Assembly: GCA_020849275.1 (NCBI GenBank)
Contig: JADLGO010000017.1
Location: forward strand, 1 to 64,000
Direction of reading: 5' to 3'
DNA from: Chthonomonadales bacterium
GTDB taxonomy: Bacteria; Armatimonadota; Chthonomonadetes; Chthonomonadales; CAJBBX01
Length of the DNA stretch: 64,000 nt
Shown here: in pieces, positions 1 through 64,000 of the stretch
Position numbering within the stretch: position 1 is the stretch's first letter
Layout of the letters: each line of letters starts with the position of its first letter
The notes under the pieces: generated by a model
The model's database searches: none
What the model was told of the DNA's origin: nothing
Seen by the model: the letters and a program-made list of their open reading frames with translations, nothing else
Translations under genes and position numbers: made by a program

Positions 1-102
1 AGCCTCCGTAACACCGATATCGCCGCATCCAAGCTTGCCCAAAACCTCCAAACGCCGCTGCTGTCTGACGCTCAATGTGATTGTCCCCATACCCATAAGC
101 AT
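1..102 (-). CDS. Transposase, N-terminal fragment (3' end outside window)
   Basis: Reading leftward from an ATG at 102 (in-frame ATGs also at 96 and 90), 34 codons are open to the window edge. The segment after the third Met, TITLSVRQQRRLEVLGKLG, followed by an acidic stretch and VTEA, resembles the start of the N-terminal helix-turn-helix of ISNCY-type transposases, where a basic QQRRLEVL-like helix leads into an 'EAA' turn. The catalytic DDE region is not visible. The best start is probably 90, because the homologous part begins there. Only the family likeness can be claimed; whether the gene is intact cannot be seen. Confidence 0.55.
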   Translation of the reverse strand, partial: MLMGMGTITLSVRQQRRLEVLGKLGCGDIGVTEA

Positions 103-104
103 GC

Positions 105-153
105 GGACAAAGTCCCTGAGCAATAACCCCGGACATATTCGCTGAGCAGTTAC
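105..153. repeat. Two 23-bp direct repeats at the IS end
   Basis: The 23-mers at 105-127 and 131-153 agree at 18 of 23 positions by eye. Both start GGACA and both contain CTGAGCA. They are spaced 26 bp apart, start to start. They sit between the transposase start and the inferred element end, so they are most likely transposase binding sites. Confidence 0.6.
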
Positions 154-170
154 ACTGACGCGCGGTCGGT

Positions 171-199
171 TTGACAAAGACGGGCCCCTGTGATATGCT
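171..199 (+). promoter_or_regulatory. Sigma-70 promoter of the riboswitch-flgM transcript
   Basis: A perfect -35 box TTGACA lies at 171-176 and a -10 box TATGCT at 194-199, separated by exactly 17 bases. Transcription would start near 206, about 70 bases before the c-di-GMP aptamer. The -35 box lies only about 17 bases from the inferred IS end, so the native sequence upstream of the promoter has been replaced or separated by the insertion. Confidence 0.75.
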
Positions 200-275
200 G
201 TGGCGTGCGCGATGCGCGACCGGGCACCGCGCGCCCTACAGTTCCCGTGTCCGCAGCCGATAATCCGTAACGAAC

Positions 276-392
276 GAAGATGCAAAGGCAAACCCACAGA
301 AATGTGGGGACGCAAAGCTATGGGCCTACCGCGATCGGCCGTCGAGCCCCGGGCCTTACGCCGACCGCAATGGCTGCCAGGTTGCCGTCTCT
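276..392 (+). promoter_or_regulatory. Cyclic-di-GMP-I (GEMM-I) riboswitch upstream of flgM
   Basis: The conserved GEMM-I elements appear in order. The 5' strand is GCAAAGGCAAACC (282-294). It is followed by a short hairpin capped by a GAAA tetraloop. Then come GGGGACGCAAAGC (306-318) and GGGCCTA entering the second arm (322-328). The closing strand with its receptor is ATGGCTGCCAGGTTGCC (370-386). These match the class-I c-di-GMP aptamer consensus in sequence and arrangement. A 7-bp hairpin (403-421, loop CCCAA) lies between the aptamer and the flgM ribosome binding site and may be part of the expression platform. It has no T-run, so control of translation or RNA processing is as likely as termination. 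Whether ligand turns expression on or off cannot be read from the sequence. Confidence 0.9.
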
Positions 393-446
393 CGTGTGGT
401 GCCCCTCGGCCCAACCGAGGGTTCCGCGACGAGGAGGAGGCAAACA

Positions 447-758
447 GTGAAGATTTCGATGCAGGAGGTCGCCCGCATCCTCCGGAGCCAGGAAGTGGCT
501 CCTTCCGCGAGCACTCCGACCAACGGCAACGGCAAGGCGACGGGCACGAACGGCAACGGACACGCGGCTTCAGTGGAGATCTCGGCGGCGGCGCAAGAGG
601 TTCAGCGGGTGAAGCACCTGGTGAACGAGATGCCGGACACGCGCGCGGAGCTTGTCGAGTCGATCAAGGCGCGCGTCGAGTCGGGCGCCTACGCGGTCTC
701 GGGCGAGGAGATCGCGGACCTGATGATCCGCCGGGCCCTCGCCGACCACGTGCGCTAG
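447..758 (+). CDS. flgM: FlgM-like anti-sigma-28 factor
   Basis: A small (103 aa) protein whose C-terminal half (about residues 45-103) has the FlgM pattern: an amphipathic helix with RAELVESIKARVESG, then YAVSGEEIADLMIRRAL. FlgM binds sigma-28 (FliA) and holds back late flagellar genes until it is exported through the hook-basal body. The N-terminal part is low-complexity (repeated TNGNG), like the unstructured export region of FlgM. The start is GTG 447, chosen because GGAGGAGG ends six bases upstream; longer readings from 396 run back into the leader RNA. The gene stands directly behind a c-di-GMP riboswitch, fitting control of the motile/sessile switch. No other flagellar gene is in the window, so the partner sigma factor is assumed. 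Confidence 0.8.
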   Translation: MKISMQEVARILRSQEVAPSASTPTNGNGKATGTNGNGHAASVEISAAAQEVQRVKHLVNEMPDTRAELVESIKARVESGAYAVSGEEIADLMIRRALADHVR

Positions 759-786
759 GCACGCCCGGCTTCCACGGCCGATCCCC

Positions 787-811
787 CAGGGGGGCGCTCT
801 GCGCCCCCCTG
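787..811 (+). terminator. GC-rich hairpin after flgM
   Basis: A perfect 11-bp stem (CAGGGGGGCGC paired with its complement) with a TCT loop lies 29 bases after the flgM stop. There is no T-tract. It is a plausible terminator or transcript-end stabiliser that separates flgM from parA; alternatively it is just a barrier in a read-through operon. Confidence 0.5.
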
Positions 812-892
812 TCGCGCGTCCGGGCGCCGTTGCCCGCGGCAGGAGTCCGCCCATCGCCCGCCCAACTCTAGGGAGCAATCCCGGAGGGGCGC

Positions 893-1696
893 ATGGGCAT
901 CGTCTACGCCGTCGTCAACCAGAAGGGCGGGGTCGGCAAGACCACCACGGCCGTCAGCGTGGCGGCGTCCCTCGCCCTGGCCGGGCAGCGGGTGCTCGTG
1001 GTCGACCTTGATCCCCAGGGAAACGCGACCAGCGGCCTCGGCGTCGACAAGAACGCCGTCGGCGCGGGTAACGGGGCCACGTCGTCGATCTACGATGTGC
1101 TGATCGACGACGCGCCGATCGGGTCGGCGATCGCGCGGACGCCCGTCACCGGGCTCGACCTGGTTCCCACGAACCTTGACCTGGCCGGCGCCGAGATCGA
1201 GTTGATGCCGCGTCTCTCGCGCGAGAACTGCCTTCGGCGGGCGCTGGCCCCCGTGCGCGACGGCTTCGACTTCGTGCTGATCGACACACCCCCATCCCTC
1301 GGGCTGCTCACCGTCAACGCCCTGGTGGCCGCCGACTCCGGCCTTGTGCCGATCCAGTGCGAGTACTACGCGCTCGAGGGCGTCAGCCAGCTGCTGAAGA
1401 CGGTCGACCTGGTCCGGCGGCATCTGAACCCCACGTTCGCCGTGCGCCTGGTTGTCCTGACGATGTACGACAGCCGCGCACGCCTGAGCCAGCAGGTCGT
1501 CGCGGAGGTTCGGCAGGCCTTTGGCGACCGCGTCTCGCCCACCCTGGTGCCTCGCAACGTGCGCCTCTCGGAGGCGCCGAGCCACGGTCTGCCGATCGCG
1601 CTCTACGACTCGCGCTCACGCGGCGCCCGGGCCTACCGGGCGATCGCCGAGGAGATGCTTCGCGATGGAAAAGCGTGGGCTGGGGAAGGGGCTTAG
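893..1696 (+). CDS. parA: Chromosome-partitioning ATPase ParA (Soj)
   Basis: A 267-residue ParA/Soj ATPase. The deviant Walker A motif KGGVGKTTT (residues 11-19) starts the P-loop, DLDPQGNATSGL is the A' motif, and DTPPSLGLLTVNAL is the Walker B region. ParA binds DNA nonspecifically as an ATP dimer and is stimulated by ParB to move replication origins apart. The length is that of the small chromosomal Soj type, with no N-terminal DNA-binding extension. GGAGGGGCGC lies directly before the ATG. The 3' end overlaps parB by 32 bases, so the two are co-translated. A parS-like site follows parB, making a complete parABS set. Confidence 0.95.
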   Translation: MGIVYAVVNQKGGVGKTTTAVSVAASLALAGQRVLVVDLDPQGNATSGLGVDKNAVGAGNGATSSIYDVLIDDAPIGSAIARTPVTGLDLVPTNLDLAGAEIELMPRLSRENCLRRALAPVRDGFDFVLIDTPPSLGLLTVNALVAADSGLVPIQCEYYALEGVSQLLKTVDLVRRHLNPTFAVRLVVLTMYDSRARLSQQVVAEVRQAFGDRVSPTLVPRNVRLSEAPSHGLPIALYDSRSRGARAYRAIAEEMLRDGKAWAGEGA

Positions 1697-2549
1697 CGCC
1701 CTGCTGGGCGGCGTGCTCGCGCAGGAGGACGCTGCGGCGGTGCGCGAGGTAGGCGTGGAGACGATCGTGCCAAACCCGTTCCAGCCGCGCCGCGAGTTCG
1801 ACCCGGAGCGGATGAAGGAGTTGGCGCAGTCGGTACGCGAGCACGGTGTGCTCCAGCCGGTGCTTGTTCGGCGTGTCGGGGTGGACCGCTACGAGCTGAT
1901 CGCTGGCGAGCGGCGGCTTCGCGCCGCTCGCCAGCTCGGCCTGGCGACGATCCCGGCGATCGTCCGGGATTGCGCCGGCGGCCAGGCGCTCGAGATGGCG
2001 CTGGTCGAGAACGTGCAGCGCGAGGACATCAACGCCGTGGAGGCGGCCTTCGCTTACCGACGCCTCGTGGAGGAGTTCGGCCTGACTCAGGAGGAGATCG
2101 CTCGGCGCGTGGGCAAGGCGCGCTCCACGGTCGCGAACACGCTCCGGATGCTGACCCTGCCCGAAACGCTTCTTGATGCGCTTGCGCGCGGCGAGATCAC
2201 GGAGGCGCATGCCCGGCACCTCCTTCAGCTCGGCGCGGACAGCCAGATGGCGGCGTTCGAGGAGGTGCGACGGCGAGGCCTGACGGTCAAGGAGACGCAG
2301 CGACTCGTGCAGCAGTTACGCGACGGCCCGCGGGAGCCGCGTGAGGTGGAACCGGAACCGAGCGCTGCCTCGCCGGCGCGACAGGACCCGAACCTTGCGG
2401 CCGCCGAGGAGGCTCTTCGCGTGGCGCTCGGAACCAACGTCCGCATCCGCATGGCGGGCGGCGTCGGCCGCATCGAGATCGAGTTCTATTCGGCCGACGA
2501 GCTCGACGGGATCGTGGAGCGCGTCCTGGGTGACGAGGGGGCGCGCTGA
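1665..2549 (+). CDS. parB: Chromosome-partitioning CTPase/DNA-binding protein ParB (Spo0J)
   Basis: A 294-residue ParB. It opens with EKRGLGKGLSALLGG, the usual N-terminus that touches ParA. The ParB/Srx CTP-binding domain follows (NPFQPRREF, then GVLQPVLVR, GERRLRAA and ENVQREDINAVEEA-like box), then a helix-turn-helix (LTQEEIARRVGKARSTVANT, roughly residues 145-165), a proline/acid-rich linker and a C-terminal dimerisation domain ending in FYSADELDGIVERVL. ParB loads at parS and spreads as a clamp. The start at ATG 1665 lies inside parA, overlapping it by 32 bases, and is fixed by the conserved N-terminus; a longer reading frame upstream is an accident of parA codons. Confidence 0.95.
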   Translation: MEKRGLGKGLSALLGGVLAQEDAAAVREVGVETIVPNPFQPRREFDPERMKELAQSVREHGVLQPVLVRRVGVDRYELIAGERRLRAARQLGLATIPAIVRDCAGGQALEMALVENVQREDINAVEAAFAYRRLVEEFGLTQEEIARRVGKARSTVANTLRMLTLPETLLDALARGEITEAHARHLLQLGADSQMAAFEEVRRRGLTVKETQRLVQQLRDGPREPREVEPEPSAASPARQDPNLAAAEEALRVALGTNVRIRMAGGVGRIEIEFYSADELDGIVERVLGDEGAR

Positions 2550-2550
2550 C

Positions 2551-2566
2551 TGTTTCTCGCGAAACA
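2551..2566 (+). promoter_or_regulatory. parS-like centromere site
   Basis: TGTTTCTCGCGAAACA begins one base after the parB stop codon. The arms TGTTTC/GAAACA are a perfect inverted repeat and match the bacterial parS consensus (TGTTTCACGTGAAACA) at 14 of 16 positions. The two differences are in the centre, which is itself off-symmetry. With flanking C and G the RNA could form a 7-bp hairpin, so a minor role in ending the parAB message is also possible. Confidence 0.8.
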
Positions 2567-2693
2567 GGGTGCCCGAGCACCCACACCGCCGAACCACTCG
2601 CTGCACTGCTGGTAGCCGCCCGGATCGCCGGGCAGGTGCTCGCGCGCAGACGGGTGCGCGCGGCCTGAGTCTGCCGGGGCGACCCGCTTCTCT

Positions 2694-2733
2694 ACCCGCT
2701 CACGGTCGGCGCCCGCGCCGACCGTGAGCGGGT
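2694..2733 (+). other. Perfect 18-bp inverted repeat before the heparinase-like gene
   Basis: ACCCGCTCACGGTCGGCG at 2694-2711 is followed by a four-base loop (CCCG) and its exact complement at 2716-2733. The hairpin ends five bases before the GGAGG ribosome binding site (2738-2742) of the gene starting at 2748. It has no T-run. It could end parAB transcripts, form a structured leader, or be a protein-binding dyad. Confidence 0.7.
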
Positions 2734-2747
2734 CACCGGAGGTTCCC

Positions 2748-4424
2748 ATGTCCGGGCTCACGCTCTCCGACGCCATCGCCGCGCTCGGGCGCTCCGCCGC
2801 CGCGATTTGCGACGCCCAGGTGACCGCGGCCGGGCGCCCCGACGCCGGCGCCATCCTGCGCGCTGACTGGGGCATCGCGGATCCGGGCGGCACCGCCGGC
2901 TTGCTCGCAGTCTGCGCCCATCTCCTCGCCGCCCGCGCCCTGCACCCCGGCGCAGCGCCGTGCGCTCCGAACGACGACACCCTCCTCGCCCGGTCGGTCC
3001 TCGCGGCGGCCTGGCTCGAGCGAGCGCAGCGCCCGAGCGGCTGCATCGACCTGCTCGACTGCAACTACGACTCCGCGCCGGACGCCGCGTTCGCGGTGCA
3101 GAACCTGGCCGCCGCCGTCGAGCTCGGGCGGCCGCTCGCGTCCCGCTCGCCGCGCTGGGCCAGCCTCCTGGCCGCGATCGAGCGGTTCCTGCGCCGGGCG
3201 GTGGGCGGCATGGTCGCCGGCGGATTCCACACGCCGAACCACCGCTGGGTGATCGCCGCGGCGCTCGCGCAGGCCGGAGCCCTCTATCCCGACCTCGACG
3301 TGACACCCACCGTGACCGCATACGTGGCGGAGGGCTTCGATCTGGATGCCGACGGCGCCTTCATCGAGCGCAGCCCCGCCGTCTACGACGGGATCTGCGA
3401 CCGTTCGCTCATGCTCCTCGCCGCGTACACCGGCTGCAAGGGCGCTATCGAGGCAGCGCGCGCCAACCTGGAGTGGAACCTGCACCTGCTGCACGCCGAC
3501 GGCACGACGGAGACCGGCCTCTCGCGCAGACAGGACCACGGCACCCGGGCCGTGCCTTACGGGCTGGTCGCGCCACTCCTCCTCTGCGATGCGGCGCAGC
3601 CGACGCCGCACCTCCGCGCGGCGGCCCGCTTCCTGTGGGAGCAGGGGGCCGCCGCGGGGCAGCAGGACGGTCTCTGGGCCTGGTACGCGATGCAGCGGCA
3701 CGGCGAGCCAGGCCCGACCTCGCCGGACGACGTGCCCGCCAGTTACCGGCGCTGGTTCCCGGCGAACGGGCTCTGGCGCCTGCGCCGGGGCCCTCTGAGC
3801 GCCTCCGCCTTTCGCGGGCGCACGGCGCTGCTCGGCCTTCGGTACGGCCAGGCGGAGCTCACGGCGATCCGGGCTAGCCTGAGCTACTTCGGCGTGGGAA
3901 ATCTGAGCGCGCGAGCCGCCGAAGAGCGCGGCGCGGGGCTGCGGGCGGAGCTGGCCGGGGAGGAGCGCCCGCACCGTCCCGGCTACGAGCTTCCGCTCGG
4001 CCGGCCGGTGGCGCCGGACGCATGGCGCGAGACGATCTCGGAGCGCGACTGGATCCCTTCGCCCCACGCGGCGGCCGAGATGGAGGTGCGCGAAGCCCCG
4101 GACGGCATCGACCTGGCCTTGCGGACACCGCACGAACCGGCGGGCGTGACCGCCCAGGTCGCGCTCGACTTCGCGCCGGGCGGCACGTGGGAAACAGGGG
4201 ACATATGTCTGCGCCCAACTGCCGGTCAGACGATCTTCTTGAAGGCGGGAGAGGGCACGATGCGCTGGGGCCACGACGTGATCGCCGTCGGCCCGGGCGC
4301 GCACGCCCACCGGATGTGGCGGATGCGCGACACGGAGGCGGCGCCCGAGAGCGTGCGAGTTCTGCTCACCTTCATCACGCCGTTCGAGCATGTGCTGCGC
4401 GTGCGCTGCCACCGCGAGCCCTGA
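2748..4424 (+). CDS. Heparinase II/III-like (alpha/alpha toroid) protein, cytoplasmic
   Basis: A 558-residue protein with an N-terminal helical half (about residues 1-330) and a beta-rich C-terminal half, the layout of heparinase II/III-like polysaccharide lyases. Features seen: GFHTPNHRWVIAAALA near residue 160 (the NHRW box of this group), a Tyr/His/Glu-containing segment at GAFIERSPAVYDGICDRSL, and SRRQDHGTRAVPYG around 262. No signal peptide is apparent, so it would act inside the cell or on imported oligosaccharides. The start ATG 2748 has GGAGG five bases upstream; a GTG at 2724 would lie in the hairpin and is less likely. The substrate is unknown. It faces an oxidoreductase gene across a bidirectional terminator. 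Confidence 0.6.
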   Translation: MSGLTLSDAIAALGRSAAAICDAQVTAAGRPDAGAILRADWGIADPGGTAGLLAVCAHLLAARALHPGAAPCAPNDDTLLARSVLAAAWLERAQRPSGCIDLLDCNYDSAPDAAFAVQNLAAAVELGRPLASRSPRWASLLAAIERFLRRAVGGMVAGGFHTPNHRWVIAAALAQAGALYPDLDVTPTVTAYVAEGFDLDADGAFIERSPAVYDGICDRSLMLLAAYTGCKGAIEAARANLEWNLHLLHADGTTETGLSRRQDHGTRAVPYGLVAPLLLCDAAQPTPHLRAAARFLWEQGAAAGQQDGLWAWYAMQRHGEPGPTSPDDVPASYRRWFPANGLWRLRRGPLSASAFRGRTALLGLRYGQAELTAIRASLSYFGVGNLSARAAEERGAGLRAELAGEERPHRPGYELPLGRPVAPDAWRETISERDWIPSPHAAAEMEVREAPDGIDLALRTPHEPAGVTAQVALDFAPGGTWETGDICLRPTAGQTIFLKAGEGTMRWGHDVIAVGPGAHAHRMWRMRDTEAAPESVRVLLTFITPFEHVLRVRCHREP

Positions 4425-4445
4425 GCGGAGCGCCGCGCGCGGACC

Positions 4446-4475
4446 AAGGGCCGCCCGATGCGTCGGGCGGCCCTT
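4446..4475. terminator. Bidirectional terminator between convergent genes
   Basis: A perfect 13-bp stem (AAGGGCCGCCCGA) with a TGCG loop lies between the ends of the heparinase-like gene and the minus-strand oxidoreductase. The stem starts with AA and ends with TT, giving a short A/T edge on each strand. The placement between two stops and the symmetry fit a shared terminator. Confidence 0.8.
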
Positions 4476-4495
4476 CGCATATGCGGGCCTACGTG

Positions 4496-5356
4496 CTACG
4501 CCACGGAGATCGGCACCCAGGCGCCGTCCAGCGCCCTGGATCGGTCGGCGCCCTCCAGGATGGCGACCATCGTGAGCGCGTCCTCAACGCTGAACGGCGC
4601 CTCACCGCTCTTCATGAAGGCCGCCGCCTGGCGCATCAGGTTGGCGTAGAAGCCCTCGAAGTCGGTGATGGCGGCCGCCACGTACCGGTCGCCGGCGCGA
4701 CCGGCGAACCACCAACCGAAGACATCCCACTCGTTGGCCGCCGTTCGCACGTCCACCACGGCCCGGCGCTCGTCACCGTAGTCGAGGGTCACGGTTCGCG
4801 CCGTCTCGGTGCCGGTGTCGCTCAGCCGTCGCACAGCGGCTCCCATCAGGCCGAGCGCCAGGGAAACCGTGTGACATCCGTACAGGTTCCAGTGCGACAG
4901 GCCGCGCGTGGCGACATCCGTCACCTGCTGCCGGCCGATCTGCTCGCGCGCCGCCTCGAGCTCCACGGCGAAGCGCAGCGCCGACGACGAGAACAGCGGG
5001 CAGCCGTGCCGCCTGGCGAGCCCGGCGATCTCCCAGGCCTCGTCCAGCGTTGGAGCCAGAAACTTGTCCACGAACGTCGGCAGGCCGGCGGGCATCACGG
5101 CGGATGCGAAGCGCAGGTGCTCCTCGACGTTGTCGGGCGCCATCACCATCACGGCATCGACGCCCTGCACGGCATCCTCTGGCGAGTCGGCCCGCCGCAC
5201 GCCGTTCCTCGCGCACCAGTCCTCGCCCACGGGAGCCGACTCCCACGCCGCGACCACATCGACCTCCTCGCCGGCGAGCGGTCCCCGAAACAGGCGCAGG
5301 AACGTATCGGAGTGGTAGTTATTCAGGTGATGGTCGATCATGGCCACACGCAACAT
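4496..5356 (-). CDS. Gfo/Idh/MocA family oxidoreductase
   Basis: A 286-residue protein with an N-terminal Rossmann-like half (LRVAMIDHHL at the start, VDAVMVMAPDNVEEHL near residue 70, FVDKFLAPTLDEA near 95) and a C-terminal alpha/beta domain, as in NAD(P)-dependent sugar dehydrogenases of the Gfo/Idh/MocA family. The VDKF segment replaces the usual 'EKP' lysine box but keeps the lysine. The usual GxGxxG after the first strand is not obvious (MIDHHLNN instead), so nucleotide binding may be altered or lost. Start: ATG 5356 has GGGAGG seven bases upstream; an ATG two codons earlier has the Shine-Dalgarno almost touching it. Probably co-transcribed with cysC upstream (30 bases apart). Substrate unknown. 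Confidence 0.7.
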   Translation of the reverse strand: MLRVAMIDHHLNNYHSDTFLRLFRGPLAGEEVDVVAAWESAPVGEDWCARNGVRRADSPEDAVQGVDAVMVMAPDNVEEHLRFASAVMPAGLPTFVDKFLAPTLDEAWEIAGLARRHGCPLFSSSALRFAVELEAAREQIGRQQVTDVATRGLSHWNLYGCHTVSLALGLMGAAVRRLSDTGTETARTVTLDYGDERRAVVDVRTAANEWDVFGWWFAGRAGDRYVAAAITDFEGFYANLMRQAAAFMKSGEAPFSVEDALTMVAILEGADRSRALDGAWVPISVA

Positions 5357-5386
5357 CGTCATGCCTCCCTGGCAATATGGGCGCGC

Positions 5387-5926
5387 CTACCCGACAAGCC
5401 CGCGCTCCGCGACGTACTTGAGGATGCGATCGAGCGATTCCTGCACCGCCTCCGAGTCGGTCCGAGCCTCGACCTCGGGCGTCGCGGGCGCCTCGTAGGG
5501 GTCGGATACCCCGGTGAAGTTGGCGATCTCCCCGGCGAGCGCCTTGCGATAGAGGCCCTTCACGTCACGCTGAACAAGCGCGTCGAGCGACGCGTTCGCG
5601 TAGACCTCCACGAACGGCACCCCGTCGCCGGCGGCGGACGCGCGCACCTCATCCCGAATGGCGCGGTACGGCGAGATGGCCGCGGTGATCGCCACCACGC
5701 CGTTGCGCGCGAGCAGGCGCGCCACGTAGCCGATGCGGCGAATGTTCGTGTCGCGGTCCTCCTTCGAGAAGCCGAGCCCCTTCGAAAGATGGGTGCGCAC
5801 CTCGTCGCCATCGAGCAACTCGACCCGGTAACCGCGGCCGCGAAACTCCTTCAGCACAGCCTCCGCAAGCGTCGACTTGCCCGCGCCAGACAGCCCGGTG
5901 AACCAGAGAATGAACCCGTCGTGCAT
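5387..5926 (-). CDS. cysC: Adenylyl-sulfate (APS) kinase
   Basis: A 179-residue APS kinase that phosphorylates adenosine 5'-phosphosulfate to PAPS in sulfate assimilation or sulfation. Seen: the P-loop GLSGAGKST (residues 11-19), [33 protein letters not shown], the [11 protein letters not shown] segment and the [13 protein letters not shown] lid, [11 protein letters not shown], then [18 protein letters not shown]. Length and motifs are those of stand-alone bacterial CysC. No cysD/cysN or PAPS reductase is in the window, so it could supply PAPS for sulfation of envelope polymers as well as for assimilation (inference). It has its own promoter with a TATAAT box, and its leader begins with a strong hairpin. 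Confidence 0.93.
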
Positions 5927-5945
5927 ATGCTCCCCCGGATCGGCT

Positions 5946-5971
5946 CGGCGGCGGCCGCGGGGCCGCCGCCG
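5946..5971 (-). other. GC hairpin at the 5' end of the cysC transcript
   Basis: An 11-bp perfect stem (CGGCGGCGGCC with its complement, loop of four) occupies about positions +3 to +28 of the RNA expected from the TATAAT promoter at 5980-5985. A very stable hairpin at the extreme 5' end usually protects an mRNA against 5'-end-dependent decay; a regulatory role is possible. Confidence 0.5.
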
Positions 5972-5979
5972 TGGCCCGC

Positions 5980-6009
5980 ATTATACTGCACCGGCGCCGG
6001 CCCCATCAA
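5980..6009 (-). promoter_or_regulatory. cysC: Sigma-70 promoter of cysC
   Basis: On the minus strand, -35 TTGATG (6004-6009) and a perfect -10 TATAAT (5980-5985) are separated by 18 bases. The -35 box overlaps the last codons of the upstream propeller/toroid gene (stop at 6006). Transcription would start near 5973. Confidence 0.75.
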
Positions 6010-8216
6010 CGCGGCGGCGCCAGAAACCCCGCGTGGCGCCCCATCCAGTACGGAAGCAGCCAGTAGACGCCGTCGCTCTCCGTCGCGCCTCCGTCGCCCT
6101 GCACGGCCGCCCACGGGTTGCGGTCCCAGCGCAGCACGCCGCGCTCGCTCGGCGGGAGCAGACGGCTCGTCTCCAGCTCCTCCAACTCGGGCGTGTGCGC
6201 GAGCCGGACGTCGTCACGCCGGGTGTTGTCCACGGTCCAGCGAATCAGGTCGAGCGGCGCGTCTCGCAGACTGAACAGGGAGGCCTCCGGGTCCGGGTTG
6301 GCCCCGGTCAACATGCCGTACAGGTAGTTGAAGTAGGGCCCACGGTCGCCGCGCACGGCGGCATACCACTGGTCGAGCCCGCGACGGTACAGGCGCCTGA
6401 GCGCCGGGTCGTCCTCGTAGAGCAGCAGCGAGGGGAACGCAAGCGCCAGGAGCTCGTCGTCGATGTGTGTACGCCAGGCGGGGTTGAGCGTCTTGGGGCG
6501 CGCGACGTTCGCGGCGTAGCCGTGGCGACGCAGAAGGTCGAGGTAGCGCTCCTGATAGCGCGCGTCGCCGGTCATATGATAGGTGGTCTTCAGGAACGAG
6601 AGGATCTCGACGGAGTTCGTGCCCCGCTCGGCCACCCAGTTCGGGTCCTGGTTAATCTTCTCCGGCGCCCACACGGCCCAGCGGGTCGCGGCTCCGTCGA
6701 TGTCCTTCAGCACGTAGCCGTCGGCGATGATTCCGTCCATCACCTTACGAACGTGCTCGCGCACCTCGCGCCGATCGCTCTCGTCCGCTGCCAGGTCGTA
6801 AAAGGTCGCGTAGCCGTGGAAGTGCCCCGTGATCTCGTCGCTGCTCGTGTCGCCTTTCCACAGCCACTTCCCGTCGGCCGAGGGGCGCCAGCGGCGCTCG
6901 ACACGCTTGTAGCGGGGATCGCCTATGTGCTCGACCGCCCACTCGCGGGCCGTGAAGGTGCGGTTGGCGTCCGCCATCTCGGTCCAGTCCGACGGGATCA
7001 CGGTGCGCGCGACGAACGAGGGCGTTCCGGTGACGGTCTGCAGGAAGCGGAGGGCGCGAAACGCGTTCCGGGCGGCGTCGCGCGCCTCGGGATCACGCGT
7101 GGCCGCGTAGCGATATGACTGCATCGCCAGATACATGGACGTGTACTGGCCGTCGTTGTCGTCATCCCGCGGCGCCCAGGTGGCCAGGTCGCCCGGTACG
7201 CGCAGGCGGCACTTCTCCACCAGGCCCGGCGGCCGGACGTGCCGCGCCATGCAGGCCGCGCGGTAGCGCTCGGCCTTCTCCGCCAGCGTCATCGGCACGG
7301 CGCCGATTCGGCTCACACCGGCCCCCGTGGCGATCCAGGCCGCGCCGTCGGGCCCGAAGGCGATGTCGCGCACGTCGTCGCGCACCAGCCAGCGGGCGCT
7401 GTGGCGGACCGCCCACCGCTCCCCATCGCGTCGCGCCGCGCCCAGGTCAGTGCCCACCCACATCGCACCGTCCGGCGCGCGCCGCACGCAGCGCACCTGC
7501 ACGCTCGGCAGCCCCTCCCGCGGCGTGAACCGCCCGGCCGGCGCGCCGTTGCGCAGCACGGACACGCCGCCCAGGCACCCGACCCACAGCGTGCCGCCCG
7601 GACCCGCGGCGAGCCCCCGCACCGACGCACTCACCAGGTCCTTCTCGGAGTGCAGCCAGCGCGTGCCGCCGTCGATCACGTGGTAGAGTCCGCTCTCGGT
7701 GCCGATCCAGAGGCCGCCGGTCCCGTCCGGCATCGCGGCGTGCAGACTGCGCGCCGACGGCAGAGTCAGCGCCTCCACGCCATCACCGCGCACGCGCCAG
7801 CGCCCGTCCGGCCCGAGCGCGATCATCGCCGCGCCGTCCGCCACCACGAGTGCCACCGGAGCGTCGATGCCCGGCACGCGCCGCAGCGACCGCGTGCCGC
7901 GATAGAGGCCGTTCCACGCGCCGGCCCACACCTCGCCGCGCCCGTCGACGGCCACCGCGAAGGCCGGACCGGCATCGGACGCGTCCATGCGCTGCTGCCA
8001 CGCGGCGCCGCCCGCGGTCAGCGCGAAGACGCCGGCGCGCGTCGCGGCCCACACCGTGCCGTCCGGATGCACGGCGACGGCGCGCACGTCGTTGGCTTCG
8101 TCGCTCTGCAGCGGATAGCGGCGGTGACTCTCCTGCATGAACGGGATGTCCGGCGCCGGGGGCGGCGCGGGGGCAGCGGGGAGCGCGGCAAGCACCGCGC
8201 ACAGGGCAAGCGTCAT
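6006..8216 (-). CDS. Secreted beta-propeller plus alpha/alpha-toroid protein
   Basis: A 736-residue protein. Residues 1-20 are a signal peptide (MTLALCAVLAALPAAPAP). About residues 35-310 hold repeated blades of the type 'VRAVAVHPDGTVWAATRAGV' and 'LWIGTESGLYHV', the two-component-regulator-propeller repeat normally found in periplasmic sensor domains of hybrid kinases. The remainder (about 330-736) is helical and rich in Trp/Tyr (WLWKGDTSSDEITGHFHGY, RTHIDDELLALAFPSLLLYE), as in six-hairpin glycosidase-like toroids. So a sensory-type propeller is joined to a putative carbohydrate-active domain rather than a kinase. Start ATG 8216 has GGAGG seven bases upstream and begins the signal peptide. 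Substrate not known. Confidence 0.6.
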   Translation of the reverse strand: MTLALCAVLAALPAAPAPPPAPDIPFMQESHRRYPLQSDEANDVRAVAVHPDGTVWAATRAGVFALTAGGAAWQQRMDASDAGPAFAVAVDGRGEVWAGAWNGLYRGTRSLRRVPGIDAPVALVVADGAAMIALGPDGRWRVRGDGVEALTLPSARSLHAAMPDGTGGLWIGTESGLYHVIDGGTRWLHSEKDLVSASVRGLAAGPGGTLWVGCLGGVSVLRNGAPAGRFTPREGLPSVQVRCVRRAPDGAMWVGTDLGAARRDGERWAVRHSARWLVRDDVRDIAFGPDGAAWIATGAGVSRIGAVPMTLAEKAERYRAACMARHVRPPGLVEKCRLRVPGDLATWAPRDDDNDGQYTSMYLAMQSYRYAATRDPEARDAARNAFRALRFLQTVTGTPSFVARTVIPSDWTEMADANRTFTAREWAVEHIGDPRYKRVERRWRPSADGKWLWKGDTSSDEITGHFHGYATFYDLAADESDRREVREHVRKVMDGIIADGYVLKDIDGAATRWAVWAPEKINQDPNWVAERGTNSVEILSFLKTTYHMTGDARYQERYLDLLRRHGYAANVARPKTLNPAWRTHIDDELLALAFPSLLLYEDDPALRRLYRRGLDQWYAAVRGDRGPYFNYLYGMLTGANPDPEASLFSLRDAPLDLIRWTVDNTRRDDVRLAHTPELEELETSRLLPPSERGVLRWDRNPWAAVQGDGGATESDGVYWLLPYWMGRHAGFLAPPR

Positions 8217-8294
8217 GGCGTATCCTCCAGGCTCGGGGTTCCGGCGCGCGGCCGGCGACGACAAGATCGGTGCAATGCGAGGGCCAGGTCGACG

Positions 8295-9053
8295 TCAAGG
8301 ACCGTGGCGTACCGCCACGAACACATCGCGGCCCCACGCGTCGCGCAGAACGCCGGCATCGAGGCCGGCCTCCGTGATGAGCCGCAACCAGGTACCGCGC
8401 GCGAAGAGGCCCATGTGGTGCCGGTCGCTCTCGATCGCCATCGCGCCGCCGCCGCCGCGCAGCGCGAAGACGAGATCAACCAGATAGCTCTCATCGTCCG
8501 GATCGGGGTCCCAGGTCCACTGAAGGTAACGCACGGCGCGCCCGGAGCCGTCGAGGCCGCCGTGCTCGGTGGAGGCCCGGAAGGTCTCGCGGACCGCGTC
8601 CGGCACCAGGAGGATGGCTCCGCTGGGCCGGCAGTGGACGTGAGCCGTCCGGATGGCGCGGGCAAGGTCGGCCGGCGTCGCCATGTACCCGATCGCGTCG
8701 TGCACGAACACCGCGTCGAACTCGCGCCCCAACCGCACGTTCCGCATGTCGCCGAGCACGTGCTCGCACTCCGGGTTCAGCCGGCGGCTCACCGCCAGCA
8801 TACCCGGCGACCGGTCCACCAACGTCATGCGGCACCGAAGCTTCAGGTGCGAGGCGTTGTTGCCGCCGCCGCTGCCGAGCTCGAGCACCTCGGCCGGCGG
8901 TCGGACACACGCATCGCGGAGCGTCGCCCAGCAGAACGCGGCCTCGTCGGCGTAGTCGGCGGGGTCGGAGATGAGCGGCCACCAGCCGGCCAGGCGCCCG
9001 TAAAGAATCGGTGTCGCCCCCGGCGTTCGGTCCAGGGCGCAGCCTTCCTTCAT
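8295..9053 (-). CDS. SAM-dependent methyltransferase (class I)
   Basis: A 252-residue class I methyltransferase-like protein. Motif I is VLELGSGGGNNASHL (about residues 55-69), the acidic residue after strand 2 is in MTLVDRSPGMLAVS, and FDAVFVHDAIGYM is motif IV. The substrate is unknown. The start ATG 9053 is chosen over an upstream ATG because AGGAACT precedes it and the upstream 16 codons overlap the promoter leader. It has its own TTGCGG-17-TATAAT promoter and precedes the propeller/toroid gene on the same strand (78 bases apart), so the two may share a transcript. Confidence 0.75.
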   Translation of the reverse strand: MKEGCALDRTPGATPILYGRLAGWWPLISDPADYADEAAFCWATLRDACVRPPAEVLELGSGGGNNASHLKLRCRMTLVDRSPGMLAVSRRLNPECEHVLGDMRNVRLGREFDAVFVHDAIGYMATPADLARAIRTAHVHCRPSGAILLVPDAVRETFRASTEHGGLDGSGRAVRYLQWTWDPDPDDESYLVDLVFALRGGGGAMAIESDRHHMGLFARGTWLRLITEAGLDAGVLRDAWGRDVFVAVRHGP

Positions 9054-9106
9054 CCCGCGGAGTTCCTTTCGTGGCGCGCGCGGCGGCCGGCGAACCGGCA
9101 CGCGCC

Positions 9107-9135
9107 ATTATAGCCCTCCTCCAGAGGGCCCGCAA
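9107..9135 (-). promoter_or_regulatory. Sigma-70 promoter of the methyltransferase gene
   Basis: Minus strand: -35 TTGCGG (9130-9135), 17-base spacer, perfect -10 TATAAT (9107-9112). Expected start near 9100, giving a leader of about 47 bases. Confidence 0.7.
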
Positions 9136-9484
9136 GGCCGCCGCGTGAGCCGAGCTCGCCCGCGCAACGATCGCGGGCCCGAGGGACCCGAGACGCCATC
9201 CGTAGGACGCCCGATCGCGGCGGCGGAAGGAACGGCCGCGTGGGCAGCGAACTGATGCGTGAGCGCGCCCAACGATTGCGGCGACCGGGCCGCGCTCGCC
9301 GAGCGGCGGGGGCCACTCGAAGGTGCGCCGACCGACAAGGCACATGGGGCCGAGCGCCCACCGCTCGCAGGCCGCCATCGCGTCACAGCGCGGCGTCGGC
9401 CGCGCGTTGACCCGTTCGGCGGAAGGCACGGAGCCGGGTCGATGGCGGGACGGCCGCGTGGCCGTGGAGGGCGGGACGTTGAGC
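9136..9484. other. Intergenic region between divergent genes
   Basis: About 350 bases without a convincing gene. Open frames exist on both strands only because of the high GC content. I see no riboswitch, tRNA or clear promoter for the plus-strand gene; a TTGACC at about 9410 has no acceptable -10 box. Confidence 0.5.
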
Positions 9485-11824
9485 ATGGTCGCGACGCGTG
9501 TATTTGCAGCGGCAGTGGTCCTGATGACCGCCGCGGTGCTGTGCGCAGCAGCCGACCCGGGAGCGCGGAACGCCTCGGCGCCGACAGACGCGAAGGAGGG
9601 AGGGGCGATGGGAGGGCAGGGCGGCGACGCGGCCGCGCGCCGCGTCATCGAGGGTGTCCCGAGGGTCGGCTTCTACGACGGCGGAAGGCGCCCGCCGGAG
9701 GACGACATGTTCCCCGCCTGTGTGCGGGCGTTCCTGGAGCACCGACGAGAGCCGCGCGACTTCGCCGGGGATCCGCGGAAGGGCGATCCCTGGCACGACG
9801 TGCACGTCTACGCGATGGCGATGACCGGGTCATCGTTTCGCCTGCTGTGGAATCGTGAGCGGCCGCGCGCCGGCCAGTCCGGCATCCTGGCGCTGGCGCC
9901 GGATGCGCTCGAGCCCTTCCGGCGCGGTCTGGCGGCCGTGGGATACGGATCGGACATCCTCCTGCGGCGCGACTTCGCGCGCGAGCTCGGGATCGCCCAG
10001 GAAGGCGACCACTACGAGGCGGAGTTCCGACGCCGAATCTGCGAGAGCATCGACGCCGGCAAGCCCGTGATCGCCATCGGAGTCATCGGTCCGCCGGAAT
10101 GCTGCCTGGTCACTGGCTACGAGGCCGGCGGCGACGCGCTGGTCGGCTGGAGCTTCTTCCAGAACGACCGGGCCCAGAACGCCAGTGTGGAGATCCTGCC
10201 CTCCGGAGTGTTCCGCAAGCGTGACTGGTACCCGGCGACGCGCGGCCTCATCCTGATCGGCGAGCCCCGACCCTTGCCGCCGCTCAGGGAGCGCTGCCGC
10301 CGCGCCCTGGAGTGGGGCCTGCGCGTGATGCGCACCCCACGAGTGCGCGGCGTGGCAGCCGGTCAGGCCGCCTTCACCGCATGGGCCGACTCCCTGCTGG
10401 ACGACGATGCGTACCGCGCCATGGATGCGGCCGCTCTGCGCGAGCGCCACGGCACGCACTGGATGCAGGCCGGCACGCTGGCGGAGGCTCGAGCCTGGGG
10501 CGCCGTGTTCCTGCACCGCGTCGCCGATGCGGAGCCCGAGGTGGGCGAGGACCTGCACCAGGCGGCGCGCTGCTTCGACGCGGAGCACGACCTCGTCTGG
10601 GCCATGTGGGAGTTCACGCGCGCGCAGAGCGAGGAGGAGTCCGCGCGCAAGATGGCCGACCCGGGCATCCGCCGGCGCATCGTGCCGCTCATCCGCCTGG
10701 CGCGCGAGAAGGACGCCGAGGCGGCCGCCTGCATCGAACGCGCGCTGCGCAGGCTTTCCCCGAAGACGCCCGAGCCGCGGGCCAAGGAGCGCGCCGTGCT
10801 GGAGGGCGTGCCGCGCGTCGGCTTTGACCGGCATCTCTCGCCGTTCCCTGGGTCCCTCCACGCGCTCCTGACCTTCCGCGGCGAGAAGGTGTCATACGAC
10901 TACCTGATGGGTGTGACGGGCGCGGCCTTTCGCCGCGCCTGGAACCGCGACGACGGCGGCAATGTGGACCTGATGTACTTCCAGCCGGAACCGCACCGCC
11001 GCGCGATGGACGCGCTGGGCTACGACTTGCGCACGGCCCCGCGAGACAACCGCGCCGCCATGCTGGCGCTGGTGCGCGAGAGCATCGCGCAGGGCAGTCC
11101 GGCGATCGCCTTCGGCGTGATCGGGCCGCCGGAGGCCGGCCTGGTGACCGGCTACGATCGCGGCGGGGACGTGCTGCACGGCTGGAGCTACTTCCAGGGC
11201 GACGCCGGGAGCGGCTACTACGCGCAGCGCGACTGGTTCAAGCGGATGTCGCGCGGCTGCCCGATCGGCGCCCTGCGGGTCGGCGACAAGCTGGAGCATC
11301 GCCGGCCAGAGCGCGAGACCCTCCAGGTCACGCTCGAGTGGGCCGTCGACCTGGCCCGCACGGCCAATCGGCCCGGCATCCCCGACCACGTGTGCGGGCT
11401 CGCCGCCTACGAGGCCTGGGCGGCCGGCATCGAGGTGGACGCCGACTACCCCCGCGACGACCCGAAGGTGCTCGCCACGCGGGTCATGGTGCATGGCGAC
11501 CAGTGCGTCATGCTCGAGGAGCGTCGCAACGCGGCGGCCTACCTTCGCTGCATGGTTGCCGTCGCCCCGGAGGCCGCCGGGCTTCTCACGGGCGCGGCCG
11601 ACCTCTACGATCAGGCCGCAAGCTGCATGGACCGCGTATGGCTCTGGGGCCCCGACATGGGGCCGGCCGTGCAGCGGGCCCTGGCGGACCACGCGACGCG
11701 CGTCGGCATCGCCGCCGGCATCCGCGAGGCCGGCGCGATCGAGGAGCGGGCGGTCGCGCTCCTGGAGAGGGCGCTTGGGGCGATGCGAGACGCGGCCGAG
11801 CCGCGCCACCAGGAGGCGCCATGA
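9485..11824 (+). CDS. Two-module BtrH_N/C39-peptidase-like protein
   Basis: A 779-residue protein with two copies of a ~360-residue module (about 54-430 and 437-779). Each opens with EGVPRVGF, continues with SFRLLWNR or AFRRAWNR and 'EPFRRGLAAVGY'-like text, and has the signature AIGVIGPPECCLVTGYEAGG followed by LVGWSFFQ. This layout resembles BtrH N-terminal/C39-like papain-fold domains, in which a Cys near the N-terminus and a later His form the active site. Copy 1 keeps the early Cys (FPACVRAF), copy 2 does not (FPGSLHALL), and the usual His position reads CC or AG. Protease activity is therefore doubtful, and acyltransfer, binding or another role is possible. Starts: ATG 9485 gives a signal-peptide-like N-terminus (VFAAAVVLMTAAVLCAAA); TTG 9479 has better-spaced GGAGG; an internal ATG 9608 has a very strong Shine-Dalgarno and would give a cytoplasmic form. 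It is translationally coupled to the next gene. Confidence 0.6.
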   Translation: MVATRVFAAAVVLMTAAVLCAAADPGARNASAPTDAKEGGAMGGQGGDAAARRVIEGVPRVGFYDGGRRPPEDDMFPACVRAFLEHRREPRDFAGDPRKGDPWHDVHVYAMAMTGSSFRLLWNRERPRAGQSGILALAPDALEPFRRGLAAVGYGSDILLRRDFARELGIAQEGDHYEAEFRRRICESIDAGKPVIAIGVIGPPECCLVTGYEAGGDALVGWSFFQNDRAQNASVEILPSGVFRKRDWYPATRGLILIGEPRPLPPLRERCRRALEWGLRVMRTPRVRGVAAGQAAFTAWADSLLDDDAYRAMDAAALRERHGTHWMQAGTLAEARAWGAVFLHRVADAEPEVGEDLHQAARCFDAEHDLVWAMWEFTRAQSEEESARKMADPGIRRRIVPLIRLAREKDAEAAACIERALRRLSPKTPEPRAKERAVLEGVPRVGFDRHLSPFPGSLHALLTFRGEKVSYDYLMGVTGAAFRRAWNRDDGGNVDLMYFQPEPHRRAMDALGYDLRTAPRDNRAAMLALVRESIAQGSPAIAFGVIGPPEAGLVTGYDRGGDVLHGWSYFQGDAGSGYYAQRDWFKRMSRGCPIGALRVGDKLEHRRPERETLQVTLEWAVDLARTANRPGIPDHVCGLAAYEAWAAGIEVDADYPRDDPKVLATRVMVHGDQCVMLEERRNAAAYLRCMVAVAPEAAGLLTGAADLYDQAASCMDRVWLWGPDMGPAVQRALADHATRVGIAAGIREAGAIEERAVALLERALGAMRDAAEPRHQEAP

Positions 11825-12978
11825 CTCCGGTGATGATCGAGCCACCCCGCGCCGTGCTGGAGGGCGTGCCGCGCGTCCACTTCTACGATGGCGGCAGCCG
11901 CTGCCCGGAGGACGTGCCGTTCCCTTCGTGCGTGCGCGCCTGCCTCGAGTACATGAACGAGAGCGCGGGCTGCCGCTCCATCGGTTGCCACAACGCCGAA
12001 TACCCGCTCGGCTGCACCTACGCCTGGGTGCTCGCGACCTCGGGAGCCGGGTTCCGATTGCTCTGGAGTCCGGACCGCTGGGACCTGGCCAACGGCGACG
12101 TCATGCTGATGTGCGAGGACCCCGAGGAGCCCTTTCGACGCGGCCTGGCATCGCTCGGGTTCGAGCACAGCTTCGTGATGCGCCAGGATCGCGCGGCCGC
12201 GTTGGGCCACCACGGCGCGGTGGCGAGCACACCGGAGGGCCTCCTCTCGCCCATCGTCGCCAGCGTCCGTGACCGCAGCCGGCCAGCGATGGCCTTCGGC
12301 GTCGTCGGCCCGCCGGAGTGCTGCCTGGTAACCGGCTACGACGACGGCGGCGACACGCTGATCGGCTGGAGCTTCTTCCAGGGCTTCGAGGAGAACGCCG
12401 CCAACCTCGAGACCGAGCCCGGCGGCTACTATCGCAAGCGCGGATGGTTCGACGACACCGTGGCCGTGCTCGCACTGGGGGATCGCCGCGAGCGGCCGCC
12501 GCGGCGGGAGGTCTACCGCGCCGCGCTGGCCTGGGGCGTGAGCCTGATGCGCACGCCGCGAGTTCGGCGGCGCGCCGCGGGCATCGCGGGATTCGATGCC
12601 TGGGCGGCCTCGCTCCTGCGCGATGAGGAGTTCGCGGAGCGGTCCATCGAGGACCTTCGCGCGCGCTACATCGTCCATTACGACGCCGTGGGCACCGTCG
12701 CGGAGGCGCGCTGGTACACGGCGGGCTTCCTGGCCGAGGCCGCGCGCGACTCGGCCGGCATGGCGTCGGCGCTCTACACGGCGGCCTCCTGTTTCGCGGC
12801 CGAGCACGACCTGATGTGGCGCGTGTGGGCCCTGGCCGGCGGCAACGGAGTGTCGGACGAGCACGCGCGCAAGCTCGCCGAGCCCGCCGCGCGACACGCC
12901 ATCGCGGAGGTGCTCCGGGAGTCGCGCGACCTGGACGCTCGCGCCGCCGACGCGCTCGAGCGCGCGCTCAGAGCGTGA
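11821..12978 (+). CDS. Single-module BtrH_N/C39-like protein
   Basis: A 385-residue protein with one copy of the module seen twice in the preceding gene: LEGVPRVHFYDGGSRCPED at residues 14-32, FPSCVRACLEYM with the early Cys, GAGFRLLWSPDRW, GVVGPPECCLVTGYDDGG, LIGWSFFQ, and a C-terminal helical part (TVAEARWYTAGFLAE, CFAAEHDLMWRVW). No signal peptide. The ATG overlaps the stop of the upstream gene as ATGA, with AGGAGG five bases before it. Of the three copies this is the most complete, so it is probably closest to the ancestral form. The function of the family is not established to my knowledge. Confidence 0.6.
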   Translation: MTPVMIEPPRAVLEGVPRVHFYDGGSRCPEDVPFPSCVRACLEYMNESAGCRSIGCHNAEYPLGCTYAWVLATSGAGFRLLWSPDRWDLANGDVMLMCEDPEEPFRRGLASLGFEHSFVMRQDRAAALGHHGAVASTPEGLLSPIVASVRDRSRPAMAFGVVGPPECCLVTGYDDGGDTLIGWSFFQGFEENAANLETEPGGYYRKRGWFDDTVAVLALGDRRERPPRREVYRAALAWGVSLMRTPRVRRRAAGIAGFDAWAASLLRDEEFAERSIEDLRARYIVHYDAVGTVAEARWYTAGFLAEAARDSAGMASALYTAASCFAAEHDLMWRVWALAGGNGVSDEHARKLAEPAARHAIAEVLRESRDLDARAADALERALRA

Positions 12979-12987
12979 TGGCCCGGC

Positions 12988-13413
12988 CTATGGCCCCCCG
13001 GCCGCGTTGGCCTCGTCGAGCGCGCTGAGCGAGCGGGCCGCGTCGGCATCCCGCGCCGCGGCCCCGGCGTCGGCCTGTGCCAGCGAGCGCGCAGCGCGGA
13101 TCGGCTCGTGCCGGCCCCGCTCGGCCGGGCGAGGGCGCCGCCCTGGCGGGCCGGACTCGCCGGGCGCCACTGCTCTTATCGGCCCGACCGAGGGCCGGAT
13201 CGACACCTCCGGCGCGAGCGCGGGCGCGATCGAGCCGGGAGCGCGCGCGAGGGTCACCTCTGGAGCCAGATCGGGGGGCAGATCGCGCGGCGAGGCGGCG
13301 CGCCAGAACCCTGCCGCGCTGATGACGGCCACCATGGCCAGCACGCCCGCGCGCGCGGCCACACGGGCCCGGCGCGCCCGACGCCTGCGCTGCAGGATGG
13401 TCCGCACGATCAT
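12988..13413 (-). CDS. Small membrane-anchored protein, unknown
   Basis: A 141-residue protein: a very basic N-terminus (about residues 1-22, RTILQRRRRARRARVAARAG), one membrane segment (about 23-40, VLAMVAVISAAGFW), then a Pro/Ala/Glu-rich stretch with two near-repeats (DLAPEVTLA and ALAPEVSI) and an Ala/Asp-rich tail. The start ATG 13413 has GGAGGAG seven bases upstream, which distinguishes it from the much longer open frame that runs on through the antisense of the ABC gene. Type II membrane topology is likely. It ends 9 bases from the convergent BtrH_N-like gene. Not recognised. Confidence 0.55.
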   Translation of the reverse strand: MIVRTILQRRRRARRARVAARAGVLAMVAVISAAGFWRAASPRDLPPDLAPEVTLARAPGSIAPALAPEVSIRPSVGPIRAVAPGESGPPGRRPRPAERGRHEPIRAARSLAQADAGAAARDADAARSLSALDEANAAGGP

Positions 13414-13668
13414 GGTCTCGCTCCTCCGGGGCCGCTCAGCGCTGCGAGAGCATACAGGACGGCAGAGGCGACCTCGGGGTTCCAGAGACCGGCGCACGCG
13501 GACGGTGCACGGGTTATGTCGTCGGCAGCCCTCGGGCGGGTTCCGCCCGCTCGGCAGCGCCGCCGACGCCGGCGGGCCATCGCGGATCGGCTGCCGCGGG
13601 AACAACGCGCGGCGCCGTGCCCGTAACCAGATCGGTTGACAACTCGCGCCGCGCCACTCGGGTTCCCC

Positions 13669-14646
13669 ATGGTCGAAGTCGAGAACCTTACCAAGTACTA
13701 CGGCGACTACGCCGCCATCGAGGGCGTCAGCTTCGGCGCCCGGGCCGGCGAGATCCTCGGATTCCTGGGCCCCAACGCCGCCGGCAAGACGACGACGATG
13801 CGCATCGTCACCGGCTTCATGCCGCCCACCTCCGGCACCGCCCGCGTGGCCGGGCTCGATGTGGTGCGCGACTCCGTGGAGGCTCGCCGGCGCATCGGCT
13901 ACCTGCCGGAGCAGGTGCCGCTCTACGGCGATCTGAGCGTGCGCGACTACCTGGGGTTTTGCGCCGGCCTGCGCGGAGTCGCCCGCCGCCGCATCGGCGA
14001 GCGCGTCGACGCCGTCATGCAGTCCACCCGCGTGGCCGAGTACGCGGATGCCCTCATCCTCAAGCTCTCCAAGGGCTTTCGCCAGCGCGTCGGTATCGCC
14101 CAGGCGCTCGTGCACGAGCCCGAGCTCCTCATCCTCGACGAGCCCACCGTCGGCCTGGATCCGCGCCAGATCGTCGAGGTGCGCGAGCTGATCCGCGGCC
14201 TGCGCGGCAGCCACACCGTCATCCTCAGCACACATATCCTGCCAGAAGTGCAGATGCTCTGCGACCGCATCGTGATCATCAACGAGGGACGCGTGGCCGC
14301 CACGGACACGCCGGACGCGCTGATGGCGCGCCTGCGCCGTTCGCGGCAGGTGCGCCTGGAGGTGCGGGGGCGCGCCGCCGAGGTGCTTGCCGCCCTGCGC
14401 GGCCTGCCCGGTGTGAGCGCGGCGGAGAAGGAGGAGGCGGGCGACGACATCGTGCGCGTGCTGCTGGAGGCGGACCCGGAGAGCGACGTGCGGGAGGCGG
14501 CCGCGGCCCTCGTGGTGCGCAAGGGCTGGGGGCTGCGCGAGCTCGGCAGCGTAGAGATGTCGCTGGAGGACGCCTACATGCGCGTCACGACCCTCGGCGA
14601 GGCCGCCCCGCCGACGCCGGACGCGCACGGAGAGACGCCCGCATGA
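13669..14646 (+). CDS. ABC transporter ATP-binding protein (GldA-like)
   Basis: A 325-residue ATPase: Walker A GPNAAGKTTT (about residues 38-47), Q-loop in YLPEQVPLYG, signature LSKGFRQRVGIAQAL, Walker B LLILDEPTVGLD, switch His in STHIL. A C-terminal ~90-residue extension follows, as in GldA/NatA-type subunits. It energises the ABC-2 permease encoded next, whose ATG overlaps its stop (ATGA). Walker A has Ala in place of the common Gly (GPNAAGKT), which is tolerated. The start is ATG 13669, where homology begins; the in-frame TTG at 13636 would add 11 residues of no family likeness. First gene of a four-gene operon. Confidence 0.88.
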   Translation: MVEVENLTKYYGDYAAIEGVSFGARAGEILGFLGPNAAGKTTTMRIVTGFMPPTSGTARVAGLDVVRDSVEARRRIGYLPEQVPLYGDLSVRDYLGFCAGLRGVARRRIGERVDAVMQSTRVAEYADALILKLSKGFRQRVGIAQALVHEPELLILDEPTVGLDPRQIVEVRELIRGLRGSHTVILSTHILPEVQMLCDRIVIINEGRVAATDTPDALMARLRRSRQVRLEVRGRAAEVLAALRGLPGVSAAEKEEAGDDIVRVLLEADPESDVREAAAALVVRKGWGLRELGSVEMSLEDAYMRVTTLGEAAPPTPDAHGETPA

Positions 14647-15350
14647 GATCGACGCTCGCCGTGGCGCAGCGAGAGTTGCGCGCCTACTTCGCGGCGCCCA
14701 TGGGGTGGGTTGCCCTGGCGGTGTTCCTGGCCTTCGCCGGGTACTTCTTCTACGCCGGAGTCGCCTTCGCCGGATTCGGGGACCTGCGAAGCTGGTTCAT
14801 CGACACAACCATCATCCTGATCATCCTGATGCCCGCGCTGACCATGCGCCTGGTGGCCGAGGAGCGGCAGACCGGCACCATCGAGGTGCTGATGACCTCG
14901 CCCATCACCGACACGCAGGCGATCCTCGGCAAGTACCTGGGCGGTCTCGGTTTCTACTCCGTCATGCTCCTGCTCACCGTGCAGTACCCCGTGGCGCTCA
15001 CGCGCATGGGCAGTCCGGACATGGGCCCCATCTATGCCGGCTACGTAGGCATGCTGCTCTTCGGCGCCACCTTCCTTGCGGTCGGCCTGCTCGTCTCCAC
15101 CATGACCAAGAGCCAGGTGGTGGCCTACGTCGGCAGCCTGTTCGTGCTCCTGTTCCTCTGGCTGCTCGTGTGGGCCAGCGAGGGCGACGCCTGGTGGCAG
15201 CGGCTGCTCGCCTACATCGCGATCCCCACGCACCTGGAGAGCTTCACGAAGGGGCTGATCGACACGCGGGACATCTTCTTCTATCTCACCTTCATCGGCG
15301 CGGCGCTCTTCCTCTCCGTGCGGGCGCTGGCCGCCTGGAAGTGGAGGTAG
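14643..15350 (+). CDS. ABC-2 type permease (GldF-like)
   Basis: A 235-residue integral membrane protein with six likely membrane segments. It opens with STLAVAQRELRAYFAAPMGW, then has LVAEERQTGTIEVLMTSPI (the conserved 'EErqtgTlE.LltsPi' coupling helix of ABC-2 permeases, about residues 77-95) and a long C-terminal hydrophobic run (SLFVLLFLWLLVWA). Length and pattern match GldF-type subunits. It works with the upstream ATPase and the downstream GldG-like and DUF4340 proteins; the transported substrate of these bacterial systems is not settled. Confidence 0.85.
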   Translation: MRSTLAVAQRELRAYFAAPMGWVALAVFLAFAGYFFYAGVAFAGFGDLRSWFIDTTIILIILMPALTMRLVAEERQTGTIEVLMTSPITDTQAILGKYLGGLGFYSVMLLLTVQYPVALTRMGSPDMGPIYAGYVGMLLFGATFLAVGLLVSTMTKSQVVAYVGSLFVLLFLWLLVWASEGDAWWQRLLAYIAIPTHLESFTKGLIDTRDIFFYLTFIGAALFLSVRALAAWKWR

Positions 15351-15354
15351 CCGG

Positions 15355-16941
15355 GTGCCCCGCCTGACACCGCGCCAGCAGCGCACCCGCACGCAGCGAC
15401 TCGCCGCCCACGCCGGCTGGATCGGCGCGGCGATCTTGATGGCATCGCTGCTCTACTGGCTCTACCGGGCCAGCCTCGGGCAGCCGCGCACCTGGCCGAT
15501 CTCCACCGGCCTGGGCGTTGGGGCGGCCCTCGTGCTCTTCTTCCTGGCCGGCATGGGCGCGGCCATCCTTGCCGGCCTGCGCTCGCCCGAGGGACGCCGC
15601 TCCGCGCGCTCGGCCGTGCTGATCGCCGCCGTGCTCGGCATCCTGGTGGTCGCCAACGTGCTGGCCTACCGCCGCCACTGGCAGTGGGATGTCACCGGCA
15701 ACCGCCGCCTGACGCTGGCCCCGCTCACGGTGCGCCTCCTCAACAACCTCAAGCAGAAAATCACCGTCACCGCCTTCTACACGCAGAGCCCGCAGCGCCA
15801 GTCGGAAGCTCGCGAGTCGCGGCAGGTGCGTGACCTGCTCGAGCAGTACGCCGACCGCTCGCCCAGGTTCACCTACCACGTGGTGGACTACCTGCGCGAA
15901 CCCGACCGGTTCGTCTCGGCGCGCGTGGCCACGCCCCCGCCCGTCATCCTCTTCGCCAACGAGTCCGGAGGGCGCGAGGAGGTGAAGGGCGCCACCGAGA
16001 AGGACTTCACCGCGGCCCTGCTCAAGCTCACCCGCTCCGTCAAACGCAAGGTCGTCTTCACCGTGGGGCACGGCGAGCTCAACCCGAGCTCCTTCGACCA
16101 GTCCGGCATCTCCGTCGCCAGGCAGGTGCTCACCGAGCAGCAGCACGACGTGAGCACCGTCGACCTGATGGGACGCGATCGGAAGGTGCCCGCGGGGTGC
16201 TCGGTGCTCGTGATCGCCGGCCCGCAGGTCGACTTCCGGCCCGAGGAGATCAAGGCCGTCAAGACCTACCTGGACGGCGGCGGCCGCGCGCTGGTGCTTC
16301 TGCGGCCCGGCGGACCGAGCCTGAGCGGCCTGCTCAAGGACTGGGGCCTGCGAGTGGGCGACAACGTCGTGGCGCAGATCGTCGACTTCGGCGGCGTGAC
16401 CGGCATCACGGAGCGCGTTCGCATCTCCGACTTCGAGAGCCACGAGATCGACCGCGGCCTCAGCGCCGTTCTCCTCCCGATCGCGCGCACCGTCGAGTCC
16501 ATCGAGCCGCCGCCCGCCGGGATCACCGTGACGCCCCTTCTGCGCACCAACGCCGACACGGTGGCGCGCCCCGTTACGCGCGGGCAGGAGCGCATCGACC
16601 TGCGTCCGAAGCCCGGCGATGCCCACGGCCCGTTCACCGTGGCCGCCCTCGCCGAAAAGCAGGGCGACAAGGCCGGGAAGGTGGTCGCGATCGGCTCGGC
16701 CGAGTTCGCCATGGACGTGCTGGCCGCCGACCCCACCACGAGCAACCTGGACCTGTTCACCAACGCGGTCAACTGGCTGGCCGACGAGCACGAGCTGGTC
16801 GACATCCCGCCCAGGGACGACCGGCCGGACCAGGTGACGCTCACCCCCGAGCAGCGCGTGCGCGCCTTCTACGTCAACCTGCTCCTCTTCCCCGTCGCCT
16901 GCCTCTTCATGGCCACCTACGTCTGGTGGAAGCGGCGGTAG
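15355..16941 (+). CDS. GldG-like ABC auxiliary protein
   Basis: A 528-residue membrane-anchored protein. Three membrane helices lie at the N-terminus (about residues 20-120). A large extracytoplasmic part begins with WQWDVTGNRRLTLAPLT, the 'Dlt.nrrysLs' box of the GldG/ABC_transp_aux family, includes VVFTVGHGELN and SVLVIAGPQVDF, and is followed by one C-terminal helix (YVNLLLFPVACLFMATYVWW). It starts with GTG 15355, preceded by GGAGG that spans the stop of the permease gene. Companion of the GldF-like permease. Confidence 0.82.
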   Translation: MPRLTPRQQRTRTQRLAAHAGWIGAAILMASLLYWLYRASLGQPRTWPISTGLGVGAALVLFFLAGMGAAILAGLRSPEGRRSARSAVLIAAVLGILVVANVLAYRRHWQWDVTGNRRLTLAPLTVRLLNNLKQKITVTAFYTQSPQRQSEARESRQVRDLLEQYADRSPRFTYHVVDYLREPDRFVSARVATPPPVILFANESGGREEVKGATEKDFTAALLKLTRSVKRKVVFTVGHGELNPSSFDQSGISVARQVLTEQQHDVSTVDLMGRDRKVPAGCSVLVIAGPQVDFRPEEIKAVKTYLDGGGRALVLLRPGGPSLSGLLKDWGLRVGDNVVAQIVDFGGVTGITERVRISDFESHEIDRGLSAVLLPIARTVESIEPPPAGITVTPLLRTNADTVARPVTRGQERIDLRPKPGDAHGPFTVAALAEKQGDKAGKVVAIGSAEFAMDVLAADPTTSNLDLFTNAVNWLADEHELVDIPPRDDRPDQVTLTPEQRVRAFYVNLLLFPVACLFMATYVWWKRR

Positions 16942-16951
16942 GCGGCACGAG

Positions 16952-18295
16952 ATGCGACGCCTGCGCGACTACAGCGCCTGGATCGCCATTGCCGCGCTCG
17001 CGGTCCTCGGCGCCTTCCTGGCCCTCGACCTGCGTCGGCCCGTGCGCGAGCCCGGCCAGAGCCCGAAGGTGTCCGACTTGCTCGACCTCAAGCCGGCCGA
17101 CACGCGCCGCATCGAGATCGACGGCGCCGGGCCACCCATCGCGCTGGCGCGCCAGGGAGGCGGCTGGCGCCTCGAGCAGCCCGTGCAGGGGCCCGCGGAC
17201 GCCGACGCCGTCAAGAAGATCCTGGACGGCCTGCTCGAGCAGACGACCGACTACGTGATGGAGCGGCCGCCACGCGACCTTTCTGGCTTCGGCCTGGCAA
17301 AGCCCGGCTTGAAGGTCACGCTGAGCGGCGTCGGCGGCCGTCGACGGGCGCTCGAGGTGGGCGGGGAGGACCCGGCGAAGCAGGCGGTCTACGTGCGCGA
17401 GGCCGCCAGCGGGCGCGTCTTCCTGCTCCCCTCCACCGGCGTCGCCGACGCGCGCGCGGCGACGCCCGACTCGCTGCGCGACCGCGCGCTCATCGCGGTG
17501 AAGCCCGCCGAGGTGACGGGCATCACGCTCGCGCGGCCCTCCGGCACGGTCGCGATCGAGCGGCAGGGCGGCGCATGGAGGCTCACGCGACCATGGCAGG
17601 CCCCGGCCGACGGGATCGCGGCCGACTCGCTCCGCGACTCGCTGGCCTCGCTACGAGCCGAGCGGTTCGTGGCGGCGGGGGCCGCCGGCCAGGCGCGATA
17701 CGGCCTTGCCAGGCCCCGCCTCGTGGCCTCCGTCTTCGACGCGCGGGGCGCTCACGCCGTGCGCGTCGGCGCGCGCGACCCGGCCGGCGGCGGCTTCTAC
17801 GCGGCGCGTGAGGGGAGCGAGGACGTGCTGCTCCTCGCGGCCACCACGTACGACTCGCTCAACAAGAGCGCATCCGACCTGCGCTCGCGCCGTATGCTCG
17901 CGCTCAAGACCGAGGACGCGCGGCGCGTGACCGTCACGACCCCGAAGGGAAGCTGGGAGGCGCGCCGCGAGGGCGAGGACTGGCGCATGGTGCGGCCGAG
18001 CTCCGGCAAGAAAGCCGATAGCATCGGGGTGGAGGACGTGCTCTTCGACCTCTCGGCCGACGCGACCCGCCACATCGCCGAGAACCCGCCCGACCGGGCC
18101 CGCTACGGCCTGGACGCTCCCGCCGCCACCGTGAGCGTCACGCTGGGCGACGGCTCCGTGAAGACCCTCACCGTGGGCGCCAGAGCGGGCAAGAGCGACT
18201 ACTACGCCGCGGGCTCCGACGCGCCCGGCGCCGTCTTTGCGATCCCCGACTACGTGGTCGATCGCCTGCGCAAGCCCCCCGCCCTCGCGCCCTAG
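16952..18295 (+). CDS. DUF4340 protein of the Gld-type operon
   Basis: A 447-residue protein with one N-terminal membrane anchor (WIAIAALAVLGAFLALDL) and three repeats of a beta-rich unit: 'IALARQGGGWRLEQPVQGPAD', 'VAIERQGGAWRLTRPWQAPAD' and 'WEARREGEDWRMVRPSSGKKAD', each followed by a YGLxxP or GFGLAKP box. This is the DUF4340 pattern, and these proteins very commonly close operons with GldF/GldG-like genes. It would sit on the outer face of the membrane. The repeats start near residues 60, 193 and 330. Confidence 0.8.
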   Translation: MRRLRDYSAWIAIAALAVLGAFLALDLRRPVREPGQSPKVSDLLDLKPADTRRIEIDGAGPPIALARQGGGWRLEQPVQGPADADAVKKILDGLLEQTTDYVMERPPRDLSGFGLAKPGLKVTLSGVGGRRRALEVGGEDPAKQAVYVREAASGRVFLLPSTGVADARAATPDSLRDRALIAVKPAEVTGITLARPSGTVAIERQGGAWRLTRPWQAPADGIAADSLRDSLASLRAERFVAAGAAGQARYGLARPRLVASVFDARGAHAVRVGARDPAGGGFYAAREGSEDVLLLAATTYDSLNKSASDLRSRRMLALKTEDARRVTVTTPKGSWEARREGEDWRMVRPSSGKKADSIGVEDVLFDLSADATRHIAENPPDRARYGLDAPAATVSVTLGDGSVKTLTVGARAGKSDYYAAGSDAPGAVFAIPDYVVDRLRKPPALAP

Positions 18296-18324
18296 CTGGG
18301 GGCGGCGCGGCGCGCGCTCGCACC

Positions 18325-21060
18325 TCACGCGCCGGGGCGCGGCCCAGGCGTGTCCAGCACCTCGCGCACCTTGCGCGCCAGCGCCCCCGGCGTGAAGGGC
18401 TTGGCCAGGAAGGCGATGCCCTCCTCCAGCGCCCCCATGCGCACCACCGAGCTCTCCGTGTAGCCGGACACGTAGAGCGCCCGCAGCCCCGGCCGGCTCG
18501 CCTGAAGCCGCTCCGCGATCGCCTGCCCGCCCATGCCCGGCATCACCACGTCCGCCACCAGCAGGTGGATGTCGCCGGGGTGGCGGCTCGCGACGGCAAC
18601 GGCGTCCGCCCCGCTTCGCGCCGCCAGCACTCGGTAGCCCTGCGAGCGCAGGATGTGCTCCGCCATCTCGCGCACCAGCGGCTCGTCCTCCGCAAGCAGG
18701 ATCGTCTCGCGGCCGCCGGCGGGCGGATCGGCCGAGGCGGCGCGTCCGAGGTCCACGGCGACCCCCTCCGCCCGGGGCAGGTAGACCTTCATCGTGGTGC
18801 CGTAGCCCGGCTCGCTGTAGGCGGCGATGTGCCCCCCGTTCTGCTGGACGATGCCGAAGCAGGTCGCCAGCCCGAGCCCGGTGCCCTTGCCGACCTCCTT
18901 GGTGGTGAAGAAGGGCTCGTAGATATGCGCGCGCACCTCCTCGTTCATGCCGACGCCTGTATCGCTCACCGCCAACAGCACGTAGTCGCCGCCGGCCACG
19001 CCGGCCCCCCGACGCACCCAGGCCTCGTCGAGCGTTACGCACTGCGTCTCGACGGTCAGCTTCCCTCCGTCCGGCATGGCGTCGCGGGCGTTAACCACCA
19101 GGTTGACCAGCACCTGCTCGACCTGCCCGGGATCCGCGCGCACGGGCCAGATCCCGGGCGCGAGAAGCGTGACCACCTCGATATCCTCGCCGATCAGCCG
19201 CCGCAGCAGGCGGTCCATGTTGACGACGATCTGGTTGAGATCGACGATCCGCGGCTCGGCCGGCTGGCGTCGCGCGAAGGCCAGGAGCTGCCGCGTCAGG
19301 TCGCTGGCGCGCATGGCGGCGCTCTCCACGTTCTGAAGGAAGACGCGCGCCTCGGAGCCTGCCGGCAGCGCCGCGGCGGCCATCTCGGAGTAGCCCAGGA
19401 TGGCCGTCAAAAGGTTGTTGAAGTCGTGGGCCACGCCGCCGGCGAGCCGGCCAATCCCCTCCATCTTCTGCGCGTGCAGGAGTTGGCGGGCGAGCTCGCG
19501 ACGCTCCGTCATATCCTCCAGGATCGCCACGGCGGAGACGCCGCCGCCGCCCGCGCCGCGCACCGGGGCGGCGGAGATACTCACCTCCACGAGCGAGCCG
19601 TCCCGGCGCTGCCGCTGCGTCTGCATGCTGGTGACGCCCTGGCCGCGCTGAAGCTGGCCCCATGCGCGCTCGTGCTCCTCGGCATGGCCGACGGGAACCA
19701 GCGGATAGGGCTCGCCCAGCACCTCCTCCGCGCTCCAGCCGAAGATCCGCTCCGCCGCCGGGTTCCACATCTGTACGCGGCGATCCGGCCCGATCAGCAC
19801 GACCGCCAGCGGCGCCGCCGCGAAGAGCGCGTTCAGGGTCTCACCGGACTCCCGCAGCGCCTCCTCCGTGCGCTGGTGCTCCGACACGTCGACCGCCAGC
19901 ACGAGCCGCGACGGCCGCCCCGCCCACAGGAGGTCGTGGGTGGTGATCTCGGCGTCGAGGGTCGTGCCGTCTTTGCGCCGATGTCGCCAGACTCCTACCC
20001 GGCGCAACTCGCCGAGCACGTCCCGAACGCTCGCCACCATCGCCGGCACGGCATCCGGCGGGTGGATGGCGGCCATCGTCATCCCGAGGAACTCCTCGCG
20101 ACTGTAGCCGTAGGCACGCACGGCCGAGTCGTTCACGACTCGAAAGGCGAGCGTCTCGCGATCGTACACCCACATCGGGATCGGGTTGCTCTCGAACACG
20201 AGCCGATAGCGCGCCTCGCTGTCGCGCAGGGCCGCCTCCGCCCGCTTTCGGCCGGTGATGTCGTGCACGATGGAGAAGAGGAGTTGGCGTCCGAGCATCA
20301 CCGTGGCGCCGCTGAACACCTCTACGTCGCGAACGTCGCCCCCCTTCAGCCGATGGCGAAGCTCGAATCGCGTCCGCGCGCCGGCTCGGGCCGACGCCAT
20401 GCGCTCCTCCACCTCCTCAGCCGGCGTCACGTTGAGGTCGGTGAGGCGCAGGGCGGTGATCTCCGCGTGTGGGTAGCCGTAGAACTCGCACGCGGCGGGG
20501 TTGGCGTCGACGATGGCCGCCGTGTCCGGGTCGATGAGCATCATCGGGGCGTGCGTGTTGTAGTACATGGCGCGGTAGCGCGCCTCGCTCTCCCTTAACG
20601 CGTCGGCGATCTCGTGTTCCCGCGAGCGCTCCGAGACGATCGCGATGACGCCGGCGTAGCGGCCCTCGTCGTCCAGCACGTTGTCCGCGGTGATCGAGGC
20701 GACGAAACGGGAGCCGTCCTTGCGCACGAGCGGCGCCGTCGCCGGCATCTGCTCGCCGCCGCGACGGGCCGCGAGGCGCTCGACGGCGGTCGCGTGGGCG
20801 TCGGGCGGCAGGAAGTCGAACAGGTGGCGCCCCTCCATCTCGGCGGGTGAGTACCCGAGCACGCCGGCCGTGCGCTGGTTCACGAAGACGGTGCGCAGGT
20901 CGGCGTCGAGCATCCAGATGCCCCGCTCGCACGCGTCGAGCGCGCGGCGAAGCCTGCTGGCCGACATGCCAGCATCGGAGAGCCGCGCGGGCTCGACCGT
21001 CGATGCGTCGCGCGCGGCTGCCGGCCCGACCTGGGGCGGGTCGTTCGGGAGGCAAGACAT
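18325..21060 (-). CDS. Hybrid sensor histidine kinase with four PAS domains and a receiver
   Basis: A 911-residue soluble kinase. Four PAS/PAC units lie at about 37-160, 165-280, 288-405 and 412-530. The dimerisation/phosphoacceptor box GGVAHDFNNLLTAILGYSEM follows (His near 560), then N box NLVVNARDAM, G1 DTGVGM, F box PFFTTKEVGKG and G2 GTGLGLA. A C-terminal receiver domain (about 785-905) carries ETILLAEDEPLVREM and VVMPGMGG with the phosphoacceptor Asp. There are no membrane segments, so it senses an intracellular signal, redox state or a PAS-bound cofactor. The kinase core (HDFNNLLT type) is typical of HWE-unlike hybrid kinases whose phosphate stays in cis. Start ATG 21060 is preceded by AGAGGA; upstream Met codons lack a site. 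No dedicated response regulator is adjacent. Confidence 0.9.
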   Translation of the reverse strand: MSCLPNDPPQVGPAAARDASTVEPARLSDAGMSASRLRRALDACERGIWMLDADLRTVFVNQRTAGVLGYSPAEMEGRHLFDFLPPDAHATAVERLAARRGGEQMPATAPLVRKDGSRFVASITADNVLDDEGRYAGVIAIVSERSREHEIADALRESEARYRAMYYNTHAPMMLIDPDTAAIVDANPAACEFYGYPHAEITALRLTDLNVTPAEEVEERMASARAGARTRFELRHRLKGGDVRDVEVFSGATVMLGRQLLFSIVHDITGRKRAEAALRDSEARYRLVFESNPIPMWVYDRETLAFRVVNDSAVRAYGYSREEFLGMTMAAIHPPDAVPAMVASVRDVLGELRRVGVWRHRRKDGTTLDAEITTHDLLWAGRPSRLVLAVDVSEHQRTEEALRESGETLNALFAAAPLAVVLIGPDRRVQMWNPAAERIFGWSAEEVLGEPYPLVPVGHAEEHERAWGQLQRGQGVTSMQTQRQRRDGSLVEVSISAAPVRGAGGGGVSAVAILEDMTERRELARQLLHAQKMEGIGRLAGGVAHDFNNLLTAILGYSEMAAAALPAGSEARVFLQNVESAAMRASDLTRQLLAFARRQPAEPRIVDLNQIVVNMDRLLRRLIGEDIEVVTLLAPGIWPVRADPGQVEQVLVNLVVNARDAMPDGGKLTVETQCVTLDEAWVRRGAGVAGGDYVLLAVSDTGVGMNEEVRAHIYEPFFTTKEVGKGTGLGLATCFGIVQQNGGHIAAYSEPGYGTTMKVYLPRAEGVAVDLGRAASADPPAGGRETILLAEDEPLVREMAEHILRSQGYRVLAARSGADAVAVASRHPGDIHLLVADVVMPGMGGQAIAERLQASRPGLRALYVSGYTESSVVRMGALEEGIAFLAKPFTPGALARKVREVLDTPGPRPGA

Positions 21061-21265
21061 GGGGCGGTTCCTCTTGGAGTGTAGCATCACGGCCGGGCGT
21101 CGGCGAGGGTGCTGCCGAGATGAGCCCTCCGGCACCGCAGTTCGCGCGTGGAGGGCCGGAGTCCTTGTCGGTGCGCAAGGACAGGCAGCGGCCTCGCGGG
21201 ATGTCGCCCACGCGGGTCGCGTTGCGGCCCGCGTGGGCGCGCCCGGCGATCACGAGGTTCGCTGG

Positions 21266-21271
21266 TATACT
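21266..21271 (+). promoter_or_regulatory. -10 element for the fluoride riboswitch transcript
   Basis: TATACT sits so that transcription would begin around 21278, directly at the start of the fluoride aptamer. No good -35 hexamer is found 16-18 bases upstream, so the promoter may be weak or activator-dependent. Confidence 0.5.
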
Positions 21272-21278
21272 GAAGTTA

Positions 21279-21352
21279 CTGGTGATGGAGACCACCGAGA
21301 CGACTCTTCGCGTCTGAACCGCCCACGCTCACGGGCTGATGGCTCCTGACTC
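21279..21352 (+). promoter_or_regulatory. Fluoride riboswitch (crcB motif)
   Basis: The aptamer elements are in order. GGTGATGGAGACCACC (21281-21296) is the first stem with its GATGG-type loop. A variable arm GACGACTCTTCGCGTC follows, then AACCGCCC (21317-21324), then GGGCTGATGGCTCCTGAC (21333-21350), which holds the conserved GCTGATG core and the 3' strand. The arrangement matches the fluoride (crcB) riboswitch, and the next gene is the fluoride channel, which makes the call strong. The expression platform between 21353 and the start codon is not clear. Confidence 0.9.
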
Positions 21353-21417
21353 GACGCGACGCGCGCGAGCAGGGGCCTTTCGCGCCTCCGCCTCGAGCGA
21401 TTGAAAGGATGGTCGTC

Positions 21418-21816
21418 ATGTGGTCGAAGTGCCTGGTCGTGGGCCTCGGTGGGTTTCTGGGCGCGAACGCGCGCTACCTCATCGGCGAGTGGGTGTACCG
21501 GAGGCTGGGCGCGGACGGCCACTACAGCACCTTCGCCATCAACGTTACCGGGTCGTTCGTCCTGGCCCTGTTCGCCACCGTGACGCTGCGACCCGCGTGG
21601 AACGAGAGCTGGCGGCTCCTGGTCGCCATCGGCTTCCTTGGCGCCTACACCACGTTCTCGACGTTCGCGTACGAGACGCTCTTGCTGCTCGCGCAGGGCC
21701 GCCTGCTCGCCGCCGCGGGCAACGTGGCCGGCAACGTCCTGCTGGGGCTGGCCGCCGGCTACCTGGGCGTCGTCGCCGCGCGCCCGCTCACCGGGCTGCC
21801 CTGGTGGACGCACTGA
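21418..21816 (+). CDS. crcB: Fluoride channel Fluc (CrcB)
   Basis: A 132-residue four-helix membrane protein that works as an antiparallel dimer to let F- leave the cell. Family boxes: GGFLGANARYLIGEW (first helix and the R-Y-x-I box), INVTGSFVLAL (Asn and GSF on the second helix) and GFLGAYTTFSTFAYE (third helix with the TTFSTF Phe/Thr track that lines the pore). ATG 21418 is chosen because GAAAGGA ends eight bases upstream; the earlier ATG 21409 overlaps that site. Expressed under the fluoride riboswitch just upstream. The 54-base gap to the next gene allows read-through into the dehydrogenase. Confidence 0.95.
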   Translation: MWSKCLVVGLGGFLGANARYLIGEWVYRRLGADGHYSTFAINVTGSFVLALFATVTLRPAWNESWRLLVAIGFLGAYTTFSTFAYETLLLLAQGRLLAAAGNVAGNVLLGLAAGYLGVVAARPLTGLPWWTH

Positions 21817-21869
21817 GCGCGCTAGCAGCCCACGCGGACTGCGCGACTTGGACGGCGAGGGAGAGACCG

Positions 21870-22913
21870 ATGCCCGAGACGATGATTGCCGCTGTGCTGG
21901 AGGGCGTCGGCCGCCTGGAGCTTCGCGAGCTCCCGGTTCCCTGCCCGGGGCCCGGGGAGGCGCTCGTCCGCATCCGATCCTGCGGGTTCTGCGCCACCGA
22001 CTACAAGGCGATCCGTGGCATCCGCCGCAACGTACGCTTCCCCTTGATCCCCGGCCACGAGCCCGCCGGCGTCGTGGCGGCCGTGGGCCGCGGCGTGGCG
22101 GCGCTCCGCGAGGGCGACGAGGTGATCCTGCAGCCGAGTGGCTACTGCGGCCTCTGCCGATGGTGCCGCGAGGGCGAGACGCACTACTGCGAGCGCGCAT
22201 ACACCACCGGAGGCGACGGGCCCGACGACGTGCGGCCCGGCAGCTTCGCCGAGTACACGGTCACCGGAGTCAACGCGCTCCACCACAAGCCGGCCGGCAT
22301 CAGCTTCGATGCGGCCTGCCAGGCCGAGCCGGTCAGCGGCGCCTGGAAGGGAATCGTCCAGAAGTCCGAGATGCGCGTGGGCGACGACGTGGTGGTGATC
22401 GGCACGGGCGGGATCGGCATGTACTGCCTGATGGTGGCGCGCGCGGCTGGCGCCGGCCGACTGGTGGCCGTGGACACGAGCGACCGCGCGCGGGCCACGG
22501 CGACGCGGCTGGGCGCCACCCACGCCATCGACCCGTCCCACGAGGACGCGGTGGAGGCCGTGCGGCGCATCCTGCCGGATGGGCCCGATCTCGTGGTGGA
22601 GGCCGCCGGGCCGGTCGAGGCCGTGCGGCTGATGGTGCGCCTGCTGCGTCGCGGCACGCGCTGGAACCTCTTCGGTATCACCACGCACGAGCCCTTCGAG
22701 CTCGACGGCGGTCTGATGCACTTCCTGGAGGCGCGAATGGACGCGAGCTTCGGCACGACCCCGCTCGCGATGCAGCGCGCGATCCGGCTGATGGACCGCG
22801 GTCTGCTGAACCCCGAGGAGGCCATCTCCCACCGCTTCCCGTTGGAGCGGATCCACGAGGCGGTGGAGGCGATGGCGAGCGCGGACCGCAACAAGGTGAT
22901 CGTGAACCCGTAG
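21870..22913 (+). CDS. Zinc-dependent medium-chain dehydrogenase (sorbitol/threonine dehydrogenase type)
   Basis: A 347-residue MDR-family enzyme. It has the catalytic zinc Cys in SCGFCATDYK (about residue 38), GHEPAGVV (His-Glu), and a complete structural-zinc lobe CGLCRWCREGETHYC. The NAD(P)-binding Rossmann fold starts at VVVIGTGGIGMYCLMVA (GxGxxG), and DTSDRARA gives an Asp after the second strand, which usually favours NAD. It oxidises a polyol or sugar alcohol, or 2,3-diol; the substrate cannot be told. The start ATG 21870 follows GAGGGAGAGACCG. Its place beside a fluoride channel looks incidental. Confidence 0.85.
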   Translation: MPETMIAAVLEGVGRLELRELPVPCPGPGEALVRIRSCGFCATDYKAIRGIRRNVRFPLIPGHEPAGVVAAVGRGVAALREGDEVILQPSGYCGLCRWCREGETHYCERAYTTGGDGPDDVRPGSFAEYTVTGVNALHHKPAGISFDAACQAEPVSGAWKGIVQKSEMRVGDDVVVIGTGGIGMYCLMVARAAGAGRLVAVDTSDRARATATRLGATHAIDPSHEDAVEAVRRILPDGPDLVVEAAGPVEAVRLMVRLLRRGTRWNLFGITTHEPFELDGGLMHFLEARMDASFGTTPLAMQRAIRLMDRGLLNPEEAISHRFPLERIHEAVEAMASADRNKVIVNP

Positions 22914-22999
22914 CGACGCGGCGGCCTGACTGGCGCAGGAGTCGCCCGCGCTACTCGGGAACAATGCGGCGGCCGACGTGGGGCGCGGCGAACCGCTAC

Positions 23000-25252
23000 A
23001 TGGGGATGCACATGAGGCTGGCATACGTGCTGGCGGCGGCCGTGGCGCTCGCCGCCTTCGGAGGGGCGCCGACTGCGGCCGACACGGCGGCGGATCGCGC
23101 CGCCCTGCTCGACGGCGTGCGTCGGATCGCCTCGCCCGGGATCCCGGGCGGCGTCGCCGCCTTCGGCCCCGAGGCCTTCGTCGTGGTCGTCGCGCGCTCG
23201 GGCCGTCAGACGCTGGAGCCGGTCGTCGCGGCGACGCGGTTGGGGCGAGGGCGCGCTGTGCTCTTCGGCCACGATGGCTACCTCGACGCGGAGGCGCTGC
23301 GCGTCGGCGACACGGCCCGCCTGCTCGCCAACGCGGCGCGCTGGGCGGCGGGCCCCGCTGGAGCGCGCGCGCGCGTGGGCCTGCGCGGCCACCCCGGCCT
23401 TGCCGGGCCCCTGCGCGCGGCAGGGTTCGCCGTGGTGGATCTGGGCGGTGCGCGCTGGGCCGACGCCCTCACCCGCTGCGACCTGGTGTGCGGCAGCCCA
23501 TCGGCCTGGGACTCGGCCGCGCTCGCCGCCGTCGAGCGATTCGTGCGACAAGGTGGCGGGTTGGTGGCCGGCGAGACCGGCTGGGGCTGGCTGCAGACCC
23601 ACCCGGGCCGCACGCCGCGGGAGATGCCCGGTAACCGCCTCCTCGCGCCGGCCGGGGTGGCCTGGACCGACGCGTGGTTGGAGCCCACCGAGGGCGACCG
23701 GATCGCCGTGGCCTCCGACCCGCCGCTGCTCTGCCATGCACTCGCCGCCCTGACCGCGATGACCGCGCCCGGCGCGCGCGACGCCGGCGCCCTGCGGCAG
23801 GCCTCGCGCACGCTGGCGCGCGCGGCCCGCGTGGCGCCGGAGGGCGACCGTCTCTTCCTGCCGCGCCTGCGCGCCTTCCGACGCGAGCGGGCAGGCCTCC
23901 TGCGCGAGGCGTGGTCGCGCCCGGGAGCCGGCGCGGACCCCGTCACGCGGCTCCTGATCGCGCTGCGGACCGAGGAGGAGGCCGCCGCCCCGGTCGATCG
24001 CGTGCGGGCGGACCCGGCCGCCGCCTCGTTCCCCGGAGCCGTGCCGGCCGACGCCCCGCGCGTGACCCGTACGCTCCGCCTGGACACCGGCGTGCCGATG
24101 TGGCACAGCACCGGCCTCTACGCGGCGCCCGGCCAGCGGATCGAGGTGCGCATCCCGACCACGGCCGCCAACCTCGGCCTACAGGCACAGATCGGAGCGC
24201 ACACCGACGCGCTATGGGACCTTGACCACTGGGACCGCGCGCCGGCGATCGTGCGGGCCTTCCCGCTCCGCGGCGCCACGACCACGGCCGCCAGCGCGTT
24301 CGGCGGCCCGCTCTACGTGGTGGTGCCGCAGGGCTGCCGCGCCGGCGCGCTGGAGGTGAGCGTGACCGGCGCCGTGGAGGCCCCGCTGTTCGTGCGCGGC
24401 GTGACCGACCCCGGCGAGTGGCGCGCGCGGCTCCGCGCGACGCCCGGGCCGTGGGCGGAACTGGCCGGCCGCCGGGTCATCCTGACCGTGCCCTCGGAGG
24501 TGGTGCGCGGCCTCGACGACCCGGAGCCGCTCCTGGCCTTCTGGGACTCCGTCGCCGACGCGTGCGCCGACCTGGCCGCTATCCCGCTCGACCGCCCCTA
24601 CCCGGAGCGTTACGTCGCCGACCGGCAGATCAGTGCGGGCTACATGCACTCTGGCTACCCCATCATGACCGGACTGGACGTCGCGCCCCTCGTGGTGGAC
24701 GTGGATCGGCTGCGGCGCGAGGGCTCGTGGGGCCACTTCCACGAGATCGGGCACAACCACCAGAACGCCGACTGGACGTTCGAGGGCACGGGCGAGGTGA
24801 CGGTGAACCTGTTCTCGATGTACGTGTTCGAGACGGTCGTGGGCATGCCGTTCGACCAGGGGCACCCGGCCATCCGCGACCGCGCGAAGCGCGAGGAGCG
24901 AGCACGCGCCTTCCGGGAGCGCGGCGCTCCCTTCGCCGAGTGGAAGAACGACCCCTTCCTCGCGCTCACGATGTACATCGAGCTGATCGACGCCTTCGGC
25001 TGGGACCCGCTGAAGCGCGTGATCGCCGAGTACCGCGCGCTACCGGCGTCCGAGCGGCCGCGCACGGACGACGCAAAGCGCGATCAGTGGATGGTGCGCT
25101 ATGCTCGCGCCGTGGGGCGCAACCTCGGCCCCTTCTTCCAGGCCTGGGGGGTCCCGACATCCAGCGGCGCGCGCACCTCGATCGCGGGCCTGCCCGCATG
25201 GCTGCCCGATGGTTTCGGCGGGCCGGCCGCCGGGGCGGCCGGCGCCCGATAG
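23000..25252 (+). CDS. Secreted M60-family (enhancin-like) metallopeptidase
   Basis: About 750 residues. A signal peptide (LAYVLAAAVALAAFGG, then cleavage after AxA-type TAAD) starts within the first 30 residues. An N-terminal part with VVDLGGARWADAL and 'SAWDSAALAAVERFVRQGGG' resembles a ThuA/GATase-like domain. The peptidase M60 domain follows: a jelly-roll-like entry (TGLYAAPGQRIEVRIP) and the gluzincin motif HEIGHNHQ (His-Glu-x-x-His near residue 581), with the third ligand Glu in FEGTGEVTVNLF. M60 enzymes attack glycoproteins such as mucins. In-frame starts exist at 22963, 23000, 23006 and 23012. None has a strong ribosome site, and 23012 gives the shortest normal signal peptide. Confidence 0.8.
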   Translation: MGMHMRLAYVLAAAVALAAFGGAPTAADTAADRAALLDGVRRIASPGIPGGVAAFGPEAFVVVVARSGRQTLEPVVAATRLGRGRAVLFGHDGYLDAEALRVGDTARLLANAARWAAGPAGARARVGLRGHPGLAGPLRAAGFAVVDLGGARWADALTRCDLVCGSPSAWDSAALAAVERFVRQGGGLVAGETGWGWLQTHPGRTPREMPGNRLLAPAGVAWTDAWLEPTEGDRIAVASDPPLLCHALAALTAMTAPGARDAGALRQASRTLARAARVAPEGDRLFLPRLRAFRRERAGLLREAWSRPGAGADPVTRLLIALRTEEEAAAPVDRVRADPAAASFPGAVPADAPRVTRTLRLDTGVPMWHSTGLYAAPGQRIEVRIPTTAANLGLQAQIGAHTDALWDLDHWDRAPAIVRAFPLRGATTTAASAFGGPLYVVVPQGCRAGALEVSVTGAVEAPLFVRGVTDPGEWRARLRATPGPWAELAGRRVILTVPSEVVRGLDDPEPLLAFWDSVADACADLAAIPLDRPYPERYVADRQISAGYMHSGYPIMTGLDVAPLVVDVDRLRREGSWGHFHEIGHNHQNADWTFEGTGEVTVNLFSMYVFETVVGMPFDQGHPAIRDRAKREERARAFRERGAPFAEWKNDPFLALTMYIELIDAFGWDPLKRVIAEYRALPASERPRTDDAKRDQWMVRYARAVGRNLGPFFQAWGVPTSSGARTSIAGLPAWLPDGFGGPAAGAAGAR

Positions 25253-25298
25253 CGCCGGAGGCGGCGCCCGGAAGGCCGAGCGTGCGAGAGGAGTGACG

Positions 25299-26219
25299 AT
25301 GTCCGACACGATGAGCCGACGGGGTTTCCTGGAGCGCTCGGCGGGAGCCGTCCTGGCGGCAGGCATTGCTGGCGCCGCCGCGCGCGCGTCCGGGGAGCCC
25401 GCAACAAGGGAGGAACGTATGGCCGCCGAAGGTCCGAGCAAAGCCATCATCTACGGGATGCTGCCCGATAGCTTGAGCATGGACGAGCGCTTCAAGCTGG
25501 CCAGGGACGTGGGATTCGCCGGCGTGGAGGTGTCACCCGTCGGCCTTGAGGAGGCGGAGAGGATGCGCGCCGCCGCCGACAGGGCCGGCATCCCCATCCA
25601 CTCGATCATCTTCGGCGGTTGGGGCACGCCCCTTTCCGCCGCCGACGAGGACGTGCGCAAGCGCGGCCTGGCCGAGGTGGAGTCCGCGCTGCGCTCGGCA
25701 AGGGTGCTCGGCGCCGACGGCGTCCTGCTCGTTCCGGGCGTGGTGAACGCGCAGACCCGCTACGTGGACGCCTACAAGCGCTCGCAGGCCGCCGTCCGCA
25801 AGCTCATCCCGATCGCGGAGGAGCTCCGGGTTCGCGTCTTGATCGAGAACGTGTGGAACAACTTCCTGCTCAGCCCGCTCGAGTTCGCGCGCTATCTCGA
25901 CGAGATCGACAGCCCCTGGGTGCAGGCCTACTTCGACGTGGGCAACGTCGTGCGCTTCGCCTGGCCGCAGGACTGGATCCGAACGCTGGGCAAGCGAATC
26001 CGCAAGGTCCACATCAAGGACTTCAAGGGCGGGCCGGGCCTGGGCACCGGCGGCGAGTGGGTCAACCTGCGCGAGGGCAGCATTGACTGGCCCGAGGTGC
26101 GCCGCGCGCTCGCCGAGATCGCCTACACGGGCTACATGACCACCGAGCTCGGCGGGGGTGACGAAGCCTACCTGCGCGACCTCAGCGCGCGTTTCGACAG
26201 GATCCTGGCCGGCGAGTAG
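25299..26219 (+). CDS. Tat-exported sugar phosphate isomerase/epimerase-like TIM barrel
   Basis: A 306-residue protein. The N-terminus has a twin-arginine signal, SRRGFLERSAGAVLAAG (residues 6-22), followed by AAARASGEPA. The rest is a xylose-isomerase-like TIM barrel with the usual metal ligands in order: Glu in VLIENVWNNF, Asp in YFDVGN, His in KVHIKDFK and Glu in MTTELGGG. Such enzymes isomerise or epimerise keto sugars or inosose. Export after folding through Tat fits a metal-containing enzyme acting in the periplasm. GAGAGGAG lies six bases before the ATG. Substrate unknown. Confidence 0.82.
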   Translation: MSDTMSRRGFLERSAGAVLAAGIAGAAARASGEPATREERMAAEGPSKAIIYGMLPDSLSMDERFKLARDVGFAGVEVSPVGLEEAERMRAAADRAGIPIHSIIFGGWGTPLSAADEDVRKRGLAEVESALRSARVLGADGVLLVPGVVNAQTRYVDAYKRSQAAVRKLIPIAEELRVRVLIENVWNNFLLSPLEFARYLDEIDSPWVQAYFDVGNVVRFAWPQDWIRTLGKRIRKVHIKDFKGGPGLGTGGEWVNLREGSIDWPEVRRALAEIAYTGYMTTELGGGDEAYLRDLSARFDRILAGE

Positions 26220-26328
26220 TGCGCCCGCGGCCTCTCTGTTGCCCTGCGGAACCGCACCGCCGCAGCCGAATAGAAGGAAGGTACCGCGGCCGGCGCACGA
26301 GAGGGCGCCGGCGAGCAGGAGGCAGTGG

Positions 26329-26520
26329 ATGGCCGAGACGCTGACCCGGTTGTACGATATGGTGGAGCGGCACGGGGGCCTGGCTTCGAAGCTGCGCCTG
26401 GCGATGGTCACCGGCATACCGGCTCTCCGTGCCGCCGCCGAGCCCGACTCACCCGATGTCGTCGCCCGGTTCCGCGAGGCCGTTCGCGAGATCACCGGCC
26501 GGGACCCGCCCGTGCCGTGA
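26329..26520 (+). CDS. Small hypothetical protein (63 aa)
   Basis: AGGAGG lies six bases before ATG 26329, which opens a 63-codon frame: AETLTRLYDMVERHGGLAS, then a basic segment (KLRLAMVTGIPALRAAAE), then VVARFREAVREITGRD. It reads as two amphipathic helices with a short Pro/Val/Pro tail. There is no signal or membrane segment. I do not recognise the family. The ribosome site and the well-formed helices support a real gene. Confidence 0.5.
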   Translation: MAETLTRLYDMVERHGGLASKLRLAMVTGIPALRAAAEPDSPDVVARFREAVREITGRDPPVP

Positions 26521-26727
26521 CACGGGCAGGAGGCTGACGCTCACCGCGGGCCGCCGGGCCGCCACCGGCAGCCCACGGTGCTCGCGATCGCTGGTGGGCC
26601 CACGCGACGGCGAGGATTGCCGCCGGCGGCGTCGGTGCGCGGCAGGAAGCGGACTCGTCCGCGTCGAAGAGATCGCTGGCGAGCGGCCTCGTGTCGTGAT
26701 CCTCGCCCGCCCGGAGCGCCTGCCCGC

Positions 26728-28722
26728 ATGTCGCCGTGCCGTGTCCTGCCCGCCGTCGTCGCCCTCTCGCTCGCGCTCGCTTGCTGCCGCGCGCAGCCGA
26801 CCGACTATGCGCGCCGCCGCCTCCCGGCGGTCCGCACCGCCACTCCGCCCGCGATCGACGGCGACCTCTCCGATGCCGCCTGGTCCGCCGCGGCCGCCGC
26901 CGAGCCCTTCATCGACCGCCTGACCGGCCGGCCCGCCGCCGACCAGACCGCCGCGCGCATCCTCTACGACGACGCCTGCATCTACATTTCCTTACACGCG
27001 CGCGACAGCCGGCCCGAAGCCGTAATCGGCCGCGAGACCGTGCGCGATAGCCACTACAACGGGCCCGACAACGGCGAGGACTCCCTCGAAGTCATGATCG
27101 ACCCGTTCCGCTCCTTCCGCTGGCCGGACCAATCGCGGTTCGCGCTGAACCCGCTGGGCACGCGCTCGGCCCGCATCGGGGGCGGGCGCGCGGGCAAGGC
27201 GGAGTGGAAGGGCGACTGGGCCGGCGCGGCCCGGCGCGTCGCCGACGGCTGGACTGCCGAAATGCGGATCCCATGGGAGGTCCTGAACTACCCATCCTCC
27301 GCGGCGCCGGTGGCGATGGGCATCAACTTCCGGCGCTTCCAGTACCGCACGCAGATCGCCTCGGAGTGGAGCGATACGGGGCCGCAGGGGTTCCCCGAGC
27401 GCGCCGGGGTCTGGGAGGGCGTCGCCGTGCCGCGCGGCGGCTTCGCGCCCACCCTTTCCGCGCTGCCCTACGTGCTCGGCGGGCTGCGCCATGTGAGCCC
27501 GACACTGCGCGCCGGGGCCGACCTGCGCTACACGCTGACGCCCCAGATGACCGCGGTCGGCACCGTCAACCCCGACTTCTCGACCATCGAGGGCGCCGTC
27601 GAGGGCATCCAGTTCTCGCGAAGCGAGCGCTACATACCGGAGCACCGGCCGTTCTTCCTGGAGGGTGGCGACTACTTTGGTGCCGGCGCGGAGTGGGCCA
27701 TCGGGTCCTACTTCTACCCGCAGCGTATTGAGCAGTTCGATGTGGGCGCCAAGCTCTACGGTAAGCCCTCGCCCTCCAGCGCCCTCGGGTTGCTGCACGC
27801 GCTGGACATCGGGCGGCGCAGCGACCTGGTGGCGCAGTACCGCCACGACTTCACGCCGACCTCAGGCGCCGGCCTGTTCCTGGTCAACCGGGCCGCGCGC
27901 CACGACGACAACACGGTGGCCGTGGTCACGCAAGGGTCTCGCTGGGGCAAGCTCGGGCTCTCCACCGAGCTGGCGCAGTCGGCGGGGGTCGGCGCGGGCG
28001 GCGGCGCGGTGCGCGCCAACGTGACGTTCGAGGACAAGCGTGGCTTCACGTCGCTGCAGCTTCTGGAGGTAGCGCGCAACTTCCGCGCCGCCGACGGCTA
28101 CATCCCGTACGTCGACTACCGGGGGCTCTCACTCTACCAGAACTGGTATAACGAGTGGCGGCACGGCCCCGTTCGCGGCTTCTCGCTGGAGTGCGGGTCG
28201 ACCTGTGACTGGCACATCGATGGCCGGCCCTTTCGCCGCGGTGGCAGCATCGACCTCGGCCTGGACACGCGCAGCGACTGGTTCTACAGCATCGACGCCT
28301 ACTACCAGAGCTTCGACGACCAGGTCGACTGTGTCTATGGCCTGACCGTGCGCCAGGGCGCCAGAAACCGATTCCGGCAGTGGCGCTTCCGCGTGGAGGC
28401 AGGGCGCCTGGGCGGCCGGCCCTCCACCTACTTCGGCCCATCGTTCAGCGTGCGGACGCTGCGGCGGTTGGACCTAGCGTACGGCGGGGCGCTGCTGGTG
28501 TTGGACGGCCATACGCAGCAGCACGTACTCACGCTGGCCTACGAGATCTCGCCCACGCGCTCCGTGGGCGGTCGGCTGGTGGTGGAGGGCGGAGACACGA
28601 ACTGGTATCTCTCTTACCGGCGCTCGGGCGAGCGCGGCACGGAGATGTACGTGATGCTGGGCGACCCGAACACGGCCCGCTTCACGCAGCGCGTTGCCGT
28701 GAAGATGGTGACCGCGCTGTGA
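26728..28722 (+). CDS. Outer-membrane protein with CBM9-like and DUF5916 domains
   Basis: A 664-residue secreted protein. A signal or lipoprotein-type leader (VLPAVVALSLALACCRAQ) is followed by a carbohydrate-binding-family-9-like domain with the usual PAIDGDLSDAAW opening (about residues 37-48) and DDACIYISLHARDS. From about 240 comes the DUF5916 region, PDFSTIEGAVEGIQFSRSER and HRPFFLEGGDYFGA, leading to alternating hydrophobic beta strands to the end, as in an outer-membrane barrel. The exact role of DUF5916 proteins is not known; CBM9-like parts suggest polysaccharide or cell-wall contact. The stop overlaps the GTG start of the next gene (GTGA). Confidence 0.78.
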   Translation: MSPCRVLPAVVALSLALACCRAQPTDYARRRLPAVRTATPPAIDGDLSDAAWSAAAAAEPFIDRLTGRPAADQTAARILYDDACIYISLHARDSRPEAVIGRETVRDSHYNGPDNGEDSLEVMIDPFRSFRWPDQSRFALNPLGTRSARIGGGRAGKAEWKGDWAGAARRVADGWTAEMRIPWEVLNYPSSAAPVAMGINFRRFQYRTQIASEWSDTGPQGFPERAGVWEGVAVPRGGFAPTLSALPYVLGGLRHVSPTLRAGADLRYTLTPQMTAVGTVNPDFSTIEGAVEGIQFSRSERYIPEHRPFFLEGGDYFGAGAEWAIGSYFYPQRIEQFDVGAKLYGKPSPSSALGLLHALDIGRRSDLVAQYRHDFTPTSGAGLFLVNRAARHDDNTVAVVTQGSRWGKLGLSTELAQSAGVGAGGGAVRANVTFEDKRGFTSLQLLEVARNFRAADGYIPYVDYRGLSLYQNWYNEWRHGPVRGFSLECGSTCDWHIDGRPFRRGGSIDLGLDTRSDWFYSIDAYYQSFDDQVDCVYGLTVRQGARNRFRQWRFRVEAGRLGGRPSTYFGPSFSVRTLRRLDLAYGGALLVLDGHTQQHVLTLAYEISPTRSVGGRLVVEGGDTNWYLSYRRSGERGTEMYVMLGDPNTARFTQRVAVKMVTAL

Positions 28723-30524
28723 GCGCGCAGTCCGCGCGCGAGGCCGTGCGCGCCGACCATGCGGCTCGCGAGGCGGAGGCGATGGGCCGTCTGGAGCGCG
28801 CCGAGGCGCGCGACCGCGCCCTCGCGACCGCGCGGCTCGGGGCCGCCGTGGCCGGCCTGCTCGCGCTCTTCGTCGGGCTGCGCGCGGGCGCGGGAGCGGC
28901 GTGGTGGGCGCTGACGCCCGCGGCGCTCTTCGTCGGCCTCGTTGTGGCGCACGATCGCGCGACACGGGCCGCCGACCGCGCGCGCCGCGAAGCCGCCCAC
29001 TGGCAGGCCGCGCTGCGGCGCGTGAACGGCACCTGGCCCGGCACCGGGCGCGCCGGCGCGCGGTTCCGCGACCCGCGCCACCCGTACGCCGAGGACCTGG
29101 ACCTGTTCGGCCGAGGATCGCTCTTCGAGTTGCTCTGCACGGCTCGGACGGCCGCCGGCGAGGAGTGCCTCGCCGGCTGGCTCCGCGCGCCCGCGCCCCC
29201 GGACGAGGTGCGCCGTCGCCAGCAGGCCGTGGCCGACCTGCGCGACCGCGCCGCCCTCCGCGCCGCGATCGCGCTGGCTGGCGACGCCGCGCGCCAGGAG
29301 CCCGGCCCCTCCGACGTGGAGGCGTGGGCCGACGCTCCGCCGCTGCTCCCGGCCGGGATGGCCCGCGCGGCGGCGTGGGCCGCGAGCGTGGTCGGCCTCA
29401 CGGGGCTCATTGCCTGGCTCAGCGGCGTCGGCGCCTGGGCGCTGGGCGCCGGCACGCTCGTGGCCATCGGCGTAACCGGAGCGCTCGCGCGCGGCGTGCG
29501 GGGCGTGCTCGGGCCGCTGGACGAGGCGGCGCGGGAGATTGGCGCCCTGGCCGCCATGCTCGAGTGCCTGGCCGACGAGACCTTCCGCGCCCCCCTTCTG
29601 GCCGATCTGCAGCGCGAGCTCGTCACGGGAAGCCGCGCCGCCACCGGCCGCGCGCGCCGACTGCTCGCGCTCAAGCAGTGGCTCGACGCACAGCGCAACC
29701 TGCTCTTCGCCCCGCTCGCCGCGCTCGTGCTCTGGCGCGTGCACGTGGCCTTCGCCGTGGAGAGGTGGAGGCGGGAGAACGGGTCTGGCGTGGCCGGCTG
29801 GCGCCGCGCCGGCGGGAGCATCGAGGCGCTCTGCGCCCTGGCCGCCTACGCCGGCGAGAACCCGGACGACGCGTTCCCGACCCTGGTGGACGGTGCGCCC
29901 CGACTGGAGGCTCGAGGGCTTGCGCACCCGCTCATCGTACAGGAGCGCGCCGTGCGCAATGACGTGGCGCTCGGCGGCGGCACGCGGCTGCTCGTGGTCA
30001 GCGGCTCAAACATGTCCGGCAAGAGCACACTCCTGCGCGCGGTTGGCGCCAACGCCGTCCTGGCGCAGGCCGGCGCACCGGTGCGCGCCCGCGAGATGCG
30101 CCTGACGCCGCTGGAGATCGGAGCCTCCATCCGCACGGTGGATTCCCTGCAGGCCGGTGTGTCGCGCTTCTACGCCGAGATCCTGCGCCTGCGCGACGTC
30201 GCCGCCCTGGCGGAGAGCGCGCCCACGCTGTTCCTGTTGGACGAGATCTTGCACGGCACCAACTCCCACGACCGGCGAATCGGCGCGGAGGCCGTCGCGC
30301 GCGTTCTGCTGCGTGCCGGGGCCATCGGCATGCTCACCACGCACGACCTGGCCCTGGCCGACCTGGCAGCCGACCCGGCCCTCGCCGCCGCCAATTCCCA
30401 TTTCGGCGACCGTGTGGTCGAGGACCGACTCGTCTTCGACTACCTGCTTCGGCCCGGCGCGGTGCGCGGCAGCAACGCCATCGCGCTGATGCGCGCCATC
30501 GGTCTGCTCCAGGCGAACGCGTGA
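28719..30524 (+). CDS. Membrane-anchored MutS-family ATPase
   Basis: A 601-residue protein combining two N-terminal membrane helices (about residues 35-80, GAAVAGLLALFVGLRAG and ALTPAALFVGLVVAHD), two more in the middle (about 225-265), and a C-terminal MutS ATPase: Walker A SGSNMSGKSTLLRAVG (near 430), TVDSLQAGVSRFYAEI, Walker B FLLDEILHGTNSHDRR, and MLTTHDLALA. The mismatch-recognition and connector domains of MutS1 are absent. It belongs to the group of membrane MutS-like proteins found in Bacteroidota and others, whose job is unproven; mismatch repair is unlikely. It starts at GTG 28719, overlapping the upstream stop, and its own stop overlaps the next start. Confidence 0.75.
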   Translation: MSAQSAREAVRADHAAREAEAMGRLERAEARDRALATARLGAAVAGLLALFVGLRAGAGAAWWALTPAALFVGLVVAHDRATRAADRARREAAHWQAALRRVNGTWPGTGRAGARFRDPRHPYAEDLDLFGRGSLFELLCTARTAAGEECLAGWLRAPAPPDEVRRRQQAVADLRDRAALRAAIALAGDAARQEPGPSDVEAWADAPPLLPAGMARAAAWAASVVGLTGLIAWLSGVGAWALGAGTLVAIGVTGALARGVRGVLGPLDEAAREIGALAAMLECLADETFRAPLLADLQRELVTGSRAATGRARRLLALKQWLDAQRNLLFAPLAALVLWRVHVAFAVERWRRENGSGVAGWRRAGGSIEALCALAAYAGENPDDAFPTLVDGAPRLEARGLAHPLIVQERAVRNDVALGGGTRLLVVSGSNMSGKSTLLRAVGANAVLAQAGAPVRAREMRLTPLEIGASIRTVDSLQAGVSRFYAEILRLRDVAALAESAPTLFLLDEILHGTNSHDRRIGAEAVARVLLRAGAIGMLTTHDLALADLAADPALAAANSHFGDRVVEDRLVFDYLLRPGAVRGSNAIALMRAIGLLQANA

Positions 30525-31612
30525 GCAGCCTCCCCGGCCGCGGAGAGGGCGGGCACACGAGACGGCGCGAACGTGCCGCCATGCCCCTGGATGCGTGCTC
30601 GCGCATCGCCGTGCTGACTAAGCCCGGGTTCCTCGGCGACACCATCGTCGCGACGCCCCTGCTACGTCGCCTGCGCGAGGCCGCGCCCGCCGCGCGCATC
30701 GCGCTGCTGGCCGGGCCCGGCGCTCAGGCGCTCATGCGGGGCTGTCCGTGGGTGGACGAGGTCATCGCACTCGACCATCGGGAGGTCGCCGGCCTGGCCG
30801 GCACGCTCCGGCTCGCCCGGCGGCTGCGCGCGCGCCGCTTCGACGCGGCGTTCCTGGTGAATCGCTCCTTGCGCTCGGCCGTGGCCGCCGCGCTCGCACG
30901 CGTTCCCATGCGCGTGGGGCACGCCACGGAGAGCCGCGGCCCGCTGCTCACCGTGCGCGTGACCTACGACTGGGGCCGGCCCGACCGGCTCTGCGCGCTC
31001 GACCTGCTGGCCGCGCTGGGCGCGCCGGCGGAGCCCTGCCTTCCGGAGCTGTGGGTGAGTGGCCCGGAGCGTAATGCTGCCCGGCGGCTGCTCGCCGCGC
31101 ACGGCGTGCCGGAGGCGGCCGACGTGATCGCGGTGCAGCCGGGCGCGCACGACCCGGAGGTGCGCCGGTGGCGCCCGGAGCGCTTCGCCGAGGCCGCCGA
31201 CCGCCTGGCCGCCGGCGGCGGGGCGAGCGTGGCGCTGCTGGGAGCGGCCGGCGAGGAGGAGACGGCGAGGGAGGTGGCGGGCCTCATGCGCGCGCGACCA
31301 GCGGTGCTGGCCGGCGTCACGGGCCTCCGCGAGGCGCTGGCCGTCATCGCCTCCAGCGAACTGTGGCTGGGCAACGATGGCGGAATGTTCCATGCGGCCG
31401 TCGCGCTCGGGACGCCGAGCGTGGGCGTATTCGGCCCGACGAAGGCGCCGCGATGGGGCCACTACGAGACGCCGGACAGCATCACGATCGTCGCCTGCCC
31501 CGAGCGGGCCGCCGCGTCGCGCACGCAGATCCGCGCCTGCCTCGACGCGGTTACGGTGGAGCGCGCCGTGGAGGCCGCCCGGGCGGCGCTTCGCGCGCCG
31601 CGCCGCGGCTGA
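30521..31612 (+). CDS. GT9 glycosyltransferase (heptosyltransferase-like)
   Basis: A 363-residue GT-B enzyme of family 9, which adds heptose or a related sugar to lipid A-core type glycolipids. Seen: the N-terminal AVLTKPGFLGDTIVATPLLR (GDxIxxTP box), VQPGAHDPEVRRWRPERFAE (substrate and nucleotide loop), and LGNDGGMFHAAVALGTPSVG with VFGPT, the donor-binding signature. GTG 30521 overlaps the MutS-like stop (GTGA); an ATG at 30581, 20 codons in, is where homology starts and may be the real start. Support for an outer membrane with glycolipid. Confidence 0.8.
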   Translation: MSSLPGRGEGGHTRRRERAAMPLDACSRIAVLTKPGFLGDTIVATPLLRRLREAAPAARIALLAGPGAQALMRGCPWVDEVIALDHREVAGLAGTLRLARRLRARRFDAAFLVNRSLRSAVAAALARVPMRVGHATESRGPLLTVRVTYDWGRPDRLCALDLLAALGAPAEPCLPELWVSGPERNAARRLLAAHGVPEAADVIAVQPGAHDPEVRRWRPERFAEAADRLAAGGGASVALLGAAGEEETAREVAGLMRARPAVLAGVTGLREALAVIASSELWLGNDGGMFHAAVALGTPSVGVFGPTKAPRWGHYETPDSITIVACPERAAASRTQIRACLDAVTVERAVEAARAALRAPRRG

Positions 31613-31693
31613 TGGCCCGCCACACGCGAGGCCGCATGCGCGGCGCCAGGCCGAAGCTGTCCCGGCGTCCTATCTGGATGGCCCGCGCCTGGC

Positions 31694-32134
31694 CTACTTA
31701 ACGATGAGCACCGGGCAGGGCGCGTGGTGGCTCACCTTGTCCGACACGCTACCGAGCAGGAACGAGCGGATCTCGCTCAGGCCGCGGCTGCCGAGCACCA
31801 CGAGGTCGAAGCCCTCCTGCTGCGCAACGCGAACGATGGTTTCGGCCGGGTGGCCGATCTCCTGGCGCGTCGCGTAGGGCACGCCGGCCTCCTCGAGCAC
31901 GCGACCCGTTCGCCGCGCGACGGCATCCTGCACCTCGCCGGCCATACGTTCCAGCAGGAGCGGATCGACCTCGGCACCCGGCGTTGCCGCGAGCGACACG
32001 GGCGTCAGCGGGATGGCGAAGACGTGAAGCACCGTGAGCGAGGCGTCGAAGCGACGCGCGAGCTCGGCGGCCGTCGCGGCGGCTCGCAGGGCAGTCTCCG
32101 AGCCGTCGGATGCAAGCAGTATCTTGCTGTACAT
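31694..32134 (-). CDS. Universal stress protein (UspA family)
   Basis: A 146-residue single-domain UspA protein: YSKILLASDGSETALRAA at the start, LTVLHVFAIP, and the ATP-binding signature LGSRGLSEIRSFLLGSVSDK (about residues 112-131), ending with CPVLIV. It has all the nucleotide-loop glycines, so it is likely of the ATP-binding type. ATG 32134 is selected over longer readings because the first strand of the fold starts there, with GGGGAG nine bases before. Confidence 0.88.
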   Translation of the reverse strand: MYSKILLASDGSETALRAAATAAELARRFDASLTVLHVFAIPLTPVSLAATPGAEVDPLLLERMAGEVQDAVARRTGRVLEEAGVPYATRQEIGHPAETIVRVAQQEGFDLVVLGSRGLSEIRSFLLGSVSDKVSHHAPCPVLIVK

Positions 32135-32193
32135 GGTGTGCGGCTCCCCGCGCGGTCGCCGCGCGCGACGGGCACACGTGGGCGGCGGCTGGC

Positions 32194-32637
32194 TCAGATC
32201 GCGGCCTGGGACCGGTGGAAGTGGACCATCCGCCACGCTCCGTCGAGCCGGGCGAACACGCGCGTCTCGTTGAAGGCGCGCCACACGGGCGCCCCCTCCC
32301 GCGCATAGGTCATCAGCCGCGTGTAGGCGGCGATCGCCGAATCACCGTACACCTGCACGCGCGGGGTGAGGATGTCGAACCGGACCAGGCCGGCGTAGGT
32401 GCCGCCTTCGCGCATGGCGCGCATCAGGTCAATGTGGAAGTCGAGCACGTCGATGCGGTAAGGCGCCACGTCGGTCTCGTAGCAGGAGATGTCCGGGACG
32501 CTCAGCGCGCGGTAGGTGTCGAGGTCGCCCTCGTGGATCGCGCGGAGCATGGTGTGGACGAGGCCGAGGAGCTCGCGCTGCTCGGCGTCGAGGCCGGCCG
32601 CGTCGCCCAGGTTGGCAAGCGTGAGATCGTCGTCCAT
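32194..32637 (-). CDS. NTF2-like / SnoaL-like domain protein
   Basis: A 147-residue cone-shaped alpha+beta domain: a leading helix (AEQRELLGLVHTMLRAIHEG), DLDTYRALSVPDISCYET, and later strands such as VQVYGDSAIAAYTRLM and 'NETRVFARLDGAWRMVHFHRS'. This is the pattern of the SnoaL/CaMKII-association-domain branch of NTF2-like proteins, with a hydrophobic pocket but varied functions. No catalytic residues can be assigned. It follows the TPR gene by 16 bases and is probably co-transcribed with it. Confidence 0.75.
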   Translation of the reverse strand: MDDDLTLANLGDAAGLDAEQRELLGLVHTMLRAIHEGDLDTYRALSVPDISCYETDVAPYRIDVLDFHIDLMRAMREGGTYAGLVRFDILTPRVQVYGDSAIAAYTRLMTYAREGAPVWRAFNETRVFARLDGAWRMVHFHRSQAAI

Positions 32638-32653
32638 GAGTCGTGCTCGCCGG

Positions 32654-33334
32654 CTACCCGGCGCCCGCGGACTGGCGCCGCAGGCGTTCCACGCCGCCCA
32701 CATCGAAGTCGCCCAGGCTGCCGGCACGACGATAGTGGGCGAGCGCCTTGCGCTCCGCGCCCACACGCACGTAGGCATCGCCAAGGACGTAATGGTGAGA
32801 GGGGTTCTCGGGCGCCAGGCTCACGGCCTGCTGCAGCGCGAAGACCGCTTCCTGGGCATAGCCGAGCCGCAGGTAGAGCAGGCCGAGTCGCAGGTTGTAG
32901 TAGTCGTCCGCCGAGAGGCACGCAGCCTCGCGCATGTGGTAGGCGGCTTCCTCCAGACGGTTCCCGCGGGCGTACAGGTCGCCCAGCCGAAAACGGTAGA
33001 AGCCGTTGCTCGGGTCCAGCGCGCAGGCCACCTCGAGTTCGTCGAGGGCGGTAGGCACCGCGCCCAGCGCGGCCAGCGTGTCGCCCAGGCGATAGCGGTA
33101 GTAGGCGTTCCCCGGGTTCAGCTCGACCGCGCGGCGATACGATTCGGCGGCCGACTGGAAGCTGCCCGCGCGCCGCAGGAGCTCGCCCTGGTTGAAGTGC
33201 GGCGCGGCCCGGCGCGGACTGGGTCCGCCCTTCGGCGCCGCGCGCTCCCGGCGCGAGCCGCCGGGCGGCCGCGTGCCCTTCCGGGCGGCGGAGGCGGCGC
33301 CTGGCGTGCCCTGGTTGTCGGTCGAGGAAGTCAC
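32654..33334 (-). CDS. Tetratricopeptide-repeat protein
   Basis: A 226-residue soluble protein. About residues 1-45 are a basic, Pro/Gly/Ser-rich tail. From about 46 there are four to five TPR units: FNQGELLRRAGSFQSAAESY, YRYRLGDTLAALGAVPTALDEL, FRLGDLYARGNRLEEAAYHM and YVLGDAYVRVGAERKALAHY, each with the small-small-aromatic-Pro spacing. TPRs mediate protein contacts. Translation seems to start at GTG 33334. A perfect -35/-10 promoter lies inside the 3' end of the upstream dtd gene, so it can be expressed apart from the rel-dtd group. Confidence 0.82.
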   Translation of the reverse strand: MTSSTDNQGTPGAASAARKGTRPPGGSRRERAAPKGGPSPRRAAPHFNQGELLRRAGSFQSAAESYRRAVELNPGNAYYRYRLGDTLAALGAVPTALDELEVACALDPSNGFYRFRLGDLYARGNRLEEAAYHMREAACLSADDYYNLRLGLLYLRLGYAQEAVFALQQAVSLAPENPSHHYVLGDAYVRVGAERKALAHYRRAGSLGDFDVGGVERLRRQSAGAG

Positions 33335-33394
33335 CTGCTCGCTACCTCGCTGCTCGTCGCCCGCCGGGCGCTTCGGCGCCGGCCTGGGCCTTCT

Positions 33395-33423
33395 ATTACA
33401 TCAGAAAGCCCGCCGGCTGTCAA
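33395..33423 (-). promoter_or_regulatory. Sigma-70 promoter of the TPR/NTF2-like genes
   Basis: Minus strand: perfect -35 TTGACA (33418-33423), 17-base spacer, -10 TGTAAT (33395-33400). The -35 and spacer lie within the final codons of dtd, whose stop is at 33401-33403. Transcription would start near 33388. Confidence 0.75.
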
Positions 33424-33850
33424 GGAGGAGGGTCACCGGTCCGTCGTTCACCAGGGCCACACGCATCATCGCGCCGAACGAGCCGCGCGCCACCGGCACG
33501 CCCGCGGCGGCTACCCGCTCGCACGCCGCCTCGTAGAGCTCGGTCGCCCGCGGCGGCGCGGCGGCGCCCGCGAAGCTTGGGCGCCGGCCCTTGCGAACGT
33601 CACCATAGAGCGTGAACTGCGACACGATGAGCGCCGCCCCGCCGCAGTCCAGCAGCGACCGGTTCATCTTTCCGTCGGCATCCGGGAAGACGCGCAGGTT
33701 CACGACCTTGTCGGCCACGTAGTCCGCGTCGCGCTGGGTGTCCTCGTCACCCACGCCCAGCAACACCAGCGCACCCGGCCCGATCGAGCCCACCATCTCC
33801 CCACCCACCGAGACGCTGGCCTCGGTCACGCGCTGCAGCACCGCCCGCAT
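33401..33850 (-). CDS. dtd: D-aminoacyl-tRNA deacylase
   Basis: A 149-residue DTD, which removes D-amino acids wrongly attached to tRNA. The two active-site signatures are visible: [17 protein letters not shown] (about residues 77-93, the S-Q-x-T motif) and [12 protein letters not shown] (the NxGPVT-type motif near the C-terminus, here NDGPVT, which sets chirality by its Gly-cisPro). The length is normal. AGGAGG precedes ATG 33850 by six bases. It follows rel by 21 bases; the rel-dtd order is common in bacteria. Confidence 0.95.
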
Positions 33851-33871
33851 GCCTGCCTCCTCTCGGGCCGC

Positions 33872-36145
33872 CTACTTCTCACGCCCGCCCACCGCGCGAC
33901 TGACGTCCAGGATGTCCGGCAGCCGGCGGATCGCCGTGAAGAGACGGTTGAGGTGCGCCGCATCCTTCACCTCGACGCTGATGCCCAGCGTCGCCGTCCG
34001 GTCACGGTGCGTCTGCGTGCGAACCGCCGTGATGTTCGTCTTGAGCTCGCCGAACACGGTGCCAACGTCGGCCAGCAGGCCGGTGCGGTCGATCGTCTCG
34101 ATCAGCAGGTTCACGCTGTAGACCTGCGAGTCGCTGCCGGCATACTCCACCGCGATGAGCCGCTCGGGCTCGCTCTGGCGGTAGTGGAGCGCGTTCGGGC
34201 AGTCGACGCGGTGCAGCGCCATGCCGCGACCGCGCGTCACATAGCCCACCACGGCATCGCCGGGGACCGGCAGGCAGCAGCGAGCGCGGCGAAACAGCAC
34301 GTTGTCCACGCTGCCGGCCGTCACCTTCAGCGTGCTCTCGTCTGCACGGCCGCGGCCCACGACGATGCCCCTGGGCTCCGGCGCCTCCTCGGGCATCAGA
34401 CGGCTCACCACGGCGCCGACGGAGACCGTGCCATATCCGATGGCGGCCAGAAGCTCCGCCTCGCTCTGCACCTTGAACTGCGGGGCCACGGAGCGCAGGG
34501 CCTCGTCCTTGAGGAGCGCGTGCGGGTCCAGCCCGAGCCGCTTCGCCTCTCGCTGCAGCATCTCGCGGCCCTGCTGAACGTTCTCGTCGTGCAGGAGCCG
34601 CCGGAAGTAGCCGCGGATCTTGGCGCGCGCGTGCGCCGTCTTCACGAACGCGAGCCAGTCGCGGCTCGGGCTGGCGTTGGTGCGGGTGATGATCGTGGCC
34701 ACGTCGCCGTTGCGGAACTGGTAGGAGAGCGGCACCAGACGCCCGTTCACGCGCGCGCCGTCGGCGTGCTGGCCCACATCGGAGTGAATGCGATAGGCGA
34801 AGTCGATGGGCGTCGCTCCGGCGGGAAGGTCGATCACGTCGCCGCGTGGGGTGAACACGAACACCTGGTCGGCGAAGAGGTCCTCCGTGACGGATCGCAG
34901 GAAGTCGCTGGAATCGCCCGCATCGGCCTGCCAGTCGAAAAGCTGTTGGCGCAGCCAGGAGAGCTTGAGCTCGAACTGGTCGCTGGCCTTGCCGCCCTCG
35001 CCCTGCTCCTTGTACGCCCAGTGCGCCGCCACGCCGAACTCGGCCGTCCGGTGCATCTCCCATGTGCGGATCTGCACTTCGAGTGGCTTGTCGTGCGGTC
35101 CCATCACCTTCATGTGGAGCGACTGGTAGAGGTTGCTCTTGCTGCGCGCGATGTGGTCGCTGAACATTCCCGGCATCGGCGTCCACAGGCCGCTGATGAC
35201 GCCCAGCGCGTGGTAGCACTCCTGCCGCGTGTGGACGATCACGCGCAGCGCAACCAGGTCGTGGATCTCGCCGAAGTCCAGTTCCTGCTTGCGCATCTTC
35301 TGGTAGATGCTGTAGAGGTGCTTGGGCCGGCCCGTGATGTGCGCGTCGATGCCGTCCGCGGCCAGGCGCTCCTTCAGGATGGCGATGGCCTCGTCGACCT
35401 CGCCCTGGCGGTCGCCGCGGGTCTGCGCCACCTGGCTGGCAAGTCGCTCATAGGCCTCCGGCTCCAGGTACTTCAGTGAGAGGTCCTCGAGCTCCCACTT
35501 GAGCTGCCAGATGCCGAGCCGGTGCGCCAGCGGGGCGAAGATCTGCAGCGTCTCGAGGGCGACACGCTTCTGCTGGGTCTCGGACATTGCGCCGAGGGTT
35601 CGCATGTTGTGGAGGCGGTCGGCGAGCTTGATGATGATGACGCGCAGATCGCGCGCCATGGCGAGGAAGATGCGGCGCAGGTTGGCCGCCTTGCGGATCG
35701 TCTCCCGCTGCTTGTGTGTACGCTCCGGGTCGCCGGGCGAGGGCGGGTCGGCGTCGGCCCCCTGATCGTCCGCGAACACGTCGCGCCCCACCGTCTGCAG
35801 CTTGGTGACGCCGTCGACCAGGGCGGCGACCTCCGGGCCGAAGCGGAGGATCATCTCCTCCTGGGTCAACTCCGTGTCCTCCACCACGTCGTGGAGCAGG
35901 CCGGCCGCCAGCGTGGGCGGGTCCATCTCCAGGTCGGCCAGGATCCGCGCGACGGCGAGGGGGTGGGTGATGTAGGCCTCGCCGGACCGGCGCGTCTGGT
36001 CGCGATGCTTCTCGCGCGCAACCTCGAACGCGAGGCGGATCAGCTCCAGGTCCGCCTCCGGACGGTAGCGCGCGACAGCGGCCACGATCTCGCGATAGAC
36101 GCGATCAAGGTCTTCCGCGAGGTGTTGGCACTCATCGTCGTTCAT
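33872..36145 (-). CDS. rel: Bifunctional (p)ppGpp synthetase/hydrolase (Rel/SpoT)
   Basis: A 757-residue long RSH enzyme. The hydrolase HD domain includes RRSGEAYITHPLAVARIL and GLLHDVVEDTELT (about residues 45-190, HD and ED present), and KLADRLHNMRTL. The synthetase domain contains FGEIHDLVALRVIV and NLYQSLHMKVMGP with VQIRTWEMH. A TGS domain follows (VFTPRGDVIDLPAGATPIDF), then the helical/zinc-finger-like region (RARCCLPVPGDAVVGYVTRG) and a C-terminal ACT domain (SVNLLIETIDRTGLLADVG). Both catalytic parts look intact, so it should make and destroy the alarmone in response to starvation and stalled ribosomes. The ATG has no clear Shine-Dalgarno. Confidence 0.95.
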   Translation of the reverse strand: MNDDECQHLAEDLDRVYREIVAAVARYRPEADLELIRLAFEVAREKHRDQTRRSGEAYITHPLAVARILADLEMDPPTLAAGLLHDVVEDTELTQEEMILRFGPEVAALVDGVTKLQTVGRDVFADDQGADADPPSPGDPERTHKQRETIRKAANLRRIFLAMARDLRVIIIKLADRLHNMRTLGAMSETQQKRVALETLQIFAPLAHRLGIWQLKWELEDLSLKYLEPEAYERLASQVAQTRGDRQGEVDEAIAILKERLAADGIDAHITGRPKHLYSIYQKMRKQELDFGEIHDLVALRVIVHTRQECYHALGVISGLWTPMPGMFSDHIARSKSNLYQSLHMKVMGPHDKPLEVQIRTWEMHRTAEFGVAAHWAYKEQGEGGKASDQFELKLSWLRQQLFDWQADAGDSSDFLRSVTEDLFADQVFVFTPRGDVIDLPAGATPIDFAYRIHSDVGQHADGARVNGRLVPLSYQFRNGDVATIITRTNASPSRDWLAFVKTAHARAKIRGYFRRLLHDENVQQGREMLQREAKRLGLDPHALLKDEALRSVAPQFKVQSEAELLAAIGYGTVSVGAVVSRLMPEEAPEPRGIVVGRGRADESTLKVTAGSVDNVLFRRARCCLPVPGDAVVGYVTRGRGMALHRVDCPNALHYRQSEPERLIAVEYAGSDSQVYSVNLLIETIDRTGLLADVGTVFGELKTNITAVRTQTHRDRTATLGISVEVKDAAHLNRLFTAIRRLPDILDVSRAVGGREK

Positions 36146-36189
36146 CGATTGGCCCAGACTCCGTGCGCCACTCCGCCGGCGAGGCCGGG

Positions 36190-37935
36190 TCAGGGCTCGG
36201 CCGGACGCGGTGCGTCGCGCAGCAGCAACTGCACGCTCGTACGTCCATTGTACGCGTTACTTTGAGGCGAGTAGCAGAGGTCCACGCTCATCCCGGCGCG
36301 CAGGGAGCGGTCCAGTTCCGCGCCGCCCCACCGGATCGCGTCGAGCGCGCGGCCGGAGGCGTCCTGTACCCGGAGCTTCAGGTGCGTCTGATCGCGGCCG
36401 ATGCGCCGGCACTCCTGCACGCGCAGGCCGCGCGACACGAGCACGGGTTCCTCGTTGCGATGGCCCCAGGGCTCGAAGCGCTGAAGCTCCTCGGCGAGCG
36501 CCTCCGTCACCTGCGCCGCGTCCACCTCGGCATCGCACGTCACGGTGGGCACGAAGTCCTCCGCGGTCAGCCGCTGGGCGGCCCTGGCGTTCATCGCATC
36601 GGCGAACTCCGCCACCCGCGAGCGCCGGATGCCGAAGCCGGCCGCGTGCGAGTGACCCCCGAACTCGGTGAGCAGGCCGCCACATTCGCTGATGGCATCG
36701 TACAGATCGAACGGCCGAATGCTCCGCGCAGACCCACGGCCCTCCTCGGCGCCCTCCTCCAGGGCGATCACGATGGCGGGCCGGCAGCAGCGGTCCACGA
36801 GCCGGTTGGCCACGATGCCGATCACTCCGGCGTGCCAGGAGGAGCCGACCACGACGATGCACCCGCGGCCTGCCTCGCACTGGCGGTCAGCGTCGGCGGC
36901 TGCCTCGCTCAGGATGTAGTTCTCCTCCTCGCGCCGCTGCCCGTTCGCCTCCTCCAGGGCAGCCGCCAGCCGCGAGGCCTCGCCCGGCTCGCGGGTCAGC
37001 AGCAGGGCCAGGGCCGTCCGCGCGTCGTGCAGACGGCCGACGGCGTTGATGCGCGGGCCGAGCTGGAAGCCGACGGCGTGCGCCGAGAGCGCCCTGTCGA
37101 GCCGGACGCCCGCGCTCGCCATCAGCGCGCGCAGGCCCGGCTTGCGCGTGTCGCGCAGCGCCTCCAGCCCGTGCTTCACGATCACACGGTTCTCGCCAAG
37201 GAGCGCCATGACGTCGGTGATCGTGCCGATGGCGGCCAGGTCGCCAAAGGCGCGACGGTAGCCCTCGAGCGGCATGCCCAGGTCGCGCACGAGGGCCTCG
37301 CCCACGCGATAGGCGACGCCGACGCCGGCCAGGCCGGCGAAGGGATAGCGCGAGTTAGCGCGCCGCGGGTTCACAACGGCCACGGCTCGGGGAAGCCGCG
37401 GACCGGGCTCGTGATGGTCGGTCACGATCACGTCGATGCCGGCCTCGCGCGCCTCCTCCACCTCGTCGTAGCGCTGCACGCCGCAGTCCGTGGTGAGGAT
37501 GAGCGCGGCCCCCTCGGAGCGCGCGTGCGCCACGAACTTGCTGCGCAGGTCGTAGCCGTCGCGGCGGCGATGGGGCACGTGCGCGCGCACGTCGGCTCCC
37601 AGCTTCTCCAGCAGGCGGGCCCAGAGCGCTGTGGAGGTCACGCCGTCGCCGTCGTAGTCGCCGTGCACGTAGATGCGCTCGCGCCGCTCAAGCGCCAGGC
37701 GCAGCCGCCCAACGGCCGTCGCGGCGTCCGGCAGGAGCAGCGGGTCGGCGAGCTGCTCGAAGCCCGGGTTCAGGAAGGCCTGCGCCTGCTCGGGGCTCTC
37801 GATGCCCCGGTTCGCCAGCAAGAGGGCGGCCAGCCGCGAGCAGCCGAGCGCCTCGCGCAGGCGCGCGGCGGTGGCTTCGGGCGCGGCCGAAGCCACCATC
37901 CACCTCCGGTTCGGGTAGACCGAGATCAGGCCCAC
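36190..37935 (-). CDS. recJ: Single-stranded-DNA-specific exonuclease RecJ
   Basis: A 581-residue 5'-3' ssDNA exonuclease used in recombination and repair. DHH-family motifs in order: YVHGDYDGDGVTSTALW (motif I, three Asp), ALILTTDCGV (motif II), VIVTDHHEPG (DHH motif III), VGVAYRVGEALV, then LGPRINAVGRL, and DHHA1 GGHSHAAGFGI, with a C-terminal OB-like domain. The start GTG 37935 has GAGGAG seven bases upstream and gives the usual YPNRRW opening; an in-frame frame runs far upstream through the LapA-like gene antisense-free region but has no site. It follows the LapA-like gene by 17 bases. Confidence 0.93.
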   Translation of the reverse strand: MGLISVYPNRRWMVASAAPEATAARLREALGCSRLAALLLANRGIESPEQAQAFLNPGFEQLADPLLLPDAATAVGRLRLALERRERIYVHGDYDGDGVTSTALWARLLEKLGADVRAHVPHRRRDGYDLRSKFVAHARSEGAALILTTDCGVQRYDEVEEAREAGIDVIVTDHHEPGPRLPRAVAVVNPRRANSRYPFAGLAGVGVAYRVGEALVRDLGMPLEGYRRAFGDLAAIGTITDVMALLGENRVIVKHGLEALRDTRKPGLRALMASAGVRLDRALSAHAVGFQLGPRINAVGRLHDARTALALLLTREPGEASRLAAALEEANGQRREEENYILSEAAADADRQCEAGRGCIVVVGSSWHAGVIGIVANRLVDRCCRPAIVIALEEGAEEGRGSARSIRPFDLYDAISECGGLLTEFGGHSHAAGFGIRRSRVAEFADAMNARAAQRLTAEDFVPTVTCDAEVDAAQVTEALAEELQRFEPWGHRNEEPVLVSRGLRVQECRRIGRDQTHLKLRVQDASGRALDAIRWGGAELDRSLRAGMSVDLCYSPQSNAYNGRTSVQLLLRDAPRPAEP

Positions 37936-37952
37936 GGGGCGCTCCTCGGGCG

Positions 37953-38201
37953 TCAGTCCTCTTGCGCGCGGCGCCTGCGGCGGCCGCGCATGGACGAGCC
38001 GATCCAGCCGCTGGCCGCCCCCAGCACATACGCGGTCACGATGACCACGAAGAGCGGCGCGCGGCCGAAGGGCCACACGTACAGGGTAGCCCGGTTCAGC
38101 GCGCAGAAGACGATCAGGGCCGCGACGAGCACGGCGAGGGCCACGGTCCGCCAGGACATACCGCGCCGTAGCACGGTGGTGGTTGTTGGTGTCGCGTTCA
38201 T
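37953..38201 (-). CDS. LapA-domain (DUF1049) small membrane protein
   Basis: An 82-residue protein with two membrane segments: about residues 17-35 (WRTVALAVLVAALIVFCALN) and 46-64 (PLFVVIVTAYVLGAASGWIG), then a very basic tail (RGRRRRRAQED). The 'CALNRATLYVWPFG' turn between the helices is the LapA/YciS pattern, where an Asn follows helix 1. LapA proteins take part in control of LPS assembly in Proteobacteria; here the role is inferred. The start could be GTG 38204 or ATG 38201, both after GGAGG. Co-directional with and close to recJ. Confidence 0.75.
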   Translation of the reverse strand: MNATPTTTTVLRRGMSWRTVALAVLVAALIVFCALNRATLYVWPFGRAPLFVVIVTAYVLGAASGWIGSSMRGRRRRRAQED

Positions 38202-38327
38202 CACGGATCTGCCTCCACCCGGCAGCGGCTGCCGGCGGTCGGGGAAGAAAGAGCCTGCGAAGCACGCGCTCGCGTGGCTCCACAGGCTCCCGGCCCCGCC
38301 GCCCCGCGCAGCCGGTCGGCTTGCCGT

Positions 38328-40796
38328 CTACATGCGGCGCTTGCGCTTCTTGGACCTGGCGCGCTGCCCGGAGTCGTCCCCGCCGTTGGACACCGCCGGC
38401 TTGGGTGCCGGGGCCGGCGCCGTGGCCGGGCCGCTCGCCGGGGCGACGCCGGCCGCCTGCGGAGCGGGCCGCGGCCTCGGCGCCGGCTGGGCCGGACGCT
38501 GCGCTGAGCGAGGCGCGGCGCCGCCTGTCCCGGTCGTCACCGTGTCGCGGTCACCCGCGAGGCGCTTCCACAGCACCAGCAGCGGGCTGGCGTTGAAGAT
38601 CGACGAGTAGGTGCCGCTAACCACACCGAACAGCAGCGCGGTCACGAAGACGCGAAGCGTCGGGCCGCCGAACACCAGCAGCGACACGAGGGTCAGGGCC
38701 ACGGTCACCGAGGTGTTGATCGAGCGCGCGAACGTCTGCTCGATGCTGCGGTCGGTCACCTCCGCGAAGGTCTCGCCCCGCGCGCGGTGACGCAGGTTCT
38801 CGCGGATCCGGTCGAAGATGACGATGGTGTCGTGGGTCGAGAAGCCGATCACCGTCAGGAGCGCGGTGATGAACAGGCTGTCGATCTCCCAGTGCAGGAA
38901 GTAGCCCAGGATGGCGAAGACGCCCAGCAGCCCGATGACGTCGTGTAGGGTGGCCGCGATCGCGCAGACGCCGAACTTCAGGCCCTCCATCACGCCGCCG
39001 AGCGCGAAGCGGATCGCCAGGTAGGCCACGATGAGGATGGACGCGAACAGCACGGCCTTGACAGCGTTCGAAGTGAGCTCACGGCTGATGTTGCCGCTCA
39101 CGACCGACGTCGACTCGATGCGCCCGCCCATGTCGGTCAGGGCTTTGACCGCGCGGGTCTGCTCGCCCGGGTCGAGGAGCCGCGTCGTCACGTAGGCACG
39201 GTTGCCCTCCGCCAGCACGATGCGCGGATCGTCGAAGCCGACGGACGCCAGCGCCTGCCGGACGGTGGGGATGCTCGGCTCCTGCGGGAACTGCGCGCTG
39301 ATCTCCGTGCCTCCGGTGAACTCGATGCTCGGCTTGAGGCCGCCCATCGCCAGGAAAACGACTCCTGGCACGATCACGGCGATCGAGATGCCGAACCACA
39401 TCATCATGTGGCGCGTCACGTTGAGCTTGGGGTGGGCGCCCATCCCCGGATGGTAGAGGCTCTCGCGGTCGCCGAGCTTGGTGGAGGAGAGCATCAGCAG
39501 AAAGGTTCGCGAGCAGGTGATGGCCGTGAACATCGACACGATGACGCCGACGGCCAGCGTGAGAGCGAAGCCGCGCACGGGGCCCGTGCCGAAGTGGTAG
39601 AGGATGGCGCACGTGATGAGCGTGCACATGTTCGAGTCGAAGATGGCGGTGAACGCGCGCCGGAACCCGGCCTCGATGGCCGCGCGCAGCGACTTGCCCG
39701 CGTGGCGCTCCTCTTTCAGCCGTTCAAAGATCAGCACGTTGGCGTCCACCGCCATGCCGATCGAAAGGATGAAGCCGGCGATGCCGGGCACCGTCAGCGT
39801 GACCCCGGGCAAGCCCAGCCAGCCAAAGGCGCCCTTGAAGATGGCCAGCGTGAAGAGCGTGTAGAGGATGAGGGCGAGGTCGGCGAGTGCGCCGGGCAGA
39901 CGATAGTAGCCCAGCATGAAGATCGCCACGGCCACCAGGCCGATGATTCCCGCGATCAACGCACTGTGCACGGCCTGCTGGCCCAGCGTGGCCTCCACCG
40001 TCTGCTGCTGCTCGACCTTCAGCGGCACCGGCAGGGCGCCCGCGTTGAGCTGGCCGGCCAGCGCCCTCGCCTGGTCCGGAGAGAAGCGCCCGCGAATGAT
40101 GCCGACACCGGGGATCACGTCCTCGATGTTCGGCGCCGAGATGAGCTTCTTGTCCAGAAAGATGGCGAGCGGCTTGTTCAGGTGGGAGCGGGTGAACTGC
40201 TCAAAGACGCGCTTCGCCGGCCCCTTGAACTCGAAGTGGATCACCGTCCCCTCGGAGGGGGTCAGCTCGGCGCGCGCGTTGGGCTCCAGCTCGGCGCCGG
40301 TGAGGACCGGCGGCTTGCTGAACACGCGCGCCTCCAACTCCTCCGGCGTCACCGGCTCGCCGTTGCTGCCGATGATCTGCTCGAAGCCGGTCGGCTTGCC
40401 GTTGACCGTCTCCTCCTGGCTACGCCAGTCGCGCTCGAGCTCCGGCACGTAGCGGAACTCCAGACGCGCCGTCGTCTGGATCGACTTGAGCGCCTCCTTT
40501 TCGTCGCGCACGCCCGGTAGCTCGACGACGATCTGGTCCTGGTTGGGCTTGGTGTAGATCACCGGCTCGGCGACGCCCAGGGCGTCAACGCGCTTACGGA
40601 TGATGCCCGCGACTGTCTCGAGGTTCTGCTGCGTCCACTTGCCCGAGCTGAGCTGCTCCTTCTGCGCCCGGAGCACGACGCGCATCCCGCCCTGGATGTC
40701 GAGGCCGAGGCGGACTGGCTTCGTGACGATCACGTAGATGGCCCCGATCGTGAGCAGCACGATGAGCCAGAACAGCCGCGTGTGAATGTTCTTCAA
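38328..40796 (-). CDS. secDF: Fused SecD-SecF protein-export membrane protein
   Basis: An 822-residue fusion of SecD and SecF, which uses the proton gradient to pull proteins out of the SecYEG channel. The SecD half has VRLGLDIQGGMRVVLRAQ, the P1 periplasmic domain (about 60-290), LAGQLNAGALPVPL and the helices ending in PGIAGFILSIGMAVDANVLI (D519-like Asp in the VDAN box). The SecF half starts near residue 455 with SIEFTGGTEISAQF and contains GFSTHDTIVIFDRIREN. The last ~90 residues are a Pro/Ala-rich and basic tail. The start is TTG 40796, fixed by the KNIHTRLFW opening; GGAAGGA lies nine bases upstream. It has a TTTACA-17-TATAAT promoter. Confidence 0.93.
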   Translation of the reverse strand: MKNIHTRLFWLIVLLTIGAIYVIVTKPVRLGLDIQGGMRVVLRAQKEQLSSGKWTQQNLETVAGIIRKRVDALGVAEPVIYTKPNQDQIVVELPGVRDEKEALKSIQTTARLEFRYVPELERDWRSQEETVNGKPTGFEQIIGSNGEPVTPEELEARVFSKPPVLTGAELEPNARAELTPSEGTVIHFEFKGPAKRVFEQFTRSHLNKPLAIFLDKKLISAPNIEDVIPGVGIIRGRFSPDQARALAGQLNAGALPVPLKVEQQQTVEATLGQQAVHSALIAGIIGLVAVAIFMLGYYRLPGALADLALILYTLFTLAIFKGAFGWLGLPGVTLTVPGIAGFILSIGMAVDANVLIFERLKEERHAGKSLRAAIEAGFRRAFTAIFDSNMCTLITCAILYHFGTGPVRGFALTLAVGVIVSMFTAITCSRTFLLMLSSTKLGDRESLYHPGMGAHPKLNVTRHMMMWFGISIAVIVPGVVFLAMGGLKPSIEFTGGTEISAQFPQEPSIPTVRQALASVGFDDPRIVLAEGNRAYVTTRLLDPGEQTRAVKALTDMGGRIESTSVVSGNISRELTSNAVKAVLFASILIVAYLAIRFALGGVMEGLKFGVCAIAATLHDVIGLLGVFAILGYFLHWEIDSLFITALLTVIGFSTHDTIVIFDRIRENLRHRARGETFAEVTDRSIEQTFARSINTSVTVALTLVSLLVFGGPTLRVFVTALLFGVVSGTYSSIFNASPLLVLWKRLAGDRDTVTTGTGGAAPRSAQRPAQPAPRPRPAPQAAGVAPASGPATAPAPAPKPAVSNGGDDSGQRARSKKRKRRM

Positions 40797-40930
40797 CCTA
40801 GAATGTCCTTCCGTAGGGCCTGCTTCCGAGGAGGGAGTGCGAGCGGGCGGCGCGGCGCGATCCGCGGCCCAAGGCGAGCAGCCCCGCGAAAAACTGGCGT
40901 GCCGGCGCGTGGCCGAGCCGAGAACGAGTC

Positions 40931-40959
40931 ATTATAGCCGATGCGCCGCGCGGTGTAAA
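40931..40959 (-). promoter_or_regulatory. secDF: Sigma-70 promoter of secDF
   Basis: Minus strand: -35 TTTACA (40954-40959), 17-base spacer, perfect -10 TATAAT (40931-40936). Transcription would start near 40924, giving a 5' leader of about 128 bases. On the plus strand only a poor TATAAC at 41042-41047 is seen for clpS. Confidence 0.85.
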
Positions 40960-41096
40960 TCGCGCCTCCGCGCGGGGGCACGTGTCGCCCCTACCCGGCG
41001 ACGCCATGCGGCAGCGGGAGGAGTTGGGCCGCTCGCCTGCGTATAACCCCACGGCGGAGGCGCCCGCGCGCCTCAGAACCTGCGGACGGCCCGATC

Positions 41097-41378
41097 ATGT
41101 CTATCCAGCTTCTGCCCGACATCCATCAGCGCGACGCCGAGACCGGCAACGGCGAGTCCATCGTGATCGTCTACAACAACGACCACAACACGTACGAGGA
41201 GGTGATCGGCGTCCTTCAGAGGGCCACCTGCTGCTCCTTCGAGGAGGCGTGGATGGAGGCCTGGGAGATCGACCACCTGGGCAAGTCGATCGTCCACCAC
41301 GGCGCCGAGGAGGAGTGCGAGCGCGCGGCCGGCATCATCCGGACCATCGGCATCTACGTCGAGGTCCGCGACCTGTAG
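41097..41378 (+). CDS. clpS: ATP-dependent Clp protease adaptor ClpS
   Basis: A 93-residue ClpS, the adaptor that delivers N-end-rule substrates to ClpAP/ClpCP. After a ~20-residue flexible arm comes ESIVIVYNNDHNTYEEVIGV (about 20-39; the 'YNDd.nt...V' box), then CSFEEAWMEAWEIDHLGKSI (helix with the 'A....H..G.a' pattern) and EEECERAAGIIRTIGIYVEV. The start at ATG 41097 has no strong ribosome site. No clp ATPase gene is adjacent. It is divergent from secDF and convergent with the glycosidase-like gene. Confidence 0.85.
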   Translation: MSIQLLPDIHQRDAETGNGESIVIVYNNDHNTYEEVIGVLQRATCCSFEEAWMEAWEIDHLGKSIVHHGAEEECERAAGIIRTIGIYVEVRDL

Positions 41379-41404
41379 GGCGCGCGCCTCCCGCGACCGC
41401 CCCC

Positions 41405-43723
41405 TCAGCGCTCCATGCCTCGCAGCCGCTCGCGCTCCTCCGGAAGCCAGCGCTCCAGCAGATCGCGGCATACCACCACCTTCTCCACGAGGTCCAGCGG
41501 CACGTAGTAGTACTGGTTGGAGGCCTCGAAGCCGATTCGCGAGTCGGCCGTCTGGAGCGTGTGCATCCGGATCGCCAGGTCCATCTCGCCGCGTAGCACC
41601 GCCTCGATCCGGTTGAGTGCCCGCCGGACCGCGTCCGGGTTCGACGAGGCCATCGCCTCCGCGCGTGCCAGCACGAACCGCACCTGGTTGGCCGCGCTCT
41701 GGAAGTGGATGGCGCACGCCTCGGCGACCCGCTCCTCCGCCTCCAGCGCCTCGCGCCGCGCCGCGGGTTCACCCGGCTCCATGGCCGCGCGCGCGGCTCG
41801 CAGCTCCGCCAGGCCGGCGCGGAAGCCCTCGGCCGTCGCTTCCAGTTGCCCCGCGAACACCTCGGGCGGGTAGACGGCGCGCCAGGTGCTCAGATCGTCG
41901 TAGGGGAAGCCGACCATCGTCGCGGTGTAGCCCGTCGGCCTCTCCCACAGCGGGTTCGCCGGCCCCACCTGCTGTGGGCCGTGGTAGACCACGCCGATAT
42001 GGAACGGGAACTGGCCCATCGCGCGGCTGAACGCGTCCCAGGCGGCCCGAACGCGGGGCGCGGCGCCGGGGCCGAACCGCCGCTCCGAGACCGCTCGCAG
42101 AGCCGCCCTCGCCGTCTCGCCGGCATCCTCGCCCGCCGGGCCGCGCGCGATGGAAGCCGCCACCTCCAGGTTCGGGGACGGGTAGCCGCCGAGCGTCCAG
42201 CCCAGCATCAGCCCGCCCACGCCGGCCGCCTTGAGGTTCGCCACGTGGTGCGCCACGGTGGACAGCGCCGGGATGTAGGGCACCGCGGAGAGCTCCCAGC
42301 TGTTGGCGGCCTGGATCTTCGCCACGGTCGGCAGGGCGTGGCGTCGCGCCGCCTCCCACGTGCGCAGGGCGCGCGGGCCGGGGCCCACCTCCGACACCGA
42401 GTACTCCCCGATCGTCGCCTCGACGCCGCCTCGGCGGATCGGCAGGTCCCACTCGCTCACGCTCATCAACGCCGTGCCCGCCGGAAGCGCCCGCGCGATC
42501 GGGTCGATCCAGTCGGGGGTCCAGCCCCAGTCCCAGGCGATGAGCCGCGTGGCGGAGCCCGAGCGCCGGATCCCCTCGGCGATGGCCGCGTTCACGCCGG
42601 CCACGACCGTCGGGCCGCCCGCCACCGCGCAGCGCGGACAGCCGGCGCCTTGATAGTGCGACCAGCAACTCGTCAGGTTCTCCGACGCCGTGATGGTGAA
42701 GATGCCCGCCAACCCCGGCACTGCCCGGCAGAGGCGCTCGACGGACGCCGACAGGTACTCACGCACTCCCGGCGCCGAGGTGCAGAGCGTCGCGTGGTCG
42801 CCCTCCGTGACGCCGCGAAGCTCCGGCCGGCTCGCGAAGAAGCCGACGGGCATGGCGCGCGGCTCGTTCACATAGAGGTAGATGCCGATGCCGTGGCGGC
42901 CAGCCCGCTCCACCATGGCGCGCAGGCCGCTCAGCCGCCGCTCCCATCCCTCGCTGAGGGCGGGGTCCCAGGGGAACGGGGCCAGCTTGTAGAGCACGCC
43001 CTGGAGCCAGACCCCGCTCACGCCGGTCGCCGCAAGCCGGGCCAGGTAGCCATCGGGGTAGGGGTCGGCGCCGTCGCCGATCAGCGGGTCGCCGTAGGGG
43101 GCGAAGTAGGAGTAGCAGAAGCGCGGCTCCATCGCGCCGGGATCGGCGGGCGGCCGCGATCGGTCGTCCGGCGGGGCCGAGAGGCGCTTCACGAAGCCGA
43201 AGAGCGGATCCGGGCCGCGGCCGGGGCCATCCGGGAACGCCTCGCGCACGACGCGCGCGATCTCGCGCTCACGACGAAGGGCGGCCTCGCCTGGCGGCGC
43301 GTAGACGAGGCGCTCGCACCGGGGCTTCAGGCTCCCCAGCTTGGCGTAGAGGAAGTCGTCCTCGCGCAGCGTGAAGGCGAGCCGCTCGGGGGTCCACTCG
43401 AGCAGGTCCAGAAGCTGCTCGTAGGGGACCAGGTGCCAGTTGCGCCGGATCACGGTGAGGTAGGAGCGGCGGCGCAGGTCGACGGAGATGCGGGGCGGGC
43501 CGCCGAGCCCCATGGCGCGCCCCATCCGCACCACGTCCTCCCGCCGCGCGCCCAGCACGGCCGCGATGCGCTCGACGGGCACCAGCGGCCAGTTCCGCCA
43601 CACGAAAGCGTGCATGCGATCGGGAAACTGCGGAACGTCGACGGGCGCCGGGGCAGAGCCCGCCGGCAGATCGGAAGCGAGCATCCGTGCCGCTCCCGCC
43701 AGAACGAGAAGGAACGCGTGCAT
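41405..43723 (-). CDS. Secreted glycoside-hydrolase-like protein with N-terminal helical repeats
   Basis: A 772-residue exported protein. A signal peptide (HAFLLVLAGAARMLAS) is followed by two helical repeats at about residues 35-115: FVWRNWPLVPVERIAAVLGA and VIRRNWHLVPYEQLLDLLEW, each followed by a helix of the type 'REDVVRMGRAMG' or 'ERLAFTLREDDFLYAKLG'. These look like SANT/HTH-type units. From about 200 to 560 is a TIM-barrel-like part (GYLARLAATGVSGVWLQGVL, GIGIYLYVNEPRAMP, AGIFTITASENLTSCWSH, TRLIAWDWGWTPDW), reminiscent of GH20 or related enzymes with an Asn/Glu-rich catalytic stretch. The remainder is helical. The gene family is common in Bacteroidota and Armatimonadota. Substrate unknown. 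Confidence 0.6.
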   Translation of the reverse strand: MHAFLLVLAGAARMLASDLPAGSAPAPVDVPQFPDRMHAFVWRNWPLVPVERIAAVLGARREDVVRMGRAMGLGGPPRISVDLRRRSYLTVIRRNWHLVPYEQLLDLLEWTPERLAFTLREDDFLYAKLGSLKPRCERLVYAPPGEAALRREREIARVVREAFPDGPGRGPDPLFGFVKRLSAPPDDRSRPPADPGAMEPRFCYSYFAPYGDPLIGDGADPYPDGYLARLAATGVSGVWLQGVLYKLAPFPWDPALSEGWERRLSGLRAMVERAGRHGIGIYLYVNEPRAMPVGFFASRPELRGVTEGDHATLCTSAPGVREYLSASVERLCRAVPGLAGIFTITASENLTSCWSHYQGAGCPRCAVAGGPTVVAGVNAAIAEGIRRSGSATRLIAWDWGWTPDWIDPIARALPAGTALMSVSEWDLPIRRGGVEATIGEYSVSEVGPGPRALRTWEAARRHALPTVAKIQAANSWELSAVPYIPALSTVAHHVANLKAAGVGGLMLGWTLGGYPSPNLEVAASIARGPAGEDAGETARAALRAVSERRFGPGAAPRVRAAWDAFSRAMGQFPFHIGVVYHGPQQVGPANPLWERPTGYTATMVGFPYDDLSTWRAVYPPEVFAGQLEATAEGFRAGLAELRAARAAMEPGEPAARREALEAEERVAEACAIHFQSAANQVRFVLARAEAMASSNPDAVRRALNRIEAVLRGEMDLAIRMHTLQTADSRIGFEASNQYYYVPLDLVEKVVVCRDLLERWLPEERERLRGMER

Positions 43724-43764
43724 GGGGTGGCCTCGCAGTGCGGCGGCGTGCGCTGGAAGTCGTG

Positions 43765-43806
43765 GGCCGGCCTCGGCGGCGCCGGAGCGCGCCGCCGAGG
43801 CCGGCC
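43765..43806 (-). terminator. 17-bp hairpin between two minus-strand genes
   Basis: A perfect 17-bp stem (GGCCGGCCTCGGCGGCG and its complement) with an 8-base loop separates the 43833 gene from the glycosidase-like gene. It lacks a T-run. It may end or attenuate transcription between the two, or stabilise the upstream message's 3' end. Confidence 0.55.
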
Positions 43807-43832
43807 GGGGTCTCGGAGAGGGCCCGCCCGGG

Positions 43833-44681
43833 TCAGTGCGCGATCTCGGCCTCGAGCCGCCCGACGAGCGCACGGCCGGCGCCCTGGGCACCCAGGAACG
43901 GCGCCACGACCGCCCGCGGGGCATAGGCCCGGCCCCCGTTGGCGGATACATCGACGGCCGCCTTCACGCGGAGGGCGACCGCGCCCCCGGAGACCGCAAC
44001 CGTTCCCCCCGGGCCCAGCACCGCGGCGACCAGCCCGCCACCGCCGGCGGGATCCTGGACGACTCCCACGTTCGGCGCGGCCGCGGGCTGCGCGGAGGGC
44101 GCGACGGGCGCGGCTGCGGCGGCGGCTCGCCTCCCGCGCGGAGCTTTGGCAAGGACCCAGCGTCCATAGTCCACCTCGGCCACGGTGCGGGGGGCCCCGG
44201 AGCGGTTGATCAGGGTGAGCGAGCGCGCCAGATAGGGCCGGTTGCCCGGGTAGACCTCGTAGAGCGCCTCCACCTCATAGCCGGCGTTGCGTCCCTTGCC
44301 CTGGAGGTGGATGGTGAGCAACCGACCACCGTGCGCCGGGGTGGTCACGATCTGCCACATGTAGGTCCAGCCGCCGTCCAGGCGCACGGCCGGGGCGTCG
44401 CCGGCCAGCAGGAACTGGCCCTCGAGCCCGGCCACGGGCTCGATGCGCGGGAGGCGGCCCTTCACCTGCACGCCCTGCGTGAAGAGGACGCCGGTGTCGC
44501 GGTCAAACCGGACGGTGCGCTCGACGACGTCGTTGCCGATGCGCCACGTCAACTCGGCGGGACGGAAGTAGCAGTACGCCCTGGTGCCCTTGAACGGCTC
44601 GCCTCCCTGTCCGGCGCTGAATCGCGCGCCGAGGGCGCAGAGCGCCGCCGTGATTGCCAGCGCGAGCGCGGCCTTTCGCAT
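43833..44681 (-). CDS. Short secreted protein resembling an N-terminal glycosidase beta-sandwich
   Basis: A 282-residue exported protein: signal peptide (MRKAALALAITAALCALGA), then AYCYFRPAELTWRIGNDVVE and RTVRFDRDTGVLFTQGVQVK, a beta-rich opening like that of the N-terminal super-sandwich of GH36-type enzymes. The run LLTIHLQGKGRNAGYEVEAL and LARSLTLINRSGAPRTVAEV continue this fold. No catalytic barrel follows; after about 195 comes an Ala/Gly/Pro-rich stretch and a short C-terminal strand region. It may be a stand-alone binding domain or a truncated enzyme. AGGAGG lies five bases before ATG 44681. Confidence 0.55.
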   Translation of the reverse strand: MRKAALALAITAALCALGARFSAGQGGEPFKGTRAYCYFRPAELTWRIGNDVVERTVRFDRDTGVLFTQGVQVKGRLPRIEPVAGLEGQFLLAGDAPAVRLDGGWTYMWQIVTTPAHGGRLLTIHLQGKGRNAGYEVEALYEVYPGNRPYLARSLTLINRSGAPRTVAEVDYGRWVLAKAPRGRRAAAAAAPVAPSAQPAAAPNVGVVQDPAGGGGLVAAVLGPGGTVAVSGGAVALRVKAAVDVSANGGRAYAPRAVVAPFLGAQGAGRALVGRLEAEIAH

Positions 44682-44820
44682 CGGATCCTCCTGGAGCGTC
44701 GGGGTGCTTCCGCGGCGCGGCGCTCCGTCGACACCATGAGCGCATGTTCTTGGCGGGCGCGGCCGAATCCTGCCCTCGCGAGCCGCGGTCACCGGGCCTC
44801 GCGCCGATGCGCCGGGCCCT

Positions 44821-46935
44821 CTACACGATGGCGGCCCCTCCCTCCGGGTCCGCCTCGGCGGCGGCCATGGCCCGCGCCAGGTGGGGCGCCGCGTCGCCCA
44901 GCGCGCGGATCTCGCGGCCCTCGGTGCGCGCGCCGCCCAGCACCAGCCGCCATCTGCTCGCCCCGCTCGCGGACGGCGGCTCGTGGGCCGGCGCGATCAG
45001 CGCCACCGCCCGCCGGATCCTGCCGCACACATCGCCGGCTGTGGCCTCCCCGAGCAGCAGCCAGAACGCCTCGCCCCAGCGCGCGGCCATGTCGTCGGCG
45101 CCACCGTTCTCCAGCAGCGCGCTCTCGATCGCCCGCGCGATCGCCGCCAGGAGCTCCTCGTCCTGCTGCACGCCATAGATGTCGAGCATCGGCGCGGCGC
45201 GGCGCACCTCCGCGCGCGCCACCACGAGCGGCCCTCCGACCGCCAGCCTCGCGGCCAATGCCTCCTCGAATGGCTGCCGCGAGGGCAGGCCGGTCACCGG
45301 GTCGCTGTGACGGCCGCGATTTGCGGAGAGGGTGGTCACCGCCTCCAGCAGCGCGCGCACCGGCACAAGCCCGGCATAGCGCCCGTCACGCAGCACAAGC
45401 ACGTCATCCTGGAAGCGCATCTCGCGTCGGTGCGTCACGCGCATGGCGGCGTCTTCGAGAGGTGTGTCCGCTTCCAGCGCGAGCGGCCGGGGGTCCATCA
45501 GGCGGGCGATGGGCCACTGCAGGCGGTCGGCCCTACCTTCTGTATCGCGCTCAAATCGGTCGCGCGTCACCAGGCCCGCCGCGCGCTCTTCCTCCACCAC
45601 CGCGATGCACTCGACCTCGGCGTTCTTGCCGAATCGATGCGCCACCTGCTCCACCGTAGCGTCGGGCGGCACCGCCACGCCGCGACGCGCCATCGCCCCG
45701 ATGCCATAGCCGAGTCCGGAGGCGCGCCGCCGCCGGTGGGCGCCACGCTCCTCCACGAACTCGCGCACGGCCCGGCGCAAGCCGCGGAAGCCGTTCTCGG
45801 GCTTGCTGAGCAGGTAGCCCTGCCCGAGCGGCACGCCGATCTCGATGACTGTCGCCAGCTCGTCCCAGGTCTCGATGCCCTCGGCGATAAGGGAGGCCCC
45901 GATCTGCGTCGTGTAGCGCACCAGCGTCCCGAGCAGCGCCCGTCTTGGGCCGCTGTTCTCGATGCAGCGCACGAGCGGCCGGCCGATCTTCACGAAGTCT
46001 GGGCGCAGATTGGCGATCGACTCCAGGCTGTTGTAGCCGGCCCCCGCGTCGTCGATCGCGATGAGGAAGCCCTGCTCGCGCTGCTCCTGGATGTACTGCG
46101 CGAGACGCGGGTAGTCAACCACCGCCTGGCGCTCGGTAATCTCCAGCACCACGCGTCGCGGCGAGATGCGGTGCTCGGCGGCCTTCTCGGCCAGCGAGCG
46201 GTCGGCATGATGGTAGTGGGAGAGGCCCTCGGCATCCATGTTGAAGAAGAGGTGGTCGCGCACGCCGGCGCGGGCGGCCTCGGCGAAGCAGCGCTCCTGG
46301 CAGGCGATGTCGAGCCACGAGACGAGACGCGCGCGGTCGGCCGTATCGAACAGGGAGCCCAGCTTGCGAAGCGCGCCCCCCTGCGGTGCGCGGATCAGCG
46401 CTTCGTAGCCGCATACCTGGCCGGTGGCGAGGCTGGCGATGGGCTGGAACTGCGCGCCAAGCCGGCCGTTCACCAGTGTGTCGAGGAGCTCGTCGAGCGC
46501 GGCCAGGTTCTCCTGAAGCCCCTCCACGGGCGCCACGGCGGCGATGGGCAGGATGTGTGGGGGCGAGGCGGCCCGGCGAAGATCGGCGACGGCGACGAAC
46601 CGCCTGCGCAGGCCCTCGGTGAGGGCGCTCACCGTGACCGGATCGAAGGGCCGGCCACTGCGAGGCGTGGCCACTACCGCCGCCGAGCCGTCCTCGAACG
46701 TGAACGCGGTGAGCTCGCACGGCTCCACGAGGACGGCGCGGAGCGCCTCGCGCAGCGCGTCGCCCGGGCACAGGGCGAGTGCCTCGCCGGGCGGCTGGCG
46801 CAACAGAAACGCGATGGAACAGGGCTCAATGGCCTCTATGAGCTGCGCGGCCGAGCCCGCGGGGCGGCGTGGCGCGCCGGGCGAACGGCCGGTCGCGCGC
46901 TCCCCGGGCTCCGGGCGCGATCTGGGTGCGTACAT
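44821..46935 (-). CDS. c-di-GMP phosphodiesterase: EAL, CBS pair, degenerate GGDEF
   Basis: A 704-residue soluble protein. After an uncharacterised N-terminal ~140 residues, the EAL domain (about 150-395) keeps the catalytic set: YEALIR (178-180 EAL), FFNMDAEGL, VVLEITERQ, LIAIDDAGAGYNSLE (DD pair), FVKIGRPL and LIAEGIET. It should cleave c-di-GMP to pGpG. Then come two CBS-like units (about 405-540), with PPDATVEQVAHRF and ADTPLEDAAMRVTHRREMRF, which may bind an adenine nucleotide. The C-terminal GGDEF-type domain (SDPVTGLPSRQPFEEALAAR) has WGEAFW in place of GGDEF and therefore lacks cyclase residues; it may bind GTP or act as regulator. It links to the c-di-GMP riboswitch at 276. Confidence 0.85.
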   Translation of the reverse strand: MYAPRSRPEPGERATGRSPGAPRRPAGSAAQLIEAIEPCSIAFLLRQPPGEALALCPGDALREALRAVLVEPCELTAFTFEDGSAAVVATPRSGRPFDPVTVSALTEGLRRRFVAVADLRRAASPPHILPIAAVAPVEGLQENLAALDELLDTLVNGRLGAQFQPIASLATGQVCGYEALIRAPQGGALRKLGSLFDTADRARLVSWLDIACQERCFAEAARAGVRDHLFFNMDAEGLSHYHHADRSLAEKAAEHRISPRRVVLEITERQAVVDYPRLAQYIQEQREQGFLIAIDDAGAGYNSLESIANLRPDFVKIGRPLVRCIENSGPRRALLGTLVRYTTQIGASLIAEGIETWDELATVIEIGVPLGQGYLLSKPENGFRGLRRAVREFVEERGAHRRRRASGLGYGIGAMARRGVAVPPDATVEQVAHRFGKNAEVECIAVVEEERAAGLVTRDRFERDTEGRADRLQWPIARLMDPRPLALEADTPLEDAAMRVTHRREMRFQDDVLVLRDGRYAGLVPVRALLEAVTTLSANRGRHSDPVTGLPSRQPFEEALAARLAVGGPLVVARAEVRRAAPMLDIYGVQQDEELLAAIARAIESALLENGGADDMAARWGEAFWLLLGEATAGDVCGRIRRAVALIAPAHEPPSASGASRWRLVLGGARTEGREIRALGDAAPHLARAMAAAEADPEGGAAIV

Positions 46936-47103
46936 CGGGACATCCCTCGACGGCGTTGCGGCGGCCGCCGGCCCCCTGCGGGCCGCTGGCGGCGCTCATC
47001 GTAATGTCGGACGCCCGCGGCGGTTTCCACATCCTCGCGTAGGCGCAGGCGGACAGGAACCGCGCGCGGGGCATCGCCGTATCACGTGCGTGGACTCCAG
47101 CGT

Positions 47104-47946
47104 ATGACCTCGCGCCGCGCGCCGGCGGGCCGCTCGCGGCTCCGCCCCCGCGCCCTCCCGTCCTGGGCCGGCGCCCGCCGCGTACGCCCGGCGCTCGCGT
47201 GCGCCGCCCTCGCCGCGCTGCTGGCCGGCCTCGCCCTGCCGCGCCCCGCCCAGGGCGCCGACTCCCCGGCGCCCGGCGGCGCAGTCCGCGTCGGCCGCCG
47301 CACCGCCTTCGTCATCGAGGCGCCGGTCGGGTCGATCTCGGCCGCCGAGCGCGCAGAAGCGGGCCCAGCTCGCGCAGGAGAAGTGCCACGCGGCCAGCTT
47401 CGTCGGCGGGCTGCGCCACGTGTTGCTCGCTACGGGCGGCGGTCCGCACACCCTGCTCGCCGCCCACCTGCAGCGGACGCTTACGCTGAAGCGTCCGCTG
47501 CAGGTCACCGTGCTGCGCATCGCCGCGTCAGGGAGCGCAGCCGTCCCTCCGCCAGAGCTGCTGCGCGCGCTCGGCGCCGAAGGCGTCGCGAGACCCTCGC
47601 ACGCTCCGCCGCGGCGAACGACCCGGTGCCGGCCGTGCTGCGCGAGGCCGCGCTCGGGTATGATATGCTCGTTCTGGGCCTCGGCCCAGGCCCCTCGCGC
47701 GAGCTCGCCCGGCAGGTGCTCTCGCAGGTCGCGGCGCTCGGGGAGGCGTTCGGCCTGCCGGTGGACGTCAGCGTCGAGGCCGCCGCGCACGCCGCCCCGG
47801 CGATCGTCGAGGCCGCGCGCCGCGTGGGGGCTGACCTGGTGCTTCTGGGCGACAGCCCGAGGCCCACCCACCGGCGGTTCATGGGCAGCACGATCTCCTA
47901 CGTGGTCAACCACGCCCCGTGCGCGGTGGCCGTCATCAGGCCCTGA
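47104..47946 (+). pseudogene. Decayed chimera: MscS-like N-terminus joined to universal-stress-protein segments
   Basis: Frame 0 from ATG 47104 gives a secreted-type N-terminus (RVRPALACAALAALLAGLAL, then VGRRTAFVIEAPVGSISAAE) that looks like the start of an MscS-family channel; its membrane domain is missing. At about 47350 the meaningful reading moves to frame +1: AQKRAQLAQEKCHAASFVGG, LRHVLLATGGGPHTLLAAHL, RPLQVTVLRI, a UspA-type domain tail of a cation antiporter. At about 47580 it returns to frame 0: RRETLARSAAANDPVPAVLR, YDMLVLGLGPG, HRRFMGSTISYVVNHAPCAV. The whole frame 0 is open by chance of GC content, so it would be called a gene of 280 codons, but the mid-section is only coding-like in the shifted frame. 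At least two frameshifts and one large deletion are needed, unless the sequence has errors. Confidence 0.6.
47466..47505. repeat. Perfect 17-bp inverted repeat inside the decayed gene
   Basis: ACCTGCAGCGGACGCTT at 47466-47482 is repeated in exact reverse complement at 47489-47505, with a 6-base spacer (ACGCTG). In the shifted frame it encodes LQRTLTLKRPLQ, and so it interrupts an otherwise normal Usp-type segment. It could come from a local inversion or a palindrome-templated repair event. Confidence 0.7.
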
Positions 47947-47974
47947 CGGGCGCGGGGGGCCGAGGGTCCGCGTG

Positions 47975-48721
47975 ATGCCGCCGGGCTACCTGCACCTGCT
48001 TCCCTCCGGCTACAACGAGGGCGATGCCTGCTTTCCCGTTATCTACATGCTCCACGGGCTCGGCGGCTCCGCGGGCGACTGGCTTGCGCACACGCGCATC
48101 GCGCGCCACGCCGCGCCGTACCCGTTCCTGCTCATCTTCCCGGATGCCGATAGCTCCTGGTACACCGACTCCGCCGATGGCGCCAGCCGCTGGGGCCATC
48201 GCTTCCTCACCGAGATGATGCCGGACGTGGAGGCCCGCTTCCGCACCGTGTCGCGCCGCGAGGGGCGCGGCTTGATCGGGCTCTCGATGGGCGGCTTCGG
48301 AGCGTGCCGCCTGGCGCTCGCTCACCCCGATCGGTTCGCCGCGGCGGCCAGCCACAGCGGCTCGCTCATGAAAGCGCGCGAGGAGACGCCGCCCGACGCG
48401 CCCCACCCGGTCTTCGGCGACCCTCGGCGCGACGCCGCGCACCGGCGCGCCAACGACCCGTTCGTGCTCGCCGAGCGACTGGCCGGCTCGCCTGGCCTCC
48501 CGGCCCTGTACCTGGACTGCGGCCTGAAGGACCACCTGCTAGAGGCCAATCGCGCCTTCCACGCCCGCCTCGAGCGGCTGGGCGTGCCCCACGCCTACGC
48601 CGAGCGCCCCGGCTACCACACCTGGCCGTACTGGAACCGCGCCGTGCGCCACTCGCTGGAGTGGATGGCGGCCCACCTCGTCGGTTCGCGGCCATGCCCG
48701 CCGGCCGCGGCGCCGCGCTGA
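47975..48721 (+). CDS. Esterase of the FrmB/tributyrin-esterase (EstA) family
   Basis: A 248-residue alpha/beta hydrolase of the esterase D type. Seen: FPVIYMLHGLGGSAGDWL (oxyanion region), nucleophile elbow GLIGLSMGGFGACRLAL (Ser in GLSMGG), an acid in YLDCGLKDHLLEANRAF and the catalytic His in PGYHTWPYW. Such enzymes cleave small esters, S-formylglutathione or cinnamate esters. The protein starts unusually close to the first core strand: there are only about 20 residues before FPVIYMLHG and no signal peptide. ATG 47975 is preceded by GAGGG at eight bases. It could have lost an N-terminal part when the neighbouring locus decayed. Confidence 0.78.
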   Translation: MPPGYLHLLPSGYNEGDACFPVIYMLHGLGGSAGDWLAHTRIARHAAPYPFLLIFPDADSSWYTDSADGASRWGHRFLTEMMPDVEARFRTVSRREGRGLIGLSMGGFGACRLALAHPDRFAAAASHSGSLMKAREETPPDAPHPVFGDPRRDAAHRRANDPFVLAERLAGSPGLPALYLDCGLKDHLLEANRAFHARLERLGVPHAYAERPGYHTWPYWNRAVRHSLEWMAAHLVGSRPCPPAAAPR

Positions 48722-48846
48722 CCCGCGGCGAGCGCGCACCTCGCGAAGCCGTCGGCGCGCCCCGTTCGTCAATGGCTTGCGGAGGACCTCGGGGGCCCGC
48801 CGCGCGTGCGGGCGGGCCGGGGCCCCCAGGGGAGGTACGAACGCCC

Positions 48847-51015
48847 ATGCTCAAGCTCCGTGTCCGGTTTCCGATCGCCTTCGCGCTGGTCGCCGCAGGC
48901 GCCGCCGCACTGCCGGGGCCGGCGGCCGCCGCCTCCCCCGACCTGAAGGCCGCGCTCGCCGGCATCCAGAAGCAGATCGAGGCGAAGCGCGCCGTGCAGC
49001 ACGTGGCGGGCGCCGCCCTCGTGGTCGTTAAGGATGGCAGCGTGGTCTTCGCCGGAGGGTTCGGCGAGCGCGATGTCGAGCGCGGCCTGCCGGTGACGGC
49101 GAACACGTTGTTCGCGATCGGTTCCTGCACCAAAGCATTCACCGCCATGACCGTGATGATGGGAGTGGAGGATGGCCGGCTCGCGCTCGACGAGAGCCCG
49201 CGCAAGCACCTGCCCTACTTCCGCCTGCGCGACCCCGACGCCGACGCCCGCATCACCCTGGCCGACCTCCTCTGCCATCGCTCGGGCCTGGACCGGACCG
49301 ATCTCGCGTGGGCGACCGGCCGGCTAACCAGCGAGCAGATCATCCGCGTGGCCGGCCAGGCGCACGCCACCGCCAGGCTGGGCGAGAAGTTCCAGTATCA
49401 GAACGTGATGTTTCTCGCCGCCGGGGAGATCGTCGGCCGCGCCTACGGCAGACCGTGGGCAGCGGTGGTGCGCTCGCGGATCTTCGGCCCGCTGGGCATG
49501 GACCGCTCGGACATTTCGGCGCGGATAATGCAGCGCGACCGGGATCACGCGCTCGGCTACGCCTACGACGCGGCCGCCGATCGCTTCGCTCGCATCCCGA
49601 TGCGCGACCTCGCCAGCATTGCGCCCGCCGGCGCGATCAACTCCTGCGCGGCCGACATGGGCCGCTGGGTGCTCGCCCTGCTTGGCCGGGGAGCGACCGG
49701 CTCCACGCGGCTCGTGAGCGAGGCCTCCTTCGCCGAGATGACCAGGCCCCGCATGGCGATGGGAGGCACGCAGAGCTACGGGCTCGGCTGGATGCTCGGG
49801 AGCTGGAACGGGCACGCGCTCATCGAGCACGGCGGCAACATCGACGGGTTCAGCGCGCACGTCGCGGTACTCCCGGACGAGGCGATCGGCATGGCGGTGC
49901 TTACCAACGCGAACAGCACTCCGTTCACGGCCGCGGCGCGCGACCTCGTGTTTGAGGGGCTGCTGGGCAAGCCGGCGGCCGCGGCCACCCCTGGCGCCGG
50001 CCCAGCAGCCGACGCCGGCCCGGCAGCCGACGCCGCCCCGGTGCCTCCGGCGAAGGAGGCGGGCACCTACCGCCTGGCCGGGCCGAACATCGACTTCTCC
50101 ATAACATGGGATGGCGCGCGCCTCACGCTCACTGTTGCGGGCCAGCCGCCGTACCCGCTCGAGCGTGTGGCCGGCCGCCGCTACCGCCTTGGCTCCCCGG
50201 CTCCCGCCGGTTTCTACGCCACCTTCCGTCCGGCAGCCGACGCTCCTGACCAGGCGGAATGCTACCTCGAGCAGCCGCAGGGCAACGTCACGCTGCGTAA
50301 GGTGCCCGAGGCGGCCTACGAGGCCCCCATCACCCCCGAGCAACTGATGGGCAGGGAGATCGAGGCGCTCGGAGGCGAGAGGGCGCTCCGGCGGCATCGG
50401 ACGATGCGCATCGAGTACGCCGCCGACCTCGAGACGCAGGGGCTGACCGGCGACGGCCGCATCTACGCCAGCGCCCCGGACGCACAGACGGACACCATCG
50501 TGCTGCGCGCCCTCGGAAAGCCCATCGCCACCATCCGTGAGTACTTCAATGGCACGAGCGGCGCGACGGAGATCAGCTTCGCGCCCGACACCCGCATCCA
50601 GGGTGAACGCGCGGCGGATGCCGCCGTGGCGGCCGACTTCTACGCCCCGCTCGACTGGAGAGAGCGGTTCAAGAGCGTGACGATCACGGGGACCGAGAAG
50701 ATCGACGGCGAGGAGTGCTACGTGGTGCGGATGACGCCGAAGAGGGGGAGTCCGGTCACCGACTACATCTCGAGCGCGACCTTCCTCCCGATGCGGCGCG
50801 CGACGGCCGACGGCGGCTCCGAGACCTTCTCCGACTACCGAGCGGTGGACGGCGTGAAGGTGGCGTTCACGCGCGTGCGAACGGCCGTCGGCATTGGCAA
50901 GGCGATGCTCGTCGTGCGTAAGGTCGCGTTCGATGTGCCTCTGCCGGAGGGGGCGTTCGAGGCCCGGCCGAAGCCGACGCGCTTCGGCGGCGTCTACCCG
51001 GAGACCTGGCGTTAG
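48847..51015 (+). CDS. Exported beta-lactamase-family serine hydrolase with C-terminal lipocalin-like and unknown domains
   Basis: A 722-residue exported enzyme. Signal peptide (RFPIAFALVAAGAAALPG), then a class C beta-lactamase/DD-peptidase fold (about residues 35-365): nucleophile box AIGSCTKAF (S-x-x-K), YQNVMFLAAGEI (Y-x-N) and HGGNIDGFSAHVAV (HxG at the third motif). It is followed by a Pro/Ala-rich linker (with two short PAADA repeats), a beta-rich ~100-residue domain (GTYRLAGPNIDFSITWDGAR), and a last ~190-residue domain that starts LMGREIEALGGERALRRHRT. That last domain is found in periplasmic proteins of Acidobacteriota and similar. It probably acts on D-amino-acid peptides or peptidoglycan fragments rather than beta-lactams. 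Confidence 0.82.
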   Translation: MLKLRVRFPIAFALVAAGAAALPGPAAAASPDLKAALAGIQKQIEAKRAVQHVAGAALVVVKDGSVVFAGGFGERDVERGLPVTANTLFAIGSCTKAFTAMTVMMGVEDGRLALDESPRKHLPYFRLRDPDADARITLADLLCHRSGLDRTDLAWATGRLTSEQIIRVAGQAHATARLGEKFQYQNVMFLAAGEIVGRAYGRPWAAVVRSRIFGPLGMDRSDISARIMQRDRDHALGYAYDAAADRFARIPMRDLASIAPAGAINSCAADMGRWVLALLGRGATGSTRLVSEASFAEMTRPRMAMGGTQSYGLGWMLGSWNGHALIEHGGNIDGFSAHVAVLPDEAIGMAVLTNANSTPFTAAARDLVFEGLLGKPAAAATPGAGPAADAGPAADAAPVPPAKEAGTYRLAGPNIDFSITWDGARLTLTVAGQPPYPLERVAGRRYRLGSPAPAGFYATFRPAADAPDQAECYLEQPQGNVTLRKVPEAAYEAPITPEQLMGREIEALGGERALRRHRTMRIEYAADLETQGLTGDGRIYASAPDAQTDTIVLRALGKPIATIREYFNGTSGATEISFAPDTRIQGERAADAAVAADFYAPLDWRERFKSVTITGTEKIDGEECYVVRMTPKRGSPVTDYISSATFLPMRRATADGGSETFSDYRAVDGVKVAFTRVRTAVGIGKAMLVVRKVAFDVPLPEGAFEARPKPTRFGGVYPETWR

Positions 51016-51037
51016 CGGCGCCGGGCTGGCAACCCCC

Positions 51038-52429
51038 TCACACGCTGATCCGCTTCCAGCGCCCGTCGCGGAAGAGCTGGATGGTGAGCGCGCCGCCGAC
51101 GAAGGTGGTGGCGGCCATGGCGACCCAGGCGCCGGCGGTGTTGTAGTCCAGGGCGAGCGCCAGCGCGTAGGCGGCGGGCAGTCGGAAGCCCCAGAACGTG
51201 AGCGCCGTGAGCACCGAGGGGCGAACCGTGTCGCCGGCTCCCTGGAGCGCCCCGGTGAGGACCATCCCGAACGCCAGCATCGGCTCCGAGATCGCCATGA
51301 TGCGCAGGTAGCTCACGGCGAGCGGCAGCACCCTTGGATCGTGCGTGAAGACGGCGGCGAAAGGCTCGGCGGCCAGGAAGAAGACGGCGCCCATCGCCGT
51401 CATGATGGCGACCCCCTGCCAGGCGGCCGCCCAGCCGCACCGCTCGGCGCGGTCCGGGTCGCGCGCGCCGAGCGCCTGCCCGACGAGCGCCGAGGCCGCC
51501 ACGCTGAAGCCGAATCCCGGCATGAAGGCGATCGACTCGGCGGTCAGCCCGATCGGAAGCGCCGCGACGGCGTTCGTGCCCTCGGCCGTGCGCGCCAGCA
51601 CGCCGGTGAAGCCCATGAGGGATGTGGTGCGCAGCATCGCCGTGATGGCGGCCGGGATACCGATGCGCAGGATGCGGCGCGTCCACTCCTGGGTAAGCCG
51701 CACGTGGCGCGCCACCAGCGCGTCGCGCAGCATCGAGCGGCGCAGCAGCAGTACGTAGGCCGCCAGCGCGACCACGTTCGAGCCGGAGAGCGCGATGCCG
51801 CCGCCACGCAGCCCCAGCCTGGGCGCTCCCCAGTGGCCCAGCATCAGCGTCCAGTCGCCCACCACATGCACCAGGTTCGCCGCCACCATCACCTTCATGG
51901 GCGTGCGCGTGTCGCCGAGGCCCCGGAAGGCGGCGTTGAGCACGTTGCCCACGAACATCGGCACCATGCCAATCAGCGCCGCCGAGAGGAACTCCCGCGC
52001 CTCCGCGCGCGCCTCCGGCTCGATGCCGACGGCGCGCAGGAACCAGCCGAGGCCGAGGTAGACGAGCGCGGTGCAGGCCGCGCCGATCAGCAGTCCGAGC
52101 GCGGCGGACTGCCCGGTGGCGCGCGCCGCTCGTTCCGGCTCCTGAGCCCCCACGTAGCGGGCCACGATGGCGGTGGTTCCCGCCGTGATGGCCATCGAGA
52201 GCGAGACGAGCAGGAACAGCACCTGGCCGCCGACCCCGACCGCCGCCAGTGCGTCGCGCCCGAGCGTGCCGACGAAGGCGCGATCCAGGATGCTATTGGT
52301 GGTCATCAGGCCAAACGTGACGACGGAGGGCCAGGCGATACGCCAGACCTCGACGGCGGGAGAGGGCGGGCGCGGAGAGGAAAGGAGTGGCCCCTCGTCC
52401 GCGAGGCGCCGGGTGGTCACGGTGTTCAC
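51038..52429 (-). CDS. MATE-family efflux transporter
   Basis: A 463-residue membrane protein with 12 predicted helices in two halves. Conserved stretches: VEVWRIAWPSVVTFGLMTTN, ILDRAFVGTLGRDALAAVGVG, and TAIVARYVGAQEPERAARAT in the first half; TAESIAFMPGFGFSVAASAL and VGQALGARDPDRAERC in the second. MATE pumps exchange drugs or metabolites for Na+ or H+. The start at GTG 52429 is not certain; GTG 52420 is an alternative, and neither has a strong ribosome site. Confidence 0.88.
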   Translation of the reverse strand: MNTVTTRRLADEGPLLSSPRPPSPAVEVWRIAWPSVVTFGLMTTNSILDRAFVGTLGRDALAAVGVGGQVLFLLVSLSMAITAGTTAIVARYVGAQEPERAARATGQSAALGLLIGAACTALVYLGLGWFLRAVGIEPEARAEAREFLSAALIGMVPMFVGNVLNAAFRGLGDTRTPMKVMVAANLVHVVGDWTLMLGHWGAPRLGLRGGGIALSGSNVVALAAYVLLLRRSMLRDALVARHVRLTQEWTRRILRIGIPAAITAMLRTTSLMGFTGVLARTAEGTNAVAALPIGLTAESIAFMPGFGFSVAASALVGQALGARDPDRAERCGWAAAWQGVAIMTAMGAVFFLAAEPFAAVFTHDPRVLPLAVSYLRIMAISEPMLAFGMVLTGALQGAGDTVRPSVLTALTFWGFRLPAAYALALALDYNTAGAWVAMAATTFVGGALTIQLFRDGRWKRISV

Positions 52430-52587
52430 GGCACAGTGTACCCGACGCCGCGCCAGGGCGCGGCGCGCGCATCCGCGGCGGCGCCCGAGGGAGGACGCCG
52501 CCGAATGCCGGGCGAACCTACGCGCGGTGCCGCGCCCGGCCCATCGAGGGCGCGGCCAGACACCCATCGAACCCGGAGGGTAGCTCT

Positions 52588-53616
52588 GTGAGCGACAAGA
52601 TCGGCGTGGCAATGCTCTCCTTCGCGCACGTTCATGCCGGCGGGTACGCCGAGCAGGTGGCGGCCAACCCCCATGCGGAGCTCACCGCCGTGTGGGACGA
52701 AGAGCCGGCTCGGGGCCGCGCCGAGGCCGAGCGGCGCGGGGTCCCCTTCTTCGAGGTGCTGGAGGACGCGCTCTCGCGGGACGACGTGCAGGCCGTCGTG
52801 GTGGACGCGCCCACGAACCTGCACCCCATGGTGCTCAGGGCCGCGGCGACCGCCGGCAAGCACATATTCACCGAGAAGGCGCTCACGATCACCGTCGCCG
52901 AGGCCGACGAGGTGGTGAGCGCCGTGCGCGCGGCGGGGATCAAGTTCATGATCTCGCTGCCGTCGCGCACACGCCCCGAGATCCTCTTCGCGAAGCGAGC
53001 GATCGACGAGGGCTGGCTGGGCGAGGTCACCGAGATGCGCGCGCGCATCGCGCACATGGCCGCGCTGGACCGCTGGTTCAAGGCGGGCGACGCCCACGGT
53101 GGCAGCCTCTGGTTCGGCGACGAGACGGCGGCCGGCGGCGGCGCCTTCTTCGACCTCGGCTGCCACCGCGTCGACGTGATGCGCTGGTTCCTCGGCGAGC
53201 CCGCCAGCGTCGTCGCCCGGATGAACAGCTTCTCCGGCGCCTACCCCATCGACGACAACATGGTGGCCGTGGTGGAGTTCCGCAACAAGGCCCTGGGCAT
53301 CCTGGACGTGTCGTGGGTGCATCGCGCCGGCCCCAACCCGCTCGAGATCTACGGCACGGAGGGCTACCTGACGATGGAGATGGGCCCCGGCCCGCGCATC
53401 GTGCTCGAGAGCACGAAGGCGCGGGCGAGCGGCATCAAGGGCGCCATCCTCCCATCCGAGCTTCCGCCCGCACTGCCCTCGCCGATGGTCCAGTGGATCG
53501 ACGCCATTCGCGAGGGCTCGTCGATGACGATCGATATCCAGGACGGCTGGAACCTGACCCAGCTCATGGAGGGCTGCTACACGGCGGCCCGCACGGGCCG
53601 GGCCCACGCGTTCTGA
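52588..53616 (+). CDS. Gfo/Idh/MocA family oxidoreductase
   Basis: A 342-residue NAD(P)-dependent dehydrogenase of the MocA type. N-terminal Rossmann fold from IGVAMLSFAHVHAGGYAEQV (the first loop has SFAHVHAGG rather than GxGxxG), then VQAVVVDAPTNLHPMVLRAA and the lysine box HIFTEKALTITVAEA (EKxL instead of EKPx). The C-terminal half includes GGAFFDLGCHRVDVMRWFLG, the GxxxDxGxHxxD signature that holds the catalytic His. GTG 52588 has GGAGGG seven bases before it. Its substrate is unknown. Start of a tight four-gene group with the alkyltransferase-like gene (37 bases on). Confidence 0.82.
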   Translation: MSDKIGVAMLSFAHVHAGGYAEQVAANPHAELTAVWDEEPARGRAEAERRGVPFFEVLEDALSRDDVQAVVVDAPTNLHPMVLRAAATAGKHIFTEKALTITVAEADEVVSAVRAAGIKFMISLPSRTRPEILFAKRAIDEGWLGEVTEMRARIAHMAALDRWFKAGDAHGGSLWFGDETAAGGGAFFDLGCHRVDVMRWFLGEPASVVARMNSFSGAYPIDDNMVAVVEFRNKALGILDVSWVHRAGPNPLEIYGTEGYLTMEMGPGPRIVLESTKARASGIKGAILPSELPPALPSPMVQWIDAIREGSSMTIDIQDGWNLTQLMEGCYTAARTGRAHAF

Positions 53617-53653
53617 GGAGGCGGCCGCGCGGCCGCGCCCCCGGGAGGCAGCC

Positions 53654-54019
53654 ATGGAGGAGCTCGCGCCCCACAGTCCCGCGGCACAGGCCGTCTACGC
53701 CTACGTTCGCACCGTGCCGCCCGGCCGGGTCGTCACGTACGGACAGGTGGCGGAGATGGTGGAGACCGTCGCGCTGACGCCCCGGCAGGTGGGACACATC
53801 ATGAACAACGCGCCCGAGGACGTGCCTTGGCAGCGGGTGGTGGGCGCGGGGGGGAACCTGCCCATCGGCAAGCGCGGCACGCCGCTCATGATGCGCCAGC
53901 GACAGCTTCTGGAGCAGGAGGGAGTGCCCTTCCGCGCGGATGGCCGCATCGACATGGGCGCCTGTCAGTTGCGCGCCGATGACCCCCTGGGCGGCATCTT
54001 CGGCGCGGCGGAGGAGTGA
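53654..54019 (+). CDS. atl: Alkyltransferase-like protein (ATL), MGMT family without catalytic cysteine
   Basis: A 121-residue MGMT-like domain: AAQAVYAYVRTVPPGRVVTY (helix-turn start), GQVAEMVETVALTPRQVGHI, then VPWQRVVGAGGNLP, where methyltransferases have PCHRV. The active-site Cys is Trp here, so it cannot take an alkyl group. It should bind O6-alkylguanine and hand the lesion to nucleotide excision repair, as in known ATL proteins. Arg in 'PRQVG' is the usual finger residue. The stop overlaps the start of the next gene (GTGATG). Confidence 0.85.
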   Translation: MEELAPHSPAAQAVYAYVRTVPPGRVVTYGQVAEMVETVALTPRQVGHIMNNAPEDVPWQRVVGAGGNLPIGKRGTPLMMRQRQLLEQEGVPFRADGRIDMGACQLRADDPLGGIFGAAEE

Positions 54020-54582
54020 TGCCGGCGACGTGGGTCTTCCTCGCCTTCGACTGGGCGCTCTACCGCGCCTACGCGCCGCGAGTGCGGCGGGCGGCGTCCT
54101 CTGGCGACTTCGCCGCTCTGGACCTGGCGGAGGTGCGTGAGGTACTGTCGCAGGCGGACGACGACGCGGGTCCCGCTGCCGTGGCGAACGCCGTGCTGGC
54201 CGAGATCTGTTGTCGCGGCGAGCCGGCCGTGTTCGAGGGTTCGCTGCCACGGGTGCTGCGCCAGATGCGGCGCCACCCGGACGGCGACGATGCGGCGGAC
54301 AGCCTCGGGGAGCTTGCCTTCGGCGCGCCGGGCGTTGAGGCATGGTTCCGCGCCACCTCGGGCGTTGTGGGCCTCCACACCCCCGAGCAGACGGCCGAGC
54401 TCGCGCGCTGGCTCGCCCACATGCGCCAGGCGCACCGCCCGGCGCCGCCCCCGCGCGGCCTGGCCGCGCTGACCGGCCGCTTTCTGCCCGGCGAGGGTGT
54501 CGACGCGGCGCTCGGCGAGCTGCTCGCGCTCGTGAAGGAGGCTGCCGCGCACGGCGACGGTCTGGCGGCGCTGGCGCCGTGA
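54019..54582 (+). CDS. Unknown protein (187 aa)
   Basis: A soluble ~187-residue protein. The N-terminus TWVFLAFDWALYRAYAPRVR is mostly helix, followed by EVREVLSQADDDAGPAAVAN, ICCRGEPAVFEGSLPRVLRQ, GVEAWFRATSGVVGLHTPEQ, and a Pro-rich turn (HRPAPPPRG) before a C-terminal helix. Its layout is similar to DUF1877-like proteins (a C-terminal half that 'saves' hydrophobic helices around HTPEQTAELARWL), but this is weak. The ATG follows GGAG at 5 bases and overlaps the ATL gene stop. The stop overlaps the GTG of the next gene. Not recognised. Confidence 0.5.
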   Translation: MPATWVFLAFDWALYRAYAPRVRRAASSGDFAALDLAEVREVLSQADDDAGPAAVANAVLAEICCRGEPAVFEGSLPRVLRQMRRHPDGDDAADSLGELAFGAPGVEAWFRATSGVVGLHTPEQTAELARWLAHMRQAHRPAPPPRGLAALTGRFLPGEGVDAALGELLALVKEAAAHGDGLAALAP

Positions 54583-55877
54583 AGGCTCGCCGCGCCGCGC
54601 CCGTCCTGTGGGCCGCCGTCCTGGCGGGCGTGGCGGCCGCGCTCCCAGCGGCGCGCGCCCCCGGCGCCGAGGAGGAGCTCGCCCGCCAGCTCGCCGGCGC
54701 CGCGTCGGAGGGTCTGGCGACCCGGCCGGGCGACCTGCGCGTGCCGACCGTGTCGCCAGCTCGCGACGCCGCGCCGCTTTATCGCGAGCTCGCGGCGGTG
54801 CTGGAAAGGCGGCCCCCATCGCCGGCGGAGAAGCGCCTGATGGCCTCCATCGCGGCGGGACGCCCGGTGCCCCACGCGGCGACCTGGCGGCTGGAGGCGC
54901 TGGCGCGCGCGCACCCCCGCGCGCTCGAGCTGGCGCGGAGGGCCGCCGCGCTTCCCGCCTGCGCGTTCAGCCGCGACTGGTCGGCCGGCGCCGCCACGCC
55001 GCTGCCGGAGTATGGCGCCATGCGTCGGGCGATGGCCATGCTCTGCGCCGAGGCGCTGGCACGGCGCCGCGCGGGCCACGCCCTCGACGCCGTCCGCACG
55101 CAGGCGCTCGGATTCCGCATGGCCGCGCACGCGTCCGCCGAGCCCGGCTTGATGCCCTATCTGGCCGCCACGGCGCTCGACACGATGACCCTGGCCGGCC
55201 TGGACCGCCTGCTGCGCAGCGCGCCCGACGAGCCGCGCGTCGCCGCGGCCGTGCGCGAGGCCGTGCGCGTCGGGTGGAGGCCGCGCAGCCTGGCGCGAGG
55301 CGTCCGAGGCGAGACGCTGATGGCGGTCCTGGCCATCGAGGCAATGCGAAAGGGCGGGCCGCCTGCGGAGTCGCCCGGCGCGCAGGGCGGCCGGGGCGCC
55401 TATGATGCGCTGGTCGACCGCAACGGGGCCGCCGTGATCGCCGCGCTGCGGCGTATGGCCCGAGCGGGCGACCTGCCCTACCGTCGCGCGGACACCGCGA
55501 TGAAGGCCGTGCTCGCCTCCTTCGACGCGGACGACCCCGCACACATCCTCGGCCGCGAGGTGCTGCGCGTCTATGAGCGCCTGCCCGAGCGCCGCGCCCT
55601 CGTGCGGGCGCGCGCGCACGTGCTGAGCGCGGCCGCGGCCACGCTGGCCTACCGCGCCCGAGGCGGGGCGCCACCGGAACGGCTCACACAGGCGGTCGCG
55701 CCGGCGCCGGCCGACCCGTTCGCCGAAGGCCCGCTCGCCTACCGCCGCGATGGCGCCGGCTTCGTAGTCTACAGCGTGGGCCCGGGGGGCGCCTTCGATG
55801 GGCGCGCGCCCGGGTTCAGCACCTGGGAGCGCGAGGCGCTCTTCCTCTTCCCGGCCCCCGTCTACCTGCAGCCCTGA
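54579..55877 (+). CDS. Secreted helical-repeat protein, unknown
   Basis: A 432-residue exported protein: signal peptide (APVLWAAVLAGVAAALPAAR), then an alpha-helical region with a TPR-like look (NAAPLYRELAAVLERRPPS-type openings; LARAHPRALELARRAAALPA; YGAMRRAMAMLCAEALARRR; ALDAVRTQALGFRMAAHASA; PYLAATALDTMTLAGLDRLL). The C-terminal end (PADPFAEGPLAYRRDGAGF, VVYSVGPGG) is a short beta motif like that seen at the end of type II pseudopilin/'prepilin-like' or DUF1559-type proteins. Similar proteins are frequent in Planctomycetota and Armatimonadota. Start GTG 54579 overlaps the upstream stop. Confidence 0.5.
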   Translation: MKARRAAPVLWAAVLAGVAAALPAARAPGAEEELARQLAGAASEGLATRPGDLRVPTVSPARDAAPLYRELAAVLERRPPSPAEKRLMASIAAGRPVPHAATWRLEALARAHPRALELARRAAALPACAFSRDWSAGAATPLPEYGAMRRAMAMLCAEALARRRAGHALDAVRTQALGFRMAAHASAEPGLMPYLAATALDTMTLAGLDRLLRSAPDEPRVAAAVREAVRVGWRPRSLARGVRGETLMAVLAIEAMRKGGPPAESPGAQGGRGAYDALVDRNGAAVIAALRRMARAGDLPYRRADTAMKAVLASFDADDPAHILGREVLRVYERLPERRALVRARAHVLSAAAATLAYRARGGAPPERLTQAVAPAPADPFAEGPLAYRRDGAGFVVYSVGPGGAFDGRAPGFSTWEREALFLFPAPVYLQP

Positions 55878-56010
55878 GCCCGAAGCCCACGGGAGGCTCG
55901 GACGCCGCCGCCGGACGAGGAGGTGTTGGCCGCGCTGGGCGCGGGTTGAGGGAGTGGTTCGCGCGTCGGTGGGAGAAACGCGGGGCGGTGGGGCGGGCGG
56001 ACGCGCCGGG

Positions 56011-56032
56011 GGCCGCCCGGAGGCGGCCCCAG
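56011..56032 (-). terminator. GC hairpin after the cold-shock gene
   Basis: A 9-bp stem (GGGGCCGCC with its complement, loop CGGA) lies 23 bases past the cold-shock gene stop on the minus strand and also downstream of the convergent plus-strand gene. It has no T-run. Confidence 0.45.
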
Positions 56033-56054
56033 AACGCACGGCGATGGCCGACAC

Positions 56055-56261
56055 CTAGAGGACGTTGACGTTCGCGGCGCGCAGGCCTTTCCCTCGCGGG
56101 TCCTTCTCGACGTCGAAGGCCACGCGCTGGCCCTCGAACAACTCGCGGTAACCCGCGCTCTGAATGGCGCTGAAGTGCACGAACACGTCCTCGCCACCCT
56201 CCTGCGCGATGAACCCGTAGCCCTTCGTGGCGTTAAACCACTTAACCGTACCCTCGGCCAT
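56055..56261 (-). CDS. Cold-shock domain protein (CspA family)
   Basis: A 68-residue single cold-shock domain, a nucleic-acid chaperone. [20 protein letters not shown] (RNP1 is KGYGFI) and DVFVHFSAI (RNP2 VFVHF) are both complete; the end has the usual [26 protein letters not shown] lies seven bases before the ATG. The gene has a TACAAT -10 far upstream, giving a leader of about 145 bases, the usual layout for cold-shock genes whose mRNA leader regulates translation. Confidence 0.95.
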
Positions 56262-56412
56262 TGTGCATCCTTTCTGAATGCGGAAGAGTGCGTAAGCAGC
56301 GGTGATAAGAGCGAAGCCTCAGAGAGGGATCCAGCCGGGATACGGAGGACTTCCAATCAACGGTGGTTCTCGCAGTCACCCTGTACGCGGCCCTTCGTGT
56401 GACTTCGCGAAC

Positions 56413-56418
56413 ATTGTA
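56413..56418 (-). promoter_or_regulatory. -10 element of the cold-shock gene
   Basis: TACAAT on the minus strand. The -35 candidate at 16-17 bases (GTGAAT) is weak. Transcription from here would start near 56406 and make a ~145-base leader before the cold-shock gene. Confidence 0.5.
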
Positions 56419-56424
56419 CCCGTG

Positions 56425-56736
56425 CCCCGAGCCGATTCACGCTCCGGAAAGCAAACTCACGTGAGGGCCGCGACGAGCGAGCGCTGGCGGCGCGCCGAGG
56501 AGAGAACGCAGGGCGGAAACCTGCTGCTCGTCGGCAGTAGCGGCGCGCGGGACGCCGGCTTCGCCGACGATCCGGGCTCCATCGCGAGGTCCGTGAGTGG
56601 CTTCGATGGCACGGCAGTGCCCGGAGCACTTCCCGACGCGTGCATGGGCGCCGTCGAATGGGCCGCGCGTGGCTCCGCGCCGGAGCGAGCGGCGGCGCCG
56701 TCGCCATCGCTCGCCGGACCCGCGCGCGGTTCTGCC
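56425..56736. other. Intergenic region between cold-shock and beta-barrel genes
   Basis: About 310 bases with no convincing gene. A 62-codon minus-strand frame (56457-56645) has no ribosome site and a biased composition, so it is left out. No riboswitch or tRNA was seen. Confidence 0.5.
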
Positions 56737-57387
56737 TCAGAAGCGCATGCCGACCATCAGACCGACGCTGTCGCCGCTGACGCCGGCCGCCGAGCCGGCC
56801 CAGTCGTAGGAGACCTCGGCGAAGTAGCGGTCCGCCATGTCGACACCGAGGAGCAGCTTGCCACCAAAGTGGAAGTCGTCCTTCGTGGCGTAACGGGAGG
56901 AGGTCGACTGCAGCAAGGAGGCTCCCCCGTTCGATGTACCTCCGTTGGACGAGCCCCCGTTGGACGAGCCCCCGTTGGAGCCCCCGCCGACGGAGTAGCG
57001 GGCGCTGACGTTGTAGAGGCCGATGCCCAGGCCGAAGTAGGGCACGCTGGTGCGTCCGTCGCGGGGCGCCAGGGCGATGCGCTCCACGTAGGCGATGCCA
57101 AGGGTAGACACGCGCCCGCCGCCGCTGTTGTGCGCGTAGTCCAGGTCGATGGACGGGCGGCCGCGCTCGCGGCCGGCCAGGCCAACCCCCGGCAAGCTGT
57201 ACCCGAGCCCCAGCCTCCAACCGAGCGAGTCGGCGCTCTCGCGGCCCGTGCTGCTGGTGAGGATGGTGGCGCCCACGCGAACGCTCAACGGCCGGATCGT
57301 AGCGTCCTGGGCATGCGCCGCGCTTGCCAACCCGAGGGCGACGGGCGTTGCGGCGAGCGCCGGGTTGATGCGTCGTTTCCTTGCCAT
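56737..57387 (-). CDS. Outer-membrane beta-barrel protein with a Gly/Ser/Asn repeat loop
   Basis: A 216-residue exported protein: signal peptide (NPALAATPVALGLASAAHA), then beta strands (RPLSVRVGATILTSS, WRLGLGYSLPG, IDLDYAHNSG, YFGLGIGLYNVSARYS) and a C-terminal pair of strands ending GLMVGMRF. A C-terminal Phe is the usual recognition signal for the barrel-assembly machinery. Between strands (about residues 133-157) is a loop of GGSSN/GGTSN pentapeptides. It looks like an OmpW/opacity-type 8-strand barrel. AAAGGAG lies five bases before ATG. Confidence 0.72.
   Translation of the reverse strand: MARKRRINPALAATPVALGLASAAHAQDATIRPLSVRVGATILTSSTGRESADSLGWRLGLGYSLPGVGLAGRERGRPSIDLDYAHNSGGGRVSTLGIAYVERIALAPRDGRTSVPYFGLGIGLYNVSARYSVGGGSNGGSSNGGSSNGGTSNGGASLLQSTSSRYATKDDFHFGGKLLLGVDMADRYFAEVSYDWAGSAAGVSGDSVGLMVGMRF
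56929..56985 (-). repeat. 15-bp tandem repeat inside the beta-barrel gene
   Basis: On the plus strand the unit GTTGGACGAGCCCCC is found exactly twice (56944-56958, 56959-56973), with a degenerate copy before it and a shortened copy after it. It encodes a pentapeptide, GGSSN, on the minus strand, and lies in a surface loop. In-frame multiples keep the gene open if the number changes. Confidence 0.8.
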
Positions 57388-57432
57388 AGCGGCTCCTTTC
57401 GGGCCCCGATAGGGCCGGGAACGGCCGATGCG

Positions 57433-59124
57433 TCAGCGAACCGGCGGCGAGATCTCGATGACCGCCCGCTTCAGCAGCAGCCCGAGGTGATAACGGACAT
57501 CCTCTTGCGCGCACCCGGTCGCGGAGGCAATGGCCTCTACGAGCGCGCGCATCAGCGCCCAGGCGGGCTCGGCGCGCCGCAGCGCGTCGAGCGCGGCGTC
57601 CACGACCTCCTGGCGCAGCAGGCACAGCGTCTCGTCGTAGAAGCGCAGGGCCTGGCGGCCCTCCAGCACGGCGCGTCCCGTGTCGGTGAGGCGCACGCAC
57701 TGGCGCTCCGGGTCGATGACTCCGGTGGCGTAGTGGTCGAACAGCCGCAGGTACGGCGCGGGCAAGCCAATGGCGGCGGCCTCGCCGCGCCGCGCCTCGC
57801 GCTCCGCCGGCGACTCGCGCGCCGCCTCCTCCAGAAGCGCGTCCCACAGGGCGAACCAGCGCTCCATCACGCGCGCCCAGGTGAGCTCGCGCTCCACGCG
57901 AGCCCGCCCCGCGGCCCCCATCTCGGCGCAGCGCCGCGGCGAGCGCAGCAGCGCGCGCAGCGCCCGCGCGAGCGCGCCGGTGTCCACCCACACGCTCTGG
58001 GCCAGCAGCATGTAGCTCGTGAGCACAGGCGTAGCCGGGGAGAGCGCCTCCACGCGGCCGAGACCGGGCATCCACCACGTGGGCACCAGGAGCCCGGTCA
58101 CCTCGTGGGTGACCATGTCCCGCATGCCGTCCCAGTCGGAGGCCACGACGGGCAGTCCGCTCGCCATCGCCTCCAGGATCGTGTTGCCGAGCGCCTCCTG
58201 CACGGTGTCTCCGGGAAACACGAACACGTCCGCCGCGGCGTAGCAGGTCGTTCGCAACTCGTGGGGCACCTGGGTCCGCAGGGCGACGCGGTCGCGCACG
58301 CCGAGCTCCGCGGCCGCATCGAGAAGGCGCGCGCCGTAGCCGGGCGCGTTTTCGATGCCGGCCATGAGCAGGAAGTCCTCCTCCGTGGAGGCTTCCGCGA
58401 AAACGGTGACCAGGGGGAGCAGGTCGGCCTTGGCGTGCGGGCTGAGCCGGCCCAGGTAGAGCAGGATGCGAGCGTCCGTCGGCAGGCCGAGGGCGCGGCG
58501 CGCCGCTTCGCGCCGCTCCGGTCCGGCCGGGCGGAACAGATCGGCATCCACCCCGTGTGGGACCTGCTCGATGCGGAAGGGCGGCGGCGTGCCGGCCGGG
58601 GCCAGGAAGCCGTCAAACGCCCTGGGCAGCGCCTCGCACACCGCCCGGCTGATCCCCAGCAGGCAGTCGTAGGGCACGGGGCGTGCGGCGCCGACGCGGC
58701 GGAGCGGGCCCCAGAGCGGCTGGTGCCCGAGCGCGTGCGAGTCGCACACGATGGGCGTTGGACCGAGCGCGAACCGGTCGCGCAGGTAGCGATCGCGATC
58801 CAGCATCTCCGGGTCGACCGTGAAGAGCACGCGCGGCGCGCCGTCCGCCCAGACGTCCGGCAGGGCATGGACGGGGTAAAAGCGAAGCACGCCGAGGCCG
58901 CGTCGTTCCGGAGGGAGGGCGGCGCGCGCGGCCTCCGCGAGCGCCGCCGTGCTCGCCATCAGGGCCGGGGGAACGAAGACCTCGAGCGCGCCGACGCGCT
59001 CGGAGGAGGCCAGTATCCGCAGCACGGCCGACGTCACCAGGTTGGCGCCGTGAACGGGCAGATCGGGCGCATCGGGCTGAAAGAAGCCGGGATGATCGAC
59101 GAGCGTGCTGACCGTGTATGGCAT
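57433..59124 (-). CDS. GT4-type glycosyltransferase with a C-terminal extension
   Basis: A 563-residue GT-B enzyme. The N-terminal half starts PYTVSTLVDHPGFFQPDAPD; the donor half contains ARILLYLGRLSPHAKADLLP (about 250) and the EX7E motif in TVQEALGNTILEAMASGLP (two Glu eight apart), typical of GT4. A C-terminal ~140-residue part, after ERELTWARVMERWFALWDAL, is not part of the GT fold: LPAPYLRLFDHYATGVIDP, RLTDTGRAVLEGRQALRF, then several helices ending in CAQEDVRYHLGLLLKRAVIE. I cannot name that domain. The substrate is unknown. The start is ATG 59124 rather than 59166, because the first strand begins there; neither has a good ribosome site. Confidence 0.72.
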   Translation of the reverse strand: MPYTVSTLVDHPGFFQPDAPDLPVHGANLVTSAVLRILASSERVGALEVFVPPALMASTAALAEAARAALPPERRGLGVLRFYPVHALPDVWADGAPRVLFTVDPEMLDRDRYLRDRFALGPTPIVCDSHALGHQPLWGPLRRVGAARPVPYDCLLGISRAVCEALPRAFDGFLAPAGTPPPFRIEQVPHGVDADLFRPAGPERREAARRALGLPTDARILLYLGRLSPHAKADLLPLVTVFAEASTEEDFLLMAGIENAPGYGARLLDAAAELGVRDRVALRTQVPHELRTTCYAAADVFVFPGDTVQEALGNTILEAMASGLPVVASDWDGMRDMVTHEVTGLLVPTWWMPGLGRVEALSPATPVLTSYMLLAQSVWVDTGALARALRALLRSPRRCAEMGAAGRARVERELTWARVMERWFALWDALLEEAARESPAEREARRGEAAAIGLPAPYLRLFDHYATGVIDPERQCVRLTDTGRAVLEGRQALRFYDETLCLLRQEVVDAALDALRRAEPAWALMRALVEAIASATGCAQEDVRYHLGLLLKRAVIEISPPVR

Positions 59125-59203
59125 CAAGGGTGTCTTGCCGGAGTGCCGGCGTTCGACGGCGGGCACACAGGCCCGGCCGTCGGGCGTGCTCCGGTCGTGT
59201 CCG

Positions 59204-59233
59204 GTTATACCCGATGGGGCCGTTACTTAGCAA
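59204..59233 (-). promoter_or_regulatory. Candidate promoter of the GT4 gene
   Basis: Minus strand: -35 TTGCTA (59228-59233), 18-base spacer, -10 TATAAC (59204-59209). Start near 59197; leader of about 73 bases. Confidence 0.5.
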
Positions 59234-59259
59234 CGGCAACTGCGCGGAACGCGTCCACC

Positions 59260-59273
59260 CCCAAGATCTTGGG
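59260..59273. promoter_or_regulatory. 14-bp perfect palindrome between divergent genes
   Basis: CCCAAGATCTTGGG lies about 27 bases upstream of the -35 of the GT4 promoter and 129 bases before the beta-barrel gene on the plus strand. A perfect dyad in a shared divergent region is a good candidate for a regulator binding site. There is no regulator gene adjacent. Confidence 0.4.
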
Positions 59274-59401
59274 CTCCCGCGGGCGCGGCCGGGCCGGATT
59301 GGCACGGAATGTGCACGGGACTACCGCTGAGGGCGGCCGGGGCGCCGTGCCGCGAGGGACGCCGCCCTGGCCCCGCCGGCCGCTTGGGAAAGGGGACGAA
59401 G

Positions 59402-60217
59402 ATGCGGAGACGGTATGCCATGCCGCGGCTGGTTGCCTGCGCGGTCTGCCTGATGCTTGCCCCGTCCGTCGGCGCCCGGGCCGGGCAGCTCGACGAGGCG
59501 ATTCCCTGGACCGGTAAGCGGCTCGTGAACCTGGACACGCCCGGCGAGAGCGTGCGCGGAGGCGTCCGCTTCACCGGCGAGCTGCGCGTGTTCGGCGCGA
59601 GCGAGGACATGCTCTACGGCAACCTGCAACTCGGGTACGGCGCCTCCCCGAGCCTCGAGATCGTCATCCGCGCGACGCTCGCCGAGCGCAAAACGTTCAA
59701 CGGCGACGGCTTTGGCATCCGACATGGCGGCACCGACGTGGAGCTGCTGGGCCGGCTGCGCTCGCCGCGCTACCCGGACTGGGCCCTGGAGGTCGGGTTG
59801 AGCTCGGCGGCAACCGCGGCCCAGGACGACCTGTTCCTCACGGCGCAGGCGCTCTACCAGCGAGGGATCGGGCCGCGCACCACGTTCTTCCTGGCTCCCA
59901 AGGCGGTCTTCATCGACTCCAACGCGCTCATCGGCATCGGCGGCGGCGTCGCCGTGCGCCTCGCCGAGGGCCTGGAGGCTGTCGGCGACATCACCGGCAT
60001 GGTGAGCGGCGACAACACCTACAGCGTGCACTCGGGCGGACGCACGCGGGGCGAGGTGTGGGGGGCGGCGCTGCGCTACGCGCCGCCTCGCGGGAACCGT
60101 GACCTGGTCCTGGAATTGGGCGTGACCAACGGGCTCGGCGTGACGACCGGGATGAGCATGACGCCGGGCCTGGGGGGCAGCGCCGCCGTGGTGCTCGGCG
60201 CGACCTGGCGCCGATAG
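59402..60217 (+). CDS. Outer-membrane beta-barrel-like protein
   Basis: A 271-residue exported protein: signal peptide (PRLVACAVCLMLAPSVGARA), then alternating-residue strands (YGNLQLGYGASPSLEIVIRA, TDVELLGRLRSPRYPDWALE, TTFFLAPKAVFIDSNALIGI, RDLVLELGVTNGLGV) ending in SAAVVLGATWRR. The composition fits a barrel or a porin-like fold of 10-12 strands. It ends RR rather than an aromatic residue, which is unusual for a BAM substrate. The neighbour 16 bases downstream is a lipoprotein; the two are probably one operon. Confidence 0.65.
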   Translation: MRRRYAMPRLVACAVCLMLAPSVGARAGQLDEAIPWTGKRLVNLDTPGESVRGGVRFTGELRVFGASEDMLYGNLQLGYGASPSLEIVIRATLAERKTFNGDGFGIRHGGTDVELLGRLRSPRYPDWALEVGLSSAATAAQDDLFLTAQALYQRGIGPRTTFFLAPKAVFIDSNALIGIGGGVAVRLAEGLEAVGDITGMVSGDNTYSVHSGGRTRGEVWGAALRYAPPRGNRDLVLELGVTNGLGVTTGMSMTPGLGGSAAVVLGATWRR

Positions 60218-60233
60218 CGGAAAGGAGCACGCC

Positions 60234-61076
60234 ATGTCCGCACGGCTACGGCCCATGCTCGCCCTCGCCGCGGCCCTGGTGCTGATCTCGGCTGGCTGCG
60301 GCGGCAATGACGCCTACGCGCCGACCGTCCAGCAGCCCGGGGGGCAGAGCCCCGACTTCGCGCTCTCCATGTCCCGCTCCAGCATCCTGATGCCCTCGCG
60401 CGGCACGGCCACCCTCACCGTCACGCTCAAGTCGCTGAACGGCTTCTCGTCGCCCGTGACGATGTCGGCCGACGCGCTCCAGCCGTCCATACCCGGCGCG
60501 CCGGCCGACCGGGCCGCTAGCCGCGACACCGTCCCGCTCAGCGTGGCGTTCGACCCGAAGACCGTGACGCCAACGGCGATCGGCGCGGTGTCGACCGCCA
60601 CCATCGCCGACCCGAACTCCGCTGCACCTTCCGCCACGCCCTACACCATCACGATCCGGGCTACCGGTGGCGGCAAGGTGCACACCGCGGAGGTGAGCGT
60701 CACGATCACGACCATCGACATCGCGGTGACCCCCGCCTCTCTGGATCTGCTCTTCGGTACGAGCGTCGACTACACCGTCACCGTGACGCCCCGCTACGGG
60801 TTCACCGGCACGGTCGACCTGAGCGCGATCGGGCTGCCCTCGTACGTCACCAGCGGCTTTGAGCCGGCCCCGCTGACCTTCACGGCGAGCGATGGCGCGA
60901 AGTCCTCGACTCTGACCCTCGCGCTCGGCCTCACCCTGCAGGGCGCGCCGGCGCGCTCGGGGCCGCCCGGCAGGCAGTCGCTCCAGGACGTCTCGTTCAC
61001 CGTGGTCGGCCAGAGCGGCCCGCTCCGCCGCACGACGACCGCCATCGTCCGCGTGGAGACCGGCTCGGAGGAGTGA
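60234..61076 (+). CDS. Lipoprotein with Ig-like beta-sandwich repeats
   Basis: A 280-residue lipoprotein. The leader MLALAAALVLISAGC gives a lipobox (ISAGC, Cys near residue 22). Two similar beta domains follow: 'FALSMSRSSILMPSRGTAT' with TVTLKSLNGFSSPVTMS, and 'IAVTPASLDLLFGTSVDYT' with TVTPRYGFTGTVDLSAIGLP. These resemble the Ig-like/NEW3-type domains of surface proteins of Acidobacteriota and relatives. AAAGGAG lies six bases before ATG. A hairpin terminator follows. Confidence 0.72.
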   Translation: MSARLRPMLALAAALVLISAGCGGNDAYAPTVQQPGGQSPDFALSMSRSSILMPSRGTATLTVTLKSLNGFSSPVTMSADALQPSIPGAPADRAASRDTVPLSVAFDPKTVTPTAIGAVSTATIADPNSAAPSATPYTITIRATGGGKVHTAEVSVTITTIDIAVTPASLDLLFGTSVDYTVTVTPRYGFTGTVDLSAIGLPSYVTSGFEPAPLTFTASDGAKSSTLTLALGLTLQGAPARSGPPGRQSLQDVSFTVVGQSGPLRRTTTAIVRVETGSEE

Positions 61077-61081
61077 GATCG

Positions 61082-61114
61082 CGCGAGGGGCTGCCTCCAC
61101 GGCAGCCCCTCGCG
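61082..61114 (+). terminator. Terminator of the beta-barrel/lipoprotein operon
   Basis: A perfect 14-bp stem (CGCGAGGGGCTGCC with its complement) and a TCCAC loop begin six bases after the lipoprotein stop. There is no T-run, like other hairpins in this window. Confidence 0.65.
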
Positions 61115-61214
61115 TGCGTCCGGGCCCGGCAAACGAAAGGACTCGTCGCGGGAGGGCGCGAACGCTCTGGCGAGCGCGTCCGCGCAATCTCAGCGCGCGC
61201 CACGGAGGACAGGC

Positions 61215-62861
61215 ATGGCCACCGAACGCACCGTGATCGGCATCGACGTGGGCACCGGGTCCGCCCGCGCCGGGATCTTCGATCCCGGGGGCCGAATGCT
61301 GGCCTCCGCCGTCGAGCCGATCCGCATGTGGAAGCCCCGGCCCGACCACGTCGAGCAGTCGTCCGACGACATCTGGCGGGCCGTCAGCAAGGTCGCGCGC
61401 GCCTGCCGCGAGCAGGCCGGGGCGACGCCGGAGAGCGTCGCCGGCATCAGCTTCGACGCCACCTGCTCGCTCGTGGTGCTTGGCGAGGGCGACCGGCCGC
61501 TGCCGGTCAACGAGGAGGGCGAGGCCGAGCGCAACATCATCGTCTGGATGGACCACCGCGCGCTGGCGGAGACCGACGCCATCAACGCCGGCGGCTACGA
61601 CGTGCTGCGCTACGTGGGCGGCCGGCTCTCGCCAGAGATGGAGACGCCCAAGCTCAAGTGGCTCAAGGCGCACCTGCCGGACACGTGGAGCCGGGCCGTC
61701 AGGTTCCTCGATCTTGCCGACTTCCTCACCTACCGGGCCAGCGGAGTGGACGCCCGCAGCCTCTGTACCGCCGTCTGCAAGTGGACCTATCTCGGGCACG
61801 AGGGCGAGCGCGGCCGCTGGGACCGCGGCTACTTCGCCGACATCGGGATCGCCGACGCCCTCGACGGCCGCCGCGTGGTGGACGACGTGCGCCCCATGGG
61901 CAGCGACCTGGGCCCGCTGACGGCCGCGTCCGCGGCCGACCTCGGCCTCACCACCGCCTGCCGGGTCGGCGTGGGGATCATCGACGCGCACGCTGGCGGC
62001 CTCGGATTGCTGGGGGCCGTCTGGGAGGGCAAGGCCGGGCGCGACCCGGCGGACCTCGAGAGCGGCCTGGCGCTGATCGGCGGCACCTCCAACTGCCACA
62101 TGGCCGTCTCCCGCGAGCCGCGCTTCATCGACGGGATCTGGGGCCCCTACTACGGCGCGATGGTGCCCGGCATGTGGCTCACGGAGGGCGGCCAGACGAC
62201 CGCCGGCAGCGCGATCGACCACGTGATCGCCGACCACGCCAACGCGCCCAGCCTCCAGGCCGAGGCGAAGCGGCGGCGCAAGACGGTCTACGAGCTCCTG
62301 AACGCCGAAGTGGCGCGGCTGCAGCAAGAGAGCGGCAAGGGCCCGGAGTTGACGCGCGATGTGCACATCCTGCCCTACTTCCTCGGCAACCGCTCCCCGA
62401 AGGCCGACCCGCACGCTCGCGCCGCCTACGACGGGATCTCGCTCGACGAGTCGGTCACGTCGCAGGCCCTGCGCTACTACGCCGCCATTCAGGCGGTGGC
62501 CTACGGCACGCGCGACATCATCGCGGCCATGAACCGGTCGGGCTACCGCATCCGCAGCATGTATGTGACGGGCGGCGGAACGAAGAACCCGCTCTGGCTC
62601 CAGGAGCACGCCGACGCCACCGGCTGCTCCATCCTGCTCCCGCGCGAGCCCGAGGCCGTGCTCCTCGGCTCCGCGATCCTGGCCGCCGCCGCCTCCGGGC
62701 TGCACCCGGACGTTGCGGCGGCCATGCAGACCATGTGCGGGTCCGGAGCCACCGTCAGGCCGCGCCGGCATACCGCCGCCTACCACCGCGCCAAGTTCGC
62801 CGTCTTCAATGCGATGTATCGCGAGCAGCGAGGCCATCGCGCGCGCATGGCGCGGTTCTGA
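61215..62861 (+). CDS. FGGY-family carbohydrate kinase (RBKL/D-ribulokinase type)
   Basis: A 548-residue two-lobed kinase of the FGGY family: VIGIDVGTGSARAGIFD (phosphate-1 loop), IIVWMDHRALAETDAIN, YVGGRLSPEMETPKLKWLKA, and in the C-terminal lobe ALIGGTSNCHMAV and SMYVTGGGTKNPLWLQ. The 'SPEMETPKL' box and length are typical of the RBKL subgroup (D-ribulokinase, FGGY). It phosphorylates a pentulose or similar sugar. GGAGG lies eight bases before the ATG. Its stop TGA overlaps an ATG that may start the following peptidase. Confidence 0.85.
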   Translation: MATERTVIGIDVGTGSARAGIFDPGGRMLASAVEPIRMWKPRPDHVEQSSDDIWRAVSKVARACREQAGATPESVAGISFDATCSLVVLGEGDRPLPVNEEGEAERNIIVWMDHRALAETDAINAGGYDVLRYVGGRLSPEMETPKLKWLKAHLPDTWSRAVRFLDLADFLTYRASGVDARSLCTAVCKWTYLGHEGERGRWDRGYFADIGIADALDGRRVVDDVRPMGSDLGPLTAASAADLGLTTACRVGVGIIDAHAGGLGLLGAVWEGKAGRDPADLESGLALIGGTSNCHMAVSREPRFIDGIWGPYYGAMVPGMWLTEGGQTTAGSAIDHVIADHANAPSLQAEAKRRRKTVYELLNAEVARLQQESGKGPELTRDVHILPYFLGNRSPKADPHARAAYDGISLDESVTSQALRYYAAIQAVAYGTRDIIAAMNRSGYRIRSMYVTGGGTKNPLWLQEHADATGCSILLPREPEAVLLGSAILAAAASGLHPDVAAAMQTMCGSGATVRPRRHTAAYHRAKFAVFNAMYREQRGHRARMARF

Positions 62862-62878
62862 TGGCAGGGAGCTGCGCG

Positions 62879-64000
62879 ATGGCCGTATCCGGCGACATCT
62901 CCGACCGCCTGCTGGCCGAGTGCATCGGACGCCCGCGGGCCCCCGCCGAGCTCCAGTGGCTCTGCGACAACGTCGGCGGCCGCACGAGCGGCGCCGAGAG
63001 CGGACACCGCGCCGAGGAATGGGCCCATCACCTGCTCAGGCGCTGGGGCCTCGCCAACGTGCGCTTCGACTCGTTCCCCGTTACCGTCTGGACGCGCGGC
63101 TCCATCGACGCCGAGGTGCTGGGGTCGACTGGCTGGCGGCTGACGGCGCTCGCTCACGGCAACGCGCCGCGCGCCGCCGACGTCACCGCGCACGTGGTGG
63201 ACGTAGGGCACGGCGAGCGCGAGCAGTGGCTGGCGGCGACCGACACGGTGGGCGGCGCCATCGCGCTGTGCGACGAGGGAGCTTCGGCGGGCCGCCGTCC
63301 CCTGCACCGCACCGAGAAGCTCGGCCTAGCGATCGAACTCGGCGCGGCCGGCCTGATGATCGTGAGCTCGGCTCCAGGCGGGCTACCGCGCACCGGCGTC
63401 TGCCACGAAGGCGAGTCGCCCATCCCGAGCGCGGGAATCTCGCTGGAGGACGGCGAGCGGCTGCGCCGCCTGCTCAAGGCCGGGGCAGCGCCCGAGGCGC
63501 GAGTGCGAATGGCGAACGGCATGGCCAGGGCCACCGCGCGCAACGTGCTGGCCGACCTGCCGGGCTCCGAAGCGCCCGGCGAGGTCGTGCTGGCAGGCGC
63601 CCATCTCGACTCCTGGGACGTGGCGCAGGGCGCGACGGACAACGGGCTCGGCACGGCCATCGTGCTGGAGGCCGCCCGCGCGCTCGCGGCAGTTGGCCGC
63701 GCACCCCGGCGCACCCTCCGATTCGCCCTCTGGGCCGCCGAGGAGGTCGGGCTCCTCGGCTCCCGGCGCTACGCCGAGCGGAACGCGGACGTGCTCGCCG
63801 ACCACGTCGCCGTGATGAACTTCGACATGACTGGTGACCCCTTCGGCTACTGGACACCGGGCCGGGAGGAGCCCGCGCCGCTGCTGCGCGGCCTCGTCGC
63901 TCAGCTCGCAGGGCTCGGGATGCGCGAGGAATGGTCGCACCGCGCCGGCCTCCACAGCGACCACCAGCCCTTCATGCTGGCCGGCGTGCCGGTCGTCGGC
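62879..64000 (+). CDS. M28-family metallopeptidase (carboxypeptidase Q-like), 3' end outside window
   Basis: An open frame of 374 codons to the window end. No signal peptide. It has an inserted PA-like domain (GAIALCDEGASAGRRP, GLAIELGAAGLMIVSSAPGG) and then M28 zinc ligands: His-x-Asp in HLDSWDVAQGATDNGLG (both ligands), AAEEVGLLGSRRYA (Glu-Glu catalytic), NFDMTGDPF (Asp), and a late His in LHSDHQPF. The HLDSWDVxQGA box is characteristic of the carboxypeptidase Q/PGCP branch of M28. ATG 62879 follows AGGGAG by seven bases; ATG 62861 overlaps the kinase stop. Confidence 0.82.
   Translation, partial: MAVSGDISDRLLAECIGRPRAPAELQWLCDNVGGRTSGAESGHRAEEWAHHLLRRWGLANVRFDSFPVTVWTRGSIDAEVLGSTGWRLTALAHGNAPRAADVTAHVVDVGHGEREQWLAATDTVGGAIALCDEGASAGRRPLHRTEKLGLAIELGAAGLMIVSSAPGGLPRTGVCHEGESPIPSAGISLEDGERLRRLLKAGAAPEARVRMANGMARATARNVLADLPGSEAPGEVVLAGAHLDSWDVAQGATDNGLGTAIVLEAARALAAVGRAPRRTLRFALWAAEEVGLLGSRRYAERNADVLADHVAVMNFDMTGDPFGYWTPGREEPAPLLRGLVAQLAGLGMREEWSHRAGLHSDHQPFMLAGVPVVG

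Follow-up and report, generated by a model that had tools for sequence, protein, structure and literature searches.

Organization of the flgM locus

The window analysed here is a 64,000-nucleotide stretch of DNA from a Chthonomonadales bacterium (contig JADLGO010000017.1, C17 in our numbering, positions 1 to 64,000). It begins at the end of the contig, so the gene ending near position 126 is incomplete. The region that follows carries these features:

171-199, + strand: sigma-70-type promoter TTGACA-17-TATGCT (-35 box at 171-176, -10 box at 194-199)
237-263, + strand: putative sigma-28 (FliA)-type promoter TACAG-N14-GCCGATAA, 12 of 13 positions matching the consensus
274-282, + strand: 5' strand of the P1 helix, ACGAAGAUG, predicted to form a duplex with 386-395
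277-389, + strand: c-di-GMP-I (GEMM-I) aptamer (RF01051, 69.5 bits, E-value 1.5e-11)
382-399, + strand: candidate switching strand, made of the aptamer 3' end and the P1 3' strand (UUGCCGUCUCUCGU...), with two possible partners, the P1 5' strand and the ribosome-binding site
424-443, + strand: ribosome-binding-site arm, with the Shine-Dalgarno sequence (SD) GGAGGAGG at 433-440 and CAA at 441-443, paired with 382-399 in the predicted minimum-energy ligand-free fold
447-758, + strand: flgM, anti-sigma-28 factor, GTG start, 103 aa (PF04316, 57.5 bits; TIGR03824, 52.8 bits)
787-811, + strand: strong G+C hairpin 3' of flgM that lacks a U tract and may mark the end of the transcript
893-1696, + strand: parA (soj), conserved neighbour, probably outside the switch (profile match, synteny)
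1665-2549, + strand: parB, conserved neighbour, probably outside the switch (profile match, synteny)

A preliminary description of this DNA had proposed a consensus promoter, a full GEMM-I aptamer and a flgM gene in direct succession, and all three are recovered. The promoter agrees with the sigma-70 consensus at 10 of 12 positions and is the sole such site in positions 1-1000, where 0.2 are expected. Family-1 relatives have a similar site 77-132 nt 5' of the aptamer, and family 8 has one at 88-113 nt. As with other RF01051 riboswitches, a motility gene carries in its 5' leader a full aptamer that scores far above the gathering cut-off (35 bits). This aptamer is the only copy found in a genome-wide search. 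By sequence-structure match, 277-389 belongs to the c-di-GMP-I riboswitch class, and c-di-GMP binding is predicted. The product of 447-758, the only FlgM in the genome, exceeds the cut-offs of both PF04316 (25 bits) and the NCBIfam equivalog TIGR03824 (40.75 bits). The gene is thus a genuine flgM, whose product is predicted to bind and inhibit sigma-28.

The sigma-28-type promoter, the expression platform, the phylum-wide conservation and the predicted ON direction described below go beyond the preliminary description. Many leaders carry TAAAG-N14/15-GCCGATAA, the sigma-28 (FliA) promoter consensus, 5' of the aptamer; 36 of 60 reach at least 11/13, and most of these sites end 12-34 nt ahead of it. 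In the window, the score of 12/13 was matched by none of 200 shuffles. Genome-wide, the pattern occurs twice, at 237-263 and just 5' of flhA (G000:C52:115147-115173, - strand), and a reversed-pattern control gave no match. Since this second match lies upstream of flhA, flhA may be FliA-driven in this genome. A transcript starting about 7 nt 3' of 237-263 would begin near 270, just ahead of the P1 5' strand at 274. Because a sigma-28-type promoter precedes the aptamer here and in many relatives, FlgM appears to be FliA-autoregulated through the riboswitch leader. The flgM gene of C. difficile is a reported target of its sigma-D.

Flagellar genes and probable c-di-GMP synthesis in the genome

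The genome (4.8 Mb, 99.9% complete) encodes FliA on contig C2 (C2:42150; FliA_WhiG, 242.6 bits, cut-off 189.6). flhA and an flhF-like ORF are found on C52, flgK- and flgL-like ORFs on C24 and a flagellin-type protein on C37. The organism thus has the sigma factor and flagellar genes on which the preliminary description depended. flgM is detached from fliA, flhA and the flgK/flgL-like genes, as that description had held, since these and the flagellin-type gene all sit on other contigs. Eight GGDEF domains are encoded in the genome, so c-di-GMP is likely made in this organism. A weak GGDEF domain is seen within a 724-aa open frame of the window (44920-45309, - strand).

Conservation of the aptamer-flgM arrangement

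We searched 151 Armatimonadota genomes for GEMM-I and FlgM, then fetched and inspected the leaders. GEMM-I is present in 84 genomes and FlgM in 101. In 60 of the 151, this one included, the aptamer lies directly 5' of flgM on the same strand, across 13 families, and an order kept so widely is not due to chance. No conserved gene was found 5' of the aptamer-flgM pair; upstream ORFs vary among relatives. Some genomes (e.g. G002) hold two flgM genes, only one of which has an aptamer. A narrow FlgM alignment scan returned Armatimonadota loci only, its seed pattern favouring close relatives, so that it is no measure of absence elsewhere.

Lineages without the riboswitch often have flgM adjoining flgK. 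Part of the phylum therefore keeps the classical arrangement, with the same FlgM family protein, whereas here flgM stands alone, adjoining parAB and behind a riboswitch. The riboswitch class is known; its target, flgM, is new and conserved. A search of the open-access literature gave no report of riboswitches in Armatimonadota or of GEMM with flgM, nor a case of a GEMM-I riboswitch on an anti-sigma-28 gene.

Predicted expression platforms

Folding predictions place in the window an expression platform that competes with the aptamer, the aptamer 3' end pairing with the SD region. In the aptamer fold, P1 is predicted between 274-282 and 386-395. In the alternative fold, the aptamer-terminal UUGCC pairs with the ribosome-binding-site arm (U382-A443, U383-A442, G384-C441, C385-G440, C386-G439), and the masking helix continues between 388-391 and 434-437 and on to 424. 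This SD-masking pairing is the predicted minimum-energy fold of the window leader, a very stable hairpin of -37 kcal/mol, and 2% of shuffles reach the pairing between aptamer 3' end and SD region.

The 5-bp masking core is intact in 13 of the 18 leaders of the order to which the window belongs (families f1-f3). In nearly all of these leaders the pairing beats most shuffles, with a median p of 0.005 in the window's own family and about 0.03 in f3, the per-leader values not being independent as sequences within a family are related. In two f15 leaders the next masking helix is changed on both sides, at two pairs (CGCU/AGCG for UCUU/AGGA). When P1 is enforced, mean predicted SD openness rises from 0.10 to 0.46, with an increase in 16 of 18 leaders (Wilcoxon p 4e-5, on related sequences). 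The window itself shows a modest rise, from 0.21 to 0.37, and reaches 0.80 with the linker folded alone. In a model that leaves out ligand and tertiary contacts, forming the P1 state carries a large energy penalty, above all in the window, at about 18 kcal/mol. Because of this penalty, the switch would have to act kinetically, and a fold choice during transcription is more likely than one at equilibrium.

Families f8, f19, f20, f34 and f36 show another design. There, the aptamer's own 5' strand AAGGCAAACUCUUCG has its complement in an arm just before a U tract and would pair for example with CUUCGGAGCGUUUGCC-UUUUU, in duplexes of -14 to -22 kcal/mol. In 12 of 13 leaders this complementarity exceeds 99.4% of shuffles or more (p <= 0.006); the remaining leader has a p of 0.033. 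As forming the terminator destroys the aptamer, ligand should give read-through. Two leaders, L114 and L118, have a local hairpin enclosing the U tract, and with ligand bound this hairpin could sequester the arm. SD-masking and terminator platforms are therefore predicted to act with the same sign: c-di-GMP would turn FlgM on and sigma-28 off.

A clear platform was not found in the leaders of f6, f24, f13 and f14. In f6, GUUCUGCC is a possible partner for the SD GGCAGGAU as well as for P1, and pairing with the aptamer end is not separable from chance when compared to shuffles (p 0.19-0.35).

Proposed mechanism and direction of the switch

We consider it probable that this c-di-GMP-I riboswitch gates FlgM synthesis as a genetic ON switch within a FliA feedback loop. 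In the model, transcripts would begin at the housekeeping promoter (171-199) and at the FliA promoter (237-263), the latter starting near 270. Without c-di-GMP, a single long hairpin would form between 382-399 and the ribosome-binding site (424-443), leaving FlgM untranslated and FliA free, and late flagellar genes would fire. When c-di-GMP binds the nascent aptamer, P1 would keep the 3' strand and the ribosome-binding site would be freed; FlgM would then be made and FliA silenced. Since FliA would also transcribe flgM, c-di-GMP would set the gain of a putative negative feedback loop. High c-di-GMP would thus raise FlgM and silence sigma-28, and low c-di-GMP would release the late flagellar genes. 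As a general rule, high c-di-GMP lowers motility, and the ON-switch reading agrees with this rule.

The opposite sign is unlikely. With an OFF switch, c-di-GMP would lower FlgM and free sigma-28, and high levels of the messenger would favour late flagellar genes, against the usual rule. In both readable platforms, moreover, SD masking or terminator formation is predicted for the anti-aptamer fold and not for the aptamer fold. GEMM-I switches of the OFF type do exist: in C. difficile, c-di-GMP binding to Cd1 causes termination ahead of the flgB operon, which includes sigD/fliA (PMC5386303). Cd1 and the RNA described here are alike in that c-di-GMP would lower sigma-28 output through a GEMM-I RNA. 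However, Cd1 is an OFF terminator on an operon with the sigma factor, whereas an ON switch on the anti-sigma factor is predicted here.

In the Actinobacteria, the RsiG-(c-di-GMP)-WhiG system also places sigma output under c-di-GMP control, but the dinucleotide there binds the anti-sigma protein, through the motif E(X)3S(X)2R(X)3Q(X)3D (PMC8325347), in contrast to the mRNA-level control predicted here. Inspection of the 103-aa FlgM shows that the spacing of this motif is absent from its sequence, and direct c-di-GMP binding of the RsiG type was rejected on this ground.

We lean, by a little, towards a broader form of the ON-switch reading, in which much of the phylum times its late flagellar genes by letting c-di-GMP switch on the anti-sigma factor at the mRNA level, and the direction of control stays constant while the RNA device (SD masking or terminator) is swapped between families. 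That the arrangement persists over 13 families, with two or more different platforms whose predicted sign agrees, suggests that FlgM production in response to c-di-GMP is under selection. If true, expression platforms would have turned over while the regulatory logic was conserved, and the RsiG-WhiG protein switch would have its RNA equivalent in this phylum. Known targets of GEMM-I switches are structural, adhesion and early flagellar genes. On an anti-sigma-28 gene, c-di-GMP would act at the late-gene checkpoint and leave the flagellar operons untouched. The locus thereby provides a model of Armatimonadota motility control that experiments can test directly.

Probable flagellar role of FlgM

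A further alternative is that FlgM is no longer flagellar and restrains another sigma-28-like factor, for instance one governing pili or the cell cycle. This would fit the position of flgM and fliA, both away from flagellar operons, and one relative (G012) which has GEMM-flgM and fliA without an FlhA match. Yet of the 31 nearest genomes, 17 have both GEMM-flgM and flhA, 12 have neither and 2 are discordant, so that 29 of 31 agree. This near-perfect co-occurrence, together with the position of the only other sigma-28 pattern match of the genome, upstream of flhA, makes a non-flagellar FlgM quite unlikely.

The parAB neighbourhood and the possible end of the transcript

In the window and in members of f1, f2, f13, f15, f19, f24, f34 and f36, parA-parB lie 3' of flgM on the same strand; in f8, parB is found there. 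This synteny would suit a flgM-parA-parB operon under the riboswitch, coupling c-di-GMP to chromosome segregation. However, of the 18 leaders examined, 12 have a terminator-like site 3' of flgM, a strong one in nine cases, which makes a monocistronic flgM probable in most of them; in the window the strong hairpin at 787-811 stands between flgM and parA. In addition, parAB is on the opposite strand in f3 and was looked for near flgM in f6 and f14 but not found. With terminator-like sites in most relatives examined and the inversion in f3, the operon was rejected as very unlikely.

A parS-like site, TGTTTCTCGCGAAACA, is located at 2551-2566, directly 3' of parB, and in one relative (L108) a perfect parS, TGTTTCACGTGAAACA, is found 3' of flgM. 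The replication origin may be close to the flgM-parAB block.

Ligand specificity and other features of the window

Single-base changes can shift GEMM-I specificity, and some f14 members fit the sister model RF03167 better than RF01051; nevertheless, recognition of another dinucleotide such as cGAMP is highly improbable for the window aptamer, whose best fit within its clan is RF01051, which keeps the consensus AAAGGCAAA core and which occurs in a genome with eight GGDEF domains. The f14 aptamers (L123-L132) are GEMM-I-like, precede flgM and have altered P2 loops, some being nearer RF03167, with linkers of 22-31 nt to the start codon.

Elsewhere in the window, a fluoride riboswitch (21272-21355, + strand; RF01734, 41.7 bits) lies just 5' of a crcB/fluC-like ORF (21409-21816), in the classical arrangement. 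Adjoining ORFs at 9323-12978 (+ strand) contain repeated related segments (VLEGVPRVGF / VLEGVPRVHF) and look like tandem paralogues.

Follow-up and report, generated by a model that had tools for sequence, protein, structure and literature searches.

Three predicted BtrH-like modules lacking the catalytic triad in two overlapping genes of a Chthonomonadales bacterium: a possible ligand-sensing domain

Background

The closest described systems are BtrH, CcbD/LmbD, CtaG and AziU3, which have the same full-length fold as the family studied here, a C39-like half plus a helical half, and to which the family is also related by BtrH_N profile homology; of these, CcbD binds an amino sugar. These carrier-protein-dependent condensation enzymes carry a Cys-His-Asp/Glu triad, whereas our family has none; furthermore, it differs from BtrH_N in staying below the Pfam cut-off and in being fused to regulators. 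Among the regulators, Rob has an N-terminal HTH and a C-terminal GyrI-like binding domain. Our family resembles the Rob-type AraC regulators in that relatives have an N-terminal AraC HTH near the Rob/SoxS/MarA models and a sensor-like C-terminus, but its C-terminal domain is BtrH-like, and the genes in our window (the whole stretch of 64,000 nucleotides analysed) have no HTH. The C39 peptidase-like domain of HlyB lacks the catalytic Cys. It is likewise a C39-type domain with a role other than leader cleavage, according to PMC11026475, although it is part of an ABC exporter and has no helical BtrH-type half.

The triad of CcbD is given as Cys-His-Glu in part of PMC12945683. ECF sigma factors with extensions, as passages of PMC8999054 present them, are alike in having sigma2-sigma4 and then a large C-terminal domain, but the extension domain is another one. 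There is no BtrH- or C39-like extension among the ECF extensions of those passages, in which the ECF42 factors have TPR extensions thought to work through protein contact. Finally, parts of PMC6078987 deal with the drug-binding proteins AlbA, in which two tandem domains trap albicidin, and TipAS, which is made separately from TipAL. These systems are alike in the tandem domains, in a binding domain with and without a DNA-binding part and in two translation starts on one gene. Nevertheless, their fold is unrelated, and in our gene A one of the starts would add a signal peptide and not an HTH.

Genes and modules

An earlier note on this DNA had placed three modules in two adjacent genes, and this is indeed the arrangement (all coordinates are on the + strand). 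Gene A (9479..11824, counted from a TTG start) encodes a protein with two modules, W1 and W2, and gene B (11821..12978), which shares an ATGA with the end of gene A, encodes the single module W3. W1 (9626..10756), a BtrH-like domain with a helical C-terminal domain in the two-module model, matched the profile with an E-value of 4.0e-131, and W2 (10775..11785), a member of the clade of C-terminal modules, with 4.8e-107. In sequence comparisons with W3 as query, W1 was 44% identical (E 1.9e-88) and W2 41% identical (E 2.5e-34), therefore the likeness of the modules is not due to chance. The signatures that the note had described as common to the modules are present, although two of the copies each depart by a single substitution: the signature motif reads GVIGPPECCLVTGYE in W1, GVIGPPEAGLVTGYD in W2 and GVVGPPECCLVTGYD in W3, and the GWS motif reads VGWSFFQ, HGWSYFQ and IGWSFFQ respectively.

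Regarding the translation starts, the TTG at 9479 has a Shine-Dalgarno sequence, GGAGG at 9466-9470, with a spacer of 8 nt as judged by eye, which is better spaced than that of the ATG at 9485, the next in-frame start and the first ATG of the signal-peptide-like stretch. A probable Sec signal peptide, MVATRVFAAAVVLMTAAVLCAAA, covers 9485..9553, as called by a crude hydrophobicity script. A putative second start of gene A (9593..9610) consists of AAGGAGG at 9593-9599, a spacer of 8 nt and the ATG at 9608; it is in frame, has a strong Shine-Dalgarno sequence and lies between the signal peptide and W1. Gene A probably has, then, a signal peptide plus a second, cytosolic start. Signal-peptide-like N-termini were also present in the orthologous two-module proteins L010, L058 and L165, and were absent from L053 and from the three-module proteins L050-L052; the hydrophobicity scan found no signal peptide in gene B. 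The Shine-Dalgarno sequence of gene B is AGGAGG at 11811-11816, 4 nt upstream of its ATG, and this together with the ATGA overlap makes translational coupling of the two genes plausible.

Predicted fold and former active site

The AlphaFold model of W3 (pLDDT 92.9, pTM 0.91) was matched over its full length by AziU3 (Z 19.0, 293 aligned residues, rmsd 5.4), CcbD (Z 17.5, 282, rmsd 4.9) and CtaG (Z 17.4, 269, rmsd 4.0), after which the structure search fell to Z 11 or lower; papain-fold peptidases, including PCAT1 and phytochelatin synthase, matched the C39-like half with Z 7-10. An hhalign comparison of the module profile with seven BtrH_N proteins gave a probability of 97.4 and an E-value of 1.1e-11 over 304 columns, and with four of those seven an E-value of 7e-7. 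In the model of W1 + W2, which has a pTM of 0.59 and in which the mutual placement of the modules is uncertain, all the full-length BtrH-like matches fell on W1, and W2 was matched over its C39-like half only (residues 391-565 of the model). Computation on models and profiles therefore establishes a predicted papain/C39-like fold of the BtrH-like branch, with the C39-like half and the helical half both found in W3 and W1, as well as a distant homology to BtrH_N proteins, and the papain-like fold that the note had expected is borne out.

The catalytic triad, on the other hand, is missing. Its register was taken from the hhalign profile alignment with L128/L132, which begins 3 residues after the Cys position, and was read in an alignment (A2) of 87 modules: of the 83 that passed the coverage filter, 6 near-duplicates (L032, L086 and two each of L050 and L051) were removed, and 10 modules from the window or from relatives were then included. 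In this register Pro33 of W3 (11917..11919) falls where BtrH/C39 proteins have their catalytic Cys, and this column is mostly Pro, with Cys in 4 of the 87 modules. At the catalytic His position W3 has Glu166 (12316..12318); there we found Glu in 78 modules, Asp in 5 and His in none, and all three window copies have Glu, so the absence of His that the note had remarked on holds. At the catalytic Asp position, where W3 has Trp183 (12367..12369), 83 modules have Trp and none has Asp, Asn, Glu or Gln. The sequence alignment thus demonstrates that the Cys-His-Asp/Glu triad of the BtrH-like enzymes, and with it the catalytic Cys and His of the C39 peptidases, has been lost across the family, the replacements being near-invariant and largely alike in AraC-fused, ECF-fused and lone modules. 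Other near-invariant positions are Gln187 (84 of 87), Trp209 and Pro155 (87 each), and conservation is highest around the former active site, within the C39-like half.

The early Cys, Cys37 in W3 (11929..11931), is kept in W1 and W3 and lost in W2, as had been noted; W2 has Ser instead. It is not the C39 nucleophile for which it had been taken, since it lies one helical turn past the nucleophile position, which is residue 33, four residues earlier. Nor is W2 a special inactive copy that became a partner or scaffold, because the triad is absent from every copy and from the whole family.

Distribution and fusions to regulators

The family has no accepted name, in keeping with the note's view that it lacks an accepted function, and no Pfam or NCBIfam model matched it above the cut-off. 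Against PF14399, protein P0001 scored 14.2 bits, below the gathering cut-off of 29.7, and P0002 gave no match; 2 of the 87 members matched at E <= 0.1 (the best at 0.002), and no protein of the window's own genome exceeded the gathering cut-off. Searches of PHROGs gave no match and of plasmid records none to P0002, and a PDB sequence search with P0002, A2 and A3 returned no relatives, only coiled-coil-like chance matches. The domain is widespread: the best 80 of 91 loci span Armatimonadota, Chloroflexota, Planctomycetota, Bacillota, Thermotogota, Spirochaetota and other groups. It was present in 78 of 291 Armatimonadota genomes, and of 40 genomes from the genus to which Paenibacillus rubinfantis belongs, 10 had it.

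In 27 of these best 80 of 91 loci the domain is the C-terminal part of an AraC-type regulator and in 8 that of an ECF sigma factor; 45 have no recognised DNA-binding part. A further 4 ECF fusions were found in Armatimonadota. The AraC fusions include proteins of cultured species, namely L075 of Lutispora saccharofermentans, L077 of Paenibacillus rubinfantis and L078 of Acetanaerobacterium elongatum. Pfam searches recovered the AraC N-termini in 27 of 27 cases and the sigma N-termini in 12 of 12, the 4 from Armatimonadota included, and the AraC part of L075 matched the HTH of the RobA/SoxS/MarA models, below the whole-protein cut-offs. Profile searches found neither the AraC HTH, present in the 27 relatives, nor sigma-70 regions 2 and 4, present in the 12, in the two window genes, and there was no regulator-fused copy among the own-genome matches examined. 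The lone forms often occur as tandem duplicates. On the tree of 87 rows the AraC label requires 8 changes and the ECF label 4 (judged by starred branches, at least 6 and at least 3 respectively), therefore the domain has repeatedly been joined to regulators or lost from them. We found no description of the domain within regulators in the open-licence literature, which is a weak negative.

The neighbours of the regulator fusions vary widely, so they indicate no pathway. No conserved operon partner was common among the 584 neighbouring ORFs of the best 80 of 91 loci; the largest neighbour clusters comprised 9 loci each, with ABC/UvrA-type or AraC/sensor genes. In some Bacillota a UvrA-like ABC protein is encoded next to an AraC fusion; this was seen at four loci, of which three are closely related.

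Possible functions

As other bacteria carry this domain fused to transcription regulators, it probably detects a chemical signal, and on balance we lean towards the modules being a catalytically dead, BtrH-like ligand-sensing domain, here without its DNA-binding partner. The old active-site cleft, lined by Glu166, Trp183 and Gln187, would bind a small molecule, and in the fused forms ligand binding would modulate the regulator, as happens in Rob or in ECF factors that carry sensory extensions. Both genes of the window would be forms that lack the DNA-binding domain: gene A a two-module binding protein, exported and perhaps cytosolic as well, and gene B a cytosolic single module. They would be co-produced, and their ligands would be identical or related. 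Against this reading, neither window gene is attached to a regulator, 45 of the best 80 of 91 loci lack a recognised DNA-binding part, and the varied neighbours of the fusions point to no pathway; the near-invariance of the pocket residues in all contexts may be a structural matter, or reflect a single ubiquitous ligand or an as yet undescribed chemistry. A name for the domain, which has no Pfam or NCBIfam model and yet is the presumed input part of two unrelated kinds of transcription regulator, would bring a whole group of orphan regulators under one testable hypothesis, with one pocket and one assay; the domain would moreover exemplify the fold of an antibiotic-synthesis enzyme put to use in sensing.

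A longer history is doubtful as a whole: a papain-fold condensation enzyme would have lost its triad and become a sensor captured repeatedly by AraC and ECF regulators, with a doubling in Armatimonadota and a dual-start protein. Exported and cytosolic forms, made from the two starts of one gene, would allow the cell a comparison of the ligand across the membrane.

It is unlikely, though worth weighing, that the domain binds no small molecule and is a protein-protein interaction module, such as an anti-sigma-like clamp, a scaffold or an oligomerisation unit. The large helical half, in which the module-specific changes cluster (top pairs 291/329/294/333/336), would fit this, as would the ECF42 precedent in those passages of PMC8999054, but the strongest conservation is at the former active site and not in the helical half.

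We give little credit to an active enzyme whose site, rebuilt around Cys37 and/or Glu166, would form or cleave acyl bonds in the manner of CcbD or CtaG; an active C39 peptidase or acyltransferase is rated low because the triad is missing family-wide. The nearest folds are acyltransferases, Cys37 is present in 57 of 87 modules and together with Cys168 in 47, a co-occurrence with a Fisher p of 4.6e-4 in a statistic that ignores kinship. However, position 37 is Ser, Ala, Val or Thr in the other 30, W2 included, with the other pocket residues kept, residue 166 is never His, and the 37-168 covariation is modest (rank about 2,034 of 58,700 pairs). A redox pair Cys37-Cys168 was also considered and rejected, the covariation being weak.

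By analogy with AlbA and TipAS, the lone tandem forms might be sequestering proteins for a toxic natural product, which we likewise consider improbable. A sensor-type domain without a DNA-binding part, often in tandem, and one gene with possible long and short products would suit this idea, for which parts of PMC6078987 offer the precedent, and so would the UvrA-like neighbours of some Bacillota AraC fusions; but that neighbourhood is limited to the four loci already mentioned, and no resistance gene lies near the window copies.

Origin of the copies

The sequence trees demonstrate that the three copies have old, separate origins. The earlier note had read them as a local expansion in which one copy turned into a scaffold, and had named the module phylogeny as what could refute it; the modules do adjoin and have signatures in common, but every copy lacks the triad and the phylogeny came out against the expansion, which is highly improbable barring gene conversion or long-branch error. 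On a 26-row subset, the AU test rejected a common local origin of W1, W2 and W3 (p 1.6e-5) as well as the grouping of W1 with W3 (p 9e-11). In the 26-row tree, W1 falls among the first modules of fusion proteins from other lineages, and W2 joins last modules along with two single-module proteins, also from other lineages; both groupings have a support of 100/100.

Fold and family of the modules

Gene A, which encodes modules W1 and W2, ends at 11824, and gene B, with the single module W3, lies at 11821-12978; the overlap reads ATGA, and AGGAGG stands 4 nt upstream of the gene B start. W3 matched W1 with E 1.9e-88 (44% identity) and W2 with E 2.5e-34 (41% identity). An earlier note had listed signatures shared by the three copies, an early Cys lost in the second and a missing His; we found the signatures, with one substitution apiece in W1 and W3, and the same Cys and His pattern.

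The C39/BtrH-like fold proposed there was correct. The AlphaFold model of W3 (11-row alignment) had pTM 0.91 and pLDDT 92.9, and the top five rows of its Foldseek search against the PDB were all AziU3 or CcbD entries (best E 6.2e-4). A second alignment of this model placed AziU3 at the top (Z 19.0, 293 aligned, rmsd 5.4), with CcbD (Z 17.5, 282 aligned, rmsd 4.9) and CtaG (Z 17.4, 269 aligned, rmsd 4.0), all three spanning almost the whole module. Below them came helical designs (Z <=11), and C39/papain peptidases scored Z about 7-9, limited to residues ~7-228. Modelling gene A from 9608 as a two-module protein (pTM 0.59, pLDDT 87.7) gave W1 and W2 each folded and their relative placement unsure; W1 matched AziU3, CtaG and CcbD at Z 16-19, and the C39-like part of W2 (391-565 of the model) matched papain-fold peptidases at Z 8-10.

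Regarding Pfam, no model scored above its cut-off in the window proteins, the best being BtrH_N with 14.2 bits against 29.7. Weak matches among the 87 family members were to Peptidase_C10 (4), BtrH_N (2) and Peptidase_C39_2 (1), all of the papain-fold class. Profile-profile comparison with seven BtrH_N proteins, three with the catalytic Cys and His and four without, gave probability 97.4 and E 1.1e-11 over 304 columns, helical half included. The domain is real and widespread, and is without a family name.

A lipoprotein at L116:715-2433, in which a divergent BtrH-like module matched by PF14399 comes after TPR-like repeats, is an intermediate between this family and BtrH_N. Two further window proteins were examined: a 566-aa protein (2724-4424) adjoining a GFO/IDH oxidoreductase and an APS-kinase-like gene, with no Pfam match at E 0.01, and a protein (6006-8264, minus strand) with two-component-regulator propeller repeats (Reg_prop) and no Pfam kinase domain.

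Loss of the catalytic triad

In the profile alignment with the protein of locus L128, His132 falls on W3 Glu166, Asp150 on Trp183 and Ser26-Ala27 on Ser36-Cys37, which therefore puts L128 Cys23 on W3 Pro33; the alignment begins at residue 36, and the final three residues to Pro33 are an ungapped extension. The structural chain ranges pair residue 7 of CtaG with residue 30 of the model and, as variant C11A implies that residue 11 is the CtaG nucleophile, they point to the same register on the predicted model. Among the 87 modules, position 166 is Glu in 78, Asp in 5 and another residue in 4, never His; position 183 is Trp in 83 and Arg in 4, never acidic or amide; position 33 is Pro in 61 and Cys in 4. 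Therefore, the triad is absent family-wide, in W1, W2 and W3 alike, and the catalytic reading of the earlier note, with one copy turned scaffold or partner, does not hold. Its early Cys, position 37, is Cys in 57 modules, Ser in 12, Ala in 11, Val in 6 and Thr in 1. Glu166, Trp183, Gln187, Trp209 and Pro155 are near-invariant in place of the triad, a pattern more in keeping with a conserved binding pocket than with decay.

Four Armatimonadota proteins (L111-L114) that score above the cut-off of BtrH_N carry Tyr in place of the catalytic Cys and lack the His, so that the triad was apparently lost there independently as well.

History of the three copies

In fusion proteins from G038, UBA11051, Chthonomonas and LJ_bin-0733, the first modules form a clade with W1 and the last modules form one with W2 (supports 100/100 for each clade in the 26-row tree, 99 and 100 in the 87-row tree); two single-module proteins (L093, L099) also fall inside the W2 clade. 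W3 is closer to W1 than to W2, yet separate from W1. Constraining W1+W2+W3 together cost 265 log-likelihood units (AU p 1.6e-5), and W1+W3 cost 65 (AU p 9e-11). Thus, the architecture of the two-module gene is old, and its history is separate from that of the neighbouring gene B. The local expansion of three copies that had been suggested is rejected by the AU test and by the W1 and W2 clades shared with other lineages.

Armatimonadota are the nearest named relatives, both in the tree and among the best 80 of 91 loci of the named-genome scan. The window's own genome (73 contigs, 4.8 Mb) holds more copies on contigs C41, C12 and C23, with no regulator part recognised within the stretches examined; on C23, L164:845-3121 encodes another two-module protein, with a Tat-like signal sequence.

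A possible second start in gene A

Gene A begins with a signal-peptide-like stretch (9485-9553), and none was found in gene B by the same crude scan, which detected such stretches in 9 of the 58 module genes without an HTH or sigma part; L010, L164 and L170 joined the set by eye. A well-placed Shine-Dalgarno sequence precedes both the TTG upstream of this stretch (9479) and the ATG that follows it (9608). In the 12 signal-peptide genes, 7 of the 19 start codons that come after the signal peptide but ahead of the module had one, against 13/378 deeper inside these genes (Fisher p 9e-6), although the test was prompted by the window gene, itself among the 7, L010 and L165 are closely related, and AAGGAG arises readily from Lys-Glu codons in GC-rich DNA. 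This sequence pattern is a lead towards exported and cytosolic forms of the gene A product.

Regulator fusions and proposed function

Many domain ORFs carry long N-terminal extensions. Among the best 80 of 91 loci, kept from a single scan of named genomes, 27 had AraC-type HTH N-termini (Bacillota, Thermotogota, Spirochaetota), 8 had ECF sigma N-termini (including Planctomycetota, Acidobacteriota, Aminicenantes and Hebobacteria) and 45 had neither, some of these being cut by contig ends. Four further ECF fusions were found in 14 selected Armatimonadota regions. Pfam recognised HTH_18 and HTH_AraC in 27 of these 39 N-termini and sigma-70 regions 2 and 4 in 12. Neither label forms one clade in the 87-row tree: AraC requires 8 changes, of which starred branches force 6, and ECF requires 4, of which they force 3. 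By the usual reasoning, repeated placement behind two unrelated transcription modules marks an input domain. AraC proteins with an N-terminal HTH and then a binding domain are known, such as Rob, and the HTH of the AraC fusion in L075 is similar to that of Rob. These fusions raise the interest above that of a degenerate peptidase pair. Among ECF factors, 26 groups bear extensions, with sensory C-terminal ones such as the SnoaL-like of ECF41 and the TPR of ECF42 (PMC8999054).

Fold, homology, triad loss, fusions and separate histories were established by computation. Regarding mechanism, the former active-site cleft is likely a binding site, for either a small molecule or a peptide, whose occupation would likely control the attached regulator in the fused forms. 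Since the CcbD cleft binds an amino sugar (Asp114, Met128, Leu129, His131 and Tyr270; PMC12945683), the ligand might belong to the amino sugars, but this is no more than an initial guess. Among the rival readings, the most appealing one for the lone tandem forms is that they may be sequestering proteins by analogy with AlbA, whose sequestration is a precedent (PMC6078987). Under the ligand-binding mechanism, W1-W2 outside and W3 inside the inner membrane might bind one ligand and buffer or relay it, which is a guess.

In L171 (1104-3882, minus strand) an ECF-sigma-module gene overlaps a downstream module-protein gene with a Tat-like signal peptide, a putative pair of sensor-sigma and exported module judging by sequence. 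The AraC-module protein of L110:5452-8304 has an extra C-terminal 429 residues, matched by no Pfam family and perhaps a second, divergent module. In four loci (L080:1849-7166, L085:5554-10820, L082:700-3207 and L106:5521-10760) a gene for a UvrA-like ABC protein, which passes the TIGR00630 cut-off in L080 and L106, comes after the AraC-BtrH-like fusion gene. Three of them, L080, L085 and L106, also have a small nucleotidyltransferase-like gene downstream of the fusion. The hosts of this neighbourhood are Lachnospiraceae and Defluviitaleaceae.
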